From: Verrucomicrobiota bacterium
GTDB taxonomy: Bacteria > Verrucomicrobiota > Verrucomicrobiia > Verrucomicrobiales > DEV007
Assembly: GCA_020630975.1 (NCBI GenBank)
Contig: JAHDID010000003.1
Coordinates: 14,474 to 78,473, forward strand
Direction of reading: 5' to 3'
DNA length: 64,000 bases
Shown: positions 1 to 64,000 of the stretch, piece by piece
Layout of the letters: every line of letters starts with the position of its first letter
Numbering within the stretch: position 1 is the stretch's first letter
Notes under the pieces: model-generated
The model's input: only the letters and a program-made list of their open reading frames with translations
What the model was told of the DNA's origin: nothing
Database searches by the model: none
Translations under genes and position numbers: made by a program

Positions 1-330
1 TAGCGAAGTGAGGGCTGTCAGCCCACTCAGCGGCGTCAGATCGCTCACTTCGGTGAGAGGGCAGTTTAGCAAAGTGAGGGCTGTCAGCCCACTCAGCGGC
101 GTCAGGTCGCTCACTTCGGTTTCAGAGCAGTCTAGCGAAGTGAGGGCTGTCAGCCCACTCAGCGGCGTCAGATCGCTCACTTCGGTGTGAGAGCAGTCTA
201 GTGAAGTGAGGGCGCTCAGGGCGCTCAGCGGCGTCAGGGCGCTCACTCTGGTTTCAGAGCAGTTTAGCGAAGTGAGAGCGGTAAGTCCGCTCAGCGGCTC
301 TAGAGTCGAAATTTTTGCGCCAAGCAATTC
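1..330. repeat. 66-bp tandem repeat array encoding LRRs
   Basis: Units begin at 1, 67, 133, 199 and 265, each opening with TAGYRAAGTGAG on the plus strand. Units 1-3 differ at only a few bases; units 4 and 5 diverge progressively toward the gene's 5' end. The period is exactly 22 codons and stays in frame with the minus-strand LRR gene, so this is coding repetition and not a CRISPR or satellite. The array continues past the window edge. Confidence 0.9.
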
Positions 331-615
331 CAGAACTTTTAGATTCTGGAGGCCATCAAGCTCACCCGGTAACTCAGTAAAGGAATTGCGGTTACTCGTT
401 TCATTCGAATCTTTATTCGAGACATCGAGGAAAACAGTGAAGGCTTTCCACCACGGATTTCGCTCCAAAACCAAAGACTCTAGCTCCACCAGCTCACCAA
501 TCTCCTCCGGCACCTCATCCAGACCCAAGTTCCCCAAGTCCAGATGCTTAGCCTTGTCGCGTTTGGCTTCGGCGATTTTTTGTAGGGCGATGTCTTTCGG
601 GCTCACGGGGACCAT
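1..615 (-). CDS. Leucine-rich repeat protein, N-terminal part (truncated by window edge)
   Basis: Reading the minus strand from the ATG at 615 gives an open frame of 205 codons that runs off the left edge. The N-terminus (IAEAKRDKAKHLDLGNLGLDEVPEEIG) resembles the cap of bacterial LRR and LRR-Roc-COR (Roco) proteins. A PGELDGLQNLKVLELLG repeat follows, and then about five 22-residue repeats of the form LTPLSGLTALTSLxCSxTEVSD. Each repeat is 66 bp and the DNA copies are almost identical, which suggests recent expansion. The sense frame explains the periodicity well; plus-strand frames across the same DNA read as Ser/Arg/Val-rich antisense translations. LRRs usually bind proteins. Whether a Roc GTPase or another effector domain follows lies outside the window. 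No signal peptide is seen, so a cytoplasmic location is likely. Confidence 0.85.
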   Translation of the reverse strand, partial: MVPVSPKDIALQKIAEAKRDKAKHLDLGNLGLDEVPEEIGELVELESLVLERNPWWKAFTVFLDVSNKDSNETSNRNSFTELPGELDGLQNLKVLELLGAKISTLEPLSGLTALTSLNCSETRVSALTPLSALSALTSLDCSHTEVSDLTPLSGLTALTSLDCSETEVSDLTPLSGLTALTLLNCPLTEVSDLTPLSGLTALTSL

Positions 616-1038
616 GTTTCGGGAGAATGGGCGGGAGGTCAAATGCTAGATGGGTGGCGGCTTGGGGAGAGTTCTAGAATTCACAGATTTTGAAAGGATT
701 AGGCACAGATTACACAGATTTTTCTGATAGGCTCCGTGGTTTAATCTCTGGAGTTTGGAGTTTTTCGAAGGGCTACTTGGTTCGCTTGTATCAAATTACT
801 AGCATCAAAGAGCGCAAAGCTTGGTTGGTTCAGCTGAGCGACGAGACGTTACGCCCCCTGGGAATACTGGGCGCGGCGGTTTGCAACCGCCGGACTACCC
901 TAGCCGCTACTTTCCGCCCCAAAACACCCGACAAGAAATCGAATTCAATAGGGTACAATTTTCACTCAATAGGGTGTAATGAACCTCGCGCCTGACAGAC
1001 GTAGTCTGTGGGCACAGATCTGATCACTGATTGACTGA
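616..1038. other. Intergenic region upstream of the ABC exporter
   Basis: I see no convincing gene in these 423 bases. The only sizeable open frame (690-995, plus) has no family resemblance and covers low-complexity intergenic text such as the CACAGATTACACAGATTTTT stretch at 703-722. The segment 724-739 resembles part of the dispersed repeat at 15443 and 16488. The right part holds two 21-bp-spaced copies of the ATTCAATAGGGTACAAT motif (943-980). The promoters of the divergent LRR and ABC genes should lie here, but no clear -35/-10 pair stands out. Confidence 0.6.
943..980 (-). repeat. Phased 21-bp motif array, locus A (2 copies)
   Basis: On the minus strand the copies read ATTGTACCCTATTGAAT (943-959) and ATTACACCCTATTGAGT (964-980). 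They start 21 bp apart with a 4-bp spacer. The array lies 58 bases upstream of the ABC exporter start. The same paired arrangement recurs near 21571, 45835 and 58137. Confidence 0.8.
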
Positions 1039-2787
1039 ATGAAGACGGTATTTCGAGTATTCTCCTACCTGCGGCGCTACCCTATGCTGGCCACGGCACA
1101 GCTGACCTGCGCGGTGCTGATGACGCTGCTGGTCATCGTATTCCCAGAGGTGGTCAAGCGGATGACGGGCGATGTGATCCCCAATGGTAAACTCAATGAG
1201 CTGCTGCCGTACACACTGATCGCAGCCGGAGCCTTCCTGCTGACGAATCTTTTCAACGCACTGCGTATCATCCTGAACAACACCTTCGAGCAGCGGGTGA
1301 TCTTCGACATCCGCTCGGATCTGTACGAAAAGATCCAGCGGCTGCCGATGAAGTGGTTCGACAACAAGCGCACGGGCGATGTGATGACCCGCGTGACCGA
1401 GGACGTGACGGCTATGGAGCGGGTGCTGATCGATGGTATCGAGCAGGGTGTGGTGGCCGTGCTGCAGATCCTAGTGGTGGGCATCTACCTCTTCCTGCAA
1501 AATCCGATGCTAGCGGCTATCTCGCTGATCCCGATGCCGCTACTGATCAGCGGCGCCTGGCTGTACACGCGCAAGGCACCAGAGCGGCATCGCCGAGTAC
1601 GCCGTGCTACCAGCTCGATGAATAGCCTGCTGCATGACAATCTCGACGGCATCCAGCAGATCAAAGCCTTTACCCGAGAGAAATCCGAGCTAAGCCGCTT
1701 CAATGAAGCCAGCAACAAGGTGCGCATGGCCAGCCTGCATCTGATGAAGGTCTGGGCCGCCTACAACCCGAGCATGGAGTTCTTTCGCAATCTCGGCTAC
1801 GTGCTGGCAGTCGGCTTTGGCGGCTACTGGGTAATCACTGGCGGAGTCGAGGGCGATCTGAAAGAGCGGATGGGTATCTTCACCGCCTTCCTAGTACTGC
1901 TCGCGCTTTTCTACGAGCCGATCTCGCGCCTGCATGGGCTGAACCAAATCATCCAGGCAGGACGAGCCGCTGCGGAGCGGGTGTTTGAGATCATCGATGC
2001 GGAGGAGGAGGTCGATGTCGACTCTGGCGTGTCGCTACCCGAGCCGGTGCAGGGCGCGGTGCGCTTCGAGGATGTCGGCTTTTCCTACGGCAAGGATATA
2101 CCGACACTCGGCGGCGTGACTATCGAAGCCGCTCCGGGCGAGATGGTCGCACTAGTCGGCCACACCGGTGCGGGCAAATCGACCATCATCAATCTGCTGA
2201 CCCGATTCTACGAGTACGATAGCGGCCAGATCACCATCGATGGCCAGGCCATCTCCGAGGTCGACAAAAGCTCGCTGCGCTCGGCCATGGGCTACGTGAC
2301 GCAGGAGAGCTTCCTATTCAACGGCACGGTGCGCGAAAATCTCGAGCTGGCCAAACCCGACGCTACCGACGATGCCATGTGGCAGGCGCTCGATGCCGCC
2401 AATGCCGGTGACTTCGTCCGAGCCCTACCCGAGCAACTCGAGACCAATGTCGGCGAGCGCGGCGTAAAACTATCGGTCGGCGAAAAGCAGCGCATCGCCA
2501 TCTCGCGCGTGATCCTGAAGAATCCCCCCATCCTGCTGCTCGACGAAGCCACTGCCAGTGTCGATACCGAAACCGAAAAACTCATCCAAGGCGCTCTCGA
2601 AAAGCTGATGGAAAAGCGAACCAGCTTCGTCATCGCTCACCGCCTATCCACCGTGCGCAATGCCGCAAAAATCTACGTGCTGGATCACGGCAAAGTCATC
2701 GAACAAGGCGATCACGATAGCCTGCTACAAGAAGATGGCGTATATGCACAGCTATGCAGGACCAGCCTGATCGATGAAGATCGCTAA
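1039..2787 (+). CDS. ABC exporter, fused membrane and ATPase domains (MsbA/MDR-like)
   Basis: This is a 582-residue half-transporter, the usual length for a type IV (exporter-fold) ABC protein that works as a homo- or heterodimer in the inner membrane. The transmembrane domain covers about residues 15-310, with the elbow motif MKWFDNKRTGDVMTR. The nucleotide-binding domain follows: Walker A GHTGAGKST (374-382), Q-loop around YVTQE, signature LSVGE (478-482), Walker B ILLLDEA (498-504) and an H-loop His in IAHRLS (about 535). The signature reads LSVGEKQR instead of LSGGQ, a variant common in MDR-type exporters of several phyla. The substrate cannot be read from the sequence; lipids or drugs are typical. 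The ATG at 1039 lacks a clear Shine-Dalgarno sequence. Confidence 0.9.
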   Translation: MKTVFRVFSYLRRYPMLATAQLTCAVLMTLLVIVFPEVVKRMTGDVIPNGKLNELLPYTLIAAGAFLLTNLFNALRIILNNTFEQRVIFDIRSDLYEKIQRLPMKWFDNKRTGDVMTRVTEDVTAMERVLIDGIEQGVVAVLQILVVGIYLFLQNPMLAAISLIPMPLLISGAWLYTRKAPERHRRVRRATSSMNSLLHDNLDGIQQIKAFTREKSELSRFNEASNKVRMASLHLMKVWAAYNPSMEFFRNLGYVLAVGFGGYWVITGGVEGDLKERMGIFTAFLVLLALFYEPISRLHGLNQIIQAGRAAAERVFEIIDAEEEVDVDSGVSLPEPVQGAVRFEDVGFSYGKDIPTLGGVTIEAAPGEMVALVGHTGAGKSTIINLLTRFYEYDSGQITIDGQAISEVDKSSLRSAMGYVTQESFLFNGTVRENLELAKPDATDDAMWQALDAANAGDFVRALPEQLETNVGERGVKLSVGEKQRIAISRVILKNPPILLLDEATASVDTETEKLIQGALEKLMEKRTSFVIAHRLSTVRNAAKIYVLDHGKVIEQGDHDSLLQEDGVYAQLCRTSLIDEDR

Positions 2788-2819
2788 TCCAACTTATCCG
2801 GCTCTTTACACTCCACACC

Positions 2820-5576
2820 ATGCTCTTTCGTTTCTCTGCACTTGTTATCTGCACCCTATTCACTCCATGGCTAGCGCTGGCGGATAGTAAAAATGTAGCT
2901 GACCCAGCCAAACACCCCTACTCCAACACAGCTGGCGGCAGGGCAGGCTACGCCAATGCCTCGGCTACGGTAAACGAGGCTCGACTCTACGACTTTTACC
3001 AGCGACAGGCAGACTACTACATGGCGATGCCGGCCGCCGATCGCCCGGCAGTGCTGCCAGCCTACCCTGGGCTAGATGGGGGTAAGCATGGCCACTGGGG
3101 CAAGCATAACCAAAATGGTCATCAAGACGCTCGGTGGAATGATGCTGAAATGGGCGAAGTGCTCACTCAGGTGCTGCGCCATGGAAAACAAATGACCGTG
3201 CTGAAGGGTATCTGTGTGAGACTGGGCGAGGAGCGCGAGCTGTCGGCCTGCTTTGATCCGATGTCGCTATCCTACCGCTCGATCTGGCAGGGCGGCTTTG
3301 TGAAGTTCGAGGGATTTCGCTGGGGCACATCGCGAAATGCCCATGTAGTAGGTAAGCCTTGGTATACGACCAAGGAGGCGAAGATGCCCGATGGTGGAAA
3401 GTATCTAGGATTCTATCGCTATGGAAAGCGGACAGTATTTCACTACAAAATCGGCGATACCGAAATCCTCGACGAGCCCTGGGCAGATGGGGATACCTTT
3501 CTGCGGCGCATCGATGTCCTAACTGCTGCTACAGCTCTGCCATTTTCTATTCCTGATAACCAATACTCTATCGTTTCCAAATCGGGAATTGGGGATGTAA
3601 CGATTGGTAAAGGGAATGAGCTAATTAAAATTTCAAGCGTAGAGGCTGGAGCGCAAATCATACTTGTCGCTAAACAAAGCGGTGAAGTGAGCGGTATAGA
3701 AAAAGGTATCGCCCTACTCCAATCAGAGCGCAAAATCACTCGCCGCTGGACTGAGGTCGTGAAATCGCCAGGCACTCTCGGCACGGCAAAACCCGACTCC
3801 GCCTATATCGTCGACACCCTCACCGTACCCTACGAAAACCCCTACAATGTGGTGATGCAGCTCAGTGGACTTGCTTTCCTGCCCAGTGGCGATGCACTAG
3901 CCTGCACGCTACAGGGCGATATCTGGAGAGTCTCGGGTATCACGCACGACCTATCTCAAGTCACCTGGCAGCGCTACGCCTCTGGACTGAATCAACCAAT
4001 CGGTATCCACATCGATCAGGATGGCGTCTTCGTACTCGACCGTGGACAGATCTATCGCCTGCATGATACCAATGATGATGGTGAGGTAGACTATTATGAA
4101 AACTACGCCAATGACTTCGGCGGATTCGATCGCAGCCACACGCACACCTTTGGCCTACACCGCACGGGTGATGGAGCATTCCACTTCACCCAGCGCGAGA
4201 GCATCCTACGCACTGGGCCAGATCGCACTACGAGCCATCAGGGCTGGGGTGTGAGAAACTGCATGGGCATCGGTGGATCGAAAGACTACTTCTGGGTCGC
4301 TCCTCAGGAGGGCACCTGGACACCGGCATCTGCGATCATCGAGGTGAATGATGGTGAGTTCTACGGATTACCCTCTGCTGGAAAATCTGGTACCATCGCT
4401 GCGCCACTCTGTTTCATCCCACGTGGGGTCGACAACTCCACTGGCGGTATGGTAGAGATCCCACACGATCACTGGGGTCCCTTTCGCGGTAGCCATGTCG
4501 GGCTTAGCTATGGATCGGGCTGCCACTATCTGATCCTACGCGACGACACGGGTGCCAGACCGCAGGGAGCCGTGGTACCGCTAGAGGGAGAGTTTCTAGC
4601 TGGGTCGATGCGCGGTGCCTTTCACCCGAGGCATGGGCAGCTATACCTAGTCGGTCTCGATGGCTGGGGCGACTACTCGCTGAAAGACGGCTGCTTTCAC
4701 CGGGTGCGCTACACCGGTGGCGAGGTGCTAAAGCCCAATGGATTTCAGGTCTACGAAAATGGTATCCGTATCGATTTCCCCACTGCTCTAGACGCACAGG
4801 CAGCGGAAGACACGTCTAACTACTTCGCTCATGTGTGGAACTACGAGTATGCAAAGCGGTATGGCTCGCCAGAGTTTTCGACCAAAGAAAAATCTCTAGG
4901 TCACGACATCATCGATATTCGTTCGGTCAGCCTGCTAGATAGTGGTCAATCCATCTTTGTCGAGATGCCCGGTATGGAGCCCGTCATGCAGCTGCACATC
5001 CGCATGCACCTGCAGAGTGCTGGGGGGCAGGGCTTCAAAACCGATCTGTTTGCATCGCCGATGTACCTTGGCGAGCATTTTTCTGGCACGAGCGATCTCG
5101 CACCACCGACCAAAGGTAAGCCCAATGCCATCGCTCTACGCACCGAGCAGCAAGACGGTAATGATACCGAATCCAACACGACCAGCGGCGAGCTCATCGA
5201 AGGGGCGCGCGATATCTTGGTCGATGCCATCGGTGGCCTGCAGTATGCACAGACCCTAATCGAAGCCAAACCCGGCGAAGCCTTAGCCTGGAAGCTACGC
5301 AACACCGACGTCATGCCGCACAATCTTGTACTGGTAAAACCCGGTGCTACCAAAGCCGTCGGCGAAGCCTCATTCGGCATGCTGAATGATCCCGAAGCAG
5401 GCAAAAAGCACTACGTGCCAGAGATGACAGAAGTGATCACCTACATCCCAGTGATCAATCCCAACACCGAGCACACCCTATATCTGCACGCTCCACAAGA
5501 GCCTGGCGACTATCCCTACATCTGCACGTACCCAGGCCACTGGATGGCAATGCAGGGGATCCTGCGGGTGAAGTGA
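2820..5576 (+). CDS. Secreted dehydrogenase-like propeller protein with C-terminal cupredoxin domain
   Basis: A 918-residue protein with a signal peptide (residues 1-21, cleavage near LALA-DS). Residues about 30-330 resemble the DUF6797-type N-terminal region found in PVC secreted proteins. Residues about 340-700 look like a glucose/sorbosone-dehydrogenase or membrane-bound-dehydrogenase beta-propeller (LAFLPSGDALACTLQGDIWR, GIHIDQDGVFVLDRGQIY). The last 110 residues form a type-1 copper domain with apparent ligands His834 (MPHN), Cys902, His907 and Met911 in CTYPGHWMAM. The family suggests periplasmic oxidation of a sugar or polyol with electron transfer through copper; the substrate is unknown. 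It starts 32 bases after the ABC gene and may share its transcript. Confidence 0.75.
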   Translation: MLFRFSALVICTLFTPWLALADSKNVADPAKHPYSNTAGGRAGYANASATVNEARLYDFYQRQADYYMAMPAADRPAVLPAYPGLDGGKHGHWGKHNQNGHQDARWNDAEMGEVLTQVLRHGKQMTVLKGICVRLGEERELSACFDPMSLSYRSIWQGGFVKFEGFRWGTSRNAHVVGKPWYTTKEAKMPDGGKYLGFYRYGKRTVFHYKIGDTEILDEPWADGDTFLRRIDVLTAATALPFSIPDNQYSIVSKSGIGDVTIGKGNELIKISSVEAGAQIILVAKQSGEVSGIEKGIALLQSERKITRRWTEVVKSPGTLGTAKPDSAYIVDTLTVPYENPYNVVMQLSGLAFLPSGDALACTLQGDIWRVSGITHDLSQVTWQRYASGLNQPIGIHIDQDGVFVLDRGQIYRLHDTNDDGEVDYYENYANDFGGFDRSHTHTFGLHRTGDGAFHFTQRESILRTGPDRTTSHQGWGVRNCMGIGGSKDYFWVAPQEGTWTPASAIIEVNDGEFYGLPSAGKSGTIAAPLCFIPRGVDNSTGGMVEIPHDHWGPFRGSHVGLSYGSGCHYLILRDDTGARPQGAVVPLEGEFLAGSMRGAFHPRHGQLYLVGLDGWGDYSLKDGCFHRVRYTGGEVLKPNGFQVYENGIRIDFPTALDAQAAEDTSNYFAHVWNYEYAKRYGSPEFSTKEKSLGHDIIDIRSVSLLDSGQSIFVEMPGMEPVMQLHIRMHLQSAGGQGFKTDLFASPMYLGEHFSGTSDLAPPTKGKPNAIALRTEQQDGNDTESNTTSGELIEGARDILVDAIGGLQYAQTLIEAKPGEALAWKLRNTDVMPHNLVLVKPGATKAVGEASFGMLNDPEAGKKHYVPEMTEVITYIPVINPNTEHTLYLHAPQEPGDYPYICTYPGHWMAMQGILRVK

Positions 5577-5586
5577 GGCTTTTGCT

Positions 5587-5625
5587 CGTAGGTATGCAGT
5601 CGATCAGCCGGAGGCTGATCCTACG
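5587..5625. other. Intergenic hairpin after the cupredoxin gene
   Basis: GATCAGCC (5602-5609) and GGCTGATC (5613-5620) form a perfect 8-bp stem with a 3-base loop, and the flanking CGTAGG/CCTACG can extend the pairing. No T-run follows directly, so it may be a REP-like element or a weak terminator of the 2820-5576 gene. Confidence 0.5.
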
Positions 5626-5688
5626 TAGGGTCGTGAAAAAACATCGTATTCCATGCAATAAATTCCACCCACCTCGGTTAGTGCGAGC

Positions 5689-8600
5689 ATGACCTTGGTA
5701 TCGCTACGCAGAATCTACCCTGATTTTCATTCCGCCTTGTGTCAGGCGATTGTCGCGATCGGCTTAGCACTGAGCCTACCCCTCGCCGCTCAGACGGGGT
5801 CAGATTCGACCATCGCCATCTCTGTGGTCGATGCGAATCGAGTGCGCATCGATCTGACTACCGGGTCTACCGCCGCATTGACCCAAGTGCAACAGTCCGC
5901 AGATCTTTCGGCCTGGACGACGATTCGAGAGTTCTCCGGAGCCAGTGCTACGCATAGTGTGACTCTGGATGCCGTGACTCCTCAGGGCTATTTTCGCCTG
6001 ATCTCTCAGAGCGGCTCTGGTGGTGGAGTGCCGCTGCTCACGGCCAATAGTCAGGCCACATTCGTCGGCTCTTCGACAGTGCTAGGCACGGCTCACATCA
6101 GCGCTACCGATGCCGATAGCCCTACCAGCTCACTGAGCTATCTGGTGTCGGGAGTCGTGGGTGGGCGGTTTGAGCGCCTGTCTGCTCCGAATGTAGCCAT
6201 CACCAGTTTTACCCACAGCGAGCTGGCCAGCCGGTCGATTCGATTCGTGCAGGATAGCACCACCACCCAGCCCGCCTACAGCATACGCGTGACCGATGGG
6301 GTAAATACCTCGGCCCCGAGTGCCGCTAGTATCACCTTCTGCGATGGCTCGCGCACCTCGGAGATGACTGCCGGCGAGATGACTGCCTTTACCAATCTGG
6401 TGCAGCTCAGTCAAGTGACTCACACGGCAGTCGCATCGGGGAGCTGGTCGGATACGACGGTGTGGCAAAATGGGGTGCTACCTACCGCCGGGGCGCGCAT
6501 CCATATACCTAGTGAGATCGGTGTGGTCGTCGATACTCAGCTCGCCCCAGAGTTCGAGACCATCCGCATCGATGGTATGCTCCGATTTGCGACGGATGTG
6601 AATACTCGGCTGAAGGTCGACACGATCGCTAGCTTTCACTGCGGGCTACTCGAGGTAGGCTCGCAGGCAGTACCGATCAGCGATGGGGTGACCTGCGAGG
6701 TGATATTCGCCGACGACGGACCGATCAATACCAATACCGACTTCGCACAGATAGGTCGTGGTGCGGTCTTGCATGGCAAGACGATCATGTACGGAGCTGC
6801 TCGGACAAACAAAGTCGCCCTAGCCGTGCATCCCGCAGCGGGCGCTACCAGTCTGCAGCTAAAGACCGCACCTAGCGGCTGGAAAGTCGGTGATGAGCTG
6901 ATCATAACCGGCACGATCGCTGGCGATCCGCGGAGTGACGAAATCCGCACGATCAGCGACATCACTGGCACCACCGTCACACTCAGCAGCGCCCTAGCTA
7001 GAGACCATATCGCACCACAGTCCGACCTAAATGTGTATGTCGCCAATGCCACTCGAAATATCGTTTTCCGCTCGGAGAATCCTAGCATCGCACGGCGCGG
7101 GCACATCATGATCATGCACACGCTAGAGGCCGATATCAATCACGCGAGATTCTACCAGCTAGGTCGCACCGACAAAACTCGCAGCCTCGATGATACCTCA
7201 TTCGTCTTTAATGAGGAACTGGTCGGTAATACGAATGCCGCTCCGATCCATTTCACCACTCAGTCGGGATCCCGCACGAATATCCGTGGCCGATATCCGA
7301 TCCACTTTCACCGTGGTGGTACCGATCCCAACTTCGCACCTGGTGTGGTGAATGGCTGCGTGGTCTACGATGGACCGGGCTGGGGTATCGTGATGCACTC
7401 GGCTCACTGCCGCTTTGTGAATAATGTGACCTACGCGATCCAAGGCACCGGCTACTACACCGAGGCCGGCGATGAGGTAGGCGAAATGGTCGGCAATATC
7501 GCAATCCGCTCGGTCAATTCATCATTCCGGTTCGACTCGAATGGTGGTGCCATCGATCCCGACCTAGGATTCGATCAGCAGGAGTTTGGCAATGATGGCG
7601 ACGGATATTGGCTATCTGGCAATCTCGTGGCTATGCGCAACAATGTATCGGCCGGTTCGACTGCCCATGGCATCATCTACTGGACCGATGGCCTGGTCGA
7701 GGCCGACATCCCGCGCGGGCGCACCTCGGTAAAGGTAGCGGAAATCGCCAATGGCCATCTGATACCAGGTAGAGAAACGATACCGGTGTGGTGGGCACCG
7801 ATGGCAGAGATCTCAGGTAATGAATGCTACGGATCGTCGATAGGGTTTCGCGCTCGCTACATACATGCCCAGACCTACCTGGGTGAAGGTGGTAGCGCAT
7901 TTCACGCTAGCCCACCACAGGCCTATATCGACACGCTAGCCCCGACAGTCGATCAACTGACGGTATGGGGAAATCGCGATGGCGTGCTACTAAACTACAA
8001 TGCCCGGATGTCGGTGACCAATTCGCGCATCATCGGTATCGGGGCTCCTTTCCAGCCCGATGGCGGCACAGCTGACACCGGAGTGGGGCTAGACCTCGGC
8101 ACTGAGGTGACACAGGGATCGGGTCGGATCAAAAACGTGACGATCGAAGGTTTTGAAAGAGGCTTCACCCTACCGCGCAGCTCGCAGTGGACACTAGATA
8201 ATATGACTCTGAAAAATCTGACCGATATGTATATCGCAGAGCCACGCCAGGCACCTCGGACCATCACCATGACAAATATTACCTTCGGTAGCCTCGCAGG
8301 CACGGCGGTAGCCGGGCGGAGTGGGCGGCGCAATATTCTGCTGAACCCAGAATTCGACGAAGGCTCGTATCAGCCCTACTTCTTCGTCATGCCCGATCGC
8401 ATCACTCTCGATGGTCAGGGCATCTTCTTCGATCAGCAGGCGGCCAACCATGTGCTACTACGTCGACTGCCCGAGGGCGACGGCCTAGATGGGGTGCCTA
8501 CCTCATATGTGAATAAGACCAACCAACAGCTATTAAATACCTTTGGCTACTCTCTATCGGGAGCGCTGCTACCGGCCACCGCCCAGAGTGACAGCCGCAT

Positions 8601-9027
8601 CGTGAATGGCAAAATAGGACCAGCCGCACCTGTGCCCACGGTGTTTCCACCCCTGTTCGACATGACGGGAGAGGGCTTTACTCCGGAAGATCCCAAAGGC
8701 ACGACCACACCTGAACTAACTGGCAGCCGGATGACGATCGCCAGAGGCGAAACCATCACCCTGATGGAGACCAACCTCAATACCACCGACACCAACACCG
8801 GCATCGCCAGTCTTTCCTACACAGTAGGCAATGTCACCAATGGCTACTTCGCCCGACGCTCCGCACCGACGACTGCGATCACTACCTTTACCCAGGCAGA
8901 GGTCAATGGCGGTGTGATCCGCTTTGTGCACAATGGCACAACTAATGCACCGTCGTGGCGAGCTAGGGTCAGCGACGGGGGGACTACCACTGGATGGAAG
9001 ACGGCGGTGGTTACGTTTCAGAATTAG
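5689..9027 (+). CDS. Large secreted G8-domain / beta-helix surface protein with cadherin-like repeats
   Basis: A 1112-residue protein with an N-terminal signal region (hydrophobic residues 18-35, ending near PLAAQ). Residues about 115-217 form a CSPG/cadherin-3-like repeat (HISATDADSP, ITSFTHSELASRSIRFVQD). A G8 domain follows from about 250 (GSWSDTTVWQNGVLPTAGA), as in the CEMIP/TMEM2/PKHD1L1 group. Residues about 380-930 look like a right-handed parallel beta-helix with polysaccharide-processing character. A second CSPG-like repeat closes the protein (about 1005-1112, ITTFTQAEVNGGVIRFVHN). Homologues bind or cleave glycans such as hyaluronan; enzymatic activity here is inference only. It is probably exported to the cell surface or outside. 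The matched repeats at both ends suggest internal duplication. Confidence 0.75.
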   Translation: MTLVSLRRIYPDFHSALCQAIVAIGLALSLPLAAQTGSDSTIAISVVDANRVRIDLTTGSTAALTQVQQSADLSAWTTIREFSGASATHSVTLDAVTPQGYFRLISQSGSGGGVPLLTANSQATFVGSSTVLGTAHISATDADSPTSSLSYLVSGVVGGRFERLSAPNVAITSFTHSELASRSIRFVQDSTTTQPAYSIRVTDGVNTSAPSAASITFCDGSRTSEMTAGEMTAFTNLVQLSQVTHTAVASGSWSDTTVWQNGVLPTAGARIHIPSEIGVVVDTQLAPEFETIRIDGMLRFATDVNTRLKVDTIASFHCGLLEVGSQAVPISDGVTCEVIFADDGPINTNTDFAQIGRGAVLHGKTIMYGAARTNKVALAVHPAAGATSLQLKTAPSGWKVGDELIITGTIAGDPRSDEIRTISDITGTTVTLSSALARDHIAPQSDLNVYVANATRNIVFRSENPSIARRGHIMIMHTLEADINHARFYQLGRTDKTRSLDDTSFVFNEELVGNTNAAPIHFTTQSGSRTNIRGRYPIHFHRGGTDPNFAPGVVNGCVVYDGPGWGIVMHSAHCRFVNNVTYAIQGTGYYTEAGDEVGEMVGNIAIRSVNSSFRFDSNGGAIDPDLGFDQQEFGNDGDGYWLSGNLVAMRNNVSAGSTAHGIIYWTDGLVEADIPRGRTSVKVAEIANGHLIPGRETIPVWWAPMAEISGNECYGSSIGFRARYIHAQTYLGEGGSAFHASPPQAYIDTLAPTVDQLTVWGNRDGVLLNYNARMSVTNSRIIGIGAPFQPDGGTADTGVGLDLGTEVTQGSGRIKNVTIEGFERGFTLPRSSQWTLDNMTLKNLTDMYIAEPRQAPRTITMTNITFGSLAGTAVAGRSGRRNILLNPEFDEGSYQPYFFVMPDRITLDGQGIFFDQQAANHVLLRRLPEGDGLDGVPTSYVNKTNQQLLNTFGYSLSGALLPATAQSDSRIVNGKIGPAAPVPTVFPPLFDMTGEGFTPEDPKGTTTPELTGSRMTIARGETITLMETNLNTTDTNTGIASLSYTVGNVTNGYFARRSAPTTAITTFTQAEVNGGVIRFVHNGTTNAPSWRARVSDGGTTTGWKTAVVTFQN

Positions 9028-9045
9028 TGGCCTCGCACATGGGTT

Positions 9046-9091
9046 CTGGCTCAGCCTGCCGGGCGGCGAGACGCCACCCCCTCCTTGAGCG
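9046..9091. repeat. REP-like dispersed palindromic element, copy 1
   Basis: The segment beginning GGCTCAGCCTGCCGGGC and ending CCCCCTCCTTGAGCG recurs at 12926-12970 and in part at 21640-21670. The outer GCTCA/TGAGC pairing is conserved, while the inner stem changes (GGCG/CGCC here, CTGCC/GGCAG in copy 2), which hints at conserved folding. It lies between the convergent G8 and FecR genes. Confidence 0.6.
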
Positions 9092-9114
9092 TGAGTCTTT
9101 GTAAGCTGCCACTA

Positions 9115-10572
9115 CTAAAACCGCACACGCAACTCTGGCTCAGCACCACCCGGACTGAGTGCGCCCTCAAAAGCGTAGACTTTTCCTGCTGGATTTTGTG
9201 ATGCCGAGTCGCAGGATATCGCTAGTGTGATATACCTATTACCATCTTTTCGACAGTGATCTAGGAGTGAGTCTGTCGAGACGACTACCCGAGCATGGGA
9301 TTGGCCAGCTTTTAGTGAAAAGCTACCTAGCCGCCGAGCTTGACCTGCGGTTAGCTGAGAGGGCGAAATAATGGTGCCGGGTGCCTCCTCCCAAGGTATC
9401 AAACCTTCTACCCATTCATCATCGTGATCGCTAGTGACTCCCCATAGGGTAAAGGCTGCATCACCCGACAGGGCTGCACTGCCAAAGCCGCTAGGCACAG
9501 CGTTCAGCTGAAGTTCGATTTTAGTAGCGCGAGTCATGTCGACACCGCGCAAATCAAAGCCCAAGTACCCGATGCGACTGTAGGCATCGCCGGTGGTATG
9601 TTTCACCATGATCAATTCCTTTCGGTAGTGATGATCTTTATTTAGCTGGAAAGCAGTCCCGTCTCGTCCGCCCTGGTCTGATGTGCGAAAGATGATCCAG
9701 TCGTCCGCGTCACCCTGGGATATTTCGCGATTCGGTAGCAGGCTAAACTCCGACCATGACGTGGGCGATAAGCTTTGGTTATCCGAGGTATCATCCATCA
9801 CTATCTGCTGTCCGGTGTAGATCGACTGTGGTTGAGGATCAGACGCGCCCTTTGCTGTTACCTGCACTTCGCCATCGATCACTGCTGTCAGGGTAGTGCC
9901 CTGCTCTGCATCGACACTGGTGAGAAACTCGGTGCCTTTATCGATGATCTTTCCCTGCGGGGTCTCGATAGTGAATCCGATAGCTGCTGGAGGGACATGG
10001 GTGACCGCCGTACCTGCTAGTAACTGGACATTCATCTCATCGTGCAGATCGAGCTTAGCCGGTGCCTCGAGCTTGATCTCGGCACCGGAGCGAAAGCGGA
10101 TCGAGCACAGGCCCTGTTTCAGGTCGAGCACTCCAGGCTGGAGCAAACTGCCTTCTCTAGTCGGCTGGTCGCATGCTCCCCAGTGAGCATTTTGGGTATC
10201 GACTAGAGTCGCGATGTGTTGGGCCTGTCTCGATCCGGCCTGTCGCCATATCAGTGATACCGCTGCTAAGAAAGTGACCAAGCATAGCCCTGCTGCCAGC
10301 CACAGCAGATGATGCTTGTGCGCAATGGGTGAGCTAACAGGCTGCGGTCTACTGTGTGCTGCAGAGTCTGCGTCAGCAGATCGTGTCAGGTGCGCATGTA
10401 GGAGTGTACGGTAGGCTAGTTCATCGAAGAGTCCTGAGTCGGCATCGAGTAGCGCCTCGAAAGCTACCAGATCTTCGCCAGATAGGTCACCGGCGATATG
10501 TTTCTCCGCTAGAACGGCGAAATCACTACCCGACTCTAGACTGCCATTATTATCATTAGGTATATCTTTCAT
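9115..10572 (-). CDS. FecR-like anti-sigma/sensor protein with C-terminal DNRLRE-type domain
   Basis: The start is set at the ATG at 10572. A Shine-Dalgarno AAAGGAG lies six bases upstream, and the ATG overlaps the sigma-factor stop as ATGA, which implies translational coupling. The 485-residue product has a cytoplasmic N-terminus of about 85 residues (EDLVAFEALLDAD, typical of planctomycete FecR proteins), one transmembrane helix (about 86-110, LLWLAAGLCLVTFLAAVSL), a FecR domain (GFTIETPQGKIIDKGTEF) and a C-terminal DNRLRE-like beta-sandwich (SRIGYLGFDLRGVDMTRATKIELQL). It probably holds the partner ECF sigma factor at the membrane and senses something outside. No TonB receptor is adjacent, so this is not a classical Fec system. 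Confidence 0.8.
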   Translation of the reverse strand: MKDIPNDNNGSLESGSDFAVLAEKHIAGDLSGEDLVAFEALLDADSGLFDELAYRTLLHAHLTRSADADSAAHSRPQPVSSPIAHKHHLLWLAAGLCLVTFLAAVSLIWRQAGSRQAQHIATLVDTQNAHWGACDQPTREGSLLQPGVLDLKQGLCSIRFRSGAEIKLEAPAKLDLHDEMNVQLLAGTAVTHVPPAAIGFTIETPQGKIIDKGTEFLTSVDAEQGTTLTAVIDGEVQVTAKGASDPQPQSIYTGQQIVMDDTSDNQSLSPTSWSEFSLLPNREISQGDADDWIIFRTSDQGGRDGTAFQLNKDHHYRKELIMVKHTTGDAYSRIGYLGFDLRGVDMTRATKIELQLNAVPSGFGSAALSGDAAFTLWGVTSDHDDEWVEGLIPWEEAPGTIISPSQLTAGQARRLGSFSLKAGQSHARVVVSTDSLLDHCRKDGNRYITLAISCDSASQNPAGKVYAFEGALSPGGAEPELRVRF

Positions 10573-11090
10573 GCGATACTCCTTTCTATACAAGACTTCA
10601 GTTGTGCGCGGATACGGCTCAGGGATCGATAGATGGCACCTTCCGTTTTTCGCAGACTAGATGCGATGGTACCTATCTCCTCTTCTTGGTCGTAGCGAAG
10701 TCGCAAGATTTCTTTATGCGAGTCGGACAGGCGGCTTACGCATTTCCTCAGGTGGCTAAATTCTTCAGACCGCTGGTCCGCCACCATTTCGGTAGCTTCA
10801 GACAGAGACTCATAGAATCTCAACGACAGCTCATGGCGCCTTTGCTGCCGCTTTCGCTCGGTGCGGTGTGCGAGTGTCTGGTGGTAGGCCACTTTTCTAC
10901 CCCAGGCTTTAAAGTTGGTACCACATTCATACTGGTCGAAGTTTTTCCACATCACTAGCCTGGTATCCTGCAGTAGCTCTTCGGCATCGCGCACATTGCC
11001 GACCATCGCGATCAGATAGATGCGGATCGCCTCCTCGTGCTCGCGGAGCAGTCCCAAAAACTCCTCGGTCCTATCCGTCTCCGGCTCCAT
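10569..11090 (-). CDS. ECF-type RNA polymerase sigma factor
   Basis: A 173-residue sigma-70-family protein with region 2 (AIRIYLIAMVGNVRDAEELLQDT, then FKAWGRKVAYH) and region 4 (SDSHKEILRLRYDQ, IASSLRKTEGAIYRSLSRIR). It matches the planctomycete/verrucomicrobial ECF group often encoded next to FecR/LamG proteins. It starts four bases after the DUF1501 stop and its own stop overlaps the FecR-like start, so the three minus-strand genes (DUF1501, sigma, FecR) form one operon. It probably directs RNA polymerase to an extracytoplasmic-response regulon, possibly including its own operon; its target promoter cannot be identified here. Confidence 0.85.
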   Translation of the reverse strand: MEPETDRTEEFLGLLREHEEAIRIYLIAMVGNVRDAEELLQDTRLVMWKNFDQYECGTNFKAWGRKVAYHQTLAHRTERKRQQRRHELSLRFYESLSEATEMVADQRSEEFSHLRKCVSRLSDSHKEILRLRYDQEEEIGTIASSLRKTEGAIYRSLSRIRAQLKSCIERSIA

Positions 11091-11094
11091 TCGA

Positions 11095-12534
11095 CTAAGC
11101 GAGTATCTTTTTGACCACGTGCCCCTCGGTATCAGTCAGACGAAAATCTCTCCCGGCGTGGCGATAGGTGAGACGCTCGTGATCGACACCCAGCAGATGC
11201 AGCATCGTGGCGTGTAGGTCGCGAGTGTGGACTCTATCTTGTGCTGCGTAGTAGCCCAGCTCATCGGTGCCGCCATGGGTGTAGCCTGCCTTTACCCCAC
11301 CGCCGGCTAGCCATAGGCTAAAGCCAAATGGATTGTGATCGCGCCCGGTCCCCTGGGAAAAAGGGGTGCGCCCAAACTCGCCGGAGCAGATGACTAAGGT
11401 ATCCTCCAGCAGACCACGCTGCTTGAGATCCTTCACCAGCGCTGCTACCGGCTGATCGATCGCCCGGGCGTGCCTGCGGTGGCCGCCTTCTAGATCGCTA
11501 TGCTGATCCCACTTGGGGTTGTTGTGATTTTCCGAGTAATTCACCTGTACAAACCGGACCCCAGCCTCAGATAGTTTGCGTGCCTTTAGGCACATGCTGC
11601 CATACTCAGCCGTCGCAGGATTATTCAGCCCATACATCTCGCGCATCGCCGCAGACTCATTGGCCACATCTAGCAGTTCGGGAGCCTCGGCCTGCATCGC
11701 TGCTGCCAGCTCAAAGGAAGAGATCGCTGTCTCGTACTCGCCTGGGCGAGGTGCTGCCTGCTGCTGGATACGGCTCAGGCCAGCTAGCGACTGCGCCAGC
11801 CTAGCATCGTAGCCCGCTGCGCGGCCTTGGGGTGGCGATAGGTGATCGATTTTCCCCCTCTCAGACGGCACCCCAGCATGACCGATCGGTGTGCCCTGGT
11901 GTGATGAGGGTAAAAACGAAGCACCATAGTTGCGCTGGCCACCCATCATCAGCGGCGGGTGCAGAGTGATGAATGCGGGCAGATCGCTATTCTCTGTACC
12001 GAGTCCGTAGCTGATCCAGCTGCCCATGCTGGGTCGCACTAGATTGGTCGAGCCGGTGTGGAAAAACAAGGTAGCCGGACCGTGCGCCACCCCCTCGGTA
12101 TGCATGCTCTGGATAAAGCAAAGATCATCGACGATCTCAGCCTGCTTGGGGAATAGCTCAGACACCCACTTCCCACTCTCGCCATACTGCTGAAACTCGA
12201 AGGGCGATGCCTTTAGCTTCACCTTATGACCTGCGCTGTTTTGATTCGCCCGGTAGGCCCGCACCGTATGCTCCTGTAGGTCGCGAGCCTGCAGCTCCGG
12301 CTTGTAGTCAAAGGTATCCACCTGCGACGGCCCGCCATGCATGAACAGAAAGATGACCCGCTTGGCCTTTGCGACTTGGTTTTGCCAGACTGGAGCCCCT
12401 GCCCCTACGGCTGCAGCTTGCTCGGCCAATAGACTGCTGAGTGCGAGGCCGCCAAAACCTCCAGCGATACCCTGCAGCGCTCTGCGGCGATCGATACTCT
12501 GTGCATGTCTTTCTAGCGATCTATGATGTTTCAT
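11095..12534 (-). CDS. DUF1501 (sulfatase-like) Tat-exported protein
   Basis: A 479-residue protein starting at the ATG at 12534, chosen because AGGGAAAGG lies just upstream and the Tat signal (RRRALQGIAGGFGGLALSS) then falls near the N-terminus; an in-frame upstream start at 12612 would add 26 residues of poor quality. Characteristic DUF1501 blocks are visible: FLFMHGGPSQVDTFDYKP, ARKLSEAGVRFVQV, VICSGEFGRTPFSQG and GRDHNPFGFSLWLAGGG. The family has an alkaline-phosphatase/sulfatase fold, is abundant in PVC bacteria and is normally paired with a DUF1549/DUF1553 cytochrome protein. That partner is encoded divergently at 12973. The biochemical role is not established; periplasmic processing of complex polymers is often suggested. 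Confidence 0.85.
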   Translation of the reverse strand: MKHHRSLERHAQSIDRRRALQGIAGGFGGLALSSLLAEQAAAVGAGAPVWQNQVAKAKRVIFLFMHGGPSQVDTFDYKPELQARDLQEHTVRAYRANQNSAGHKVKLKASPFEFQQYGESGKWVSELFPKQAEIVDDLCFIQSMHTEGVAHGPATLFFHTGSTNLVRPSMGSWISYGLGTENSDLPAFITLHPPLMMGGQRNYGASFLPSSHQGTPIGHAGVPSERGKIDHLSPPQGRAAGYDARLAQSLAGLSRIQQQAAPRPGEYETAISSFELAAAMQAEAPELLDVANESAAMREMYGLNNPATAEYGSMCLKARKLSEAGVRFVQVNYSENHNNPKWDQHSDLEGGHRRHARAIDQPVAALVKDLKQRGLLEDTLVICSGEFGRTPFSQGTGRDHNPFGFSLWLAGGGVKAGYTHGGTDELGYYAAQDRVHTRDLHATMLHLLGVDHERLTYRHAGRDFRLTDTEGHVVKKILA

Positions 12535-12972
12535 GGTGGATTGCCTTTCCCTTTTAGAGCGCGAGGGTCGCGGGATTGGACAAAAATCTTTTGAGAGAGC
12601 CTGATGCGACACAGATTACCATTAGTGTGTGTGCCACTGGCTGCCTAATCCATTTATCCATGGGTTGTTCTTGGGCTTCGCGGACAGGTTAGGCAACCTA
12701 TCCTACTGATGAAGTGCCGTCATCCATATGGTGGCATTTCTTGGAGTATGAGAGAAAATTCCGAAAGATTGTCCAAAGAAGGGGCTGGTGGGCTCTATTT
12801 ACCTAGAGGTATGATTCATGGAAGTCGTATGGAGCATCAGTTAGAGTGTAGAACTAGGCATAGGCTAGGCTGCGAGGTCTCCGGGGGATCGGGGTTTGGT
12901 TGGGTTGCTGGCCTTGGCGGGGCTTGTGGCTCAGCCTGCCGGGCAGCTAAAGGCAGCCCCTCCTTGAGCGCT
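12535..12972. other. Divergent intergenic region between DUF1501 and cytochrome/DUF1553 genes
   Basis: An open frame runs into the cytochrome gene from 12709, but its first 88 codons lack family resemblance, cover a copy of the dispersed palindromic element (12926-12970), and would place the signal peptide deep inside the protein. I therefore treat it as non-coding. An AGGTTAGGCAACCT hairpin lies near 12685-12698. Promoters for both divergent transcripts should lie here, but none is clear. Confidence 0.6.
12926..12970. repeat. REP-like dispersed palindromic element, copy 2
   Basis: GTGGCTCAGCCTGCCGGGC followed by AGCTAAAGGCAGCCCC and TCCTTGAGCG matches copy 1 (9046-9091) over its full length with a few changes. 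It can fold through GCTCA/TGAGC and CTGCC/GGCAG. It ends three bases before the likely start codon of the cytochrome/DUF1553 gene, so it may form the 5' leader of that mRNA. Confidence 0.6.
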
Positions 12973-15312
12973 ATGCTACGGCTATTCGAGTGTTTGTCGC
13001 TGCTGAGGCAGCTCGTGTTGGTTTCCGTGATGGCTCTGTGCACTTTCGATGGTTCTGCCCAGGAGATAAGCGATCGGGACCTAAAGTTCTTTGAGGAGAA
13101 GATCCGCCCGGTGCTGGCCACGGAGTGCTACGAGTGTCACTCGATCAGGGCAGACAAGTCGAAGGGCGGTCTATTGCTCGACTCCTACCAGGCATTGATC
13201 GCTGGGGGTGACTCTGGGCCGGCCATCGTGCCTGGCGATGCCGATGGCTCGCTGCTGATCGAGGCGATCCGGTATGAGGACCCACATTTACAGATGCCGG
13301 AGGATGAGAAACTCGCCGATGAGGTGATCGCCGATCTGGAGGCATGGATCGACTCTGGAGCGCTGGCCCCGCAGGACTGGATGGGCGGACAGCAGGAGGC
13401 TGAGATCAGCTCCAATGAGGAGAAGTGGCGAACGCACTGGGCCTTTCAGCCGCTACGCGAGATGGGGCTCGACTCTGCTGAATCGATCGATCACCACATC
13501 CAGACAGCTCTAGCTGAGAAAGGCCTGACACTAGCTGAGCCTGCATCGCCAGCCGACTTGATCCGCCGCATTCACTACGATCTCACCGGTCTACCACCGC
13601 AGCCAGAGACGATACCCCAGCTAGTGGAGGACTGGTCAGACACGACCTATCGAGAACTGGTCGACCAATTGCTGGCCTCTCCTCAGTACGGGGAAAAGTG
13701 GGGCAGATTCTGGCTAGACCTGGCTCGCTACTCCGAGACTGCCGGTGGTGGCCGCAGCTATCCAGTACCCAGTGCGTGGAGATATAGAAACTACGTGATC
13801 GACGCGATGAATGCGGATATGCCCTACCAGCAATTTCTGACCGAGCAGATCGCTGGTGACCTACTGGATGCACGAGATGATACTGAGCGAAGCCGCCAGC
13901 TGATCGCCACTGGGTTTCTCGCACTGGGGGCCAAGCCGCTCGACTTTCAGGACAAAGAGCAACTGATGTTCGACCATATCGACGAGCAGTTAGATACGAT
14001 AGGGAAAACCACAATGGGCATGACCATAGGCTGTGCGCGCTGCCATGATCATATGTTCGACCCAGTATCGGAGCGGGACTACTACCGCATGGCGTCCATC
14101 ATGCAGAATACCAAAGCCATGGACGAAGCCTTGATCAATAACTTCGCCTTTGTCTCTCTGCCTGGAGCGGAAGATACTGTGAGCAAAGAAGCGAAAACAG
14201 CGATCGCTGAAAGTCGTAAGCTACTCGATCTGCTAAGCAATCTAGAGAAGCGGACTGATAGCAGTGCTAAGAAAAAGCGAAACAAGACCCTACAGGAACT
14301 CGAAGAGTTAATCGCAAAATCTAGCCAAGCGCCAAAAGCCATAGCGGTAGCTGATAACAAAGATCTGATCGACGGCCACATCCGAATACGCGGGGTCGCC
14401 ACCAAGAAGGGTGCAGCTGTGAAGCGCGGCGGCCCTCTAGAGATGATCAAGGCGCCTCTGCCAGAACCCGTTCCTGATAACGAGAGCGGTCGCAGGCAGC
14501 TAGTCGACTGGATCACTCACCCCGACCATCCTTTGACCTATCGAGTGTATGTGAATCGTGTCTGGGCGCAGCTGTTTGGCAAAGGTATCGTCACTAGTCT
14601 CGATAACTTCGGTATCACAGGAAGTGAGCCTACTCACCCTGAGTTGCTAGGTTATCTAGCCGATCACTTCGTCAAGCAAGGCGGCTCCACAAAAGGGCTA
14701 GTTAAGCAGATCGTGCTGAGCGAGACCTATCGGCAAAGCGCCCAAGTAAAAGCCCCTGAACTGTCAGCCCAGCACGATCCAGATCGCCAATGGCTAAGTG
14801 GATACCCGACACGGCGTCTGACTGGAGAGGAGCTGCGCGACTCGGTACTGCTCGCCTGCGACCAGATCGATCCCACGCCGGTCGATGGCGTCATCCCCAA
14901 TTCCCAACTGCTCACTACCAAGCATCGCAGTGTTTACCTGCCCGTACAGCGCGAAGAGGGGTTGCACCCATTGCTAGTTGTCTTCGACTTTGCCGATCCC
15001 AATCTCTCCACTGGTCAGCGCAACGTCACCAACCTGCCGACTCAGTCGCTTTACCTATTGAATAGCGATTTCATTCAGCAGAAATCTAGAAGTGTAGCAG
15101 AGCTGGTATTGGCAGATGATCAACTCACCGATCGCGAGCGCTTAGATCTCTTAGCCCGCCGTATCTACTCTCGCCCGCTGACCGAGGAGGAGCTAAGCTT
15201 TTGCATAGGTCAATTAAATAAGGCTGCAGATAGTCAAAACGATCAACTGCAAACGTGGTCCATCCTCGCCCATACGCTATATTGCTCACCCGATTTTCGT
15301 TTTTTGAAATAG
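12973..15312 (+). CDS. Planctomycete cytochrome c / DUF1549 / DUF1553 secreted protein
   Basis: From the ATG at 12973 the product has 779 residues with a signal peptide (MLRLFECLSLLRQLVLVSV, cleavage near GSAQ). A PSCyt1 domain follows with a heme c site CYECH (52-56) and the typical GGLLLDSYQALIAGGDSGPA block. Then comes a DUF1549 domain (IHYDLTGLPPQPE, YGEKWGRFWLDLARYSE and the CARCHDHMFDP motif) and a C-terminal DUF1553 domain (YVNRVWAQLFGKGIV, TNLPTQSLYLLNSDF). It is divergent from DUF1501, the standard PVC pairing. It probably works in the periplasm as a c-type cytochrome linked to oxidative breakdown of complex substrates; the specific reaction is unknown. Confidence 0.85.
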   Translation: MLRLFECLSLLRQLVLVSVMALCTFDGSAQEISDRDLKFFEEKIRPVLATECYECHSIRADKSKGGLLLDSYQALIAGGDSGPAIVPGDADGSLLIEAIRYEDPHLQMPEDEKLADEVIADLEAWIDSGALAPQDWMGGQQEAEISSNEEKWRTHWAFQPLREMGLDSAESIDHHIQTALAEKGLTLAEPASPADLIRRIHYDLTGLPPQPETIPQLVEDWSDTTYRELVDQLLASPQYGEKWGRFWLDLARYSETAGGGRSYPVPSAWRYRNYVIDAMNADMPYQQFLTEQIAGDLLDARDDTERSRQLIATGFLALGAKPLDFQDKEQLMFDHIDEQLDTIGKTTMGMTIGCARCHDHMFDPVSERDYYRMASIMQNTKAMDEALINNFAFVSLPGAEDTVSKEAKTAIAESRKLLDLLSNLEKRTDSSAKKKRNKTLQELEELIAKSSQAPKAIAVADNKDLIDGHIRIRGVATKKGAAVKRGGPLEMIKAPLPEPVPDNESGRRQLVDWITHPDHPLTYRVYVNRVWAQLFGKGIVTSLDNFGITGSEPTHPELLGYLADHFVKQGGSTKGLVKQIVLSETYRQSAQVKAPELSAQHDPDRQWLSGYPTRRLTGEELRDSVLLACDQIDPTPVDGVIPNSQLLTTKHRSVYLPVQREEGLHPLLVVFDFADPNLSTGQRNVTNLPTQSLYLLNSDFIQQKSRSVAELVLADDQLTDRERLDLLARRIYSRPLTEEELSFCIGQLNKAADSQNDQLQTWSILAHTLYCSPDFRFLK

Positions 15313-15316
15313 TAAT

Positions 15317-15329
15317 GAGGCGAAGCCTC
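15317..15329 (+). terminator. Short hairpin after the DUF1553 gene
   Basis: GAGGC-GAA-GCCTC starts a few bases after the stop codon. The stem is only 5 bp and no long T-run follows, so termination would be weak. The much larger inverted repeat at 15335-15435 may contribute. Confidence 0.35.
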
Positions 15330-15334
15330 TACCC

Positions 15335-15435
15335 TTTAGTGTTCATTAGTGACAATTGTTTCATCGGGCCAAGTTAGTGTTGGAATCAACTGCCTACGAA
15401 AATTTCAACACTAAGTTTCACTAATGAACACTAAA
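15335..15435. repeat. 101-bp nested inverted repeat (MITE- or REP-like)
   Basis: TTTAGTGTTCATTAGTGA (15335-15352) is the exact reverse complement of the 18 bases at 15418-15435. Inside it, TTAGTGTTG (15374-15382) pairs with CAACACTAA (15406-15414). The transcript could form a long two-tier hairpin. It contains no gene and lies between the DUF1553 and EEP genes. Candidates are a miniature mobile element, a terminator or an RNA-stability element. Confidence 0.7.
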
Positions 15436-15442
15436 CGGCACT

Positions 15443-15474
15443 AATCTGATAGGTTGCGCAGATTTTGAGTTGAG
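15443..15474 (+). repeat. 32-bp direct repeat, left copy flanking the EEP gene
   Basis: AATCTGATAGGTTGCGCAGA plus the following TTTTGAGTTGAG matches 16488-16519 at 26 of 32 positions in the same orientation. The two copies bracket the EEP gene (15502-16368). A shorter related stretch lies at 724-739. Confidence 0.55.
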
Positions 15475-15501
15475 TAATTAAATGGGTAAAATTGAAATAG
15501 T

Positions 15502-16368
15502 ATGCATATTAAATTAGTAACAAGAACCTTACTCGCCTTATCTATGTTCCAGGTGTGGAACTCGGGGGTGACAGTGGCTGCGCCCGAAGGGCCAACTCTA
15601 CAAGTGATGTCTTTCAATATTCGCAATAGCTATGCGAGAGACGAAGAGAATGGTTGGGATTTTCGGAAGGAATTGGTCTATCAAGTGATCCGAAAGGACT
15701 CGCCCGACATCCTAGGGCTGCAGGAGGCTAATCATGCTCAACTCCAGGAGTTGCTAGTGCAGCTACCGGAGTACGCAGTCATCGGTGAGGGGGCGCAGGG
15801 AGGGGAAAGAGGGCAATACTCAGCCATCTTGTATCGAAAGACTCGCTACCAGCTAGGTGATAATGGAGATTTCTGGCTATCTGAGACCCCGGACAAGCCC
15901 TCCAAAAGCTGGAGGACGGCCCACGTGCGTATTTGTACATGGGCCAACCTAACCGACCGAGCGTCGGGGCGATCGATCTATGTTTACAACACACACATGG
16001 ACGATGGATCGAAGCTAGCTCGTGAGAACGGTGCAAAGCTAATCATGCAGCATATCCACGACACAGCTAAGTCTGCTCCCTTCATCTTTATGGGCGATAT
16101 GAATGCCCCAGAAGACAGTGATACCATTGCCTATGTGACGGACCACGCTCCCACTCCAGCGGTTGATACTTTTCGAATCCTCCATCCTGACAAAGAAGTG
16201 GTTGGCACCTACAATGGATTCGCCGGGAAATCCGATGGCGCAAAGATCGACTACCTATTTACCTCTCCAGGTTTTCAGGTCCTCGAATCGGCCATCATTA
16301 CGTTTAACCTCGACGGTCGCTATCCCTCAGATCACTATCCGGTCACGGCGAGACTACAATTCGAATAA
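15502..16368 (+). CDS. Secreted endonuclease/exonuclease/phosphatase (EEP) family protein
   Basis: A 288-residue protein with an N-terminal signal sequence (hydrophobic about residues 5-25, cleavage near VAAP). The EEP fold motifs are all present: LQVMSFNIRNSY, DILGLQEA (metal-binding Glu), YNTHMDD, FIFMGDMNAP (catalytic Asp/Asn), KIDYLFTS and the terminal SDHYPV with the catalytic His. It is likely a Mg-dependent phosphodiesterase or phosphatase acting outside the cytoplasm, on nucleic acids, sugar phosphates or lipid headgroups; the sequence does not tell which. It stands alone between repeat-rich intergenic segments and is bracketed by a 32-bp direct repeat, which may mark it as a mobile or exchanged module. 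Confidence 0.85.
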   Translation: MHIKLVTRTLLALSMFQVWNSGVTVAAPEGPTLQVMSFNIRNSYARDEENGWDFRKELVYQVIRKDSPDILGLQEANHAQLQELLVQLPEYAVIGEGAQGGERGQYSAILYRKTRYQLGDNGDFWLSETPDKPSKSWRTAHVRICTWANLTDRASGRSIYVYNTHMDDGSKLARENGAKLIMQHIHDTAKSAPFIFMGDMNAPEDSDTIAYVTDHAPTPAVDTFRILHPDKEVVGTYNGFAGKSDGAKIDYLFTSPGFQVLESAIITFNLDGRYPSDHYPVTARLQFE

Positions 16369-16487
16369 ATGTGTAGTGAACCCAAGGCTCCAATCATTCG
16401 TGTTTCTGCGTGTTCATCTGTTTTGAGCGAAGCGGATTTGTGTTGAGCATCCGATGGGTGAGATAGTTTTCAACACAGATTAACACA

Positions 16488-16519
16488 AATCTGATGGGCT
16501 CTGCAGAATTTGATTTGAG
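16488..16519 (+). repeat. 32-bp direct repeat, right copy flanking the EEP gene
   Basis: AATCTGATGGGCTCTGCAGA plus ATTTGATTTGAG matches 15443-15474 at 26 of 32 bases. The surrounding text (16436-16490) contains GATTTGTGTT and AACACAAATC in inverted orientation and the phrase AACACAGATTAACACA, a common type of low-information intergenic sequence. Confidence 0.5.
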
Positions 16520-16636
16520 AAGCCAAAATCCTTAATTCTAACTTCGTAATCAATTACCCAGAAGTTGGGCCGAAATGACTGGGGATTAGATGACTGTGAA
16601 TGGCTCCATTCATGCTGATCACCAGTTAATCTGAAT

Positions 16637-17017
16637 TCAAACGCTAGAAGCTATAAGCAATGAACTGAATTTTTTTTGGTAACATATCGCAAAAGTCTCG
16701 CCCATCAGAAAACCTGTCTTTCGATCCAACCACCCGTATACCACTCGATTTCCTTCGATCTTTACAACCTTCACTGACTGTGTTTGATCCCTTATCAGTT
16801 GAGGCATAATGCATCCTTTCTCAACCAGAATGTCACCCAACAATAACCTTCGGCCCTTTTTTCCATTCGATTCTCCAGTCCAGTCTAAATGGGCTAACAT
16901 TTTTTTGACCACAATCCTTTCAGTTTGGTCTGACTGTTCATCGTTTGCAGTAATCCGCTTCTCGCTTGCAACGCATGTAGTGATCAAGAAAAACAATGGG
17001 AGAAAATATTTCTTCAT
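16637..17017 (-). CDS. Small secreted hypothetical protein
   Basis: A 126-residue protein with a clear signal peptide (MKKYFLPLFFLITTCVASEK). The Shine-Dalgarno GGGAG six bases before the ATG supports it as a real gene. The mature part is basic and mixed alpha/beta (ERIVVKKMLAHLDW, GDILVEKGCIMPQLIR, VKVVKIEGNRVVYGWLDRKTG) and has three cysteines. The Cys in ITTCVAS could be a lipobox, but the context is not a good match. I do not recognise the family. It is surrounded by AT-richer non-coding DNA and has no operon partner. Confidence 0.55.
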   Translation of the reverse strand: MKKYFLPLFFLITTCVASEKRITANDEQSDQTERIVVKKMLAHLDWTGESNGKKGRRLLLGDILVEKGCIMPQLIRDQTQSVKVVKIEGNRVVYGWLDRKTGFLMGETFAICYQKKFSSLLIASSV

Positions 17018-17165
17018 GTCGAACTCCCTAAATATGCCACAGAACAGGCAAGTGTGAAATGGGAGCGAGGGCCCTTATTTTCCACTCTATCGCCAATCTG
17101 CCAGACCGAAATCAGGATCTTTTTCTTGCGGCTATTGGCGGTAGCTTCAGGGCGCGGAAACAATC

Positions 17166-19649
17166 ATGATCCGATCCTTCTTATTTTTCCTTTTAGTGGT
17201 CGCCAGTACGGCAGCCATCAGCGCTCAGCCAGATGCTCTGGAGCTGATCGAAAGCTCGTGCCTCGATTGTCACGATGACTCTGTGCAGAAAGGCAATCTG
17301 CGGCTCGATACGCTCGATCCGATCAGCTCGGCTCCGGGTAGTGCCGAGACCTGGCTGAAGATCTATGATCGTGTGGCGAAAGGGGAGATGCCGCCGAAAA
17401 AGAAGGCTTTTTCAGCTGAGGAGATCGAGGAGTTTACCAGCATCTTGGGTGCGGAGCTGAGGCAATACGACACACAGAAACAGGAGTCTATGGGGCGCGT
17501 GGGATTGCGGCGTCTCAGCGCGAGCGAGTACCAGCACATCGTGCGCAATCTGCTATTTCTCCCACACCTGACGGTGACGGAGTACCTGCCTGAGGACATG
17601 GAGTACCACGGCATCAAAAACGTGGCCGATCGCCAAGATCTCGCCTACAACCAGATCGCCCAATACCTAGAGGCAGCCGAGGCCTCGCTGCAGGCGGCGA
17701 CAGCGCTGCGCCCAAAGCCGCTGGGCAAGACGAAGCGCTACGGGCCGACCCAGCTCGGTGCGCACCGAAAAGTCTTTCCCAAAGCTCACGTGATCGCCGA
17801 GGATAAGCTAGTCCTAGTGAAACACCCCCAGGAATCGCAGGGACCATGGGGGCTATTCCCCTCATCGCGAGAGCCGGGGCGCTACCGAGTGCGGCTACAC
17901 ATGCAGTCGACACGCATCCCAGATAGCGCATTCGACAGTGGCGAGCCTCACCCCGAGGTGTCGCCGATGCTCGAGCCGGGCCAGAAAAATCAAACTGTGT
18001 CGCTAGCCATCACCCTTGGTCGCTTTCTCCAGACCTTCGACGTGAAGCCAGAGCTGCAGACCTACGAGGCTGAGGTGTGGCTCCACGGCGGCGAGGGCCT
18101 ATGCATCCAGTGCAGCGACCTGCCGCAGCGCGGGGTCCGCTTCGTCGATGGCAAAAAGCCGAAGGTCTGGGATGGTGTGGCTGTCGAGTGGGTCGAGATC
18201 GAGGGGCCCATCCACGAGACCTGGCCGCCACAGAGTCACCAGGCTTTGTTCGGCACGCTACCGACCAAGCGCTGGCAGGAGTCCGATGGCAGCCTAGCTC
18301 CTCGGACGCTAAAGATCGGCACCGGAAAAATCCGTAGACCCTCGGTAGTGAAATACTACGTCGACTCCCAAGACCCGGCGAAAGACAGTACACGACTGCT
18401 GCGCCGGTTCATGAGTCGCGCCTACCGCCGACCCGTGACCGATGAGGAGGTAGCCACCATGCAGGCTAGGGTGACCACGGCGCTCGAGCAGGGGATCTGC
18501 TTTCACGATGCGATGCTCATCGCCTACAAAGCCGTGCTCTGCTCACCAGACTTTCTATTCGTGACCGAGCAGCCCGGCCCTCTCTCGGGCAATGAGGTAG
18601 CCAACCGCCTAGCGCTGTACCTATGGCGCTCGCTACCCGACAAGGAGCTGATCGATCTAGGCCGCTCCGGCGAGCTGCTGAAGCCCGAGACACTCCGTGC
18701 CCAAGCTCAGCGCCTGATCGAGCATCCCAAATCAAACCGCTTCATCAATGACTTCACCGATCAATGGCTGGAGCTAGATGCCATCTACGCCACCGCACCC
18801 GATCGCAAGCTGTACCCCGAGTACTACAGCGACAGCGGCCTAGTCGAGGCACTCGCCAGCGAGACCCGGCGCTACATGCAACACATGGTACGCCGCGATC
18901 TACCGATAGCCCATGTGGTGAAATCGGACTTCACCTATCTAAACGAGCGGCTCGCCACGCACTACGATATACCTGGGGTAAAGGGCAGCCAGCTACGCAG
19001 AGTCTCCCTACCTGCCGATAGTGTGCGCGGCGGCATACTCACCCACGGCAGTATGATGAAGATCTCTGCGAACGGCTTCACCACCTCGCCGATCAAACGC
19101 GGTACCTGGGTGCTAGAGCGCATACTAGGCACCCCGCCACCACCTCCGCCGCCCGACGCCGGAGCCATCGAGCCGGACACCCGAGGCGCGGTGACCATAC
19201 GCGAGCAGCTCGATAAACACCGCCGCGTGGAGTCCTGCGCCGCCTGCCACCTGCAGATCGATCCGCCCGGATTCGCCCTGGAGCCATTCGATGTGATGGG
19301 TGCCTACCGCACGCACTACCGTAGCATCGATAAGGGGCAGCCCCTCTTTATCGATCGCGGCATTGCCCGCTACCGGACCAAAGTCGGTTTGCCCGTAGAG
19401 GCCCACGACCAATTCATGGGGCAAGACTTCGCCGACATCCACGAGTTCAAAGATCTACTGGCCAAGCAAGATCGCCAGATCGCCAAAAACCTACTCGAGC
19501 GGCTCTTGATACACGCCACTGGAGGTATCGCCACCTTCACCGACCGTGAGCAGATCGAGCGTATCCTAGATGCCCACGAGGCCGATGGCTACAGGCTGCA
19601 GGCGCTGATCCTCAGCATCATTGAGACACCTATGTTTTTGCAGAAGTAG
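17166..19649 (+). CDS. DUF1592-series secreted cytochrome-like protein (DUF1587/1592/1588/1585)
   Basis: An 827-residue protein with a signal peptide (MIRSFLFFLLVVASTAAISA). A heme-type CLDCH site sits at residues 32-36. The family blocks appear in order: DUF1587-like GLRRLSASEYQHIVRNLLFL, DUF1595 RRFMSRAYRRPVTDEEV, DUF1592 NRLALYLWRSLPDKELIDL, DUF1588 (GILTHGSMMKISANG, LGTPPPPPPPDAGAIEPD, CAACHLQIDPPGFALEPFD) and a DUF1585 end (LLERLLIHATGG). It heads an apparent operon with a small membrane protein 12 bases downstream and a DUF1552 protein, the usual partner. It is periplasmic; the function is uncharacterised, and a role in oxidation of complex organics is inferred from the heme sites. Confidence 0.85.
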   Translation: MIRSFLFFLLVVASTAAISAQPDALELIESSCLDCHDDSVQKGNLRLDTLDPISSAPGSAETWLKIYDRVAKGEMPPKKKAFSAEEIEEFTSILGAELRQYDTQKQESMGRVGLRRLSASEYQHIVRNLLFLPHLTVTEYLPEDMEYHGIKNVADRQDLAYNQIAQYLEAAEASLQAATALRPKPLGKTKRYGPTQLGAHRKVFPKAHVIAEDKLVLVKHPQESQGPWGLFPSSREPGRYRVRLHMQSTRIPDSAFDSGEPHPEVSPMLEPGQKNQTVSLAITLGRFLQTFDVKPELQTYEAEVWLHGGEGLCIQCSDLPQRGVRFVDGKKPKVWDGVAVEWVEIEGPIHETWPPQSHQALFGTLPTKRWQESDGSLAPRTLKIGTGKIRRPSVVKYYVDSQDPAKDSTRLLRRFMSRAYRRPVTDEEVATMQARVTTALEQGICFHDAMLIAYKAVLCSPDFLFVTEQPGPLSGNEVANRLALYLWRSLPDKELIDLGRSGELLKPETLRAQAQRLIEHPKSNRFINDFTDQWLELDAIYATAPDRKLYPEYYSDSGLVEALASETRRYMQHMVRRDLPIAHVVKSDFTYLNERLATHYDIPGVKGSQLRRVSLPADSVRGGILTHGSMMKISANGFTTSPIKRGTWVLERILGTPPPPPPPDAGAIEPDTRGAVTIREQLDKHRRVESCAACHLQIDPPGFALEPFDVMGAYRTHYRSIDKGQPLFIDRGIARYRTKVGLPVEAHDQFMGQDFADIHEFKDLLAKQDRQIAKNLLERLLIHATGGIATFTDREQIERILDAHEADGYRLQALILSIIETPMFLQK

Positions 19650-19661
19650 AAAATATTAGCC

Positions 19662-20129
19662 ATGAAATCAGTTGGGATATCTTTAGCATTGGGTGGCATG
19701 CTGCTCGCTGCGTTCGGCGTAGGCGCATTCTTTATGATCAATCAGTGGGGAGTGGACTATGAGCAGCGTAAAGCTATCATTCAATCAGGAGAGGTGCCCA
19801 GCAAGACCCTAACTATTCAGAAAAAACATAGCTATCGTAGCGGAACAGGATCGAATTCGAAGATCAGGTATCAACTCGTTTTGCTCAATCCTGATGGCGA
19901 AAAATATACCAAAAGCGTTCTGAATCGGAACGCGTGGGAAGCCCTCCAACCTAATGACCAACTTGAAGGTTACCGATTTGAAGATCGCTACCATATTCCC
20001 TCCATTGATACAGGTGGCCACCACTGGGGCAAATGGGTGTTCCTAGGGATTGGCTGTTTTCCATCAGCGATTGGACTGATACTAATCGTAATTGCGAATA
20101 AAAGAGCAACTAAGGTCGCTACCACTTAG
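19662..20129 (+). CDS. Small membrane protein, DUF3592-like
   Basis: A 155-residue protein with two transmembrane helices (about residues 5-27 and 128-147) flanking a soluble beta-rich middle (TLTIQKKHSYRSGTGSNSKIRYQLVLL, DQLEGYRFEDRYHIPS). This architecture matches DUF3592 proteins, whose middle segment lies outside the membrane. It starts 12 bases after the DUF1592 gene and precedes DUF1552, so it sits inside a normally two-gene pair. The function is unknown. A second, larger DUF3592-like gene occurs at 49761-50849. Confidence 0.65.
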   Translation: MKSVGISLALGGMLLAAFGVGAFFMINQWGVDYEQRKAIIQSGEVPSKTLTIQKKHSYRSGTGSNSKIRYQLVLLNPDGEKYTKSVLNRNAWEALQPNDQLEGYRFEDRYHIPSIDTGGHHWGKWVFLGIGCFPSAIGLILIVIANKRATKVATT

Positions 20130-20171
20130 TGCTTACCAACTATTTTTCCCATTGTTATACTCACCGATACT

Positions 20172-21521
20172 ATGACCGACAATTTTGAGCACTCCTCTAG
20201 TCGCCCGCTACAGATGCCGCACATCCGCCGTGCTATGGACAGGCGCTCGCTGCTGCGCACCGCAGGGGTCGCTATGGGACTACCGTTTCTCGATGCGATG
20301 AAGCCTGCTCACGCTGCGGCCGATACAGTCGCAGCAGCTGCCTCGCCGCAGCGCATGGTCATCCTGATGAATAGTCTGAGTCTGCTGCCGCAGTATTTTT
20401 TCCCGCAGCAGGCGGGGGCTGGCTACGAGTCGACTCCGTATCTGGATATACTCGGGCATCGGGAAAAGATGACGATCATCTCCGGTACCTCGCTGCCGGG
20501 TGTCGATAGTGGTCATGGGGCGCTGCCGTGCTTTTTGACCGGAGCGGCTCATCCTGGGCGGCCAGGCTTTCGCAATACGGTGTCTCTCGATATCCTCGCC
20601 GCCGAGCACATCGGGCTGCACACTCGATTCCCGTTTCTACCGATCATGATCTCGCCATCTAGCGGCGGACCCGAGCGGGGCGAACCGATGTCTTTCACCT
20701 CGGCGGGTGTGCCGATACCTGGCGAGACTAGTGCGGCCAAACTCTTTCAGCGCATGTTCCTCCAGGGAAACAAAAAAGAGGTACAGGCCCAGATCACTCG
20801 TCTGCAGGAAGAGCGCAGCATCCTGGATATGATGGTCGGTCGGGTGAAAAAGCTGAACGCCAATGTCAGTGCCGACGATCGGGTAAAGCTGGACCAATAC
20901 TTCACCTCTGTGCGCGAGCTAGAGCAGCGCCTAGTCACCACTGAGGCGTGGGAGAATAAACCCAAACCTAAAGTCGATGCTCCCGTGCCGACCGATATCA
21001 CCACCTTTACCGATGGTATCGAGCAGCATCGCAATATCTTCGATGTGATGAAGCTGGCTCTCAGCACCGACTCCACCCGCGTCATCTCCCTAGGCATTCA
21101 TATGGGATCTACCCGGCAGGATATCGATGAGGTGAATGACGGCACCCACCCGCTCTCCCACCACGGTAATGATCCGGAGAAGATCAAGCAGCTACGCATC
21201 ATCGAAGAGCTACAGCTGAAAGAGGTCGCTCTATTCCTAGACGGCCTCGACGAGGTAAAGGAAAAGTCCGGCGGCACTCTACTCGATAATACCACCGTGA
21301 TGTTTGGCTCGAATATGGGTAATGCGAATAACCACTCGAATACCAATCTACCGATTTTCTTAGCAGGTGGCGGATTCAAGCACGGCCAACATCTCGCCTT
21401 TGATCAGGAGCATAATTACCCACTGACGAATCTGTATGTGACGATGCTACAGAGGCTAGGTATCGAGGTGGATCAATTTTCCTCTAGTACAGGTACCATG
21501 ACTGGGGTGGAGTTTAGCTGA
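20172..21521 (+). CDS. DUF1552 Tat-exported protein
   Basis: A 449-residue protein with a twin-arginine signal (DRRSLLRTAGVAMGLPFLDAM, about residues 23-43). Typical DUF1552 features are LTGAAHPGRPGFRNTVSLD, the SVRELEQRL helix near residue 250 and the C-terminal MFGSNMGNANNHSNTNLPIFLAGGG block, which is related to the DUF1501/alkaline-phosphatase fold. It is the last gene of the DUF1592 operon. The partner family and Tat export imply a folded, possibly metal-containing periplasmic protein acting with the cytochrome-like DUF1592 protein. The catalytic role is unknown. The first 22 residues before the RR motif are unusually long, and an internal Met just before the motif (MPHIRRAM) is an alternative start. 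Confidence 0.85.
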   Translation: MTDNFEHSSSRPLQMPHIRRAMDRRSLLRTAGVAMGLPFLDAMKPAHAAADTVAAAASPQRMVILMNSLSLLPQYFFPQQAGAGYESTPYLDILGHREKMTIISGTSLPGVDSGHGALPCFLTGAAHPGRPGFRNTVSLDILAAEHIGLHTRFPFLPIMISPSSGGPERGEPMSFTSAGVPIPGETSAAKLFQRMFLQGNKKEVQAQITRLQEERSILDMMVGRVKKLNANVSADDRVKLDQYFTSVRELEQRLVTTEAWENKPKPKVDAPVPTDITTFTDGIEQHRNIFDVMKLALSTDSTRVISLGIHMGSTRQDIDEVNDGTHPLSHHGNDPEKIKQLRIIEELQLKEVALFLDGLDEVKEKSGGTLLDNTTVMFGSNMGNANNHSNTNLPIFLAGGGFKHGQHLAFDQEHNYPLTNLYVTMLQRLGIEVDQFSSSTGTMTGVEFS

Positions 21522-21529
21522 TAAGCTGG

Positions 21530-21558
21530 GTAGACTGAATTTTAGCAAATTCAGCTAC
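21530..21558 (+). terminator. Hairpin at the end of the DUF1592-DUF1552 operon
   Basis: GTAG-a-CTGAATTT, loop TAGC, AAATTCAG-CTAC forms a 12-bp stem with one bulge, starting 8 bases after the stop codon. No T-run follows, so factor-independent termination is not assured, but its position after the last gene fits a transcript 3' end. Confidence 0.5.
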
Positions 21559-21570
21559 GGTGATTTCGCG

Positions 21571-21608
21571 ATTGTACCCTATTGAATCTTTTTTGTACCC
21601 TATTCAAT
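21571..21608 (+). repeat. Phased 21-bp motif array, locus B (2 copies)
   Basis: ATTGTACCCTATTGAAT (21571-21587) and TTTGTACCCTATTCAAT (21592-21608) start exactly 21 bp apart. This locus lies between convergent genes (DUF1552 and the alpha-galactosidase-like gene), which argues against a simple promoter or operator role. Confidence 0.8.
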
Positions 21609-21639
21609 TGCAGGTCTCGCAGCAGTTGGTGCTGGGGTT

Positions 21640-21670
21640 GCCCGCAGCTGAAGGCAGCCCCTCCTTGAGC
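21640..21670. repeat. REP-like dispersed element, partial copy 3
   Basis: GCCCGCAGCTGAAGGCAGCC followed by CCTCCTTGAGC matches the right two thirds of copy 2 (12926-12970). The left arm has diverged, though GGGGTTGCC just upstream can pair with GGCAGCCCC. It lies between convergent genes. Confidence 0.5.
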
Positions 21671-21726
21671 CTTGAGTGAGAGTCTCTACTTTCGTCTGCA
21701 GTAAAGACTCTCAAAGAAGAGGACAC

Positions 21727-24012
21727 TTAGAATGTTACCTTCCAGGATACCTCTGCGCTGTCGGCTGTCTGGATCTCGACTCGTAGAGTCTTACCATCTT
21801 GAGCGACGATCTTTGCGCTGCCTTGGCTGACCTCTACGCCGCTGGCTTTCCACTCGCCTGTACTAGGTAGGACGATGCGTAGCTCGTAGGCGTCGCCGCC
21901 TACGACTTGGCTCTTGCCAGTCAGTTGTTTATCGCTGGCTAGCCACTGCTCCTCTACCACATCAATGAGCCCTTGGGTGATGTGGCGAGAGGTGCTGACT
22001 AGCTGGGGGTGATCGGCTATGGCACGCAGGGCTAGCACACGGCACTGTGCGGCTGGCAGTGTTTGATCGAGATTACCTGAGAAAGCGTCGACGAACTCAT
22101 TGGCCCAGAAATCGAAACCGACATAAGTCTTGTCGGCCTCGAGACCAAGCTTGCCCATATCGTAGGTGATCTGGGTGGCTTGTTTTTCTTTCCAGTTGAA
22201 CAGACCGACTACGTTTAGCCTGTCGTTCTGCACCAGCCAGATCTCTGGCTGATCTTTCTCGAGTAGATCGACTGGGCGAGCCGCTAGCTCATGCATCGGC
22301 AGGCAGCGACGTAGCAGATCGAGGCGCTCCTCGGAGAGCTCATCATACTGCTCACTAGAGCTATGCATCGCTCCCGATACCGCTAGCCACGAGCACATCC
22401 AGCGAGCGCGATCGATGGGGTTCTCCTCGCGCACGTAGATCGGATCGGGATCGTTGTGCCAAACACGGCCATTGAGGAAGTATAGATTCGTGCCATGCCA
22501 AGCACCGAGAGTCACCTCTCGCCAATCACCCTCACCGGCTTTGCCATTGTCTGGGCCGATACGCATCGCCTCCATCAGACCGATCGCTGGCCCCATAGAC
22601 ATAAAGTTTTGCGAGACATTACAGCCGAGCACAAACACATCTGGAGCAGCTTTGCGTAAAGTCTGTAGACCCTTTCGGTAGGCCTGGATGTGGGTCGATG
22701 TCGGATCGTGTAAGATGGAATCGCCGAAGTTTTGATCCTTGTACTCAGTATTGATATAGATATTCTTCGATGGCATCCCGGTGTGCAGGCCATCGATCTT
22801 GAAGTAACGATAACCCCAGTCATAAATGCGCTTCGAGCGCTCGAAGATAAATGCTTCACCTTTAGGACTGGTGGCATCGACACACGTACCCGACCAGCGA
22901 GAGTCGTGATAGGGCTGCCCATCCGCAGTCTTGGCGAAGACATCGTGATCGAAGTAAGGATTCTCAAAGTTGCCCGCAAATGGCATGAACCAAATACCAG
23001 GAGTCATACCATGAGAGCTGATCATCTCTGCGGTGTGGTCCATGCCTTTGGAGTAGTTCTCCTCGACATCGACAAATACTTTGATCGGGCCAGTGAGAGG
23101 AATCTCGCCCTCATGCTCAAAGTCGTGCGGCAAAAGTGACTGCCAGCAGTCGTCAATCTGGATCACATCTAGACCATAAGGCTTCAGCTGCGCATCGGCG
23201 AATTCGGTATTTTTCTGCAGCGCCACCTCGTCGGATGCTTTGCTGTGGTACCAGGTACAATAGATATTGGGCTTGGCGGCTATCTCTATGCCTTCATTCT
23301 GTGCGATGGCGTCGGCATATTTTTCCAGACCGATCCGAGCATCCTCAAAGAACCCGATAGCGATAGTATCGGTCGCACGCGACTCACCAGGATCCACCTG
23401 AAACCGGCCGAAGTCGATCTTGATGCCCAGCTTGCCACCGGCACCCGGCTGAAACACACCCACACCCTGATGATGGGTCAGCGCAGCGGTCACTAGGCCA
23501 TTGCGCGAGTCTCCATTCACCAATGCATGGAACGAGTAGCTACCCTGCGTATCGGTGACCTCTCTGAGACCACCCGAACCAAAACTCGTCAGAGCCTGAT
23601 CGCCAATGGCGACATCGAGCTGGAGGATATCTAGCGAACTGGCGACAAAAGGCTCGGTGCCTTTGTTGTGCTTGGTGCGATCAACAAGGAGGAAAGGCAC
23701 CTCATCAAACATGCGCAGCGTCGTTTGGTCGCCTGACTCATGGGTGATCCGCAGCGCCGCCCCCGCACCGAGCGCGTCATCCTGTACACTGCTCATCGTG
23801 CTGGATACGACAGCATCGGCGAAAGAGGCTTTAGCCACAGCACCATCCAACTCCTTGGACTCAATGACTAAGCTGGATGACTCGGCATCCACCACCACTT
23901 TCAGAGTGGGGTGCTCGTAGCTGGACGGGCTACAGCCCACCACACCGAGGAGCATCGCTAAACAAGCGACTGAGACTAGAAACTTCAATTTGGAGTATAA
24001 GCGAGGCATCAT
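21727..24012 (-). CDS. Alpha-galactosidase-like glycoside hydrolase lipoprotein (GH36/GH27-like)
   Basis: A 761-residue protein with a lipoprotein signal (LGVVGC lipobox near residue 27). The central TIM barrel reads as clan GH-D: IYCTWYHSKASDEVALQKN, YGLDVIQIDDCWQ, GMTPGIWFMPFAGN and RYFKIDGLHTG with the likely nucleophile Asp407; GCNVSQNFMSMGPAIGLMEAMRIG and DRARWMCSWLAVSG follow. N- and C-terminal beta domains flank the barrel. It probably hydrolyses alpha-galactosides or related alpha-linked glycans at the cell envelope; exact specificity is not readable. It is divergent from the CsgG-like gene at 24140 and convergent with the DUF1552 operon. Confidence 0.8.
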   Translation of the reverse strand: MMPRLYSKLKFLVSVACLAMLLGVVGCSPSSYEHPTLKVVVDAESSSLVIESKELDGAVAKASFADAVVSSTMSSVQDDALGAGAALRITHESGDQTTLRMFDEVPFLLVDRTKHNKGTEPFVASSLDILQLDVAIGDQALTSFGSGGLREVTDTQGSYSFHALVNGDSRNGLVTAALTHHQGVGVFQPGAGGKLGIKIDFGRFQVDPGESRATDTIAIGFFEDARIGLEKYADAIAQNEGIEIAAKPNIYCTWYHSKASDEVALQKNTEFADAQLKPYGLDVIQIDDCWQSLLPHDFEHEGEIPLTGPIKVFVDVEENYSKGMDHTAEMISSHGMTPGIWFMPFAGNFENPYFDHDVFAKTADGQPYHDSRWSGTCVDATSPKGEAFIFERSKRIYDWGYRYFKIDGLHTGMPSKNIYINTEYKDQNFGDSILHDPTSTHIQAYRKGLQTLRKAAPDVFVLGCNVSQNFMSMGPAIGLMEAMRIGPDNGKAGEGDWREVTLGAWHGTNLYFLNGRVWHNDPDPIYVREENPIDRARWMCSWLAVSGAMHSSSEQYDELSEERLDLLRRCLPMHELAARPVDLLEKDQPEIWLVQNDRLNVVGLFNWKEKQATQITYDMGKLGLEADKTYVGFDFWANEFVDAFSGNLDQTLPAAQCRVLALRAIADHPQLVSTSRHITQGLIDVVEEQWLASDKQLTGKSQVVGGDAYELRIVLPSTGEWKASGVEVSQGSAKIVAQDGKTLRVEIQTADSAEVSWKVTF

Positions 24013-24139
24013 ATTAATCAGGCCGGTAGGTTGCGCGAACCTTTGGATTCTGTCATGTCTTTACGCTCAAAATCGGTGCTGCATTTGCACTTTTTTCCAA
24101 GGATTTCATTCACCTCCCAGTCCCCTAATTACGATTCAC

Positions 24140-26968
24140 ATGCCCCACCGCCTGATCCAGTGTCTTTTTTCTTCAATTACGCTGTTCATCACTGCCCTGC
24201 CGACACTTGGCCAAGATCGAGATCGATTTGTGGTGGCTGTGTTTAACTTTGGCATGGCTGGCGATACGCCGGAATGGAAGTGGCTAGAAAAAGGCATCGC
24301 CGACATGGTGACTAATGACCTGATCCAAGCGGGCTACCCCGTAGTGGCCCGCGACGAGATGCAGGCGACGGCTATGGCTGTGGACTGGGAGGCTCAAGAG
24401 ATGGTGGAAAAAATGGGCTCCTATCCCCTAGCCCAAATCAAAGACGCCATCAAAATCGATCTCCTCATCAGCGGTGTTTACCAAATCGAGGTCGAAAAAG
24501 AAGCGATCTCTTTTCATTATCAGATCATCGATATGGAGACATCCGATCTGATCAAAACTCAGAAAGTGACTGGAAAGCTGAAGGATATCCTCGGTCTGAG
24601 GCGACAGCTATCCGCAGCTATCACCACTTTTCTCGAAGACGGACAGGAGGTGGATTTTTCTGACTTTCGAGCTGTGCCATGGTCGGAGAATGTCGATGCT
24701 CTACGCGCTCACTATGAGGGTATCGACCTATTCGATGCTGGTCGCTACTCAGAGGCTTGGCTCAAATTTAGGCAAGCAACGCGCGCCTACCCCGACTTTG
24801 CCGATGCGCAATACTGGCAGGGCAAAATGCAATACTTCCTGGATCGGTACGATCATGCCCGACTCGATCTCGAGAGTTTTCTCGACTACTACAGCGATCA
24901 CCCCCTGGCAGGAGCAGCTGTGCGTGAGTATTGCCACACCTTCGAAAGCCAAAACCCAGAGACCGAGGAGCTGCTCGAGCTGTATCGAGAGGTCGGTAGC
25001 AAATACGCCAGCTCGCGCCAACAAATCGGAGGTCGCGATTACTCGATGAGTGACTGGACCACTTGGCGCTCGATGAAGCTGCTAGCCTCGCGCGGGCAGC
25101 TCAAAGAGTCCTGGGAAATCGCCAAAAATAATACTGATGCCATGTCTCTACGACCAGGCTTATTCTGGAGCGAGATCTACTCCAAAGCCTACGGCTCGCA
25201 GACTGCAGACCCAGAAGTCTTTCACTCAATGAAAGAAGAAAGTCGCAGCCTGGAGATTCTGCACTTTGATGAAGGGCAAACCACCCTCGTCGACGAAGAG
25301 TGGCGATGGGCACGCCGGCAGAACAATGATTACGTGCGCTATCTAGTGACCGCGCCAAAGGGCAAGCTGTTTGACTCCATGCGGGTATGGCCTATCTCGA
25401 GCAAAGGGATAAACATGGTCGTCCAAGTCAATATATCCCAAGTCAAACGCGGGGATATTTATATCTCCAAATCACAGAGTCCACCGGTCCACATCTCGAA
25501 GGTCGATGGCCTGTTTGTCCCCAGTCTAGCAGAGGTCCCTTTTATCGATATCAGCCTCGACGGGTATTCTGGTTTTTGGCCCTATGACAAAGAGGTCAGC
25601 CTCGACGGTATCAAGATCGAAGCCACCTTCAAAGATATCCCTGAAGAGTGGGGATCCTTAGAAATTTCCTCCCCCAACTGCGACGACTACCGAGTGATCT
25701 CGGGGACGGCCAACTTGCTGCGCGGCTGCAGTGGACGAGTGGACTACATGAAACCCGGAAAACACCGGGTTCGGTTTGTCCCCTTCAGCCGCCAGCGTTG
25801 GCCTATGAGATTTCGCGAAACGACGGAGGTCGTTTACGCACCGGTCGAAAAAATCATCGAGATAAAAGCGGGAGAAACGACCCGGGTATCTGTCGAATTT
25901 CCCTGGTCCGACATAGACCGCTGGGAAGGTTGGCAGACCGCTACAGTGGACGCTCCCAAATCTGCAGAACTCGATCTACAGCTAGCTGCACAACTACCCG
26001 AACACGATCCCTGCATTTTAATGGAGGACGATCGCATCCGCCTGATCTGGAGTGAAGCTGGCGACCTCTGGACCTGTGAAAGCAACGATGGGCAGACATT
26101 CACAAACCGTCGCAAACTCGGGCTACCCATATCCTCTGCGTGGAATGAGTATCGCCCCCGATGTCGACTCGATCAAAACGGGCGCTATGTCTTAGGGTTT
26201 ATGTCCGATCGCAATAAAGACCGTGTCGCCACGCTCTACCTAGCCTGGTCTCGCGACTTCGAAAACTGGACATCGCCCAAGCAGGTGCGTGATCGATACG
26301 TGACCGACTATGATCTGATGTCGGATCCTAAAACCAACAAGATCCTGATCGCCGAAACCGCCGACAACGAGATCACCATATGGGAGCCAGACGACCACTT
26401 CCAATGGCAACAGAAAGCCGCTGTCACCTTCGAGGATGACATGCGCCAAGTGCGGCTGCTGCCGCCCAATGGCAATGGTCAATATGAGATGATCGCCGTG
26501 CAGCATGGGGAGTGGTGGGTAGACCCGATCAAGCGCGGCTACGGCCCCCGGATACATCACCTATCCCGCTGGCTGAGCCCCGATCTCAAAGCTTGGAAGG
26601 AGGATCGTGACTTTCAGACCAAACTGGCTTTCGAAGCCCGCTTTGGGATGGATGCTCTGCGTGATCGCGATGGCAAAACCATAGCCTGCCGCTTTGGCAC
26701 GTCGAATACCGACTTTCGCTCCAGTCGCGGTCAAATGATCTGGTACGATCACGAGAATACGGTGCAACGATCAATGAAATTCTCTTCCATCGTGTCACAT
26801 GATGGCACCTTTGCCTGGCACCCCAAATGGGGAGCTTACTTTTGCTGGTTCAGCGCATCCAGCCGCCGCGAGCATCGCCCTGTAGGCCCTTTGGTCATCC
26901 ATGGCGATGATTTTTCTCCCTTCATGGCACGCCCTCTGTCGGAGAAGAATATCGACAACGATTTCTAA
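24140..26968 (+). CDS. CsgG/FlgO-like N-terminal domain with TPR segment and C-terminal beta-propeller-like region
   Basis: The start is set at the ATG at 24140, because the 50 codons before it overlap the divergent lipoprotein gene and 24140 opens a signal peptide (MPHRLIQCLFSSITLFITALPTLGQ). The 942-residue product begins with a CsgG/FlgO-like domain (VVAVFNFGMAGDTPEWKWLEKG, TNDLIQAGYPVVARDEM, DLLISGVYQ). A TPR-like helical part follows (GIDLFDAGRYSEAWLKFRQATRAYPDFADAQYWQGKM), then a C-terminal region with sialidase-like propeller blades (CESNDGQTFTNRRKLG, LAWSRDFENWTSPKQV). Such N-domains occur in envelope-associated assembly or curli-secretion-like proteins. The overall role is unknown; a periplasmic or surface accessory of glycan handling is plausible beside the hydrolase. 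Confidence 0.65.
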   Translation: MPHRLIQCLFSSITLFITALPTLGQDRDRFVVAVFNFGMAGDTPEWKWLEKGIADMVTNDLIQAGYPVVARDEMQATAMAVDWEAQEMVEKMGSYPLAQIKDAIKIDLLISGVYQIEVEKEAISFHYQIIDMETSDLIKTQKVTGKLKDILGLRRQLSAAITTFLEDGQEVDFSDFRAVPWSENVDALRAHYEGIDLFDAGRYSEAWLKFRQATRAYPDFADAQYWQGKMQYFLDRYDHARLDLESFLDYYSDHPLAGAAVREYCHTFESQNPETEELLELYREVGSKYASSRQQIGGRDYSMSDWTTWRSMKLLASRGQLKESWEIAKNNTDAMSLRPGLFWSEIYSKAYGSQTADPEVFHSMKEESRSLEILHFDEGQTTLVDEEWRWARRQNNDYVRYLVTAPKGKLFDSMRVWPISSKGINMVVQVNISQVKRGDIYISKSQSPPVHISKVDGLFVPSLAEVPFIDISLDGYSGFWPYDKEVSLDGIKIEATFKDIPEEWGSLEISSPNCDDYRVISGTANLLRGCSGRVDYMKPGKHRVRFVPFSRQRWPMRFRETTEVVYAPVEKIIEIKAGETTRVSVEFPWSDIDRWEGWQTATVDAPKSAELDLQLAAQLPEHDPCILMEDDRIRLIWSEAGDLWTCESNDGQTFTNRRKLGLPISSAWNEYRPRCRLDQNGRYVLGFMSDRNKDRVATLYLAWSRDFENWTSPKQVRDRYVTDYDLMSDPKTNKILIAETADNEITIWEPDDHFQWQQKAAVTFEDDMRQVRLLPPNGNGQYEMIAVQHGEWWVDPIKRGYGPRIHHLSRWLSPDLKAWKEDRDFQTKLAFEARFGMDALRDRDGKTIACRFGTSNTDFRSSRGQMIWYDHENTVQRSMKFSSIVSHDGTFAWHPKWGAYFCWFSASSRREHRPVGPLVIHGDDFSPFMARPLSEKNIDNDF

Positions 26969-27074
26969 GGCCGAATCTCGGAGCTGATAACCAGCCCTAA
27001 AATAAATCGCACATTTATTATAATAATTATTGCAATTTCAGTTATGATTATTTTAGACTAATCTATTCCCAGCT

Positions 27075-27380
27075 ATGACAAACCACACTTCTTTCGGACT
27101 AGATAACTTCATCAACGACGCCCTCACACAGGAAGCCGCTGAAATCACTGGAGGCGGCCGCTACCACATCAATAATGCCATAGATGACTACACCGGCGAA
27201 AGATGGTCTCGCGACTACCTGCGCAGCACTTGGAAGGACTGGAGAAAAAGATTCCGCGGCAACTTTGCCACCAAGCGTGATCTCAAAGTTGCCTTCCTGA
27301 AAGAATTCAGCGGACTAGAGGGCCAATACGAAGTGCATGAAGAGGACCGCGACCGTGGGACCTGGCTACCACAGAGCTAA
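27075..27380 (+). CDS. Small hypothetical protein
   Basis: A 101-residue, charged, soluble protein (DYTGERWSRDYLRSTWKDWRKRFRGNFATKRDLKVAFLKEFSG) without signal or membrane segments. It has an AT-rich upstream region containing the perfect palindrome TTATTATAATAA (about 27015-27026) and is followed by a strong intrinsic terminator, so it is very probably a transcribed gene. I do not recognise the family. The clustered Arg/Lys and aromatic residues could bind nucleic acid, but that is speculation. Confidence 0.6.
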   Translation: MTNHTSFGLDNFINDALTQEAAEITGGGRYHINNAIDDYTGERWSRDYLRSTWKDWRKRFRGNFATKRDLKVAFLKEFSGLEGQYEVHEEDRDRGTWLPQS

Positions 27381-27426
27381 ACGACCCAACAGGCACACCA
27401 CAAAACACCGCACGCTCTCATTCCCC

Positions 27427-27458
27427 AAAAGGCCCGCCGTTGTGCGGGCCTTATTTTT
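27427..27458. terminator. Strong bidirectional intrinsic terminator
   Basis: GGCCCGC (27431-27437) and GCGGGCC (27444-27450) form a GC-rich stem with loop CGTTGT. TTATTTTT follows on the plus strand and AAAA precedes it, so it can end both the 27075-27380 gene and the convergent MscL-like gene. Confidence 0.9.
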
Positions 27459-27478
27459 GGTTGTGATGTAAATGCCAC

Positions 27479-27814
27479 TTATGCCTGGTCTTTTCGAGAA
27501 GCCATCTTTCGGAAAAAAAGAATCGCTGCCCAGCCGATCGCAAACCAAATCGCCAAGTCCCAAACATCACTCAAAAACTTCCCCCAAGGCAACAGGATAG
27601 CACCTGTCTGAGCTGCCACGTCATACCTCAATCCCAGAGGCACATCTCCAGACAAAACGGCATAAAATCCGTCGAGGTCTACAACCTGAAAAATGAGGGC
27701 TAAAATCGGTCCCACTATACAGTCATACAGTGACCGTAGCGCCAATGCAAAAACCACCGCTAAAACTGCAGTCACACCGCTCTGCTCTATGAAGGCTCGG
27801 ATAGGGTTCGTCAT
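27479..27814 (-). CDS. Divergent MscL-family mechanosensitive channel
   Basis: A 111-residue protein with two hydrophobic helices (about residues 14-45 and 83-103). The second reads DLAIWFAIGWAAILFFRKM and is preceded by GAILLPWGKFLSDVWD, which fits the MscL arrangement GxxxxYGxFIxxxxxFxIxA...F. The N-terminal amphipathic start (MTNPIRAFIEQSG) also fits. MscL forms a homopentameric pore that opens on osmotic downshock. Sequence similarity is weak and the usual first-helix glycine pattern is missing, so an unrelated small membrane protein is possible. It lies 15 bases downstream of the SHD1 gene and is probably co-transcribed. Confidence 0.5.
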   Translation of the reverse strand: MTNPIRAFIEQSGVTAVLAVVFALALRSLYDCIVGPILALIFQVVDLDGFYAVLSGDVPLGLRYDVAAQTGAILLPWGKFLSDVWDLAIWFAIGWAAILFFRKMASRKDQA

Positions 27815-27829
27815 CGCGAAATAAAGGTT

Positions 27830-29374
27830 TTAGTAGAAAGGCTGATCCTTAATGATGCAATCCCACATGTAACAAGCCACCGCCTCCTTGCAGTGCGCCA
27901 TCTCCTCTGCTGAAAAATTTCCTGTCTGAGTCCTACCTTCACTATCAAACCGAAAAATCACTTCAGTAGCTGCTGGCAGATTCTCAACCGCCCATTTTAA
28001 ATCATTGCCAGCTAGATAAAACCATAACCACTTTGCGGAGGAACCCTCATTGGTCCAGTAACTTGCCGTCTTCAAACTCAAAGAATAAATCTCAGTGTTA
28101 TTTGTGCGAAGACGAAACCGCTCTGGGTTTCGATCACCTATTTTATCATGATAGCCATTGATCGCCAAAAAATTCCGTTTCGGATTATTCTTATCCGCCT
28201 TGGAACTGTAAAAGACGTATCTACTACTGTTATCTTTGGGTAACCAAAACTCCATATTGTGCGCCCTCTCCGCTCGCCGAAATTGGTCGGATAACCGCTG
28301 GTTTAGCAAGTAAACCTGTTGCGACTTCAGCAACGTACTAAAATCGATGGGGACCAACTGGTTGCGCATACGCACGATCAGATCGGTTCCAGAATACCCC
28401 ATCAGCGCCGCATTAATTTTCTTACCCTCTCGATTGACCCAAGCTCTCTCGGAAGCAATCGCCTGATCATTCAGCTTTATACGATCCTGCCAGTCGTCGA
28501 CAAAAGTATAACTCACATCTTTATGTGTGCGGGTAGTACCTTCGACCTCAGAGGACCCACCAGCACTGTCAATCTTAGGAACAAATGTAGTTAACTTTTT
28601 ATCATCATTATCGACAGGGCGAAATGCCTTGTGCAGATCCTTTGACTCAGAAAGTGGGAAGATTGTCTCGTAGATGCGTGCAATTTTCCTCAACCCTCTC
28701 TTATCCGCTGTGCTTAGTGCGATGTACTTAGAACCATTCTCATTGTTAAGTTGAAAAGAAACGCGCTCACCTTGAAAGATATCCATCGCGGTTCGAAACG
28801 ATTTACTAGAGATCGAGATGTCGACATTATGATAATCAAATTCCCGACCCTTATTTGTCGAAACTTCCTTGGGATCAAAAGTGAGATTAAGGCTTTTACC
28901 ACCGCCAGAGATAATTAATTTGTTATACGCCACCATATTGACGCTGACAGGCTTATTTAGATCAAAGCGAAGCCAGACATCGTCATCTCCAACTCCAAAA
29001 TAAGGTCTTATATTATTACCAGACTCATACCCCATCTCAGCCCATTCAGGCTTAAAGAAATTAGCATTCAGCGATTCACTGAAATTACAATACAGTTCAT
29101 TCGAAGCCCACATGATCGCGACAACTGCTTGATCCGGCTTGCTTAAGGAAGCTACCGAAAGGGGAAAGATCCGACCATCCTTTAATCGAAGATCAATTTC
29201 ATCACCCAAGGGGGAGATTTTGATCACATCGCCATAGATAACCTTGCCTTCGTTATTGGACCACGGCCGTACACCAGTCCCCAGGCGCTGAAACGGATCA
29301 TCCTTGGCAGACACATGAATGGTGAGACCAAACGTGATCAAAATAACTAAAGTTAGACAGAGTTTTCGACTCAT
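27830..29374 (-). CDS. Secreted protein with two SHD1-like modules
   Basis: A 514-residue protein with a signal peptide (LCLTLVILITFGLTIHVSAK). Two SLA1-homology-domain-1-like modules are visible: residues about 36-90 (RPWSNNEGKVIYGDVIKIS...LKDGRIFPLSVASLSKPDQ) and about 300-355 (RAWVNREGKKINAALMGYSG...VPIDFSTLLKSQQ). Such modules recur in secreted PVC proteins. Between and after them lie beta-rich segments resembling NPCBM-like jelly rolls (LRFDLNKPVSVNMVAYNKL). The function is unknown; envelope protein-protein interaction is a guess from the module type. It is first in a two-gene unit with the MscL-like gene. Confidence 0.6.
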   Translation of the reverse strand: MSRKLCLTLVILITFGLTIHVSAKDDPFQRLGTGVRPWSNNEGKVIYGDVIKISPLGDEIDLRLKDGRIFPLSVASLSKPDQAVVAIMWASNELYCNFSESLNANFFKPEWAEMGYESGNNIRPYFGVGDDDVWLRFDLNKPVSVNMVAYNKLIISGGGKSLNLTFDPKEVSTNKGREFDYHNVDISISSKSFRTAMDIFQGERVSFQLNNENGSKYIALSTADKRGLRKIARIYETIFPLSESKDLHKAFRPVDNDDKKLTTFVPKIDSAGGSSEVEGTTRTHKDVSYTFVDDWQDRIKLNDQAIASERAWVNREGKKINAALMGYSGTDLIVRMRNQLVPIDFSTLLKSQQVYLLNQRLSDQFRRAERAHNMEFWLPKDNSSRYVFYSSKADKNNPKRNFLAINGYHDKIGDRNPERFRLRTNNTEIYSLSLKTASYWTNEGSSAKWLWFYLAGNDLKWAVENLPAATEVIFRFDSEGRTQTGNFSAEEMAHCKEAVACYMWDCIIKDQPFY

Positions 29375-29428
29375 GAGGTTTTCAAAACGTTGATTGTATA
29401 GAGATCCGCTTTACCCAGAACGGAGATC

Positions 29429-29482
29429 AATTGGATCATGACGCAATAGCCTATTTTTGTCCATATGATCATATGATCCAAT
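29429..29482. promoter_or_regulatory. Inverted repeat with internal palindrome upstream of the SHD1 gene
   Basis: ATTGGATCAT (29429-29438) is the exact reverse complement of ATGATCCAAT (29473-29482). The right arm overlaps the perfect palindrome CATATGATCATATG (29462-29475). The element lies 55-108 bases upstream of the SHD1 gene start, a suitable place for an operator; it could alternatively form an RNA hairpin at the 3' end of the gre-like transcript. Confidence 0.5.
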
Positions 29483-29630
29483 ATTTTTTAATTTCTCTTT
29501 ACCCGCAATAACAGACACTATCTGTCCGGCCATAGAAGTGGCCCGAAGCTGTACATATTGGGGTAATTCTCGGAAAAAAATTAACCGTGTATGGCTATCG
29601 CTAATAGAATACTAGAGTCGAAATTCACCT

Positions 29631-30101
29631 CTAGCGGATACCCCGAACTGTGACGGGAGGCCGTTCGAGACTATCGCCGACACAGCAATCGAGCAGAGCG
29701 TTGCGCAACGGGGCCGTGGAGCTGAGCACGATGACTTTCTCGCCACTGTTATCATTGCACGGAATCTCCAACCCACCTCCAGCAGGTGCCAACAGGTAGT
29801 GAACGGCACGACCATCGAGCTCGCCTGTGACAAGTGCACCCGGCTCGATCGACGATGCATCACTAAAGTCTGCGAACTCAAAGGTATCGAACAATGTCAA
29901 CTCGCGAGCCAATCGATCGGCCTGCTCTGCCTGACCAGCGGCCAGATAAGAGGACTCCAGACCTCGAGTATCGTACTTGCTCTCGGCCTTGGTATCGTCA
30001 CCGGTAGCACCCTCGGTCGCATCTTGCAGAGCAGCGATAGCGCGTTCGTACTGCTCCTGTAGTTGGCTCCTCAACGCCTCGATGATGGCTGCTTTATCCA
30101 T
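29631..30101 (-). CDS. GreA/GreB-like transcription elongation factor family protein
   Basis: A 156-residue protein with an N-terminal coiled-coil helix pair (IEALRSQLQEQYERAIAALQDA, KYDTRGLESSYLAAGQAEQADRLARELTLF) and a C-terminal FKBP-like Gre domain (GALVTGELDGRAVHYLLAPAGGG, VIVLSSTAPLRNALLDCCVGDSLE). The K/R-E-DTRGLESSYLAxGQ motif is typical of a short GreA/GreB-related family. It may rescue backtracked RNA polymerase or antagonise Gre factors. A GAGGAAGAAG Shine-Dalgarno-like stretch precedes the ATG. It lies 23 bases downstream of asnS on the same strand and is probably co-transcribed. Confidence 0.7.
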   Translation of the reverse strand: MDKAAIIEALRSQLQEQYERAIAALQDATEGATGDDTKAESKYDTRGLESSYLAAGQAEQADRLARELTLFDTFEFADFSDASSIEPGALVTGELDGRAVHYLLAPAGGGLEIPCNDNSGEKVIVLSSTAPLRNALLDCCVGDSLERPPVTVRGIR

Positions 30102-30124
30102 GTAGCTTGTCTTCTTCCTCGCTG

Positions 30125-31492
30125 CTAAAAATCAGCAGACCCTGGCGTCCTGGGAAACGGGATAACATCGCGGATATTGCTGACCCCAGTGACAAACATC
30201 AACAGTCGCTCAAAACCGAGGCCAAAGCCCGCATGTGACACACTGCCATAGCGGCGTAGATCGACATACCAGTAGTAGTCCTCCTCGGAAAGCTCGTGCT
30301 CGCCTAGATTGGCGCGCAAGATGTCAAGCCGCTCTTCTCGCTGGCTACCGCCGACGATCTCACCGATCCCGGGGACCAGTAGATCCATAGCCGCCACGGT
30401 TTTACCGTCGTCATTCTTGCGCATGTAGAATGGCTTGATCTCCTGTGGATAGTTATAGACGGTCACTGGGCATTTGAAATGCTCCTCTGTCAGATACCGC
30501 TCATGCTCAGACTGCAGGTTTAGCCCATACTCCACAGGATACTCAAACTGGTGGCCACTGTTTTTCAACAATTCAACGGCATCAGTGTAAGTGATCCGCT
30601 CGAAGTCTCGACTCTTCACAAACTCAAGCCGCTCGAGCAACCCTTTATCAACGAATTTATTAAGAAACTTGAGATCCTCTGCGCAGTGCTCCAAGGCATC
30701 GGCCACTAGGTATTGGATCATTGCCTCGGCCAGCGCCATGTCCTCCTGCAGATCACAAAATGCGATCTCTGGCTCGATCATCCAAAACTCCGCTGCATGG
30801 CGTGTGGTGTTCGAGTTCTCCGCCCGAAAGGTCGGACCAAAGGTGTAAATATTCGACAGAGCGCAAGCATAGGTCTCGCCCTCTAGCTGACCACTCACAG
30901 TCAGATAGGTCGGCTTGCCGAAGAAATCTTCATCCGGTTGTTTTTCCAGCGTCTCGCCATCCAGCGTAGTCACTCGAAACATCTCACCAGCCCCCTCGCA
31001 ATCAGAAGCAGTGATGATCGGTGTATGCACGTAGACAAAACCGCGCTCCTGAAAAAACTGGTGCACCGCATAGGCCATCCGGCTGCGCATGCGAAAGACG
31101 GCTCCAAACAAATTCGTCCGCGGTCTCAGGTGCGCGATGCTACGGAGGAACTCTGGGCTATGCCCTTTCTTCTGCAGCGGGTAGTCCTCCTCCGAATCTC
31201 CGAGCAACTGCACGGTCTGGGCCTGCATCTCCCACTGCTGCTTGCCCTGCGATGGGACGATCTCGCCCGTCACTTTGATAGAAGCCCCAGTGCGTAGCGT
31301 CGGCACTGCCTCTGCATACCCCTCGATATCTGCATCTGCGATGATCTGTAGATTGGCTAGGCAGGAGCCATCATTGATTTCGACAAACGAAAAGGCCTTT
31401 GAGTCGCGCTTGGTGCGCACCCAGCCATTTACCTCCACCACACCTGGGGCATCGGTAGCGCGGAGGATCTGTGCAACGGTGGATCGGGACAT
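30125..31492 (-). CDS. asnS: Asparaginyl-tRNA synthetase
   Basis: A 455-residue class IIb synthetase that charges tRNA-Asn. The N-terminal OB-fold anticodon domain (residues about 1-110, [24 protein letters not shown]) is followed by the catalytic domain with motif 1 ([19 protein letters not shown]), motif 2 ([21 protein letters not shown]) and motif 3 ([15 protein letters not shown]). The length and the [11 protein letters not shown] segment fit AsnRS rather than AspRS. The presence of AsnRS suggests direct Asn-tRNA formation. Confidence 0.95.
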
Positions 31493-31577
31493 GCTTGAAT
31501 ATCCCGATTTTGTTCCGCTTTTTCAATCGTTAACTTAGCTAAACTATAAAAATCATAAAGAATCGCCAACTCGCCGG

Positions 31578-31976
31578 CTATGTCGAAACGGCCTCGATCA
31601 GATCACCCCATGCCTGATCCCCTAGCTGAGATCGGCGGAGTTTCATCGATGAAAAGCCAGTTGGGATCTCCAAACAACCCCTCTCGACTTTGATCAGCCC
31701 CCATTGAGCCCTGCCGACTCGGGTAACTCCAGATACAGAAACCACTTTCAAGCCGCTCTCATTCATTTCTAGCCTCGCATGCATCATCCGATGAATAGCT
31801 CGCCACAGTTCGTAGCAGTAAAAAACGCCCAGTACGATAGCCAATCCTCGCATCAACCAACTGGGCTGCAAACATACTAAGACCACCCACAGAATAGCAA
31901 TCAACACCCGAAGACAGACGATCAACCGATCTGCTCTAGATACCTTGAGCGGGTAGATCTTCGCCGGGTTTTGCAT
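31578..31976 (-). CDS. Small two-helix membrane protein
   Basis: The ATG at 31976 lies 7 bases after the stop of the upstream cyclase gene and gives a 132-residue product; a GTG at 32003 would overlap that gene. A hydrophobic hairpin covers residues about 17-55 (LIVCLRVLIAILWVVLVCL, GLAIVLGVFYCYELW). The C-terminal 70 residues are beta-rich and PH-like (ARLEMNESGLKVVSVSGVTRVGRAQWGLIKVERG). This resembles small bacterial membrane proteins of the YcxB/PH-domain type, but I cannot assign a family. It is in an apparent operon with the sugar-phosphate cyclase. Confidence 0.55.
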   Translation of the reverse strand: MQNPAKIYPLKVSRADRLIVCLRVLIAILWVVLVCLQPSWLMRGLAIVLGVFYCYELWRAIHRMMHARLEMNESGLKVVSVSGVTRVGRAQWGLIKVERGCLEIPTGFSSMKLRRSQLGDQAWGDLIEAVST

Positions 31977-31983
31977 CACTTTT

Positions 31984-33162
31984 TTACACAACGCTCGACT
32001 CACTGGCGCCCACGGACATCTGCTGCAACTGATCCATCGCCGCGAGTATCGCCGACTCCTCCATTTCGTTGACCTCCAGCTTTTTGCCGATCTCTGGCAC
32101 TAGAGTGATGGTGAGTTTACCACCCAAGTGCTCACGAAACTCCTCTAGGCCCGCCAGGATGACGGGCTGGCCATCGACTGACTGATCCAAGTGATCTGAC
32201 CATATCTCAAAACCAACCGCTTGGATAAGATCGAGGATCCGGCTGGCGGTATCTCGATCCAGTAGACCGATCTCGACTGAATACAAAATATCGACCCCCA
32301 TACCGATAGCTACCGCTTCGCCATGGCTCACTGCAAAGCCGGAAATCTGCTCCAACTTGTGCGCTACCCAGTGGCCGAAATCCAACGGACGCGCAGAGCC
32401 ATACTCAAATGGATCGCCACTGGTCGAGATGTGGTCGATGTGATTTTCCGCACTCCTACGGATAGCTGTCTCCAGCGGTTTGGTTTCCAGTCGATTCAGG
32501 TCAGCCGCATGAGCCTCTATGTATTCATAGAAGTCGCTATCTCGGATCAGAGCCACCTTTATCGCCTCGATGATACCATCGCGGCAAGCGCGAGTCGGCA
32601 GTGATTTGAGGAAATCCAAGTCATTCACCACCGCAAATGGAACCGAAAAGGTGCCCACCCAATTCTTTTTCCCAAAGTAATTCACCCCATTTTTCACACC
32701 CACACCGCCATCGCCCTGGCTGAGAGTCGTAGTCGGCATACGCACGAATCGAATACCGCGGTGAGCCGTAGCCGCAGCAAACCCCGCCAAATCGAGAAAC
32801 GCCCCCCCACCGATAGCCACGATGTAAGAATGACGACAAATCTTATGATACTCCACCGCCTGCCAGATCTTCTCCACCAGCGACCAATCATTCTTACAAG
32901 ACTCGCCGCCAGCCAGAACCATCGGCTCTGCCACTAGATTCACTGCATGATCATGCACGGCTCCATACTGACAGATCTGCTCAGCCAATCGTGGGTTTCC
33001 GTCAGCCACGCCAGAATCCAGCAGCACCAGCACCTTAGATGCACCCCCCAGCTCAGATGCCTCGGCAATCAAATCCACCAAAGTCAGATTCTTCGTATCG
33101 AATCCACCATGGGTGAAAGCGATGCGATGCTGGAAGTCGATCGGTATGCTGCGCTGAATCAT
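31984..33162 (-). CDS. 3-dehydroquinate-synthase-family sugar phosphate cyclase, EboD-like
   Basis: From the ATG at 33162 the product has 392 residues; an upstream in-frame start at 33237 is possible. It has the NAD-binding GGGAFLDLAGFAAATAHRG and a PTTTLSQGDGGVGVKNGVNYFGKKNWVGTF block. The KNGVNxFGKKNxxGTF wording differs from housekeeping AroB (typically K.gvNh..gKNliGaF) and is what I recall for EboD-type cyclases. The metal-binding Glu/His residues appear in RDGIIEAIKVALI, DFGHWVAHKLE and SHGEAVAIGMG. EboD belongs to the ebo locus, linked to transport or modification of a secreted precursor in cyanobacteria and pseudomonads. No other ebo gene is visible, so an AroB role cannot be excluded. 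Confidence 0.75.
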   Translation of the reverse strand: MIQRSIPIDFQHRIAFTHGGFDTKNLTLVDLIAEASELGGASKVLVLLDSGVADGNPRLAEQICQYGAVHDHAVNLVAEPMVLAGGESCKNDWSLVEKIWQAVEYHKICRHSYIVAIGGGAFLDLAGFAAATAHRGIRFVRMPTTTLSQGDGGVGVKNGVNYFGKKNWVGTFSVPFAVVNDLDFLKSLPTRACRDGIIEAIKVALIRDSDFYEYIEAHAADLNRLETKPLETAIRRSAENHIDHISTSGDPFEYGSARPLDFGHWVAHKLEQISGFAVSHGEAVAIGMGVDILYSVEIGLLDRDTASRILDLIQAVGFEIWSDHLDQSVDGQPVILAGLEEFREHLGGKLTITLVPEIGKKLEVNEMEESAILAAMDQLQQMSVGASESSVV

Positions 33163-33572
33163 GCTTTTACTAACTATAGTAGACGGATAGCTACCCTGTA
33201 GTGACGCAATAGTGTGAGGATTTCCACCTTCAAACAAAGAGGGATAGCCTATTTGGACGCATCTGGGTAAATCACACCCATATAAATCACTAAAAATATT
33301 AGACAGTTATCGTAAATATGATAAAATTATCAAAATTTATTGTAGTTTTTGATAAGAATATTCCCAACAACGCAATAATCCCGTATTTACTAAAGACCGA
33401 ACCGAGAGAACCAATCGGCCGCCACTGAACAAATCAAAAAGTAAAATAACCGAAATCGAGCTCAGTGGCTATCTCTAGAGAAATTCTCGTTATTGAGAAT
33501 TTTATAAAATTCTTTGCTCATTTCGAAAAAAAAATGTAAGGTCGTATAATTCCCACAACGAATAAAGCGACT
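33163..33572. other. AT-rich intergenic region before the ATP-grasp gene
   Basis: This stretch is conspicuously AT-rich compared with its neighbours, especially 33280-33370 and 33470-33560 (runs such as AAAATTATCAAAATTTATTG and the A9 tract near 33525-33533). GAGAAATTCTCGTTATTGAGAATTTT near 33478-33503 contains an imperfect inverted repeat (GAGAATT/AATTCTC). No gene is evident. It probably carries the promoters of the divergent cyclase and ATP-grasp genes and may mark an insertion boundary. Confidence 0.55.
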
Positions 33573-34640
33573 ATGCAAGCTCCTTCGACTACTCCAAATC
33601 TCATTCGCACATATCGAAAAGCCATAAAGGCTCATCTCAAATCCACGGTGAGAGGGACCCGAAGTCATTATCGAAATTGCATTGCCTCAAACCGAATCGC
33701 AAAGCGCGCACTCGACTCAATAGAAGCAGAATTGGGAAAAACCGACCCAAATTTGATCAAACTGGCCGACGAATATGCTGAGGACCACTTTAAAAACTTA
33801 ACCTTCAGTCCCTGGCTGCGAGTGTACACAGCTTGGAACCAAGAGTTTAAAGAAGGTTGGATACCTGACAATTTCTTCGGGATGAAAGTGGTTCCAAAAC
33901 TCAAAGGCGACTATGGCGACATCTCAATGCAAGGTGCCTTAGCCCGATCACTGTTTCAATCCGGTCGATTCCCAGACATTCTATATTATGTAAACGGAAT
34001 CTTCAGTGATGTCGAAGGTAACATCATCCCAAGGCAAGAAGTGAAGTCCTTATTGTTCTCAAACAGCGACAAGGTTGTCTACAAGCTCGACGGTTCCTAC
34101 GCCGGCAGAGGGGTACAAGTGATCACGAAGGAGGATTTTGAGATCAACGAAATCGAATCCAACGGCGTGTTTCAACAATGGGTAAACCAACACGACTTCT
34201 ATGGCCAATTTGGTTCACAAGGTGTTGCTACCCTTCGTTTAGTCACGATGCTCGAAGATGATGGCACCTATTCGCTGAGAGGGGGCTTTTTCAAATTTCC
34301 AAACCCCAACGAAATGTTCGTCACCAGCCCAACCAGTTTCAAATTTCCTATAGATTACCAGACCGGAGTCATCGGAAAAGTGGGTGTCAGCCGATGGAGG
34401 CCCATCTACGGATGCTGTGCCACTGGTCAGGCATTACCGGACTATGATCGCTGTGTCGATATGGTTTTCACCCATCATAAACGCTACCCATTTGCCCGAA
34501 AAATCTCATGGGACTTAGTCCTCGACCGCTGCGGTGAAATCGCAATCCTCGAATGGAATGGCCACTACGACGACCTAAAAACCAGCGAAATGCTATCCGG
34601 ACCCTTGTATGCTGACCTGAACTGGGAGCGATATGTCTAG
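33573..34640 (+). CDS. Sugar-transfer-associated ATP-grasp family protein
   Basis: A 355-residue soluble protein. ATP-grasp features are VVYKLDGSYAGRGVQVITKEDF (nucleotide-binding lysine and glycine loop), GVFQQWVNQHDFYGQFGSQGVATLRLVTML, and a late acidic metal-site region, ISWDLVLDRCGEIAILEWNGHYDD. The pattern matches the ATP-grasp family often found in polysaccharide or capsule gene clusters, where it likely ligates an amino or hydroxy acid to a sugar. No glycosyltransferase cluster is adjacent, so the substrate is unknown. The AT-rich upstream DNA and solitary position suggest acquisition as a single gene. Confidence 0.65.
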   Translation: MQAPSTTPNLIRTYRKAIKAHLKSTVRGTRSHYRNCIASNRIAKRALDSIEAELGKTDPNLIKLADEYAEDHFKNLTFSPWLRVYTAWNQEFKEGWIPDNFFGMKVVPKLKGDYGDISMQGALARSLFQSGRFPDILYYVNGIFSDVEGNIIPRQEVKSLLFSNSDKVVYKLDGSYAGRGVQVITKEDFEINEIESNGVFQQWVNQHDFYGQFGSQGVATLRLVTMLEDDGTYSLRGGFFKFPNPNEMFVTSPTSFKFPIDYQTGVIGKVGVSRWRPIYGCCATGQALPDYDRCVDMVFTHHKRYPFARKISWDLVLDRCGEIAILEWNGHYDDLKTSEMLSGPLYADLNWERYV

Positions 34641-34752
34641 AGAGTAACTCGATTACTCAATCTCATATCTGCACTCCCAATAACCCAGATACACGCCTTA
34701 GTGCAGTAAACACCATCTTGATTATCGCGCTTTCTCCGAGTAGATAAAGCTA

Positions 34753-35349
34753 ATGACACTCGATATACCTGAGGGAGATTTTGAAGGTTACATTTTTGAC
34801 TGTGACGGAACATTGGTAGACTCTATGCCTCTGCACTATCGGGCATGGACTGCGAGTTTTATGCACCATAAGGCTCCCTGGGTGTGGTCTGAGGATGATT
34901 TTTATGCCAACGCAGGGATTCCCGATCGTGATATCGTGGCGAAACTTAATGCTGAATATGGATCGGCGATCGACGCTGACTCAGTTCACGAATACAAGCT
35001 TGAGTGGTATATGGAACGAATGTCTGAACTGACACCGGTCGAAGCTGTCGCCGATCAGGTCCGTAAATGCCTAGAAACCGGAATACCGATTTCTATTGGT
35101 ACGGGAAGTGATATCACCCTAGTAGAACCTTCCCTTAAATTCACCGGGCTCTGGGACTACTTCGATATCATCATAACACCAGCGGAGGTGGAGCGAGGGA
35201 AGCCGGCTCCCGATATGTTCCTATTGGCTGCTGAGAAGATGGGCGTAGCACCCGAAGAATGTTTGGTATTTGAAGATGGCAAAGCTGGTATAGATGCAGC
35301 TGCCGCTGCTAGAATGACCAGTGTGTATGTGGATAGTCGTAACGGCTAA
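34753..35349 (+). CDS. HAD-superfamily phosphatase (beta-phosphoglucomutase/YqaB-like)
   Basis: A 198-residue HAD subfamily IA hydrolase. Motif I is FDCDGTLVDSMPLHY with the nucleophile Asp, motif II is SIGTGSD, motif III is GKPAPDMFLLAAEKMGV and motif IV is CLVFEDGKAGIDAA. An alpha-helical cap lies between motifs I and II. It probably dephosphorylates small sugar phosphates, as YqaB does with fructose-1-phosphate. The last four bases overlap the stop of the convergent hybrid response-regulator gene. Confidence 0.85.
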   Translation: MTLDIPEGDFEGYIFDCDGTLVDSMPLHYRAWTASFMHHKAPWVWSEDDFYANAGIPDRDIVAKLNAEYGSAIDADSVHEYKLEWYMERMSELTPVEAVADQVRKCLETGIPISIGTGSDITLVEPSLKFTGLWDYFDIIITPAEVERGKPAPDMFLLAAEKMGVAPEECLVFEDGKAGIDAAAAARMTSVYVDSRNG

Positions 35350-36578
35350 CCCTCTGCTGCTACTGTACAACTACCTAGAACTCCTCTGGAAACACGAGTG
35401 CTATCATCTGGTGGGCAAGCGACGTAAGGGAGAGTAAATACAATGCCATTTCGACCATCAGGCAGATGCTGAGCCACCATGGTGCCACCGTGATGGTAAA
35501 CCGTGAGGTAGCTGCCCACCAAATTCATACCAAAATCCTCAGGGTCATCAGTGCGTATAAAGAATGGGTCAAAGATACGGTTCAAATCATTTTGATCGAT
35601 CAAGGGGCCATTATCAGCAATCGTCACACGATACACTTGTTTCGATAAATCCCGATCGATTATGACATCGATCTCTCCGTCGTCCTGCCCAGATAATGTC
35701 AAGACTCCCTCCTGAAACAATCGACGAGCCATCTGAATCAAATGAGCTTCATCACCTTTCAAAATAGGTCTTTCCTCTCCTTTGTAAGAAATATTTACTG
35801 ACAAGTTATTCACACCTGTGAAAACCATATCGTGAGCCTGTTCAAACACCACATACAGATCCACCCCATCGACGAAGTTAAACTGGGAGGTGCCTGACGC
35901 ATCGCTCAGGCTTGAAAGCATGTTGGTCATATAGTCCAACTGTTCACATATATCTTCGTAAAATTCTTTCCAAAAATCCTCGTCTTTTGCCGGTCTGTTG
36001 TCGAGTTCGATTGCCAACTTCTCTGGCATCATATCGACAAATAACTGAAATGCGTTCAAAGAATTCCGTAGATGGTGATTCAGACCCACGGAGAGTAGAT
36101 CCATCGCCGCAGCACGATCAGCCATTGACAATTGTTCGTAGGCCTTAGCTCGCTCTTCAAGTAACTCATCTCGCTGGTGCTTGATAATAAACTGATCTAA
36201 CGTGGAGCGCAGCCTAGTTTCCATCTCTTCTGGATCCCATGGCTTAGAAATATAGCAGTGAATAATTCCTTTGTTAAACGCCTGTACCGCTTGATCTAAA
36301 TCAGCAAAAGCCGTTACCAAATTTCTCACTGGTGCCGGGTTTATCTCCCTGATCTTGCTTAAAAATTCAATACCAGTGATATCAGGCATCATCTGATCGC
36401 TCAACACCAATCCTATTTCGTGTTGATGCTCTTCAAATATTTGAAAAGCTTCATCAGCTGTACTCGCCGTATATATTGTGACGAAGTCTTCAAAAAGACT
36501 ATCGAAATATTTTAACGCCTTCTTCTCGTCATCGAGATATAAGATGGCGTACGGGTAATGCTCCACTTGTTCTGTCAT
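35346..36578 (-). CDS. Hybrid response regulator with C-terminal histidine-kinase core
   Basis: A 410-residue cytoplasmic protein. A receiver domain (residues about 8-125: LYLDDEKKALKYF, phosphoacceptor Asp in LVLSDQMMPD, conserved Lys in CYISKPW) leads into a coiled helix and a kinase core: an H-box-like GLNHHLRNSLNAFQLF (about 185-200) and a HATPase domain with VTIADNGPLIDQND and a late G-box MNLVGSYLTVYHHGG. It overlaps the membrane kinase stop by one base (TAATG), so the two are translationally coupled and very likely form one signalling pathway. No DNA-binding domain is present; the output is probably further phosphotransfer. Confidence 0.85.
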   Translation of the reverse strand: MTEQVEHYPYAILYLDDEKKALKYFDSLFEDFVTIYTASTADEAFQIFEEHQHEIGLVLSDQMMPDITGIEFLSKIREINPAPVRNLVTAFADLDQAVQAFNKGIIHCYISKPWDPEEMETRLRSTLDQFIIKHQRDELLEERAKAYEQLSMADRAAAMDLLSVGLNHHLRNSLNAFQLFVDMMPEKLAIELDNRPAKDEDFWKEFYEDICEQLDYMTNMLSSLSDASGTSQFNFVDGVDLYVVFEQAHDMVFTGVNNLSVNISYKGEERPILKGDEAHLIQMARRLFQEGVLTLSGQDDGEIDVIIDRDLSKQVYRVTIADNGPLIDQNDLNRIFDPFFIRTDDPEDFGMNLVGSYLTVYHHGGTMVAQHLPDGRNGIVFTLPYVACPPDDSTRVSRGVLGSCTVAAEG

Positions 36579-38044
36579 TATCTGGGCAGTGCAATTTTGG
36601 AGTTTTTTTTCTGATCTTTTGCCGTAGCGCCAATCTCAGCCAAGGGAAACCTCATAATCATACGAGTGTGTTTACCCTCTTGGGACTCTACTGTAATTGT
36701 TCCGGAGTGTGCCTCAATGATTCGAATAGCAATACTAAGTCCCAGGCCAGTCCCGCTACCTACTGGCTTGGTGGTATAAAACGGATCAAATATCTTCAGT
36801 TGAGTTTCTTCGGGAATGCCTGGCCCATTATCCTCTACGATCAACAGAACCTCTTGGTCCTCAATCTTGCTTTCAATGGTGACCTTGCCTGGGTTCTCAG
36901 GTCCAATGGCATGTATAGAATTGGTAACCAAATTGATTAATATCTGTGAGATTTGGTTTCGACTGCCAATGATATAAGGTTTGCCTTCTACAGTATAAGA
37001 AACCTCGACTTCTGACTTCTTGATTTCAGGCTGTAGCATCTTAATGGCGCTTTTTATAGAGTCCTCCAATTCGTATGCCTTTTCACTTCCCACATGAGAA
37101 AATCCACGTAGTTCATTAATAATTTCTTCAATCCGATTGGTGCCCTCTTCCAAATCGCCTACAATGTCCATGACCTTATTATGGTCACCTTCCATAGTTT
37201 TGATTTTCTTCTTTAGCAGAAACAAAGCTTGCTTACTATAATTTAACGGATTGCCGATTTCATGGATGATACCTGCACTCATCTGACCTAGAGAGGCCAT
37301 TTTTTCGGATTGAATTAGCTGTCTCTCGGTGGTTTTCAGTTCGCGAAGCGTCTTGCTCAACTCATAGTTTTTACTCGCTAATTTAGCTTCCGAACGCCGT
37401 AGATCATCGCGGGATAAAAATTCCTCCACCCGGATACGGTAGTGAGCCACACTACCCGATGTGATCACGATACCTTTGGCCAATATGAAAATGGTGTTAT
37501 TCACAAAGGCGGTCAACATGACTTTATCTGAGAAATCCCAAGTCATAGTGAGACAGGCGGCCATATACATCATCCAGACAGACACACAGACAATCAATGC
37601 CTCTCGAAATGACCAGTGGAAAACAAAACCAACCGCAACAATACAGAGGCTGAGACCAGCATAGTAAGGTGAACCTGGATCTCCTGAAATTCCCACCATA
37701 ATCGCAATGAATGTGGCAGGTACCGCTGCAACCAGAATTGTGAACAGACGAAAGAACTTCCTGCACCATCGCTTGGTACTTAGATACCAAATCGTCAGAA
37801 TCATAGCCGAACAAATCACTCTCAATATTGCGAATGTGATGAAGTGATCTGGATAAGCGAAATAATCCAAAATACTGAATGTAGGGACCAAAGTGGCTCC
37901 GAGTGCACATACAATCCGAACATGACCTAGGGTCGCTTTTCGATCTTCAGCAATGAACCGTGCCCGGGATATCGGCGAGTCGCCTGGAGGTTTGGCGATG
38001 ATCAAATCTCGAATTTTCAAGAATATGGAGGCGACAACGGACAT
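36578..38044 (-). CDS. Membrane sensor histidine kinase
   Basis: A 488-residue kinase. About six transmembrane helices cover residues 45-210 (VRIVCALGATLVPTFSILDYFAY, FTILVAAVPATFIAIMVGI, LSLCIVAVGFVFHW). A coiled coil follows (LRRSEAKLASKNYELSKTLRELKTTERQL). The dimerisation box is EKMASLGQMSAGIIHEIGNPLN with the phosphoacceptor His, and the HATPase carries ILINLVTNSIHA, VEDNGPGIPEETQLKIFDPFYTTK and GSGTGLGLSI. All catalytic motifs are intact. The signal is unknown; the sensor is purely membrane-embedded with no periplasmic domain. It is coupled to the hybrid regulator downstream. Confidence 0.9.
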   Translation of the reverse strand: MSVVASIFLKIRDLIIAKPPGDSPISRARFIAEDRKATLGHVRIVCALGATLVPTFSILDYFAYPDHFITFAILRVICSAMILTIWYLSTKRWCRKFFRLFTILVAAVPATFIAIMVGISGDPGSPYYAGLSLCIVAVGFVFHWSFREALIVCVSVWMMYMAACLTMTWDFSDKVMLTAFVNNTIFILAKGIVITSGSVAHYRIRVEEFLSRDDLRRSEAKLASKNYELSKTLRELKTTERQLIQSEKMASLGQMSAGIIHEIGNPLNYSKQALFLLKKKIKTMEGDHNKVMDIVGDLEEGTNRIEEIINELRGFSHVGSEKAYELEDSIKSAIKMLQPEIKKSEVEVSYTVEGKPYIIGSRNQISQILINLVTNSIHAIGPENPGKVTIESKIEDQEVLLIVEDNGPGIPEETQLKIFDPFYTTKPVGSGTGLGLSIAIRIIEAHSGTITVESQEGKHTRMIMRFPLAEIGATAKDQKKNSKIALPR

Positions 38045-38149
38045 GAAAAGCTGACTCAGGCGGCAAAATTTACCATAATTTTGGGGAGATATATAATTAA
38101 TTTTACCTTACTAGACAGTTCGCCTTAGGAGAATTAGGCTCTGGCGATC

Positions 38150-39127
38150 ATGAGTTTTGCTAAGAAGGTTCGATTCCGATTGGAGTATTTTGGTCTGTGG
38201 ATGTTGACCACTTCCGTGCACCGGATGCCCTTCAAAGGTGCTCACGCCCTTGGCAAAATGTTGGCGGATCTAGCTTATCACTTCGACAAGCGCGGCCGCG
38301 AGACTGCCCATCAAAATCTGGCAGTGACATTCACTGATAAAAGCCCAGATGAGATCGAACAAATCGCTCGTGACTCTTACCGGAATTTCACACGCACTGT
38401 GATTGATCAACTACGCAGCCGCAAACTGACTCAGGAGAATTATCTCGACCACGTGACTCTGGTGATGGAGGACGAAGAAGCGATGGTGAATGCTCAGGAG
38501 ACGGGTGCGATCTGGGTGACTCCGCATTATTCCAATTTTGAGTGGATTGCTCTGATCATGGGATTCCGAGGCTGCAAATTCACTGTGATTGCCCAAGACT
38601 TCAAAAACCCATCGCTAACCGAACTTTACAAAAAGAACCGGGAGGTGAGCGGCCACACTGTGATCCCTCAGAAAAATGCGCTGATCAAACTACTAAGAGC
38701 GCTGAAAAGTGGAGGGCATGCAGCTTTTTTGACCGATCTGACCATCCCTCCAAGCAAAGCGGCTACGGTGATCGAGTGCTTTGGCCGGAAGACCTGTGTG
38801 ACCGCTATCCATGCTGACCTACTGAAGCGCACCAAACTCCCAGTGATACCAGGGATCGCTATCCCACTGGCTGACGGCCGCTATGAGATGCGTGGCTACC
38901 GGCCCCTGACTTTTGATGAAGACGCAACACCGCAAGAAATCGCTCAAGCGTGTTGGGATGTCTTCGAGCCGACTATCCGAGAAAATCCAGCACCATGGCT
39001 GTGGATGTATAAACATTGGCGTTACCTGCCGGATGCTGAAAGCAGCGACAATTTCCCAGCCTACGCTCACGCATCTGTGAAATTTGAAGAAATCGTAGCA
39101 AAGAATACTTCCTCCACTTCCACATAA
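38150..39127 (+). CDS. LpxL/HtrB-family lysophospholipid (lipid A) acyltransferase
   Basis: A 325-residue member of the lipid A late acyltransferase family. The catalytic HX4D/E motif is HYSNFE (His126, Glu131), preceded by GAIWVTPHY. GHTVIPQKNALIKLLRALKSGGHAAFLTDLTIPPSKA and FEPTIRENPAPWLWMYKHWRY are typical of the family's later blocks. It transfers an acyl chain from acyl-ACP to a lipid A precursor at the inner membrane. The GT9 gene begins at the very next base after the stop, so the two form an operon for outer-membrane lipopolysaccharide synthesis. Confidence 0.85.
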   Translation: MSFAKKVRFRLEYFGLWMLTTSVHRMPFKGAHALGKMLADLAYHFDKRGRETAHQNLAVTFTDKSPDEIEQIARDSYRNFTRTVIDQLRSRKLTQENYLDHVTLVMEDEEAMVNAQETGAIWVTPHYSNFEWIALIMGFRGCKFTVIAQDFKNPSLTELYKKNREVSGHTVIPQKNALIKLLRALKSGGHAAFLTDLTIPPSKAATVIECFGRKTCVTAIHADLLKRTKLPVIPGIAIPLADGRYEMRGYRPLTFDEDATPQEIAQACWDVFEPTIRENPAPWLWMYKHWRYLPDAESSDNFPAYAHASVKFEEIVAKNTSSTST

Positions 39128-40072
39128 ATGGGTAAGGTGCTGTTCATCCGTGGCGGAGCTGTCGGTGATTTCATCGTCACGATGCCAGCTATTCAGTTGG
39201 TGAGAAATACCCTTCCTGATGTTGAAATCGAGATCCTAGGCTACGAAGGCATCGCTGAACTCGCTGTCGCTGCAGGGCTAGCCGATCGAGTCCAATCCAT
39301 AGAAGGAGCCTCTCTAGCACCATTTTTCGCACCAGGGGCTAAACTGGATGATGAGATCTGCGACTATTTTCGAAGTTTTGATGTGGTCATCTCTTACCTC
39401 TATGATCCAGATCAGTTTTTCTCCGACAATCTGATCCGTGTCGGAGTGCAAACCCTGCTAAAGGGTCCGTATAAAATGCAGCCCAATGCTGGTGCAGCCG
39501 CCCTACAGTTGGCTGCGCCTCTAGAGCAATTGGCTATGTTTTTGGAGCAAAGCTGGATAGAAGTCGATTATCCACCGGTTTCTTTAGAACCAAAGAGGAA
39601 GGGGACGCTCGAAGTGGCTATCCATCCAGGCAGTGGAAGCCCTGCTAAAAATTGGTCATTTGAAGGTTGGAGTGAACTACTTGGACAAGTGCAGAGCAAA
39701 TATTCGGAGAGTCGCTTTTCTGTGATCAGTGGCGAGGCCGAATGTGAGCGTATCGCAGAATTCTTCATTCTGTTAGATCGAGAGGGCGTTTCTTATCGGC
39801 ATTTGGATCAAGTAGAGTTGCCACAGCTGGGAGCAATCCTAGGAGCCTCAGATCTATTTCTGGGGCATGACAGTGGCATTTCACACCTAGCTGCCACGAC
39901 AGGGATACCCGGGGTGTCTATCTTTGGACCGACTGATCCCGAAGTGTGGTCTCCTCAGCATCCTAGCTTTTGCTCTGTTTTGGCTCCTGAAGGCCAGTTG
40001 GGATCTTTGACCGCTGGGTTGATATGGAATCATACTGGATTCCAAAATGCCTTACGTGTCGCTTCCTCTTGA
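39128..40072 (+). CDS. Glycosyltransferase family 9 (heptosyltransferase-like)
   Basis: A 314-residue GT-B fold enzyme. The N-terminal MGKVLFIRGGAVGDFIVTMPAIQLVRNTLPD is the family's acceptor-side signature. The donor-binding half has VAIHPGSGSPAKNWSFEGWSELL and LFLGHDSGISHLAATTGIPGVSIFGPTDPEVW. GT9 members add heptose or related sugars to the lipopolysaccharide core. The start abuts the stop of the acyltransferase gene, which supports a joint lipopolysaccharide role. Confidence 0.88.
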   Translation: MGKVLFIRGGAVGDFIVTMPAIQLVRNTLPDVEIEILGYEGIAELAVAAGLADRVQSIEGASLAPFFAPGAKLDDEICDYFRSFDVVISYLYDPDQFFSDNLIRVGVQTLLKGPYKMQPNAGAAALQLAAPLEQLAMFLEQSWIEVDYPPVSLEPKRKGTLEVAIHPGSGSPAKNWSFEGWSELLGQVQSKYSESRFSVISGEAECERIAEFFILLDREGVSYRHLDQVELPQLGAILGASDLFLGHDSGISHLAATTGIPGVSIFGPTDPEVWSPQHPSFCSVLAPEGQLGSLTAGLIWNHTGFQNALRVASS

Positions 40073-40295
40073 GAGTTTTCCACACCCTATAGATAAGAAT
40101 ATAAGATTTTTTGGATTTATTTTCTTCTTCTTATAGGTGTTGAAAGGTTTGAGAAACATTCATAAAACATTAGTTTTCAGTGCTTTAATGAGAAATTCAC
40201 AGTGTGGAAAACTTTAGAAATAAGAATCAATAGGGTTAAGGGAATGTGAAGTAAGTGAATAAATAAATATCTGTTAACATTTCTCCCCAGGTTTT
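40073..40295. other. AT-rich convergent intergenic region with DnaA-box matches (origin candidate)
   Basis: This 223-base gap lies between convergent genes, so it needs no promoter, yet it is strongly AT-rich. Three 9-mers fit the relaxed DnaA-box consensus TTWTNCACA: TTTTCCACA at 40076-40084 (plus), TGTGGAAAA at 40203-40211 (minus) and TTTTTCACA at 40291-40299 (plus, overlapping the rnc end). Runs such as ATAAATAAATATCTGTTAAC could act as an unwinding element. It is about 15 kb from the parS-like cluster. dnaA and dnaN are not nearby in the window and the boxes are few, so this is a weak candidate only. Confidence 0.3.
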
Positions 40296-40994
40296 TCACA
40301 CGCTTTTCTTCCATCCTTTCCAGAGTTGATTGCTCAATGCATCGATAGCAGCAGCGCTTTCAGATTCCTTTTTGCTGGATCCAGATCCTTTACCCAAAAC
40401 CATGGTTTCCCATATGACCTGCGAGATGAAAAGCTTGCTGTGATCTGGGCCCTCTTGGGAAATCAGTTCATAACTGGGGCTGCGGGATGAGATGGCTTGG
40501 AGGATCTCTTGGAGTTCGCCTTTGGGATTGGTTTCCGTCGGTTCGGCGATGACAGAGTGTATGGTTTCGTCAAAATTCGAGAAAAGAAAATCTCGAGCAG
40601 AATCGATGCCGCTATCCAGATAGATGGCCCCGGCGAGTGCCTCAAAAGCGTCGGCCAAGTTGGAAGGCCGGTCTCTACCGCCGGTACGGGCCTCACCTTT
40701 GCCGAGGAGCAGGTACTCTCCTAGATCGATCTGACGAGCGTAGCGGCACAGGGCGGTGCGTGATACTAGCTGGCTACGTAGCTGGGTGAGTTTTCCTTCG
40801 CCTTCGTTGGGATGGTCTTTGTATAACCGATCGGTGAGGATTAATTGAATGACAGCATCACCCAAATATTCAAGCCTCTGGTTGTCGAAGTGAGGCTGCT
40901 TTGACTCGTAGGCCAAACTGGGATGGGTAAGAGCTTCCTGCAACAGCAGGCTGTTGGAGAATGTGTACCCGATTCGGGATTCAATAGGTTCCAT
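40296..40994 (-). CDS. rnc: Ribonuclease III
   Basis: A 232-residue double-strand-specific endoribonuclease that processes rRNA and structured mRNA. The ATG at 40994 is preferred; a TTG at 41024 would add ten residues. The RNase III signature NQRLEYLGDAVIQL carries the catalytic acidic residues, and a second acidic site is in LADAFEALAGAIYLDSG. A C-terminal dsRNA-binding domain follows (NPKGELQEILQAISSRSPSYELISQEGPDH, GKGSGSSKKESESAAAIDAL). The length is standard. tRNA-His lies about 100 bases upstream on the same strand. Confidence 0.93.
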   Translation of the reverse strand: MEPIESRIGYTFSNSLLLQEALTHPSLAYESKQPHFDNQRLEYLGDAVIQLILTDRLYKDHPNEGEGKLTQLRSQLVSRTALCRYARQIDLGEYLLLGKGEARTGGRDRPSNLADAFEALAGAIYLDSGIDSARDFLFSNFDETIHSVIAEPTETNPKGELQEILQAISSRSPSYELISQEGPDHSKLFISQVIWETMVLGKGSGSSKKESESAAAIDALSNQLWKGWKKSV

Positions 40995-41092
40995 GATTAG
41001 TCGAGGGATCTCACGAGAACACAATTCGCCTCATGAAATCGAATAAGGAGGTGTAATCGTCGGAACAAAATGGGAGTTTTGGCAGGTATAGA

Positions 41093-41168
41093 TGGGGTGG
41101 CTGACGGGATTTGAACCCGCGACAACCGGAATCACAATCCGGGGCTCTACCCCTGAGCTACAGCCACC
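41093..41168 (-). tRNA. tRNA-His (anticodon GTG)
   Basis: The minus strand folds into a standard cloverleaf: acceptor GTGGCTG/CAGCCAC, D-stem GCTC/GAGC, anticodon stem CCGGA/TCCGG with loop TTGTGAT (anticodon GTG), and T-arm GCGGG-TTCAAAT-CCCGT. The His identity elements are encoded: an extra 5' G(-1) at 41168 opposite C73 at 41096. CCA is also encoded (41095-41093). Confidence 0.97.
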
Positions 41169-41297
41169 ATCTATGCAATCAGATGCATGACACATCTGAG
41201 TCGGGGTGAGATTGTACCGCAAATGTTCATGTTTGCCAGTGGAAATTTGATACTAAATTTGCAAAAAGTGGTAGCTAGGACTTTTCTAGGCGAAAAT

Positions 41298-41891
41298 ATG
41301 TCAGAAACTTTTTCGATAGATCAGGATTGGGCTCAGGCTCCAGTCGCTTTTAAGGAATGGCAGGTGGTATGCGATGCCTTGTTGAAAGGTGAGCAGAGCA
41401 TCATTTTGCGGAAAGGCGGTATTGCGGAGGGGCGGGCCGGTTTTGAATGGAAGCAGGATCGGTTTTTGTTGTTTCCCACACTTTTTCACGAGCAGAGCAA
41501 ATTGGTGCGCCCTCATGCGGATGGTTCAGAAAGGACAATCGAGCATGCTGGCGCCGATGCGGATCGGCCAGCCATCGATTTTGGTTTGTATGTGGAGGCT
41601 GTTTCTACAGGGAAATTATCAGATTGGTCGGCTATTTGTGAGTTGGAGCCCTTTCATATCTGGAATCGAGAGACGATACGGGAGCGTTTTGATTGGGGGG
41701 ATGAGCCTGCTATTAGTTATGCTGTGGTCCGTGTCGCGGCGTTAAAGGAGCCGTGGGTACTGGAGAATAGACGATCTTTTGGCGGCTGCCGATCGTGGAT
41801 CAATTTGCCGGCAGATGAGGCGGGTGGATTATCGGATCGGGCAGAGTCTATTGAGTGGGTAGATCCTGTCTGTGGTTTGCCCAATCTCTAG
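41298..41891 (+). CDS. DUF1802 family protein
   Basis: The ATG at 41298 opens a 197-residue protein; the earlier in-frame start at 41187 overlaps the tRNA-proximal spacer and lacks family resemblance. DUF1802 features are visible: AFKEWQVVCDALLKGEQSIILRKGGIAEG, FLLFPTLFHEQSKLVRP and a late YAVVRVAALKEPW segment. The family is cytoplasmic and functionally uncharacterised. It is monocistronic between tRNA-His and tpiA. Confidence 0.75.
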   Translation: MSETFSIDQDWAQAPVAFKEWQVVCDALLKGEQSIILRKGGIAEGRAGFEWKQDRFLLFPTLFHEQSKLVRPHADGSERTIEHAGADADRPAIDFGLYVEAVSTGKLSDWSAICELEPFHIWNRETIRERFDWGDEPAISYAVVRVAALKEPWVLENRRSFGGCRSWINLPADEAGGLSDRAESIEWVDPVCGLPNL

Positions 41892-42016
41892 CCTGTTTAG
41901 TTGGTCGAAATTGTCCCTTGATCCGGCGTTGACCTAGCAGGGTACGACTGCTTCTATTTCGCTCTGGGAAACACCCCAATTTTTTACCTTAATTAACACC
42001 ACATTTATTTAAGACT

Positions 42017-42787
42017 ATGAGTCGCAAAGCTATCATCGCTGCCAACTGGAAAATGAACATGACTCCGACGGAGGCGCGCACTTTTCTCGATGCCTTTCTG
42101 CCCAAGTTTCCAGAGGCAACAGGTGTGGATATCGTGATAGCGCCGTCTTTTCTGACGATGCCGATGGCGGCGGCTCAGATCGTGCCAAATGCTGCGGTCG
42201 ATATCTCTGCTCAGAATATGTCAGCAGAGGCATCTGGTGCTTACACTGGAGAAGTCAGTGCAGCGATGCTCAAAGAAGTCGGCACGAAGTATGTGATCCT
42301 AGGCCACAGTGAGCGTCGTTCGCTCTATGGCGAGGATGATGCCATCATCAATAAGAAGGTGTTGGCTGCTTTGGAAAATGGATTTTCACCCATCCTCTGC
42401 ATCGGCGAGACCCTCGAGGAGCGCGAGGGTGGAAAACTGGAAGATGTGCTGCGTGGTCAAGTGCAGGGCAGTCTAGCAGGTGTATCAGCCGAGCAGATGG
42501 CCAATGTGGTGATCGCTTATGAGCCAGTATGGGCGATTGGTACGGGTGTCACCGCATCTCCAGAGCAGGCACAGGAGGCGCATGCCTTCGTACGCAGTCT
42601 ACTTCAGGAGCAGTATGATGAAGCTGTCGCAGGTGCGACTCGTATCCAGTATGGTGGCAGCGCCAAGCCGGGCAATGCAGCCGAGCTGATTTCTCAGGCA
42701 GACATCGATGGCTTCCTCGTGGGAGGAGCCAGCCTGGATCCAGAGAGTTTCGCTGCTATTATCCAGGCTGGAGTGGACGCTGCGTAA
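42017..42787 (+). CDS. tpiA: Triosephosphate isomerase
   Basis: A 256-residue TIM-barrel enzyme interconverting dihydroxyacetone phosphate and glyceraldehyde-3-phosphate in glycolysis. Active-site residues are in place: Lys12 in NWKMN, His97 in GHSERR and Glu169 in AYEPVWAIGTG; the phosphate-binding YGGS and GFLVGGASL follow. The length is typical. It is a single gene with a hairpin just after the stop. Confidence 0.97.
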   Translation: MSRKAIIAANWKMNMTPTEARTFLDAFLPKFPEATGVDIVIAPSFLTMPMAAAQIVPNAAVDISAQNMSAEASGAYTGEVSAAMLKEVGTKYVILGHSERRSLYGEDDAIINKKVLAALENGFSPILCIGETLEEREGGKLEDVLRGQVQGSLAGVSAEQMANVVIAYEPVWAIGTGVTASPEQAQEAHAFVRSLLQEQYDEAVAGATRIQYGGSAKPGNAAELISQADIDGFLVGGASLDPESFAAIIQAGVDAA

Positions 42788-42820
42788 GCCTCGACTCGAT
42801 CGAGACTTAGCAGTATCTGG

Positions 42821-42843
42821 GCGACCCTGCCCGTTAGGGTCGC
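42821..42843. terminator. Hairpin between convergent tpiA and pilin-fusion genes
   Basis: GCGACCCT (42821-42828) pairs with AGGGTCGC (42836-42843) across a 7-base loop. It overlaps the last codons of the minus-strand pilin-fusion gene and lies 33 bases after tpiA. T-runs are short on both sides, so it is a plausible but not textbook bidirectional terminator. Confidence 0.5.
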
Positions 42844-44519
42844 TTGACTAGTTTTAGATCAGTCAGCCATGTGCCATTCTCTCTCTGAGAGATGGCTACA
42901 GTGTGGTAGCCGGGATCGAGTTGGTAGTCTCTACGGTAGTAGCTAGTAAACCACTCTTCACCACGGCGACCCGTGTGCCATATCCGGCGATCCTCGCCAT
43001 TCACGGCGACATGAAAAGAGTCATCGTTGCCAGTAGGCGCTTTCACTTGAGCAGCTACCCAGTAGGTACCACCTTCGGTGATGGCGAATTCAAAAAGCAC
43101 TTCTTCCGTGCCCCAGCCCCCAACATTGTTGTGACTACCGAGAGCGATTTTTCCTGCGACTCGGTCTAGACTCAGATTACCAGTCGGCAGCGTGCCAGAC
43201 ACGTTGTGCTCTAGCACAGGTGTGGTAGGTGCTGGGCGGTTGGATCGGGTCTGGTAGACGGTGATGTCCACATTATCGAGGAAGTTGCCGATGCCATTGC
43301 TGCCACCAGTGGACTCAAATCCGACGTAGAGTTTTACCATGCCCAGTGGGACATCATAGTCGATGGTGTAGTTTTTCCACTCCTGGATGCCTGTAGTGTC
43401 TGTCGCCAAGAGGTGACGGAAGCCTTGTGCGGCCATATCCTCAGCAGCACCAGCGCTGGCTTTCTTTTCTGGAGCTGTGCCACCGGCCCATACATTGACC
43501 ACTTCGTTTTCATAGCGACGCTTAGCGTGACTGAAGCTGATGCGGATACGGGCTACGTCTCTCACGTTCACTTCTTGGAATAGGGTCCCACGCTCGTGTC
43601 CGTTTAGCTCGAAGAATGCACCTCCGTCTTGGCTTTGAAAACCACTTGGATTGGACTCCCACACCTCCACTTGGCTATCAGATGCGGTGGATGTCCAACC
43701 ATCGATATTTTCATCTCCTGTGGCGAAGATTTTAGTGCCATTACTTTGAGTCCAGTTGCCCGACATCTTGCTGGTATCGGTGTCGACACTACGAATGTCT
43801 ACGGCGCCATTTGTCTGCTGGGTGAGCACGGCACCTACTGGTGGGGCTCTGTTGTAGTCTACACTGCCTGAACCACCACTACCGCTACCACCACCACTAG
43901 TGCCTGAACCCGAGCCTGAGCCACCTGAGCCGGAACCCGAACCGCCGAGACTGACGGGGATAGGAGCTGTCTGCACAGGCACGTTGCCCACGATACTCAT
44001 AGCACCAGCGTTTTTGCCATCTGGCGAGATGGGTGCCCAGTTAGGTTTTGTTGTGTGAGTGGTTTCAGTACCAAAGTCTTTGCTGTCGTAGTCGACCAAT
44101 ATGCCGGTACCTGCTTCATCAATACCAGCAAGGCGAAAGTAGGTGCCCGCCCAGATTAGGCGATATTCGTCGACGTCATTGGAGACGGTAGGAATCCAGT
44201 CTGTGCGAAAAAATGGTCCAGCTACACCAACTTCCACAGTGTCGTCGCGCCACTGGAGTGTCTGCAGGACATGGATCTCGTCTCGGCCATCAGTAGTCTC
44301 TGCTCCTGTCGATAGTGGCCATTGAGCGTGACCAAATTCTTTCACTGCATTATTGAGCTGCTTTTGGCGGTTCATCGCCACGGCTTTACGGCTTGCTTCT
44401 GTGATGCCATCATAAGAAGTCACCGCTACTGCGGCGAGTACGCCAATGATCGCAATGACTACGATCACTTCGACCATGGAGAAGGCCGCTTGGTTGTGAG
44501 TGAGGTGCTTGTGTTTCAT
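42834..44519 (-). CDS. Type IV pilin/pseudopilin fused to a large C-terminal beta-sandwich region
   Basis: A 561-residue protein. Prepilin leader and cleavage site: HNQAA-FSMVEVIVVIAIIG, with cleavage after Ala12 and Glu5 of the mature chain present. Residues 1-172 are closely similar to the complete 173-residue pilin encoded at 44728-45249. A Gly/Ser linker (about 191-220) joins this to two beta-rich modules: one like DUF642/CBM jelly rolls (about 290-425, ISFSHAKRRYENEVVNVWAGG, MVKLYVGFESTGGSNGIGNFLDNVDI) and one at the end (about 455-561, GTYWVAAQVKAPTGNDDSFHVAVNGE). I infer a minor, tip-located pilin that displays a ligand- or glycan-binding module. The leader region shares the 11-mer TAAATATAATT (plus-strand 44538-44548) with the paralogue at the same distance from the start. 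Confidence 0.8.
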   Translation of the reverse strand: MKHKHLTHNQAAFSMVEVIVVIAIIGVLAAVAVTSYDGITEASRKAVAMNRQKQLNNAVKEFGHAQWPLSTGAETTDGRDEIHVLQTLQWRDDTVEVGVAGPFFRTDWIPTVSNDVDEYRLIWAGTYFRLAGIDEAGTGILVDYDSKDFGTETTHTTKPNWAPISPDGKNAGAMSIVGNVPVQTAPIPVSLGGSGSGSGGSGSGSGTSGGGSGSGGSGSVDYNRAPPVGAVLTQQTNGAVDIRSVDTDTSKMSGNWTQSNGTKIFATGDENIDGWTSTASDSQVEVWESNPSGFQSQDGGAFFELNGHERGTLFQEVNVRDVARIRISFSHAKRRYENEVVNVWAGGTAPEKKASAGAAEDMAAQGFRHLLATDTTGIQEWKNYTIDYDVPLGMVKLYVGFESTGGSNGIGNFLDNVDITVYQTRSNRPAPTTPVLEHNVSGTLPTGNLSLDRVAGKIALGSHNNVGGWGTEEVLFEFAITEGGTYWVAAQVKAPTGNDDSFHVAVNGEDRRIWHTGRRGEEWFTSYYRRDYQLDPGYHTVAISQRENGTWLTDLKLVKRP

Positions 44520-44727
44520 TATTTATAAAAATTATGGTAAATATAATTCACATAACAAAGACCTCAAGCAGTCAATTATAGGAAATTGCCTTCCATGCAT
44601 TTCGCTAATGCCTGAATAGCAGATGGTTGGAAAAATGGCCGACGGAATGTGACGTCGGCCTTTACCTTGGAGGTGGCGTTAGTTCCCAGTTGAGAACTTG
44701 AGATCGAAATTTACTCGCGGATCTGAC

Positions 44728-45249
44728 TTAGTTCCCGGCATTTTTACCATCTGGTGCGACAGGCACCCAGGAGGTGTCGTTGATGTGGGGAGCCTCTGTA
44801 CCGAAGTCTTTGCTATCAAAATCAATCAGAATGCCCGTGCCGGCTTCGTCGAGGCCTGCTAGACGAAAGTTGGCGCCTTCCCAGATCAAGCGATACTCAT
44901 CGGTGTCGCTGGAAATCGCAGGAATCCAATCGGTGCGAAAAAATGGTCCTGCAACGCCGATTTCAGTCGCTGTATCTCGCCACTGTAGGGTCTGGAGGAT
45001 ATGGAGTTCATCTTTGCCATCACTTGTCTCGCTGCCAGTGTCCAGAGCCCACTGAGCATGACCAAATTCTTTCACAGCGTTGTTCAGCTGTTTCATGCGA
45101 TTCATGGCTACCGATTTGCGGCTTGCTTCAGTAGCTCCGTCAAATGAGTTTACTGCTACGGCGGCTAGGATTCCGATGATGGCGATGACAACAATCACCT
45201 CTACCATGGAAAATGCGGCTTGATGGGAACTGGAAAGTCTCTGTTTCAT
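44728..45249 (-). CDS. Type IV pilin/pseudopilin-like protein
   Basis: A 173-residue protein with the prepilin leader MKQRLSSSHQAA-FSMVEVIVVIAIIGILAAVAV, cleaved after Ala12 by the prepilin peptidase, with Glu5 conserved. The globular part (QLNNAVKEFGHAQWALDTGSE, GVAGPFFRTDWIP, YRLIWEGANFRLAGLDEAGTG) closely matches the N-terminal third of the neighbouring fusion gene. It ends at PDGKNAGN, just where the fusion diverges. It is probably a pilus or type II secretion pseudopilin subunit. No assembly ATPase, platform or secretin gene is nearby. Confidence 0.85.
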   Translation of the reverse strand: MKQRLSSSHQAAFSMVEVIVVIAIIGILAAVAVNSFDGATEASRKSVAMNRMKQLNNAVKEFGHAQWALDTGSETSDGKDELHILQTLQWRDTATEIGVAGPFFRTDWIPAISSDTDEYRLIWEGANFRLAGLDEAGTGILIDFDSKDFGTEAPHINDTSWVPVAPDGKNAGN

Positions 45250-45310
45250 GTTTTCTATAAATTACATTAAATATAATTTTTGTAAAATTATAGAGAATAG
45301 AAACATGGCT

Positions 45311-45835
45311 TTAGCAGATGGGTTCCGGGCATCTGTCTCGATGAGCGCAGTGTGGGCACGAATCGCCGATCCAGAAACTGTCGAAAAACTCAATCAACTC
45401 ACCAAGCATCTCCGGATCAGAAGTGAAAACTCCTGCTTCGAAGTTTCGGCGGTTGGCGGCTTTTGAGCCGATACCAGCACCGGTGAGATTGGCCGAGCCG
45501 AGGTAGGCGCGCTTGCCATCGATGATGATCATCTTGGCATGCATCCGAGGGCAGAGCACTCTTTCGAATCGATCAGAGTGGATCAGTACAGGGTAGCGAT
45601 CGAAATCTTTGCGAAAGCGCGGCCCAGGTTCTTTGGCGTGTATGAGACGTATCTCGACCCCGCAGTCGACTAGATCGGCGAGTACTTCGAGAAATGGGAC
45701 GAAGCGGCCTTTGGTCTTTTCCACATGCAGGTCCTTGATATCGGCAGTCGCGATCCAGACAAAGCGGCGTGCCTGTGGGACCTCCTCTAGCAACACCGTG
45801 CGGTAAGCTGCCTCGTTGAGTAGCAGCTTGGTCAT
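45311..45835 (-). CDS. Phospholipase D-like (HKD) nuclease-family protein
   Basis: A 174-residue protein with one PLD motif, MHAKMIIIDGKRAYLGSANLTGAG (H-x-K-x4-D), as in single-HKD Nuc-type enzymes that act as dimers. The C-terminus ends in SCPHCAHRDRCPEPIC, a cysteine/histidine cluster that could bind zinc. No signal peptide is present. Likely activities are phosphodiester hydrolysis of DNA or lipids; specificity is unknown. Its start codon directly abuts the 21-bp motif array at 45835-45872. Confidence 0.8.
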   Translation of the reverse strand: MTKLLLNEAAYRTVLLEEVPQARRFVWIATADIKDLHVEKTKGRFVPFLEVLADLVDCGVEIRLIHAKEPGPRFRKDFDRYPVLIHSDRFERVLCPRMHAKMIIIDGKRAYLGSANLTGAGIGSKAANRRNFEAGVFTSDPEMLGELIEFFDSFWIGDSCPHCAHRDRCPEPIC

Positions 45836-45872
45836 TTAGACCCTATTGAGTGAAAATTGTACCCTATTGAAT
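45835..45872 (+). repeat. Phased 21-bp motif array, locus C (2 copies)
   Basis: A degenerate copy (45835-45851, right half ACCCTATTGAGT) is followed by ATTGTACCCTATTGAAT (45856-45872); the equivalent bases are 21 bp apart. The degenerate copy touches the first base of the PLD start codon on the opposite strand. Confidence 0.75.
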
Positions 45873-45888
45873 CGGGTAATCTGAAGAC

Positions 45889-45937
45889 AAAAAAACCCAG
45901 ACAGATCGCACGATTTCTCGCAGCCATCTGCCTGGGT
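45889..45937 (-). terminator. Intrinsic terminator of lpd
   Basis: On the minus strand ACCCAGGCAGAT pairs with ATCTGTCTGGGT (one G-T wobble) across a 19-base loop, and a run of seven T follows. It lies 27-75 bases after the lpd stop codon, so it ends the lpd transcript before the PLD gene. Confidence 0.85.
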
Positions 45938-45963
45938 AAAGTCATCTTTAGATCGCCTCCAGC

Positions 45964-47358
45964 TTAGATGTGGATGGCGTGTCCGAATGCGTCGGAGGTC
46001 GCCTCGTGGATGGCCTCGGCCAGAGTCGGGTGAGCGTGGATGGTCGCCTCGATATCCTCGTAGGTCGATTCGGTATTGATGGCTAGTCCCATCTCAGCGA
46101 TAAGCTCAGTCGCACCGGCACCGATGATGTGAGCACCGAGGATCTCGCCATACTGAGGATCGATCAGCACTTTCACAAAGCCCTCTGCATCTGCCACAGC
46201 GAGTGCGCGGCCACTAGCCTGGAATGGGAATTTACCGACTTTGTAGTCGATGCCCTTCTCCTTGGCAGCCTCTTCGGTCAGACCGACGCTGGCCACCTCT
46301 GGGTGAGCGTAGGTGCAGCCTGGGAATACGCCGACTTTCTTCGGAGAGTAGCCTTCTTTAAACATACCATCGACAGCCTGGATCGCCTCGTAGCTAGCGG
46401 TGTGTGCCAGCCATGGTGGACCAGTGATGTCGCCGACTGCATAGACGTTTGGCACATTGGTCTGGTAGCGGTCGTCGACTTCGATGAAGCCACGGTCGAG
46501 TTTCAGTTGCTCGGCATTGGCAGGCAGTACAGGTGCCACACCGACAGCTACTAGGCAGACTTCGGCGTCTATGTCTTTGGTCTCGCCGCTGTCGATATTC
46601 TCCAGAGTCAGGGTCACGCCTTTTTTCGTTACCTTGGCTTCGGCAGTCTTGGTTTTGGTGAGCACTTCGATGCCTTGCTTCTTGAAAGATTTCTCGAGGG
46701 TAGCCGATACCTCGCGGTCCTCGACGGGTAGCAGGCGATCCTCCATCTCGATCAGGAGCACCTCGGTGCCAAATGCATTGAAGAAGTAAGCGAACTCCAC
46801 ACCGATCGCACCCGCACCGATGATGGCGATGGATTTTGGCTGTTTGGCGATGGTCATGGCTTCCTTCGAGCCGATGACGGTCTTGCCGTCGAAAGGTAGG
46901 AATGGCAACTGGCGAGAGACACAGCCAGTGGCGACTAGTACATTTTCGGCAGCGTAGAGCTCGGACTTGCCGTCGGCGTCGACCACTTCGACTTTGCCGT
47001 TGGCAGCCAGACCACCAGTGCCACGGATGTAGTCGACTTTATTCTTTTTGAAGAGAAACTCGATACCGCCTGCGAGCTTGTCAGAGACACCGCGAGAGCG
47101 ACCGATCACCTTTTCCCAGTCATACTCGACACTGCCGATCTTCAGGCCGAAGTCGTCTGCTTTCTTGGTTAGGTTCTGGTACATCTCGGCATTTTTCAGC
47201 AGAGCTTTGGTCGGGATACAGCCCCAGTTGAGACAAGTACCACCGGCGCGGTCATTTTCCACACAGGCTACTTTCTTGCCGAGCTGAGCTGCGCGAATAG
47301 CACCGACGTATCCTGCGGGGCCGCCGCCGATTACTATGAGATCATATGTAGTAGCCAT
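45964..47358 (-). CDS. lpdA: Dihydrolipoyl dehydrogenase (E3)
   Basis: A 464-residue FAD-dependent disulfide oxidoreductase that reoxidises dihydrolipoamide for 2-oxoacid dehydrogenase complexes. The FAD site is GGGPAGYVGAIRAAQLG, the redox disulfide is GGTCLNWGCIPTK (Cys42/Cys47), the NAD site is IIGAGAIGVEFAYFFNAFG, and the C-terminal catalytic HAHPTLAEAIHEA carries the His-Glu pair. It is presumably the E3 of the pyruvate dehydrogenase encoded at 50863-54280, though separated from it by three other genes. It has its own terminator. Confidence 0.95.
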   Translation of the reverse strand: MATTYDLIVIGGGPAGYVGAIRAAQLGKKVACVENDRAGGTCLNWGCIPTKALLKNAEMYQNLTKKADDFGLKIGSVEYDWEKVIGRSRGVSDKLAGGIEFLFKKNKVDYIRGTGGLAANGKVEVVDADGKSELYAAENVLVATGCVSRQLPFLPFDGKTVIGSKEAMTIAKQPKSIAIIGAGAIGVEFAYFFNAFGTEVLLIEMEDRLLPVEDREVSATLEKSFKKQGIEVLTKTKTAEAKVTKKGVTLTLENIDSGETKDIDAEVCLVAVGVAPVLPANAEQLKLDRGFIEVDDRYQTNVPNVYAVGDITGPPWLAHTASYEAIQAVDGMFKEGYSPKKVGVFPGCTYAHPEVASVGLTEEAAKEKGIDYKVGKFPFQASGRALAVADAEGFVKVLIDPQYGEILGAHIIGAGATELIAEMGLAINTESTYEDIEATIHAHPTLAEAIHEATSDAFGHAIHI

Positions 47359-47472
47359 GTCGTGAGAAGAGTGTGTTTTGGATGGTTGTAAACTGTGGAA
47401 AAATGGGTCCTTTTTCGACCGCAGGGACTGTCCTCTCTGGCACTGGATAGAGCAAGGGAAATCGCACCCTGA

Positions 47473-48837
47473 TCACTCACTCTGCTCGACTTCGCTTTTG
47501 TCCCAGAAAGTCAGGAAAAACACAACTGCGATCACGGCCGCCATGATCGCTGGCACGATCCAAAATGCCTTCCATTGTTCCATGGCATTGGTCAGTAAAC
47601 TGGCGTCGACTGCAGGCAGGTCGACCGAGAACATCTTTTGGAGTTCTTGAGCTTTTGAGAGGGTGGTGTCTGGTCTGGCGGCACTGATTGTCTCGGCAAG
47701 AGGTCCTGATTGTGTGAGCTTATCATTTTGCCCAGAATCTATGCCAAATGATGGTCTGCCAAAAATGATGCTATAGCCGATGAACATGCCAATCCCCTGG
47801 GTCATAAACACGAGTAAGCTTTGAGCTTGGCCTCGCACTTCCTTGGGTGCGACATGATCAGTGTACATAAATCCAGTCACGAAGAAGAAGTCGTAGCAGA
47901 TGCCATGTAAAGCGATACCGAGGAAAATCATCCAAGCGATTTGATCGGGCGCTCCCATTGCAAACAGGAGGTAGCGCAGCACCCAGGCCAGCATTCCAAT
48001 GATGATCATCCATTTCACGCCTAGTCGGCGAAAAAAGAATGGGATAAGCAGCATGAAAACGATCTCTGACATCTGGCCGATAGTCATGGTCGATGCAGCT
48101 TCCTCAAAACCAACATTGGTCAAATAGGCTCCGGTTTTACCAAAGTAGTAGGCCAGTGGAATACAGATGAGAGTTGAGCAGATGATGAAAACTAAGAAGG
48201 GTGGTTTCTTCAGAAGTTTCCAGGCGTCGATCATTAACAGGGCTCGTAAATCGATGGGCTGACCTTTTGCTGGCGCAGGGGTGTGAGGCAAGAAGAATGC
48301 AAAAATGCCAAGGGCGATTGAGCTAAACGCAGCTAAGTGCATAATCTGCAACTTGCTGCTCCAACCGAGGAAGCCCACCAGTAGGCCCGCTACAATCCAT
48401 CCTATCGTTCCCCAGACGCGAATTTTTGGAAAATCGAGTCGTGCTAGATGGGTGAATCCGATGGTATTTCCCAATCCCAAAGTGGGCATATAACAAAGCA
48501 TATGGGCCAGAAAGAGTGTGGACATTAGCTTCCCATTTCCCGCTATAGCGGCATTCCCAGCGAGGTAAATCAAAGCTCCACCTAGTAGAAAGAGGATACC
48601 CATGATGATCTGTGAGGGAAAAAACCGATCTGCGATGATGCCTAAGAACAAAGGGGCAAAAATAGCTCCTAGTGGTACCGCTCCAAAAGCATTGCCTGTG
48701 AAGGCACCTAAATCAGCACCACCCAGTGCAACGTCAATCGTCGAGAACCACGATCCCCAGACGAAAAATTGGAGAAACATCATGATGCTCAAAAGTGGCA
48801 TCGCAAGGCGGGCTGATGAAGTAGCTGCAGCTGACAT
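47473..48837 (-). CDS. MFS nucleoside transporter, NupG/XapB family
   Basis: A 454-residue protein with about twelve transmembrane helices. The opening SIMMFLQFFVWGSWFSTIDVAL, LGIIADRFFPSQIIMGILFLLGGALIYLA and the late FYDFF-type FFFVTGFMYTDHVAPKEVRGQAQSLLVFMTQGIGMFIGY match the nucleoside:H+ symporter group of the major facilitator superfamily. It probably imports nucleosides across the inner membrane. It stands between lpd and the DUF1624 gene on the same strand with long gaps, so it is likely its own transcription unit. Confidence 0.8.
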   Translation of the reverse strand: MSAAATSSARLAMPLLSIMMFLQFFVWGSWFSTIDVALGGADLGAFTGNAFGAVPLGAIFAPLFLGIIADRFFPSQIIMGILFLLGGALIYLAGNAAIAGNGKLMSTLFLAHMLCYMPTLGLGNTIGFTHLARLDFPKIRVWGTIGWIVAGLLVGFLGWSSKLQIMHLAAFSSIALGIFAFFLPHTPAPAKGQPIDLRALLMIDAWKLLKKPPFLVFIICSTLICIPLAYYFGKTGAYLTNVGFEEAASTMTIGQMSEIVFMLLIPFFFRRLGVKWMIIIGMLAWVLRYLLFAMGAPDQIAWMIFLGIALHGICYDFFFVTGFMYTDHVAPKEVRGQAQSLLVFMTQGIGMFIGYSIIFGRPSFGIDSGQNDKLTQSGPLAETISAARPDTTLSKAQELQKMFSVDLPAVDASLLTNAMEQWKAFWIVPAIMAAVIAVVFFLTFWDKSEVEQSE

Positions 48838-48908
48838 GGTGTGAGTGTGTCAGACTGAGTTAATTTTGGCAATGGCCTATGTGCAGTTGTGCGTGCAGAT
48901 GCGCGTAG

Positions 48909-48928
48909 CGGCATTTCTGAAAATGCCG
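48909..48928. terminator. Intergenic hairpin between DUF1624 and nucleoside transporter genes
   Basis: CGGCATTT (48909-48916), loop CTGA, AAATGCCG (48921-48928) is a perfect 8-bp stem in the gap after the minus-strand DUF1624 gene. No clear T-run follows, so it may be a weak terminator. Confidence 0.4.
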
Positions 48929-49038
48929 GGTTTCAAAGCCACCAGCGATAGGCAGCGAACGGAAGATTTAGATCCTCCGCTACGGCTCCATGGGCGAACA
49001 AAAGTTTCGTAGATCGCCTGTCGTAGTACAACAGCACT

Positions 49039-49764
49039 TCACGAGCTCGGTGCTAGGCACCGCCAGCACAGCCATACTCCACCCCAGAGAATCGGCTGGT
49101 GGATGAGATAGATCGCTAAGCTGTGGCGACCAGCCCATGCGAGAGGTTTGAGAGGGGCCAGGTCCTTGCTGAGTATCGCCGTAGTCCTTTTTCGGGGAGC
49201 CGTCTTGGCCGCGACTGCACCTGCGAGCATCATCCAATAGTAGGGAGCAAGCGGTACATAATCCTGGCTGCCGGCTTTGTACACATTCAGTCCGGTCCAC
49301 CACCAAAACGGTGGATTGAAAAACGAACTGGCGAACCACATCGGCGCTAAACCAAAAAGCAATGCGGCGGCCACTAGGTGAAAGGTGGAGAGCTTTCGGA
49401 AGACGGCCAATAGTACGCTGCCGAGTGCGATGTGGTGTAGGACGCCGAAGTAGACAAAGGCATTGGGGTAGATGATCAGGGTGACTATGGTTACCGCCAG
49501 AGCTGCCAATCCTACTTTGATAAAGCGGCGTTTCACCCCCTGCCAGGTGAAGCGGTCGCGCCAAAACCAAATCATACAAAAGCCGCTGATCGAAAGGAAT
49601 AGAAACAGGGTCACATCTCCCAGCGCGCTCCAGCCCGGTGTCATTAATGTGTCCCGAGAAACAAAGCCAAAGACCTGCAGATTCCACGCGAAGTGGAACA
49701 CGATCATCATGATGATGGCAATCCCTCTGATGACATCGAGTAGCGGCAGTCTTTGTTTGCTCAT
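49039..49764 (-). CDS. DUF1624 / heparan-glucosaminide acetyltransferase-like membrane protein
   Basis: The ATG at 49764 overlaps the stop of the upstream DUF3592 gene as ATGA, which supports this start over 49833. The 241-residue product has about seven transmembrane helices and the family opening RLPLLDVIRGIAIIMMIVFHFAWNL with a conserved membrane His. Later features are ISGFCMIWF, FGVLHHIALGSVL and the closing LAWAGRHSLAIYLIHQPILW. The family is related to acyltransferase-3 and HGSNAT proteins that carry acetyl groups across membranes onto sugars. The substrate is unknown. It is translationally coupled to the DUF3592 gene. Confidence 0.75.
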   Translation of the reverse strand: MSKQRLPLLDVIRGIAIIMMIVFHFAWNLQVFGFVSRDTLMTPGWSALGDVTLFLFLSISGFCMIWFWRDRFTWQGVKRRFIKVGLAALAVTIVTLIIYPNAFVYFGVLHHIALGSVLLAVFRKLSTFHLVAAALLFGLAPMWFASSFFNPPFWWWTGLNVYKAGSQDYVPLAPYYWMMLAGAVAAKTAPRKRTTAILSKDLAPLKPLAWAGRHSLAIYLIHQPILWGGVWLCWRCLAPSS

Positions 49765-50849
49765 GGCTGGATACCGATTGGTAACTTGATGGGTCCGACT
49801 CGGGTGAAAAAGTTTCCGCCTACCAATACCCACTCAGGGCCATAGCCTCTCTCGCAATACTCGGCAGCGGCGCCATCGGCTGGTGGGTGGATCTCTAAGG
49901 TCACCTCGCTGACAGTCTGCGAGAGAGTATCTACCTCGGTCTTGGATAGTTTCTTCACCGAAATATTCCGACCGTCAGATACTTTCTGTTGGTTCTTGAG
50001 GACCCACTTTCTTGGCGACGGCGGCCGACCACCACTTTCTGCGATGGCAGTCAGTCGGTGGCTCTTGCCGGGGTCGAGAGGTGCTTCAAATCGAATGACC
50101 AGTGATCGGTTGTGCTGGCGCACGATCCAGGATCGTACTAGTAGAATCAAGGGAATGATACCGACCATTGAAATAAGAGCGGCGATATTTTTGTCGGGGT
50201 GATCGGTCTTCCACATGAGCTGGGCGGTCCATGCGATGGTGATGAGGTAGACAGCTAATGCGGTACCGAATAGCCAGCGGGTATCCATGCAGGAGGGCCG
50301 CGCTATGGACTTTCTCCAATCTGATCTCCACATGGCATCGATGTCGGTGTGGCCGGATCGCTCACGGCGTGTGTGCAGCGCCCATGCAAAAAGGGACAGT
50401 CCCAGGACGCCATGGCTGATGCCGAAGACACCGGAGAACATGCGCTCTAGTGTGGGTGCTGGTAGAAAGACAGTCGATTGCTCGGGTTGTCTGGGATTGG
50501 TCCAGACCTCGATGGCGTTGCCTCTATTCGCCTGCCTTTTGATTTCGCGGATCTGGTCGTTCTGTTTGTCCGAGAGCTTGCTACCGGTATCGACTAGGCC
50601 GGTAAATTCCTGACCAGCGTAGTCGTAGTGATAACTGATCGACTGTTGCTCGACATCGAAGTAGGGAGTGGCCATGGCCGGCTCCCACTCGATCTTTTGG
50701 CTGGTCTTCCAATTCGCCCAGCCTGTAGCGAGGGTCATGCAAATACCAGGGATGCTAAAGGCCAAAATGAACAAGATGGCGATCGGGCTACTCAATTGAG
50801 TAATCGAGTGCCCAAAAGCCGTATTGTCTGCCGACTGCTGCTTTAGCAT
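49761..50849 (-). CDS. DUF3592 family membrane protein
   Basis: A 362-residue protein. One helix lies near residues 21-45 (PIAILFILAFSIPGICMTLATG). An extracytoplasmic DUF3592 segment follows (SISYHYDYAGQEFTGLVDTGSKLSDKQ, VWTNPRQPEQSTVFLP), then helices around 134-155, 192-210 and 220-238, and a soluble C-terminal beta domain. It starts 13 bases after the E2 gene and is coupled to the DUF1624 gene, so both may be transcribed with the pyruvate dehydrogenase genes. No metabolic link is evident. The function is unknown. Confidence 0.7.
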   Translation of the reverse strand: MLKQQSADNTAFGHSITQLSSPIAILFILAFSIPGICMTLATGWANWKTSQKIEWEPAMATPYFDVEQQSISYHYDYAGQEFTGLVDTGSKLSDKQNDQIREIKRQANRGNAIEVWTNPRQPEQSTVFLPAPTLERMFSGVFGISHGVLGLSLFAWALHTRRERSGHTDIDAMWRSDWRKSIARPSCMDTRWLFGTALAVYLITIAWTAQLMWKTDHPDKNIAALISMVGIIPLILLVRSWIVRQHNRSLVIRFEAPLDPGKSHRLTAIAESGGRPPSPRKWVLKNQQKVSDGRNISVKKLSKTEVDTLSQTVSEVTLEIHPPADGAAAEYCERGYGPEWVLVGGNFFTRVGPIKLPIGIQP

Positions 50850-50862
50850 CTATTGGCCGGCT

Positions 50863-52122
50863 TTAGGAAATGAGCAGGATCGGTGTCTCGATGTTTTTGC
50901 GTAGAGCCTGGAGGAAAGTGGCTCCGACTGCGCCGTCGATGACTCGGTGGTCGCAGCTCATGCCGATCCACATCCGCATGCCCGGCACGATCTCATTCTC
51001 ATCGTTCACCACTGGCTGCTTGTTGATAGCACCAATCGCGAGGATGGCTGCCTGAGGTGGGTTGATGATCGCATCGAAATTTTGCACACCATAGGCTCCG
51101 AGATTGGAGATGGTGATGGTGCCACCCTGCATCTCATCGGGTGTCAATTTCTTGTCCCTAGCTTTGGTTGCTAGTTCTTTGATCTCGACACTCAGATCAG
51201 CGATTGATTTATCCTCGGCGCTGCGGATGACAGGAGTCACGAGCCCGCCTTCGATCGCCACCGCTACGGATAGATTCACTGAGCCGTACTGATAGATACT
51301 ATCACCATGGAAGGAGGCATTCACCTCTGGTACCTCCATCGCCGCCAGAGTCACGGCTCGCATGATGAAATCGTTCACGGTGAACTTTTGACCACCGTTT
51401 GCAACGGATGCGGCATTCACCTGGGAGCGGGTCTCCATGAGCGGCTCGGCATCGACTTCGATGTTCAGATAGAAGTGCGGGATGGTCGTCTTGGACTCGA
51501 GAAGACGATCAGCGATCACGCGGCGCATGCCAGTGACCTCGATCGACTCATCGCCGCGACTGGGGAATGCTGGTAGGATACCGATCGCACTGCGTCGAGA
51601 TCCCTCGCTGCCGTGGCAGTAGTCTAGATCCTCTCGGACGACTCGGCCGCCAGGCCCACTGCCTTTGATCTTAGAGATATCTAGACCTCGCTCTTCAGCG
51701 ACTTTCTTCGCCAGTGGCGAAGCCTTCACACGCCCGCCACTGGCAGTGGTAGGAGCGGCTGGCTTCTTGGGTGCAGGTGGTGCTGCAGGAGCGGGTGCGG
51801 CACTAGATGGTTTAGTCTCCTTCTTCTCCTCAGCTGGTGCCTCGGGACCTGGGGGATTATCAGCATCTGCTGGTGGTTCCTCGCCTTCTTCTAGTACAAG
51901 GACGAGCGGCGCACCTAGCACTGCGGCACCTCCCTCGGCGACATAGATTTTATGGACCACACCATCGACACTGGACTCCCATGTCATGGTGGCTTTGTCG
52001 GTTTCGATCTCGGCAATTTCATTGCCCATCTCCACTTCGTCGCCTTCGGCAATCAGCCATTTGGCGATCTTTCCCTCAGCCATTGTATCGCTGAGTTTGG
52101 GCATTTTTAAGTAACTAGCCAT
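50863..52122 (-). CDS. pdhC: Pyruvate dehydrogenase E2, dihydrolipoamide acetyltransferase
   Basis: A 419-residue E2 with one lipoyl domain (residues about 1-78; lipoylated Lys43 in EIETDKATM), an Ala/Pro-rich linker (about 85-125), a peripheral-subunit-binding domain (VKASPLAKKVAEERGLDISKIKGSGPGGRVVREDL) and the catalytic core. The core ends with MSCDHRVIDGAVGATFLQAL, which has the active-site His and Asp. It transfers the acetyl group to CoA and forms the structural centre of the complex. It is third in pdhA-pdhB-pdhC, 33 bases after pdhB. Confidence 0.95.
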   Translation of the reverse strand: MASYLKMPKLSDTMAEGKIAKWLIAEGDEVEMGNEIAEIETDKATMTWESSVDGVVHKIYVAEGGAAVLGAPLVLVLEEGEEPPADADNPPGPEAPAEEKKETKPSSAAPAPAAPPAPKKPAAPTTASGGRVKASPLAKKVAEERGLDISKIKGSGPGGRVVREDLDYCHGSEGSRRSAIGILPAFPSRGDESIEVTGMRRVIADRLLESKTTIPHFYLNIEVDAEPLMETRSQVNAASVANGGQKFTVNDFIMRAVTLAAMEVPEVNASFHGDSIYQYGSVNLSVAVAIEGGLVTPVIRSAEDKSIADLSVEIKELATKARDKKLTPDEMQGGTITISNLGAYGVQNFDAIINPPQAAILAIGAINKQPVVNDENEIVPGMRMWIGMSCDHRVIDGAVGATFLQALRKNIETPILLIS

Positions 52123-52155
52123 CGGTAAATATTCGGTAAATGGGTTGCGTTTGGT

Positions 52156-53151
52156 TTAGCAAATTGACAGGGCTTTTGCGACGATATCTTTCGCCTGTGG
52201 AAGCTGCTCGACTTCGATCGGCGGGCTGTAAAAAGCGGGTGCATCTACGGAGGTGATGCGCAGCACTGGCGCGTCGAGATAATCAAAAATCCGCTCTTGG
52301 ATGGTAGAGGCGATTTGTGCCCCGACTCCGCAGAATGGTTTGTTCTCTTCGATGTAGATTGCGCGGTGAGTTTTCTTCACTGAGTCGATAATGGTCTCTT
52401 CGTCGAGCGGGCGGATCGAGCGGAGGTCGACGACCTCTGCATTGATACCGTGCTCGGCGGCGAGGATCTCAGCAGCCTCGAGTGATGTGATGACGGCTCG
52501 GCCGTGTGCGATGAGAGAGATGTCGGTGCCCTCTTTTTTGACATCAGCTTTTCCGATAGGGATGATCAGCTCGCCATTTTCGAGTTCGTCATTTGCAGGC
52601 ACCTCCCACTCCTGTCCGTAGAGCACCGTGCTCTCCATGAAGTAGACGGGATCGTTATCGCGAATGGCACTTTTGATCAGTCCTTTCGCATCGTATGCAG
52701 TAGATGGGCTGACCACTTTCAGACCCGGCATATTGGCGAAGATGTTCTCTGGAGTGTGCGAGTGAGTCGCTCCGACACTGGTTCCGCCATTGGCAGGACC
52801 GCGGACCACGATTGGCACATTGATGAGTCCGCCAGACATGTAGCGACAGGTCGCAGCGTTATTCATCATTTGGTCAAATGCGACATAGGCGAATGAGTAG
52901 AACATGAGCTCCATCACTGGGCGAATACCGAGCATCGATGCACCGATGCCCATGCCAATAAATCCTGCCTCGGAGATTGGAGCATCGACGACACGCTTGT
53001 CGCCCCACTTATCCCAGAGTCCTTCAGTTACTTTGTAGGCACCATTGTACTGAGCCACTTCCTCTCCGATGATTACCACATTGTCATCGTGAGCGAGTTC
53101 CTCATCGAGACCCTCTCGGAGTGCTTCACGGTATGTTATCTTGCGAGCCAT
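52156..53151 (-). CDS. pdhB: Pyruvate dehydrogenase E1 component, beta subunit
   Basis: The ATG at 53151 gives 331 residues beginning MARKITYREALREGLDEEL, the usual family start; a frame opening at 53307 would overlap pdhA. Family blocks are IIGEEVAQYNGAYKVTEGLWDKWGDKRVVDAPISEAGFIGMGIGA, FDQMMNNAATCRYMSGG and VEVVDLRSIRPLDEETI. With the alpha subunit it forms the thiamine-diphosphate-dependent E1 heterotetramer that decarboxylates pyruvate. It starts 46 bases after the pdhA stop. Confidence 0.95.
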   Translation of the reverse strand: MARKITYREALREGLDEELAHDDNVVIIGEEVAQYNGAYKVTEGLWDKWGDKRVVDAPISEAGFIGMGIGASMLGIRPVMELMFYSFAYVAFDQMMNNAATCRYMSGGLINVPIVVRGPANGGTSVGATHSHTPENIFANMPGLKVVSPSTAYDAKGLIKSAIRDNDPVYFMESTVLYGQEWEVPANDELENGELIIPIGKADVKKEGTDISLIAHGRAVITSLEAAEILAAEHGINAEVVDLRSIRPLDEETIIDSVKKTHRAIYIEENKPFCGVGAQIASTIQERIFDYLDAPVLRITSVDAPAFYSPPIEVEQLPQAKDIVAKALSIC

Positions 53152-53197
53152 AGTATTAGTAAGAGTTCGGTTATGTTGGTTGGTTGCTCGTTTGGGA

Positions 53198-54280
53198 TTA
53201 GCCGAAGAAGTGACGACCGGTTCTGCCAGCTTCGGTATTGTTGTCGACTTCCCAATAGACGTCGTCGGTGATTTCGCTGACGTTTGGATAAGGACTCTCG
53301 TCGGCAAACTTGACGGCGGCGTTTGCTTCCTTGGTTGCTTCCTTGGTTATCTCTTTGGCGTCGGCTTCGGTGATGTGACCTTCGGCGATGAGGACGTTTT
53401 TCCAGAAGGTGATCGGATCGTGCTCGTCCATGTACTTTTTGATCTCCTCTTTCGAGCGGTACTTTTCAGCATTGGCGTCTGCGATCGAGTGACCTTTGTG
53501 ACGATAGGTCATGATCTCTAGCATGGTTGGCTTGCTCTCATTATAGGCGCGCTCGAGTGCCTCCTGAGTACCAGCTCTTACTTCGTAGAGGCTGACTCCA
53601 TCGATCTGTGCCCAAGCCATTCCATATCCTTTGGCGCGAGCAGCGAGTCCTTCCTCTGGGTGCGCAGAAGATCGCTCCTGAGAGGTGCCCATAGAGTAGC
53701 CATTGTTTTCGATGATGTAGATCACTGGCAGGTCCCAAAGCTCGGCCAAGTTGAGCGACTCATGAAAGGCACCCTGGTTGATAGCACCATCTCCCATGTA
53801 GCAGAGGCAGGCACCTTTCTTGCCCTGGTATTTGAGAGCGTAAGCAAGACCAGCACCGAGTGGAGTCTGACCACCTACGATACCGTGACCACCCCAGTAG
53901 TTTTTATCCGGTGCGAAATAGTGCATCGACCCACCCTTACCTTTGGAGCAACCGGTAGCTTTACCGAAGAGCTCAGCCATGCACTCATTCATATTCATAC
54001 CGACGGCGAGTGCGTGTGCGTGGTCCCGGTAGGCGGTGATGACGTGGTCGTCATCTCCAAGTATAGAAATGGTACCTGTAGCGACTGACTCCTGTCCGAT
54101 ATACAAGTGCAGGAAGCCACCCATCTTACCATCTTGGTATTGGGTGAGCGCAACCTGCTCAAATCGGCGGACGCGTATCATCTCTCGGAGAAGTGCAATC
54201 TTATCGTCTGCTGAGAGGCTCTTATTAATCGGAGCATCAGCAAACGGTGCAGAACCGTTTGTCTTTGATTTCGTAGCCAT
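53198..54280 (-). CDS. pdhA: Pyruvate dehydrogenase E1 component, alpha subunit
   Basis: A 360-residue protein with the thiamine diphosphate motif GDGAINQGAFHESLNLAEL...ENN (GDG at 163-165, Asn-Asn at 192-193), the GGSMHYF and YRDHAHAL blocks and the phospho-loop-like YRHKGHSIAD. It is the first gene of the pdhA-pdhB-pdhC operon. The promoter should lie in the 153-base divergent region shared with mnmG. Confidence 0.95.
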   Translation of the reverse strand: MATKSKTNGSAPFADAPINKSLSADDKIALLREMIRVRRFEQVALTQYQDGKMGGFLHLYIGQESVATGTISILGDDDHVITAYRDHAHALAVGMNMNECMAELFGKATGCSKGKGGSMHYFAPDKNYWGGHGIVGGQTPLGAGLAYALKYQGKKGACLCYMGDGAINQGAFHESLNLAELWDLPVIYIIENNGYSMGTSQERSSAHPEEGLAARAKGYGMAWAQIDGVSLYEVRAGTQEALERAYNESKPTMLEIMTYRHKGHSIADANAEKYRSKEEIKKYMDEHDPITFWKNVLIAEGHITEADAKEITKEATKEANAAVKFADESPYPNVSEITDDVYWEVDNNTEAGRTGRHFFG

Positions 54281-54433
54281 GATTTTTCGTAGTCTCCGAC
54301 CTCGGATCGAGGTGGAAGTGAAGCGGGGTGTAGGATAGAATAAACGCCCGAAATTGAAACCGGAAGTTTGTCAGGCATTCGGGGCTTTTTCTGCTGTGAC
54401 TTTCGGGAGTTATCTTAACTAGGCAAATCTAAA

Positions 54434-56302
54434 ATGTTCGTATATCCGAAAGAATATGAGGTGCTCGTAGTGGGCGGTGGTCATGCGGGTTGTGAAGCGG
54501 CTTTAGCTGCAGCGAGAGTCGGCGCGCGTGTGGGTTTGCTTTCGCAGAATCTGGACACCATTGGACAGATGTCGTGCAACCCAGCGATTGGTGGTTTGGG
54601 CAAGGGTCATATGGTGCGCGAGATCGATGCGCTGGGTGGAGCGATGGGTCACAATACTGATGCGACGGCTATTCAGTTTCGTGTGCTCAATCAGTCGAAG
54701 GGACCCTCAGTCCGAGCTCCTCGAGCGCAGTGTGATAAGAAGGCCTACCAGTTTCGGATGAAGTCGATTTTGGAGTCGGTCGAGAATATCGATCTGATCC
54801 AGGGGAACGTGTCTGAGATCGTGGTCGATGGTGAGCAACGGGTGACAGCTATCCGAACCAACTTGGGTTTAGAGATTCGGACTCGTTCGGCAATCATCAC
54901 GACTGGTACATTTATGCGTGGACTCATGCATGTCGGTATGCAGAATCAGCAAGGTGGTCGGATGGGTGATGCTGCATCAACGGTTAGCGATTCGTTGGCT
55001 GAGTTGGGTCTTGGGTTAGATCGGTTCAAAACCGGAACGCCTTGCCGGATCAATGGGAACTCTATCGACTTCTCGAAGTGCGAGGAGCAACTTGGTGATG
55101 ATCCCCCTACCCTGTTTTCGTTTCGACCGGATCGGCATATCGAGAATGAGGCTGAGGAGATCTTTACGCTGAACAAGTGGAGTGATCCGATGTTCCACGT
55201 GGAACAATTGCCGTGTTGGATCTCGTATACCAATGATCGCACCCACGAGATCATCAATAACAACCTAGATAAGTCTCCGATGTATGGTGGCATGATCGAT
55301 GGGGTGGGTCCGAGGTATTGCCCATCGATCGAGGACAAGGTGGTGAAGTTTGCCGACAAGGATCGTCATCAGGTATTCCTCGAGCCGGAGGGGCGACACA
55401 CCAGTGAGTATTATATCAATGGAGTGAGCACCTCGTTGCCCTTCGATGTGCAGTGGGATTTCATTCACACGATCCCGGGTTTGGAGAACGCCGATATCAT
55501 TCGTCCAGGGTATGCGGTCGAGTACGACTATTGTGATCCGACTCAACTGTTCCCCACTCTTGAGACCAAACAGGTGGAGGGTCTGTATCTGGCTGGCCAG
55601 ATCAATGGAACTTCTGGATACGAAGAGGCAGCTGGTCAGGGTTTGGTCGCTGGAGCAAATGCGGCCCTCAAGGTGGGTGGTCAGGATGAGATGGTCCTGA
55701 CTCGGGATAAGTCCTATCTCGGGGTGATGATTGATGATCTGGTGACCAAGGGTGTTGATGAGCCTTATCGGATGTTTACCAGCAGAGCCGAGTACCGACT
55801 GCTGCTCCGTCATGACAATGCGGATATTCGATTGCTGGAGGTAGCGAGTGAAGCTGGGTTGATCTCAGATGAGACTCGCGGGTTCACACTGGATAAGTCA
55901 TCTCAGATTGCTGACGCCAAGAAGCTGATTGAGTCTACCCACACCAATAAGGGATCGTGGGCGAAGTGGTTGAAGCAGCCAAGTTCCACGTGGAACATGT
56001 TGCCCGAGGATTTGCTTTCCAATTTCAGCGACGGGATTTGGCAGCAGGTAGAGACCGAGGTGAAGTATGAGGGGTACATCCGTAGGCAGGATGATATGAT
56101 CCAGCGGACCCTCAGGACCGAAAGTCGCGCTATTCCCGCCGACGTTGATTACTCATCCATTCGCGGTCTGAAGAAGGAGGCTCAGCAGAAGTTGGCTTCG
56201 ATCCGTCCGCAGACGATTGGTCAGGCTTCTCGTATCCGTGGTATCACACCCGCGGACATATCTTTGCTTTCGATCTGGATTGAGAAGAACCAGGAGGGTT
56301 GA
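54434..56302 (+). CDS. mnmG: tRNA uridine-5-carboxymethylaminomethyl modification enzyme MnmG (GidA)
   Basis: A 622-residue FAD-binding protein that, with MnmE, modifies the wobble uridine of certain tRNAs. The FAD motif is [20 protein letters not shown] (from residue 13); [59 protein letters not shown] and [17 protein letters not shown] are all family signatures. Two parS-like sites lie inside the gene and are translated as FHVEQ (55191-55206) and STWNM (55982-55997). The first falls at the point where relatives have a variable segment before PCWI, the second in a variable C-terminal segment. The gene is often found next to parAB and rsmG near the replication origin, but those genes are not here. 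Confidence 0.96.
55191..55206. promoter_or_regulatory. parS-like site 1 (inside mnmG)
   Basis: TGTTCCACGTGGAACA, a perfect 16-bp palindrome matching the bacterial ParB-binding consensus TGTTNCACGTGNAACA. It is read through as residues FHVEQ of MnmG. Confidence 0.88.
55982..55997. promoter_or_regulatory. parS-like site 2 (inside mnmG)
   Basis: AGTTCCACGTGGAACA, one outer base away from the perfect palindrome. It is encoded as STWN in a variable region of MnmG. Confidence 0.82.
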
Positions 56303-56318
56303 TGTTCCACGTGGAACA
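56303..56318. promoter_or_regulatory. parS-like site 3
   Basis: TGTTCCACGTGGAACA, perfect copy, starting at the first base after the mnmG stop codon. Confidence 0.88.
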
Positions 56319-56437
56319 CGGGGGCGGTGTGTTTTTTTGGATCCGGGAATGTAGTGGTCGATTGGGGTTGCGAGGGGGTGGGATGGTTCTGGCGTGGATC
56401 ATCGATAAGTGCCACCAACTAGGTGGCGAAGTAATCA

Positions 56438-56453
56438 TGTTCCACGTGGAACA
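56438..56453. promoter_or_regulatory. parS-like site 4
   Basis: TGTTCCACGTGGAACA, perfect copy, 135 bp after site 3 in non-coding DNA. Confidence 0.88.
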
Positions 56454-56522
56454 AGTTACCAGAAATCTGAGATAGTTGCTCCTGAATTGAAAGCCGTTTG
56501 ATTCATCAGGCATTAGGTGTTC

Positions 56523-56659
56523 CCATTCGAGGTCTGAAGATGGGGTGTCTTTACTGGGGTCAATCTGGTTTCTGCTGCAGACATCGGTCGTGCCTCGAGC
56601 ATCCGTGGTATCACTCTTGCTTTCGATCATGGTCGAGAAGGATTGTTCCACGTGGAACA
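56523..56659 (+). pseudogene. Decayed duplicate of the mnmG 3' end with attached parS
   Basis: CCATTCGAGGTCTGAAGA here matches CCATTCGCGGTCTGAAGA in mnmG (56157-56174). CATCCGTGGTATCAC near 56598, then CTTGCTTTCGATC, GAGAAGGA and a parS-like palindrome follow in the same order as mnmG 56232-56318 (TATCCGTGGTATCAC, TTTGCTTTCGATC, GAGAAGAA, then parS site 3). The copy is shorter and frame-broken. The best explanation is an old tandem duplication of the mnmG end plus its parS site. Confidence 0.7.
56644..56659. promoter_or_regulatory. parS-like site 5
   Basis: TGTTCCACGTGGAACA, perfect copy at the end of the mnmG 3'-end relic. Confidence 0.88.
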
Positions 56660-57004
56660 TCGTGGTTCTTTGATGGGAGATTTGAGATCAGATGTGGGGT
56701 GGCTGGTTGGAGGAGGGTAAGTAGCTGGTGCGACCTTAGCCGCGGGGGTGCACCGAATTATACATCGGCTTGGTTTAGGTGTTGTGTTCGGGGTGCACCG
56801 TTACTGTTCCATAAGGACATCAACGGTCTGTCACGTTGGTGGGCGACCGATAGGTTGGCTATACCATCTTGGGTCCTGGAAATTCAAGATCGCTCACCTA
56901 GGCTCAAAACACCTCGCCGTCGGCATCTAGACTTTGCGGCTTATTCGGCGACAGGTGCACCAGCTAGGTTATCCGTTGCGAACTCAAATCTTTACGCCGT
57001 TCCA

Positions 57005-57020
57005 TGTTCCACGTGGAACA
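57005..57020. promoter_or_regulatory. parS-like site 6
   Basis: TGTTCCACGTGGAACA, perfect copy in non-coding DNA. Confidence 0.88.
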
Positions 57021-57294
57021 TATTGATTGGGTTAGGGAGGGGGTGGTGGTCTTATCGATCTGAGGTTTTGGGCTGGGGTTAGGTTTTAAGCGTGGAAGCT
57101 TATTCTCTGTGTTGGTTGCTTGGCTCAGTGTCATTTCGGATGGCTGCGACTCTGAAGTGTCTTGGTCGAACTGTGGACGAGGAGATCCACCTGCTGTGGA
57201 TCCGTCTTCTGGTGGTTTGTGTCATACTCTGGTGTTGTTTCGTTGTGGGCGATTCCGATTGATATTCGTGTGGAGCATGGTGTGTTTATTTGCG

Positions 57295-57633
57295 ATGAGG
57301 GGTGTTGAATTCGATGATCTTGATGGTGCGATTGAGCTGTGTTATGATGCCGAAAGGAAGCCAGTGCGCTTTGGTCGCTCCGTTGATTGTTTGGGGTCGG
57401 ATCAGTTGCTTGGAGAATTCTTGTCGATTTATGCGCAGTTGGTCGTGCGCTATGGTGCTCCCGACTTCCCCTGTATCTCTGGCCATCTTTGCTGGATTGA
57501 GGTCTTGGGTTTAGAAGATTCGAGATTGGTAGCTGTTTGGGATTTTGATTACTACCAGCTCTCCTTGCATGATGTAGATGGGTATGTGGTGCTACAGAGG
57601 TATGAGACTGGAGTGGTGGTATTGCCGGACTGA
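57295..57633 (+). CDS. Hypothetical acidic protein
   Basis: From the ATG at 57295 the product has 112 residues and good protein-like composition (GVEFDDLDGAIELCYDAE, LLGEFLSIYAQLVVRYGAPDFP, LVAVWDFDYYQLSLHDVDGYVVLQRYE). The same frame is open back to 57109, but those 62 residues look like random translation. No signal or membrane segment is present. I do not recognise it; the length and beta-rich hydrophobic pattern resemble small immunity-type or SMI1-like proteins only in a general way. It lies between parS-like sites 6 and 7. Confidence 0.5.
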   Translation: MRGVEFDDLDGAIELCYDAERKPVRFGRSVDCLGSDQLLGEFLSIYAQLVVRYGAPDFPCISGHLCWIEVLGLEDSRLVAVWDFDYYQLSLHDVDGYVVLQRYETGVVVLPD

Positions 57634-57637
57634 TGGA

Positions 57638-57653
57638 TGTTCCATGTGGAACA
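57638..57653. promoter_or_regulatory. parS-like site 7 (variant)
   Basis: TGTTCCATGTGGAACA has a C-to-T change in the central CACGTG, which breaks perfect symmetry. It lies just after the 57295-57633 gene and may be a weaker or decaying site. Confidence 0.65.
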
Positions 57654-57676
57654 TTGGTCTCGTTTGATTTGACGCT

Positions 57677-58120
57677 ATGAATCTGTCTGAAAGTGATCGT
57701 ACTAGAATGCTATTGGCTGGAGGTGTGCATCAGGCATGGTCCAACTGTTTTAAGCTTTGGGAGCCTAAGGGTGAGATCAAGGGGTTGAGGCACCATGTCA
57801 GGAAGCCAATGCATCATCCCAATTTTGAAGAGCGTCTTGGATGGGGATTCGGTTACAAGTATTTCCGGGAATGGCGCTCGGTAGTTCCGAAAATCGGCTC
57901 GGCTTGTGAGGCTGAGTCTACTTGTGCTTTCGATTTATTGGAGTGCATGTTAACAGCGTTCCTTGACGAGGATGGAGGCGGTCCTGTTGAGATGCACCAG
58001 ATTGAGGTGATGTTACCTTCACGCATCCTTCACGAATTGAGTTTCTTCATTCCGAAACCTTTCTTAGGTGAGACCGTGGGAGAGTGGCTGGAGTTCGCAG
58101 AATCCGAGGGGCACTTGTAG
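57677..58120 (+). CDS. Hypothetical protein
   Basis: A 147-residue soluble protein (SESDRTRMLLAGGVHQAWSNCFKLWEPKGEIKGL, LGWGFGYKYFREWRSVVPKIGS, FDLLECMLTAFLDEDGGGPVEMHQIEVMLPSRIL). The composition is balanced and a single long frame ends just before parS-like site 8, so it is probably real. No family recognised. It may pair with the preceding hypothetical gene, both lying in the parS-rich interval. Confidence 0.55.
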   Translation: MNLSESDRTRMLLAGGVHQAWSNCFKLWEPKGEIKGLRHHVRKPMHHPNFEERLGWGFGYKYFREWRSVVPKIGSACEAESTCAFDLLECMLTAFLDEDGGGPVEMHQIEVMLPSRILHELSFFIPKPFLGETVGEWLEFAESEGHL

Positions 58121-58121
58121 A

Positions 58122-58137
58122 TGTTCCACGTGGAACA
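58122..58137. promoter_or_regulatory. parS-like site 8
   Basis: TGTTCCACGTGGAACA, perfect copy. Its last base is also the first base of the 21-bp motif array upstream of nadC. Confidence 0.88.
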
Positions 58138-58195
58138 TTGTACCCTATTCACAATTTATTGTACCCTATTGAATATGTACGGTACCCTATCAGAT
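58137..58195 (+). repeat. Phased 21-bp motif array, locus D (3 copies)
   Basis: ATTGTACCCTATTCACA (58137-58153), ATTGTACCCTATTGAAT (58158-58174) and ACGGTACCCTATCAGAT (58179-58195) start at exact 21-bp intervals. The third copy runs into the nadC start codon. The array abuts parS-like site 8. Confidence 0.8.
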
Positions 58196-59051
58196 GTCGG
58201 ATAGGCATCTAGATACACTCATTGATTTGGCCCTAGACGAAGATCTGGGAGAGCGCGGCGATGTAACGTCTTTGAACTTTGTTCCAGATGATCATCAGTC
58301 CATCGGAGAGATAGTCGCACGCGAGAGTTGTGTGATCTCGGGATGCGCTGTGATGGACAAAGTGATAGCACGGGTGGATCGGGATCTCCAGGTTGAGACT
58401 TTGGTTGGCGATGGAGGTGCTGCTGAGAAGGGTGATGTGATTTATCGTATCAGAGGGTGCACGCAGTCGATTCTTACCGCGGAGCGCACTGCATTGAATT
58501 TTGCTCAAAGACTAAGTGGTGTGGCGACGACGACTCGCCGCTATTGCAAACTGGTCGAGCATACTAAAGTTGGTTTGCTCGATACTCGAAAGACGACCCC
58601 TGGGTGGAGGGTGTTGGAGAAGCAAGCCGTAGTTCATGGCGGAGGAGTGAATCATCGAATGGGTCTCTACGACGCAGCTATGTTGAAAGATAATCATCTA
58701 GTCGCCAATGATGACGCCGCCGCTATCGGTGAGCAGCTCACCGAGCTTCGTGGTCGTTACCCGGGTATTGATGTGATCATTGAGGCGGATCTCTTGAAGC
58801 AGGTGGAGCTTTATCTGAAGGTCAATGGTGTCACTCGGATCTTGTTGGACAATATGAGTCTGGACGAGTTGAGAGAAGCGGTTCGCCTACGAGACGAGTT
58901 GTCTGAGTCGGTGGGTTTGGAGGCAAGTGGCGGAGTGACCGATGAGTCGATCGCTTCGATAGCCGAGACGGGTGTAGACTTCATTTCGGTGGGTGCGTTG
59001 ACCCACTCGGTGCGGTCGATAGATTTGGGTTTGGATCTTCGTGACGCGTGA
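58194..59051 (+). CDS. nadC: Nicotinate-nucleotide pyrophosphorylase (quinolinate phosphoribosyltransferase)
   Basis: A 285-residue enzyme converting quinolinate and PRPP to nicotinate mononucleotide in de novo NAD synthesis. Family motifs are EDLGERGDVTS, ERTALNFAQRLSGVATTTRRY, LLDTRKTTPGWRVLEKQAVVHGGGVNHRMGLYDAAMLKDNH, and the C-terminal LEASGGVTDESIASIAETGVDFISVGALTHS. The length is standard. Its stop overlaps the next start (TGATG), so nadC, the small membrane gene and birA form a coupled operon. The 5' end touches a 21-bp motif copy. Confidence 0.95.
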   Translation: MSDRHLDTLIDLALDEDLGERGDVTSLNFVPDDHQSIGEIVARESCVISGCAVMDKVIARVDRDLQVETLVGDGGAAEKGDVIYRIRGCTQSILTAERTALNFAQRLSGVATTTRRYCKLVEHTKVGLLDTRKTTPGWRVLEKQAVVHGGGVNHRMGLYDAAMLKDNHLVANDDAAAIGEQLTELRGRYPGIDVIIEADLLKQVELYLKVNGVTRILLDNMSLDELREAVRLRDELSESVGLEASGGVTDESIASIAETGVDFISVGALTHSVRSIDLGLDLRDA

Positions 59052-59332
59052 TGATTGAATTCAAAGTCGCAGTAATTGGGGTGCGGTTGGTTGCTTTGCT
59101 GTTGATGGTGCAGGGTCTTCTCGGAGTCGTCTTTGTCGCGGAAGCATATTTTCCGACTGGTTGGGGCGGTGATGAGGAGATGATTGGTGATTTCGAGGAC
59201 ACTGCGGTTGTAGGAGGTTATTCGTCTCTTGTGGTTCCGATTCTTTTTGGTGTTCTGTTTTATTGTTTTAGTAAGCCGCTGGGCAGGCTCTTGTGTCGCG
59301 GGGTTTCTGGAGTTGGTTTAGACGCGGAATGA
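59051..59332 (+). CDS. Small membrane protein between nadC and birA
   Basis: A 93-residue protein. The ATG at 59051 overlaps the nadC stop by one base; a GTG at 59048 is an alternative. Two transmembrane helices (about residues 6-31, VIGVRLVALLLMVQGLLGVVFVA, and 55-75, YSSLVVPILFGVLFYCFS) flank an acidic loop (GWGGDEEMIGDFEDTAVVGG). The stop overlaps the birA start as ATGA. No family is recognised. Its coupled position suggests real translation even if its role is unrelated to cofactor synthesis. Confidence 0.65.
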   Translation: MIEFKVAVIGVRLVALLLMVQGLLGVVFVAEAYFPTGWGGDEEMIGDFEDTAVVGGYSSLVVPILFGVLFYCFSKPLGRLLCRGVSGVGLDAE

Positions 59333-60075
59333 GGGACATCATTCATAAAGTGAGTACGGGCTCGACTAATGATGACGTTGCCCAGCTCGGACGTGCCGGG
59401 AGTCCTCATATGACTGCTGTGCTGGCAGATTTTCAAACTGGGGGTCGAGGCAGGCGGGGTAATCGCTGGGTGGCTCCGGCTGGTTCGAGTTTGCTGTTTT
59501 CTGTTCTTCTTCGGCCTGATTGTGATCCTAGTCTGTGGAGTCGTATTCCTCAGATCGCTGGTATGGAGATGGTGCATGCGGTGGAAACCATGTGCGGTAG
59601 TGATGATGCTATAAAGCTGAAGTGGCCTAACGATTTGTATCATCACGACAGGAAGTGGGCAGGAATCTTGGTGGAGTCAGATCTGGGTGACCGTCCATTT
59701 GCGGTACTCGGCATTGGTGTGAACTTGAATGGAAGGGCCGATGAGCTGCCCGACGAGGTGCAAGAAAGTGCGACGACATTGCAGGCAATCTATGGTGGAG
59801 GGGAGAGAGACCGGAGGGTGTTGCTCGATCTTTTCCTCAATCGATTGGAGCATTCGCTGGACCTATTTTTGTCCGATTTTTCTCCAGTCGCTACCTTTGC
59901 AAATAGGCGGGATGTATTGGTCGGAAGAAAGGTGTTAGTCGAGCAAGGTGGCAACCAAGTGTCCGGAACGGCATCCGGAATCGGCTCGGAAGGAGAGTTG
60001 TTGGTTTACGATCGCCAGGGGCATTGCCATAAAATAACAAGTGGCAGTGTTATAGAATGGTTGACTATTAATTAA
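59329..60075 (+). CDS. birA: Biotin--[acetyl-CoA-carboxylase] ligase, monofunctional
   Basis: From the ATG at 59329 (ATGA overlap with the upstream gene) the protein has 248 residues. It has the biotin-adenylate loop GGRGRRGNRW, then SSLLFSVLLRP, the KWPNDLY motif with the catalytic Lys, and a C-terminal SH3-like domain (VLVEQGGNQVSGTASGIGSEGELLVYDRQG). It attaches biotin to the carboxylase carrier protein. There is no N-terminal helix-turn-helix, so it does not act as the biotin repressor. Confidence 0.92.
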   Translation: MRDIIHKVSTGSTNDDVAQLGRAGSPHMTAVLADFQTGGRGRRGNRWVAPAGSSLLFSVLLRPDCDPSLWSRIPQIAGMEMVHAVETMCGSDDAIKLKWPNDLYHHDRKWAGILVESDLGDRPFAVLGIGVNLNGRADELPDEVQESATTLQAIYGGGERDRRVLLDLFLNRLEHSLDLFLSDFSPVATFANRRDVLVGRKVLVEQGGNQVSGTASGIGSEGELLVYDRQGHCHKITSGSVIEWLTIN

Positions 60076-60111
60076 CGAGGACGTTTTGTACCATTGTACT
60101 ATACTAGGGTT

Positions 60112-60825
60112 ATGGGAGAGTTTGTTTTCGCAGATCAGTTCGTTCTGGAGTCAGGTAAGACTCGGGAATTCTTTTTGGGCTTTTTGAAAGGTCTGGTTCA
60201 CAAGAGCAACAACCTCGTCGGTGTGGTTCAGGGTTTTGGTAGTCTGGTATTGTTGGAGGATGATCTGACAGAAGGCACTCGTGAGAATATCGAACAGATG
60301 GATTCCGCCGCTCGCTCGATGTCGGAATTAAACAAAAAAGTTTTGACCGCAGGTGGCTGTGCCAACGTTGTCTGTACGGATGCGAATATCTCGGAGATGG
60401 CCGATTACTTGCAGACTAAAGCAGAGGCTGCCGCAGCAGCTAATGGGGTACAGTTGTCGTTTTCTACAGCCGGAGGTCTGAGCCCTGTGAGCATCGATGG
60501 TAGTCGCTTCCATGAGGTCTTCGGTGAGTTGATAAATAACGCCGCCGAGGGTGCGGGGGAGAGTGAGGCCAAGGCGGTGTCAGTTTCTTTCCAGCCAGGC
60601 GAGAATGGCGGTGTGGATCTGTTGATAAAGAATTCTCTGGCGAGCAGTGAGATGGTGCCAAAGATGGAAGAGATGTTTGACTTCTTTCACAGCACCAAAG
60701 GTAATGATCACATAGGTATTGGGCTGATCACGGCGGCTGTTCTTTGTGGTCAGATGTCGATCCGTTTGGCTTTGAAGAACGACGGAACGGACATGACGAC
60801 CTGGCTTCAGATTCCTAAAGCATAG
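60112..60825 (+). CDS. Soluble histidine-kinase-like protein with degenerate ATP-binding box
   Basis: A 237-residue cytoplasmic protein from the ATG at 60112 (a TTG at 60094 is possible). The helical DHp-like part has FLKGLVHKSNNLVGVVQGF, with His in the H-box position. The HATPase-like part has an N-box (ELINNAAEG), an F-box-like FDFFHSTKG and a G2-like HIGIGLITA. The G1 box, normally DxGxG, reads KNSLASS, so the ATP-contacting Asp is missing. The protein may lack kinase activity and act as a phosphatase or binding partner. It is convergent with, and five bases from, the NtrC-like gene, its probable partner. Confidence 0.7.
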   Translation: MGEFVFADQFVLESGKTREFFLGFLKGLVHKSNNLVGVVQGFGSLVLLEDDLTEGTRENIEQMDSAARSMSELNKKVLTAGGCANVVCTDANISEMADYLQTKAEAAAAANGVQLSFSTAGGLSPVSIDGSRFHEVFGELINNAAEGAGESEAKAVSVSFQPGENGGVDLLIKNSLASSEMVPKMEEMFDFFHSTKGNDHIGIGLITAAVLCGQMSIRLALKNDGTDMTTWLQIPKA

Positions 60826-60830
60826 TACGT

Positions 60831-62240
60831 TTATTCGCGTAGTTGGTGGTGGCGAAGTTTTTCTCGCAGCGTGTATCGGGAGAGCCCCAAATGCTCAGCT
60901 GCTTTGGACAGATTTCCTTTCGCCTCGATCATAGCCGCCTTTAGTAGCAGCGGCTCAAATTTGTCGAGAAAGGCTCGGTGAGCATCGATAGAGTGTTCGC
61001 TGAGTATGTGGTTAATCGCTTGGGAAATGTCCCCATTAGAGTTTTTGCTGGAGGTGGTTTGATCCTCCATTAAAGAGCGGATATTGGGTTCATCCACAGA
61101 GTAGCCTCGGGCGTTTAGAGCGGCTTTTCGGACAACGTTCTGGAGCTGTCTGACATTGCCGGGCCAGGCTCCGGTTTCGAGTCTTTCGAGAGCACTTGCG
61201 GTGAACCGAGTCTCTGCGAGTTGAGACTCTGCGCAGAAGCGGGAGAGAAAATAATTGGCCAGCAGAGGGATGTCGCCATTGCGTTCGCGGAGAGGGGGTA
61301 GTTCGATTTGAGCGACATTGAGACGGTAGTATAGGTCCTCTCGAAAGGTGCCCTCGTTGACCATCCCCTGCAGATCTCGGTGGGTCGCAGCAATGATCCG
61401 GACGTCGACTGAGATCTCTTCAGAACCCCCAACTCGGTGGAATCTTTTTTCCTGCAGAACCCTCAATAATTTGGACTGGAGCGATAGGTCCATATCGCCA
61501 ATTTCATCGAGGAAGAGGGTGGCATTGTGCGCCTGTTCAAATTTGCCAACTCGGGCAGTGACTGCTCCGGTGAAGGCGCCTTTCTCATGACCGAAGAGTT
61601 CCGACTCTAGCAGGTTCTCCGGGATGGCTGCGCAGTTTACGGTGATGAATGGTTTGTGACTGCGGTGGCCATACTGGTAGAGAGCCCTAGCGACCAGTTC
61701 TTTGCCGGTGCCGGTCTCGCCCTGGATGAGGACTGTGACTGGAGTGGGGGATAGCCGGCCAAGTGCTTTGTAGACTCCCAGCATGGCTCGGCTGTTGCCG
61801 ACTAGAGAGTCGCCAGAGGTGTCACCTTGATCATTGGCCGTACCGATTTGAACTGGGGCAGAAGAGTTTTGCGAAGATTGTATGGCTTCGGCGAGAGAGC
61901 GCCGGACTTCGGCCTCATCCAGTGGTTTTGGGACAAAGTCGAAGGCACCAGCTTTTACCAGTTCGATGGCCGTGCGGCTGTCGTATTTTCCAGCGATCAT
62001 CACCACTGGCAGATTAGGCTGGTTTTGAGTGATCTGGCGGACCAAGTCGAATCCGCCCACACCCGCGAGCCGGAACTCGGCGAGCACCATATCGAACGAG
62101 GTCGAGGCGATCATATCGAGAGCACTGTGGCCATCGTCTACACAGGTGAATCGATGCCCTGAATTTCGAAACCAGTCTTTGAGGAGCTCGCCTGTGAGAT
62201 GGTCGGGGTCTACGATGAGGATGTGGCCGGTGGGTTCCAT
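60831..62240 (-). CDS. NtrC-family sigma-54-dependent regulator with atypical receiver
   Basis: A 469-residue regulator. The receiver (1-120) keeps an acidic pair (Asp11, Asp13) and Lys105, but the phosphoacceptor Asp is replaced by Glu55 (MVLAEFRL) and the usual Thr by Ala83 (VVMIAGK). The AAA+ domain is intact: Walker A GETGTGKE (174-181), GAFTGA (221-226, sigma-54 contact), Walker B TLFLDEIGD (241-249) and an arginine-finger region. A Fis-type HTH closes the protein (NLSKAAEHLGLSRYTLREKLRHH). It should activate sigma-54 promoters, perhaps constitutively or by ligand. The divergent glnB gene has such a promoter. Confidence 0.88.
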   Translation of the reverse strand: MEPTGHILIVDPDHLTGELLKDWFRNSGHRFTCVDDGHSALDMIASTSFDMVLAEFRLAGVGGFDLVRQITQNQPNLPVVMIAGKYDSRTAIELVKAGAFDFVPKPLDEAEVRRSLAEAIQSSQNSSAPVQIGTANDQGDTSGDSLVGNSRAMLGVYKALGRLSPTPVTVLIQGETGTGKELVARALYQYGHRSHKPFITVNCAAIPENLLESELFGHEKGAFTGAVTARVGKFEQAHNATLFLDEIGDMDLSLQSKLLRVLQEKRFHRVGGSEEISVDVRIIAATHRDLQGMVNEGTFREDLYYRLNVAQIELPPLRERNGDIPLLANYFLSRFCAESQLAETRFTASALERLETGAWPGNVRQLQNVVRKAALNARGYSVDEPNIRSLMEDQTTSSKNSNGDISQAINHILSEHSIDAHRAFLDKFEPLLLKAAMIEAKGNLSKAAEHLGLSRYTLREKLRHHQLRE

Positions 62241-62293
62241 TGGTAAAAGAGTTTACACTCAATGATAAAAAATTTACCAACTACTTTTTACCA
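62240..62293. promoter_or_regulatory. Candidate operator/enhancer between the NtrC-like gene and glnB
   Basis: TTGGTAAA (62240-62247) is the exact reverse complement of TTTACCAA (62273-62280), and a third half-site TTTACCA occurs at 62287-62293. These lie about 50-100 bp upstream of the sigma-54 promoter of glnB, a normal distance for an enhancer-binding protein, and also just in front of the regulator's own start. Confidence 0.45.
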
Positions 62294-62341
62294 GATAGGC
62301 GGGAGCCCGCATGACACCGTGTAAAATAATGATTTCCGAGT

Positions 62342-62357
62342 TGGCATCGAATTTGCA
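62342..62357 (+). promoter_or_regulatory. Sigma-54 promoter of glnB
   Basis: TGGCAT-CGAAT-TTGCA matches the sigma-54 consensus TGGCAC-N5-TTGCW with one change, and the invariant GG and GC are separated by exactly 10 bases. It lies 65 bases before the glnB start codon, and the adjacent divergent gene encodes a sigma-54 activator. Confidence 0.85.
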
Positions 62358-62410
62358 TTACGAAGGGCTATGAAATGCCGATGCCTCTCCAGGCTAGGCG
62401 ACAATTCTGA

Positions 62411-62773
<363 letters not shown>

Positions 62774-62819
62774 TCAGCTAGATTGGTAGTTAGCCAATAC
62801 TTTAAGTTAGTGACTTTGT

Positions 62820-62857
62820 GAACCCTGGTGCGCGAGCGCCGGGGTTCATTTGTTTTT
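62820..62857 (+). terminator. Intrinsic terminator of glnB
   Basis: GAACCCTGGTGC (62820-62831), loop GCGA, GCGCCGGGGTTC (62836-62847) form a 12-bp stem with two G-T wobbles, followed by ATTTGTTTTT. It overlaps the end of the convergent YkgJ gene. Confidence 0.88.
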
Positions 62858-63217
62858 CGGAGTTGTGTCTTGGTGATAGATCGGTTTTGCTTCGCAGCTT
62901 TTCCGCCAGTCTTTGAAGTTCCACTCATTGGGGAATCCAGCGCACTGTTTGGGTTTCACGGGATTGATGGCGCAGTCCCTTCCGTTCAGAAAGATACAGG
63001 TCGTAGTCTCGGGGTGTTCTTTGAGAGTCAATCCAGTGCGGTTGGCACGGAGGTCGGTGTACTCTGCTACGAAGTCGTAGACCGACATATCTAGAAAAGC
63101 CGAGATCGCTTCTAGATCCGCTTCTTCTAGGACCACATCGCCAGGCCATTTGCAGCATTCCGTACAGCGTTGGCACTGGTAGTAGGCGACAGACTCATCG
63201 ATATCGTAGAGAGGCAT
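62846..63217 (-). CDS. YkgJ-family cysteine-cluster protein
   Basis: A 123-residue protein with the family's cysteine pattern: CQRCTECCKWPG near the N-terminus, then a Cys in TTCIFLNG, GRDCAINPVKP and QCAGFP, and a later KSCEAKP. These cysteines probably bind zinc or an iron-sulfur cluster. YkgJ proteins (UPF0153) are widespread and mostly uncharacterised. It is convergent with glnB. Confidence 0.8.
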   Translation of the reverse strand: MPLYDIDESVAYYQCQRCTECCKWPGDVVLEEADLEAISAFLDMSVYDFVAEYTDLRANRTGLTLKEHPETTTCIFLNGRDCAINPVKPKQCAGFPNEWNFKDWRKSCEAKPIYHQDTTPKNK

Positions 63218-63418
63218 CAGATTTGATAAATGATGGTTGGGTTGGTGATCAAGTTAGAGAAAGAGGGAATTTCACTAGTTTATAATTTCTATATTGATAA
63301 TCTTTTCAGAAAATTAAGACAGAAAGTTGGTAAACTTCGAGCTTCGTGTTAAATTCATAAACTTAGGTATCCTTAACTAATCAAACCCCACCAATCTGTG
63401 CCCACATATAAAATCTAA

Positions 63419-64000
<582 letters not shown>

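Follow-up and report, generated by a model that had tools for sequence, protein, structure and literature searches.

Two pilin genes lie in tandem on the minus strand of the window, the 64,000-nucleotide stretch of DNA analyzed here. The first in reading direction encodes a plain type IV pilin (P0002), and the second its longer paralogue (P0001), in which the pilin is followed by a linker and two further modules. Both genes lie at the positions given in the initial annotation. The features of the locus are listed below.

45268..45278 (-): AATTATATTTA element, 18 nt before the ATG of P0002
44728..45249 (-): P0002, plain 173-residue type IV pilin (PF07963, TIGR02532; orthologues adjoin the extension ATPase in relatives)
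44637..44660 (-): intrinsic-terminator-like hairpin after P0002 (8-bp stem with 7 GC pairs, then ATTTTT)
44538..44548 (-): AATTATATTTA element, 18 nt before the ATG of P0001, overlapping a AATTATGGTAATTAT-type site
42834..44519 (-): P0001, 561-residue modular pilin (P0002 paralogue, linker and two modules)
44484..44519 (-): class III leader peptide of P0001, residues 1–12 (from the sequence; PF07963 at residues 8–32)
44004..44483 (-): pilin module of P0001, residues 13–172 (identity to P0002; codon-position differences)
43863..43946 (-): Gly/Ser/Thr linker of P0001, residues 192–219
43245..43811 (-): module A of P0001, residues 237–425, a DUF642-like jelly roll
42837..43226 (-): module B of P0001, residues 432–561, CBM6/CBM35-like

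Both proteins match the N-terminal methylation model PF07963 above its cut-off of 21.2 bits (28.5 bits in P0002, 27.4 in P0001). The same holds for TIGR02532, where P0001 scores 22.9 against a cut-off of 16.3 and P0002 is likewise above it. The leader of P0002 ends in HQAA and the mature protein starts with FSMVE; in P0001, cleavage of the prepilin is expected after Ala12. Prepilin peptidases cut after Gly or Ala (PMC10191384), and the alanine preceding FSMVE is thus compatible with processing. Glu5 of the mature pilin is kept in both proteins.

P0002 and residues 1–172 of P0001 align without gaps at 74% identity (blastp, E 7e-81), bearing out the near-match of the two pilin regions that had been noticed earlier. 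At the DNA level the identity is 69.6%, far above chance. The 155 differences in 172 codons are distributed as 33, 23, and 99 over codon positions 1, 2, and 3, with a dN of 0.16 and saturated synonymous changes; the duplication is thus not recent. These substitutions follow a purifying-type pattern, as would be expected if selection had maintained the pilin domain, and the 561-residue reading frame of P0001 is intact. The linker, described at the outset as pure Gly/Ser(/Thr), is indeed composed exclusively of G, S, and T over its 28 residues (GGSGSGSGGSGSGSGTSGGGSGSGGSGS).

An identical sequence 18 nt before both start codons, first reported on the opposite strand, reads AATTATATTTA on the coding strand. 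This 11-nt identity extends to ATTATATTTANNNTAATT, and the sequence is also found exactly before another tailed pilin gene. Allowing at most one mismatch, the related 15-mer AATTATGGTAATTAT has 24 sites in the genome (L143–L166), compared with one for the reversed control. Such sites often lie within 20 nt of start codons; eight precede pilin genes and others precede genes of other exported proteins. The enrichment at pilins is partly circular, since the motif was derived from pilin upstream regions; when the six derivation sites are set aside, 2 of the 18 remaining sites also precede pilin genes. The preferred interpretation is a promoter-type element serving a gene set that includes tailed pilins.

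The 111-nt region of the hairpin between the two genes folds with a z-score of -4.6. A strong hairpin-plus-T terminator at this position suggests that P0001 and P0002 are probably separate transcripts. The common expression proposed in the initial annotation is plausible by way of the shared upstream element.

The two appended modules

The sequence following the linker had been described as jelly-roll-like. Structure prediction agrees for module A, and module B was placed by profile. The AlphaFold model of module A, obtained with a four-sequence alignment that includes three Bacteroidota loci found with five module A sequences, shows a 10-stranded β jelly roll (pTM 0.63, mean pLDDT 58); a model of the whole of P0001 from its single sequence gave no usable information (pLDDT 35). 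The closest solved folds to the model are MAM, Eph ligand-binding, CBM4, CBM61, and gingipain adhesin domains (Z 12–13). As jelly rolls are common, these matches to a predicted structure would support the fold rather than a ligand. DUF642 (PF04862) is matched by 9 of 12 module A homologues, with E-values up to 0.1 and a best value of 1.8e-6. Module A of P0001 itself scores 15.7 bits, under the Pfam cut-off of 27 bits, and is accordingly labeled DUF642-like.

The genome contains 11 copies of module A: one in P0001, one in a second pilin (L067, 370 residues, with a different head type), and nine within seven giant proteins. Elsewhere, among 289 genomes of the order, the module occurs solely in large proteins, almost all of them between 1,800 and 9,500 residues long. 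The two pilin-borne copies cluster in the tree (support 95/90), both on long branches.

Weak homologues of module B, about 18–30% identical, occur in 19 further genomes among 387 from the phylum. Their host proteins, as judged by reading, are GH115-type enzymes, β-helix lyases, and others, and are largely polysaccharide-degrading enzymes. Among 14 homologues, GH115_C is found in five and CBM35 in two. The profile of the group matches solved proteins with CBM6/35-type domains (8zvk, 2e-11; 5x7o, 2e-6; 1uxz, 2e-4) and reaches CBM6/35 structures at about 1e-3 to 1e-4. Module B of P0001 alone is above the cut-off for no CBM family, its best match being Golvesin_C (15.9 bits against 31.6), and for this reason we name it CBM6/35-like only.

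Modular pilins are an established class, with more than 1,200 proteins in 264 architectures (PMC8179133). P0001 carries the class III signal peptide with N-terminal methylation motif (IPR012902, PF07963, TIGR02532) that serves, like Glu5, as one criterion for a modular type IV pilin (PMC8179133). Its layout is that of a modular pilin as well, with residues 1–172 resembling P0002 and with modules A and B falling, by homologues and profile, into the DUF642-like and CBM6/35-like groups. On the features that can be tested in its sequence, P0001 fits this class (PMC8179133).

Operon of origin

Orthologues of the pair in related genomes are about 30–48% identical to it. In most of the 27 relatives' loci inspected, the orthologue occupies the fourth pilin position of a type IV pilus (T4P)-like operon, with the extension ATPase next in line; the remaining loci are cut by contig ends or were missed by the motifs used. 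The plan of this operon in the relatives is platform protein, pilins 1–4, and extension ATPase. Stop codons inside the relatives' matches suggested a leaky-stop pilin, a candidate that was rejected by translation: the alignment continues past a normal stop codon into the extension ATPase, which lies in the same frame.

In the present genome, the same operon is found intact on another contig (C94). It runs from the secretin and a PilT-family-like ATPase through genes at the usual place of PilM and PilN and two more pilin-like proteins to the platform protein; pilins 1, 2, and 3, the extension ATPase some 30 bases further on, and a response regulator follow. Pilin 4 is missing from this operon, the ATPase coming directly after pilin 3. 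In the tree, the pilin-4 orthologues include P0001 and P0002 as a clade of their own with 100/100 support. By this sequence evidence, the pair is descended from pilin 4 of the T4P-like operon, and the gene is relocated. In the simplest history, pilin 4 would have moved to the window and been duplicated there in tandem, and one copy would then have received the linker and modules, in an order that we infer. No fused orthologue of P0001 was found in 56 relatives, and the fusion is known from one assembly.

The initial annotation had proposed a duplicated pilin converted into a tip adhesin or a substrate-binding pseudopilin. The 100/100 clade within the pilin-4 orthologues, the jelly roll shared with adhesins, and the CBM6/35-like module all favor such a conversion. 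The tip position does not follow from the data. With Glu5 present, P0001 need not be a capping subunit, and the 28-residue linker would permit a placement along the shaft as well.

A probable glycan-binding pilus subunit

P0001 is likely a modular minor pilin, through which a T4P-like filament would present glycan-binding modules. With a class III N-terminus and a pilin domain derived from pilin 4, P0001 would be processed by the prepilin peptidase and then inserted into the filament, alongside plain P0002, by the C94 extension ATPase and platform protein. The Gly/Ser linker would hold modules A and B away from the shaft or tip, where they may bind glycans on a surface, a particle, or a neighboring cell, giving a sticky pilus. 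Judged from its sequence, P0001 probably acts as a subunit of such a sticky fiber.

An extension ATPase, a platform protein, a prepilin peptidase (A24), and a secretin are all present in the genome, each scoring under the equivalog cut-offs of the models specific to T4P or to type II secretion systems (T2SS). The C94 operon resembles the models of the two systems alike, under both cut-offs. Alternatively, it could form a type II-like pseudopilus. P0001 would then be a pseudopilin whose targets, either secreted enzymes or the polysaccharides on which they act, are bound in the periplasm or at the secretin, and not an adhesin on a long surface pilus. This reading is improbable. In its favor, the C94 platform protein matches GspF best, the secretin fits GspD marginally better than PilQ, the pilins also match GspG and GspH models, and the relatives of module B reside largely in enzymes that degrade polysaccharides. 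Against it, the extension ATPase is slightly closer to PilB than to GspE, module A otherwise occurs in giant adhesin-type proteins, and the operon contains the PilT-family-like ATPase, which scores 279.9 bits with TIGR01420 (cut-off 319.1), its best family by far. The presence of this protein beside the extension ATPase tilts the reading toward a T4P rather than a type II pseudopilus.

A less probable possibility, which we consider quite unlikely, is that the pilin part of P0001 serves as a mere membrane anchor and that the modules act at the inner membrane or in the periplasm, outside any filament. The size of the modules might impede packing, as this would imply. Yet conservation at 74%, with a purifying-type pattern and with Glu5 retained, extends over the whole pilin domain and not just its N-terminal helix, and bulky modular pilins are known in pili (PMC8179133, PMC9934059). 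A neutral, transient fusion, in which a spare pilin copy has acquired no selected role, is a very unlikely account of P0001: the fusion is known from one genome, with none orthologous found in the 56 relatives, but the intact frame, the purifying-type pattern of the pilin, the conserved upstream element, and about 15 more tailed pilins in the genome speak against such an origin.

A modular minor pilin with glycan-binding modules has counterparts in other bacteria. PilC of Streptococcus sanguinis also consists of a pilin module followed by two β-sandwich modules (Ig-like, then a ConA-like lectin), for which glycan binding has been demonstrated (PMC9934059); in P0001, binding is predicted. PilC differs in its module families and its monoderm host; P0001, for its part, has a plain paralogue in tandem and a Gly/Ser linker of 28 residues. 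PilB of S. sanguinis likewise bears an adhesion module, functional in that protein, on the C-terminus of the pilin (PMC8179133). There it is a vWA module with a short loop, in contrast to the DUF642-like and CBM6/35-like modules on the long linker of P0001. The pilin-plus-vWA plan of PilB is shared by congeners of the present bacterium, which have pilins with a C-terminal vWA domain (L170 in G025, L172 in G007). CbpC and other cellulose-binding Pil proteins of Ruminococcus albus are pilin-family proteins described as attaching to polysaccharide (cited in PMC3672088). They are pilin-sized and not known to carry an appended CBM-type module, which sets them apart from P0001.

Work on modular pilins covers very few bacteria, and among six papers using the term "modular pilin" no title concerns the present bacterial group. 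To the known class, P0001 adds its plain twin, the absence of pilin 4 from the operon, a long Gly/Ser linker, and modules that also occur in giant adhesins of the same genome. A plain pilin beside its module-bearing twin, together with the single-copy operon state in the relatives, would allow a clean test of the effect of grafting on pilus adhesion.

Tailed pilins and giant adhesins

Reading the loci one by one, we find about 16 proteins in this genome in which a pilin N-terminus is followed by a long extension (327–1,210 residues); the N_methyl model has 44 matches in the genome, 35 of them above cut-off. The extensions include cadherin-like/Big_9, PA14, DUF642/HpiC1-like, LamG-like, and EF-hand-like regions. 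Several are related to the giant adhesins of the same genome: residues 239–459 of pilin L071 match them at 43% (3e-59), residues 284–464 of L064 at 44% (1e-39), and the EF-hand-like C-termini of L061, L063, and L065 with E-values down to 5e-11.

The giant adhesins (L081–L087) are open frames of 3,014–6,685 residues, several of which are cut by contig ends; the parts of them that were scanned contain RTX repeats and cadherin-like domains. At least seven genes are distributed over contigs C156, C96, C5, C6, C147, C51, and C18, with two in tandem on C5. These RTX/cadherin-type proteins share module A and three more modules with the pilins of the genome; they differ from P0001 in not being pilins and presumably rely on type I secretion.

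The presence of some 16 tailed pilins, several of which share modules with giant adhesins, suggests that pili can be equipped from the same parts list as other adhesins. We give an even chance to a broader scheme, in which one pool of adhesion modules serves two unrelated display systems, the giant adhesins and a T4P-like filament, with modules moving between these systems and between pilin heads. Under this scheme, pilin 4 would have been taken from its operon and duplicated to give one carrier and one plain copy.

Tandem pairs of tailed pilins, like the pair in the window, recur in the genome (L063 on C15, L064 on C87, L066 on C44, and L069 on C57). The heads of the C44 pair are 95% identical and the proteins contain long SASG repeats; the C57 pair is identical across about 640 residues and adjoins a run of N. 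A pilin-like frame of 901 residues in the genome G032 (L171) has an extension that closes with a long, Ala-rich segment resembling a coiled coil and with a run of Asp.
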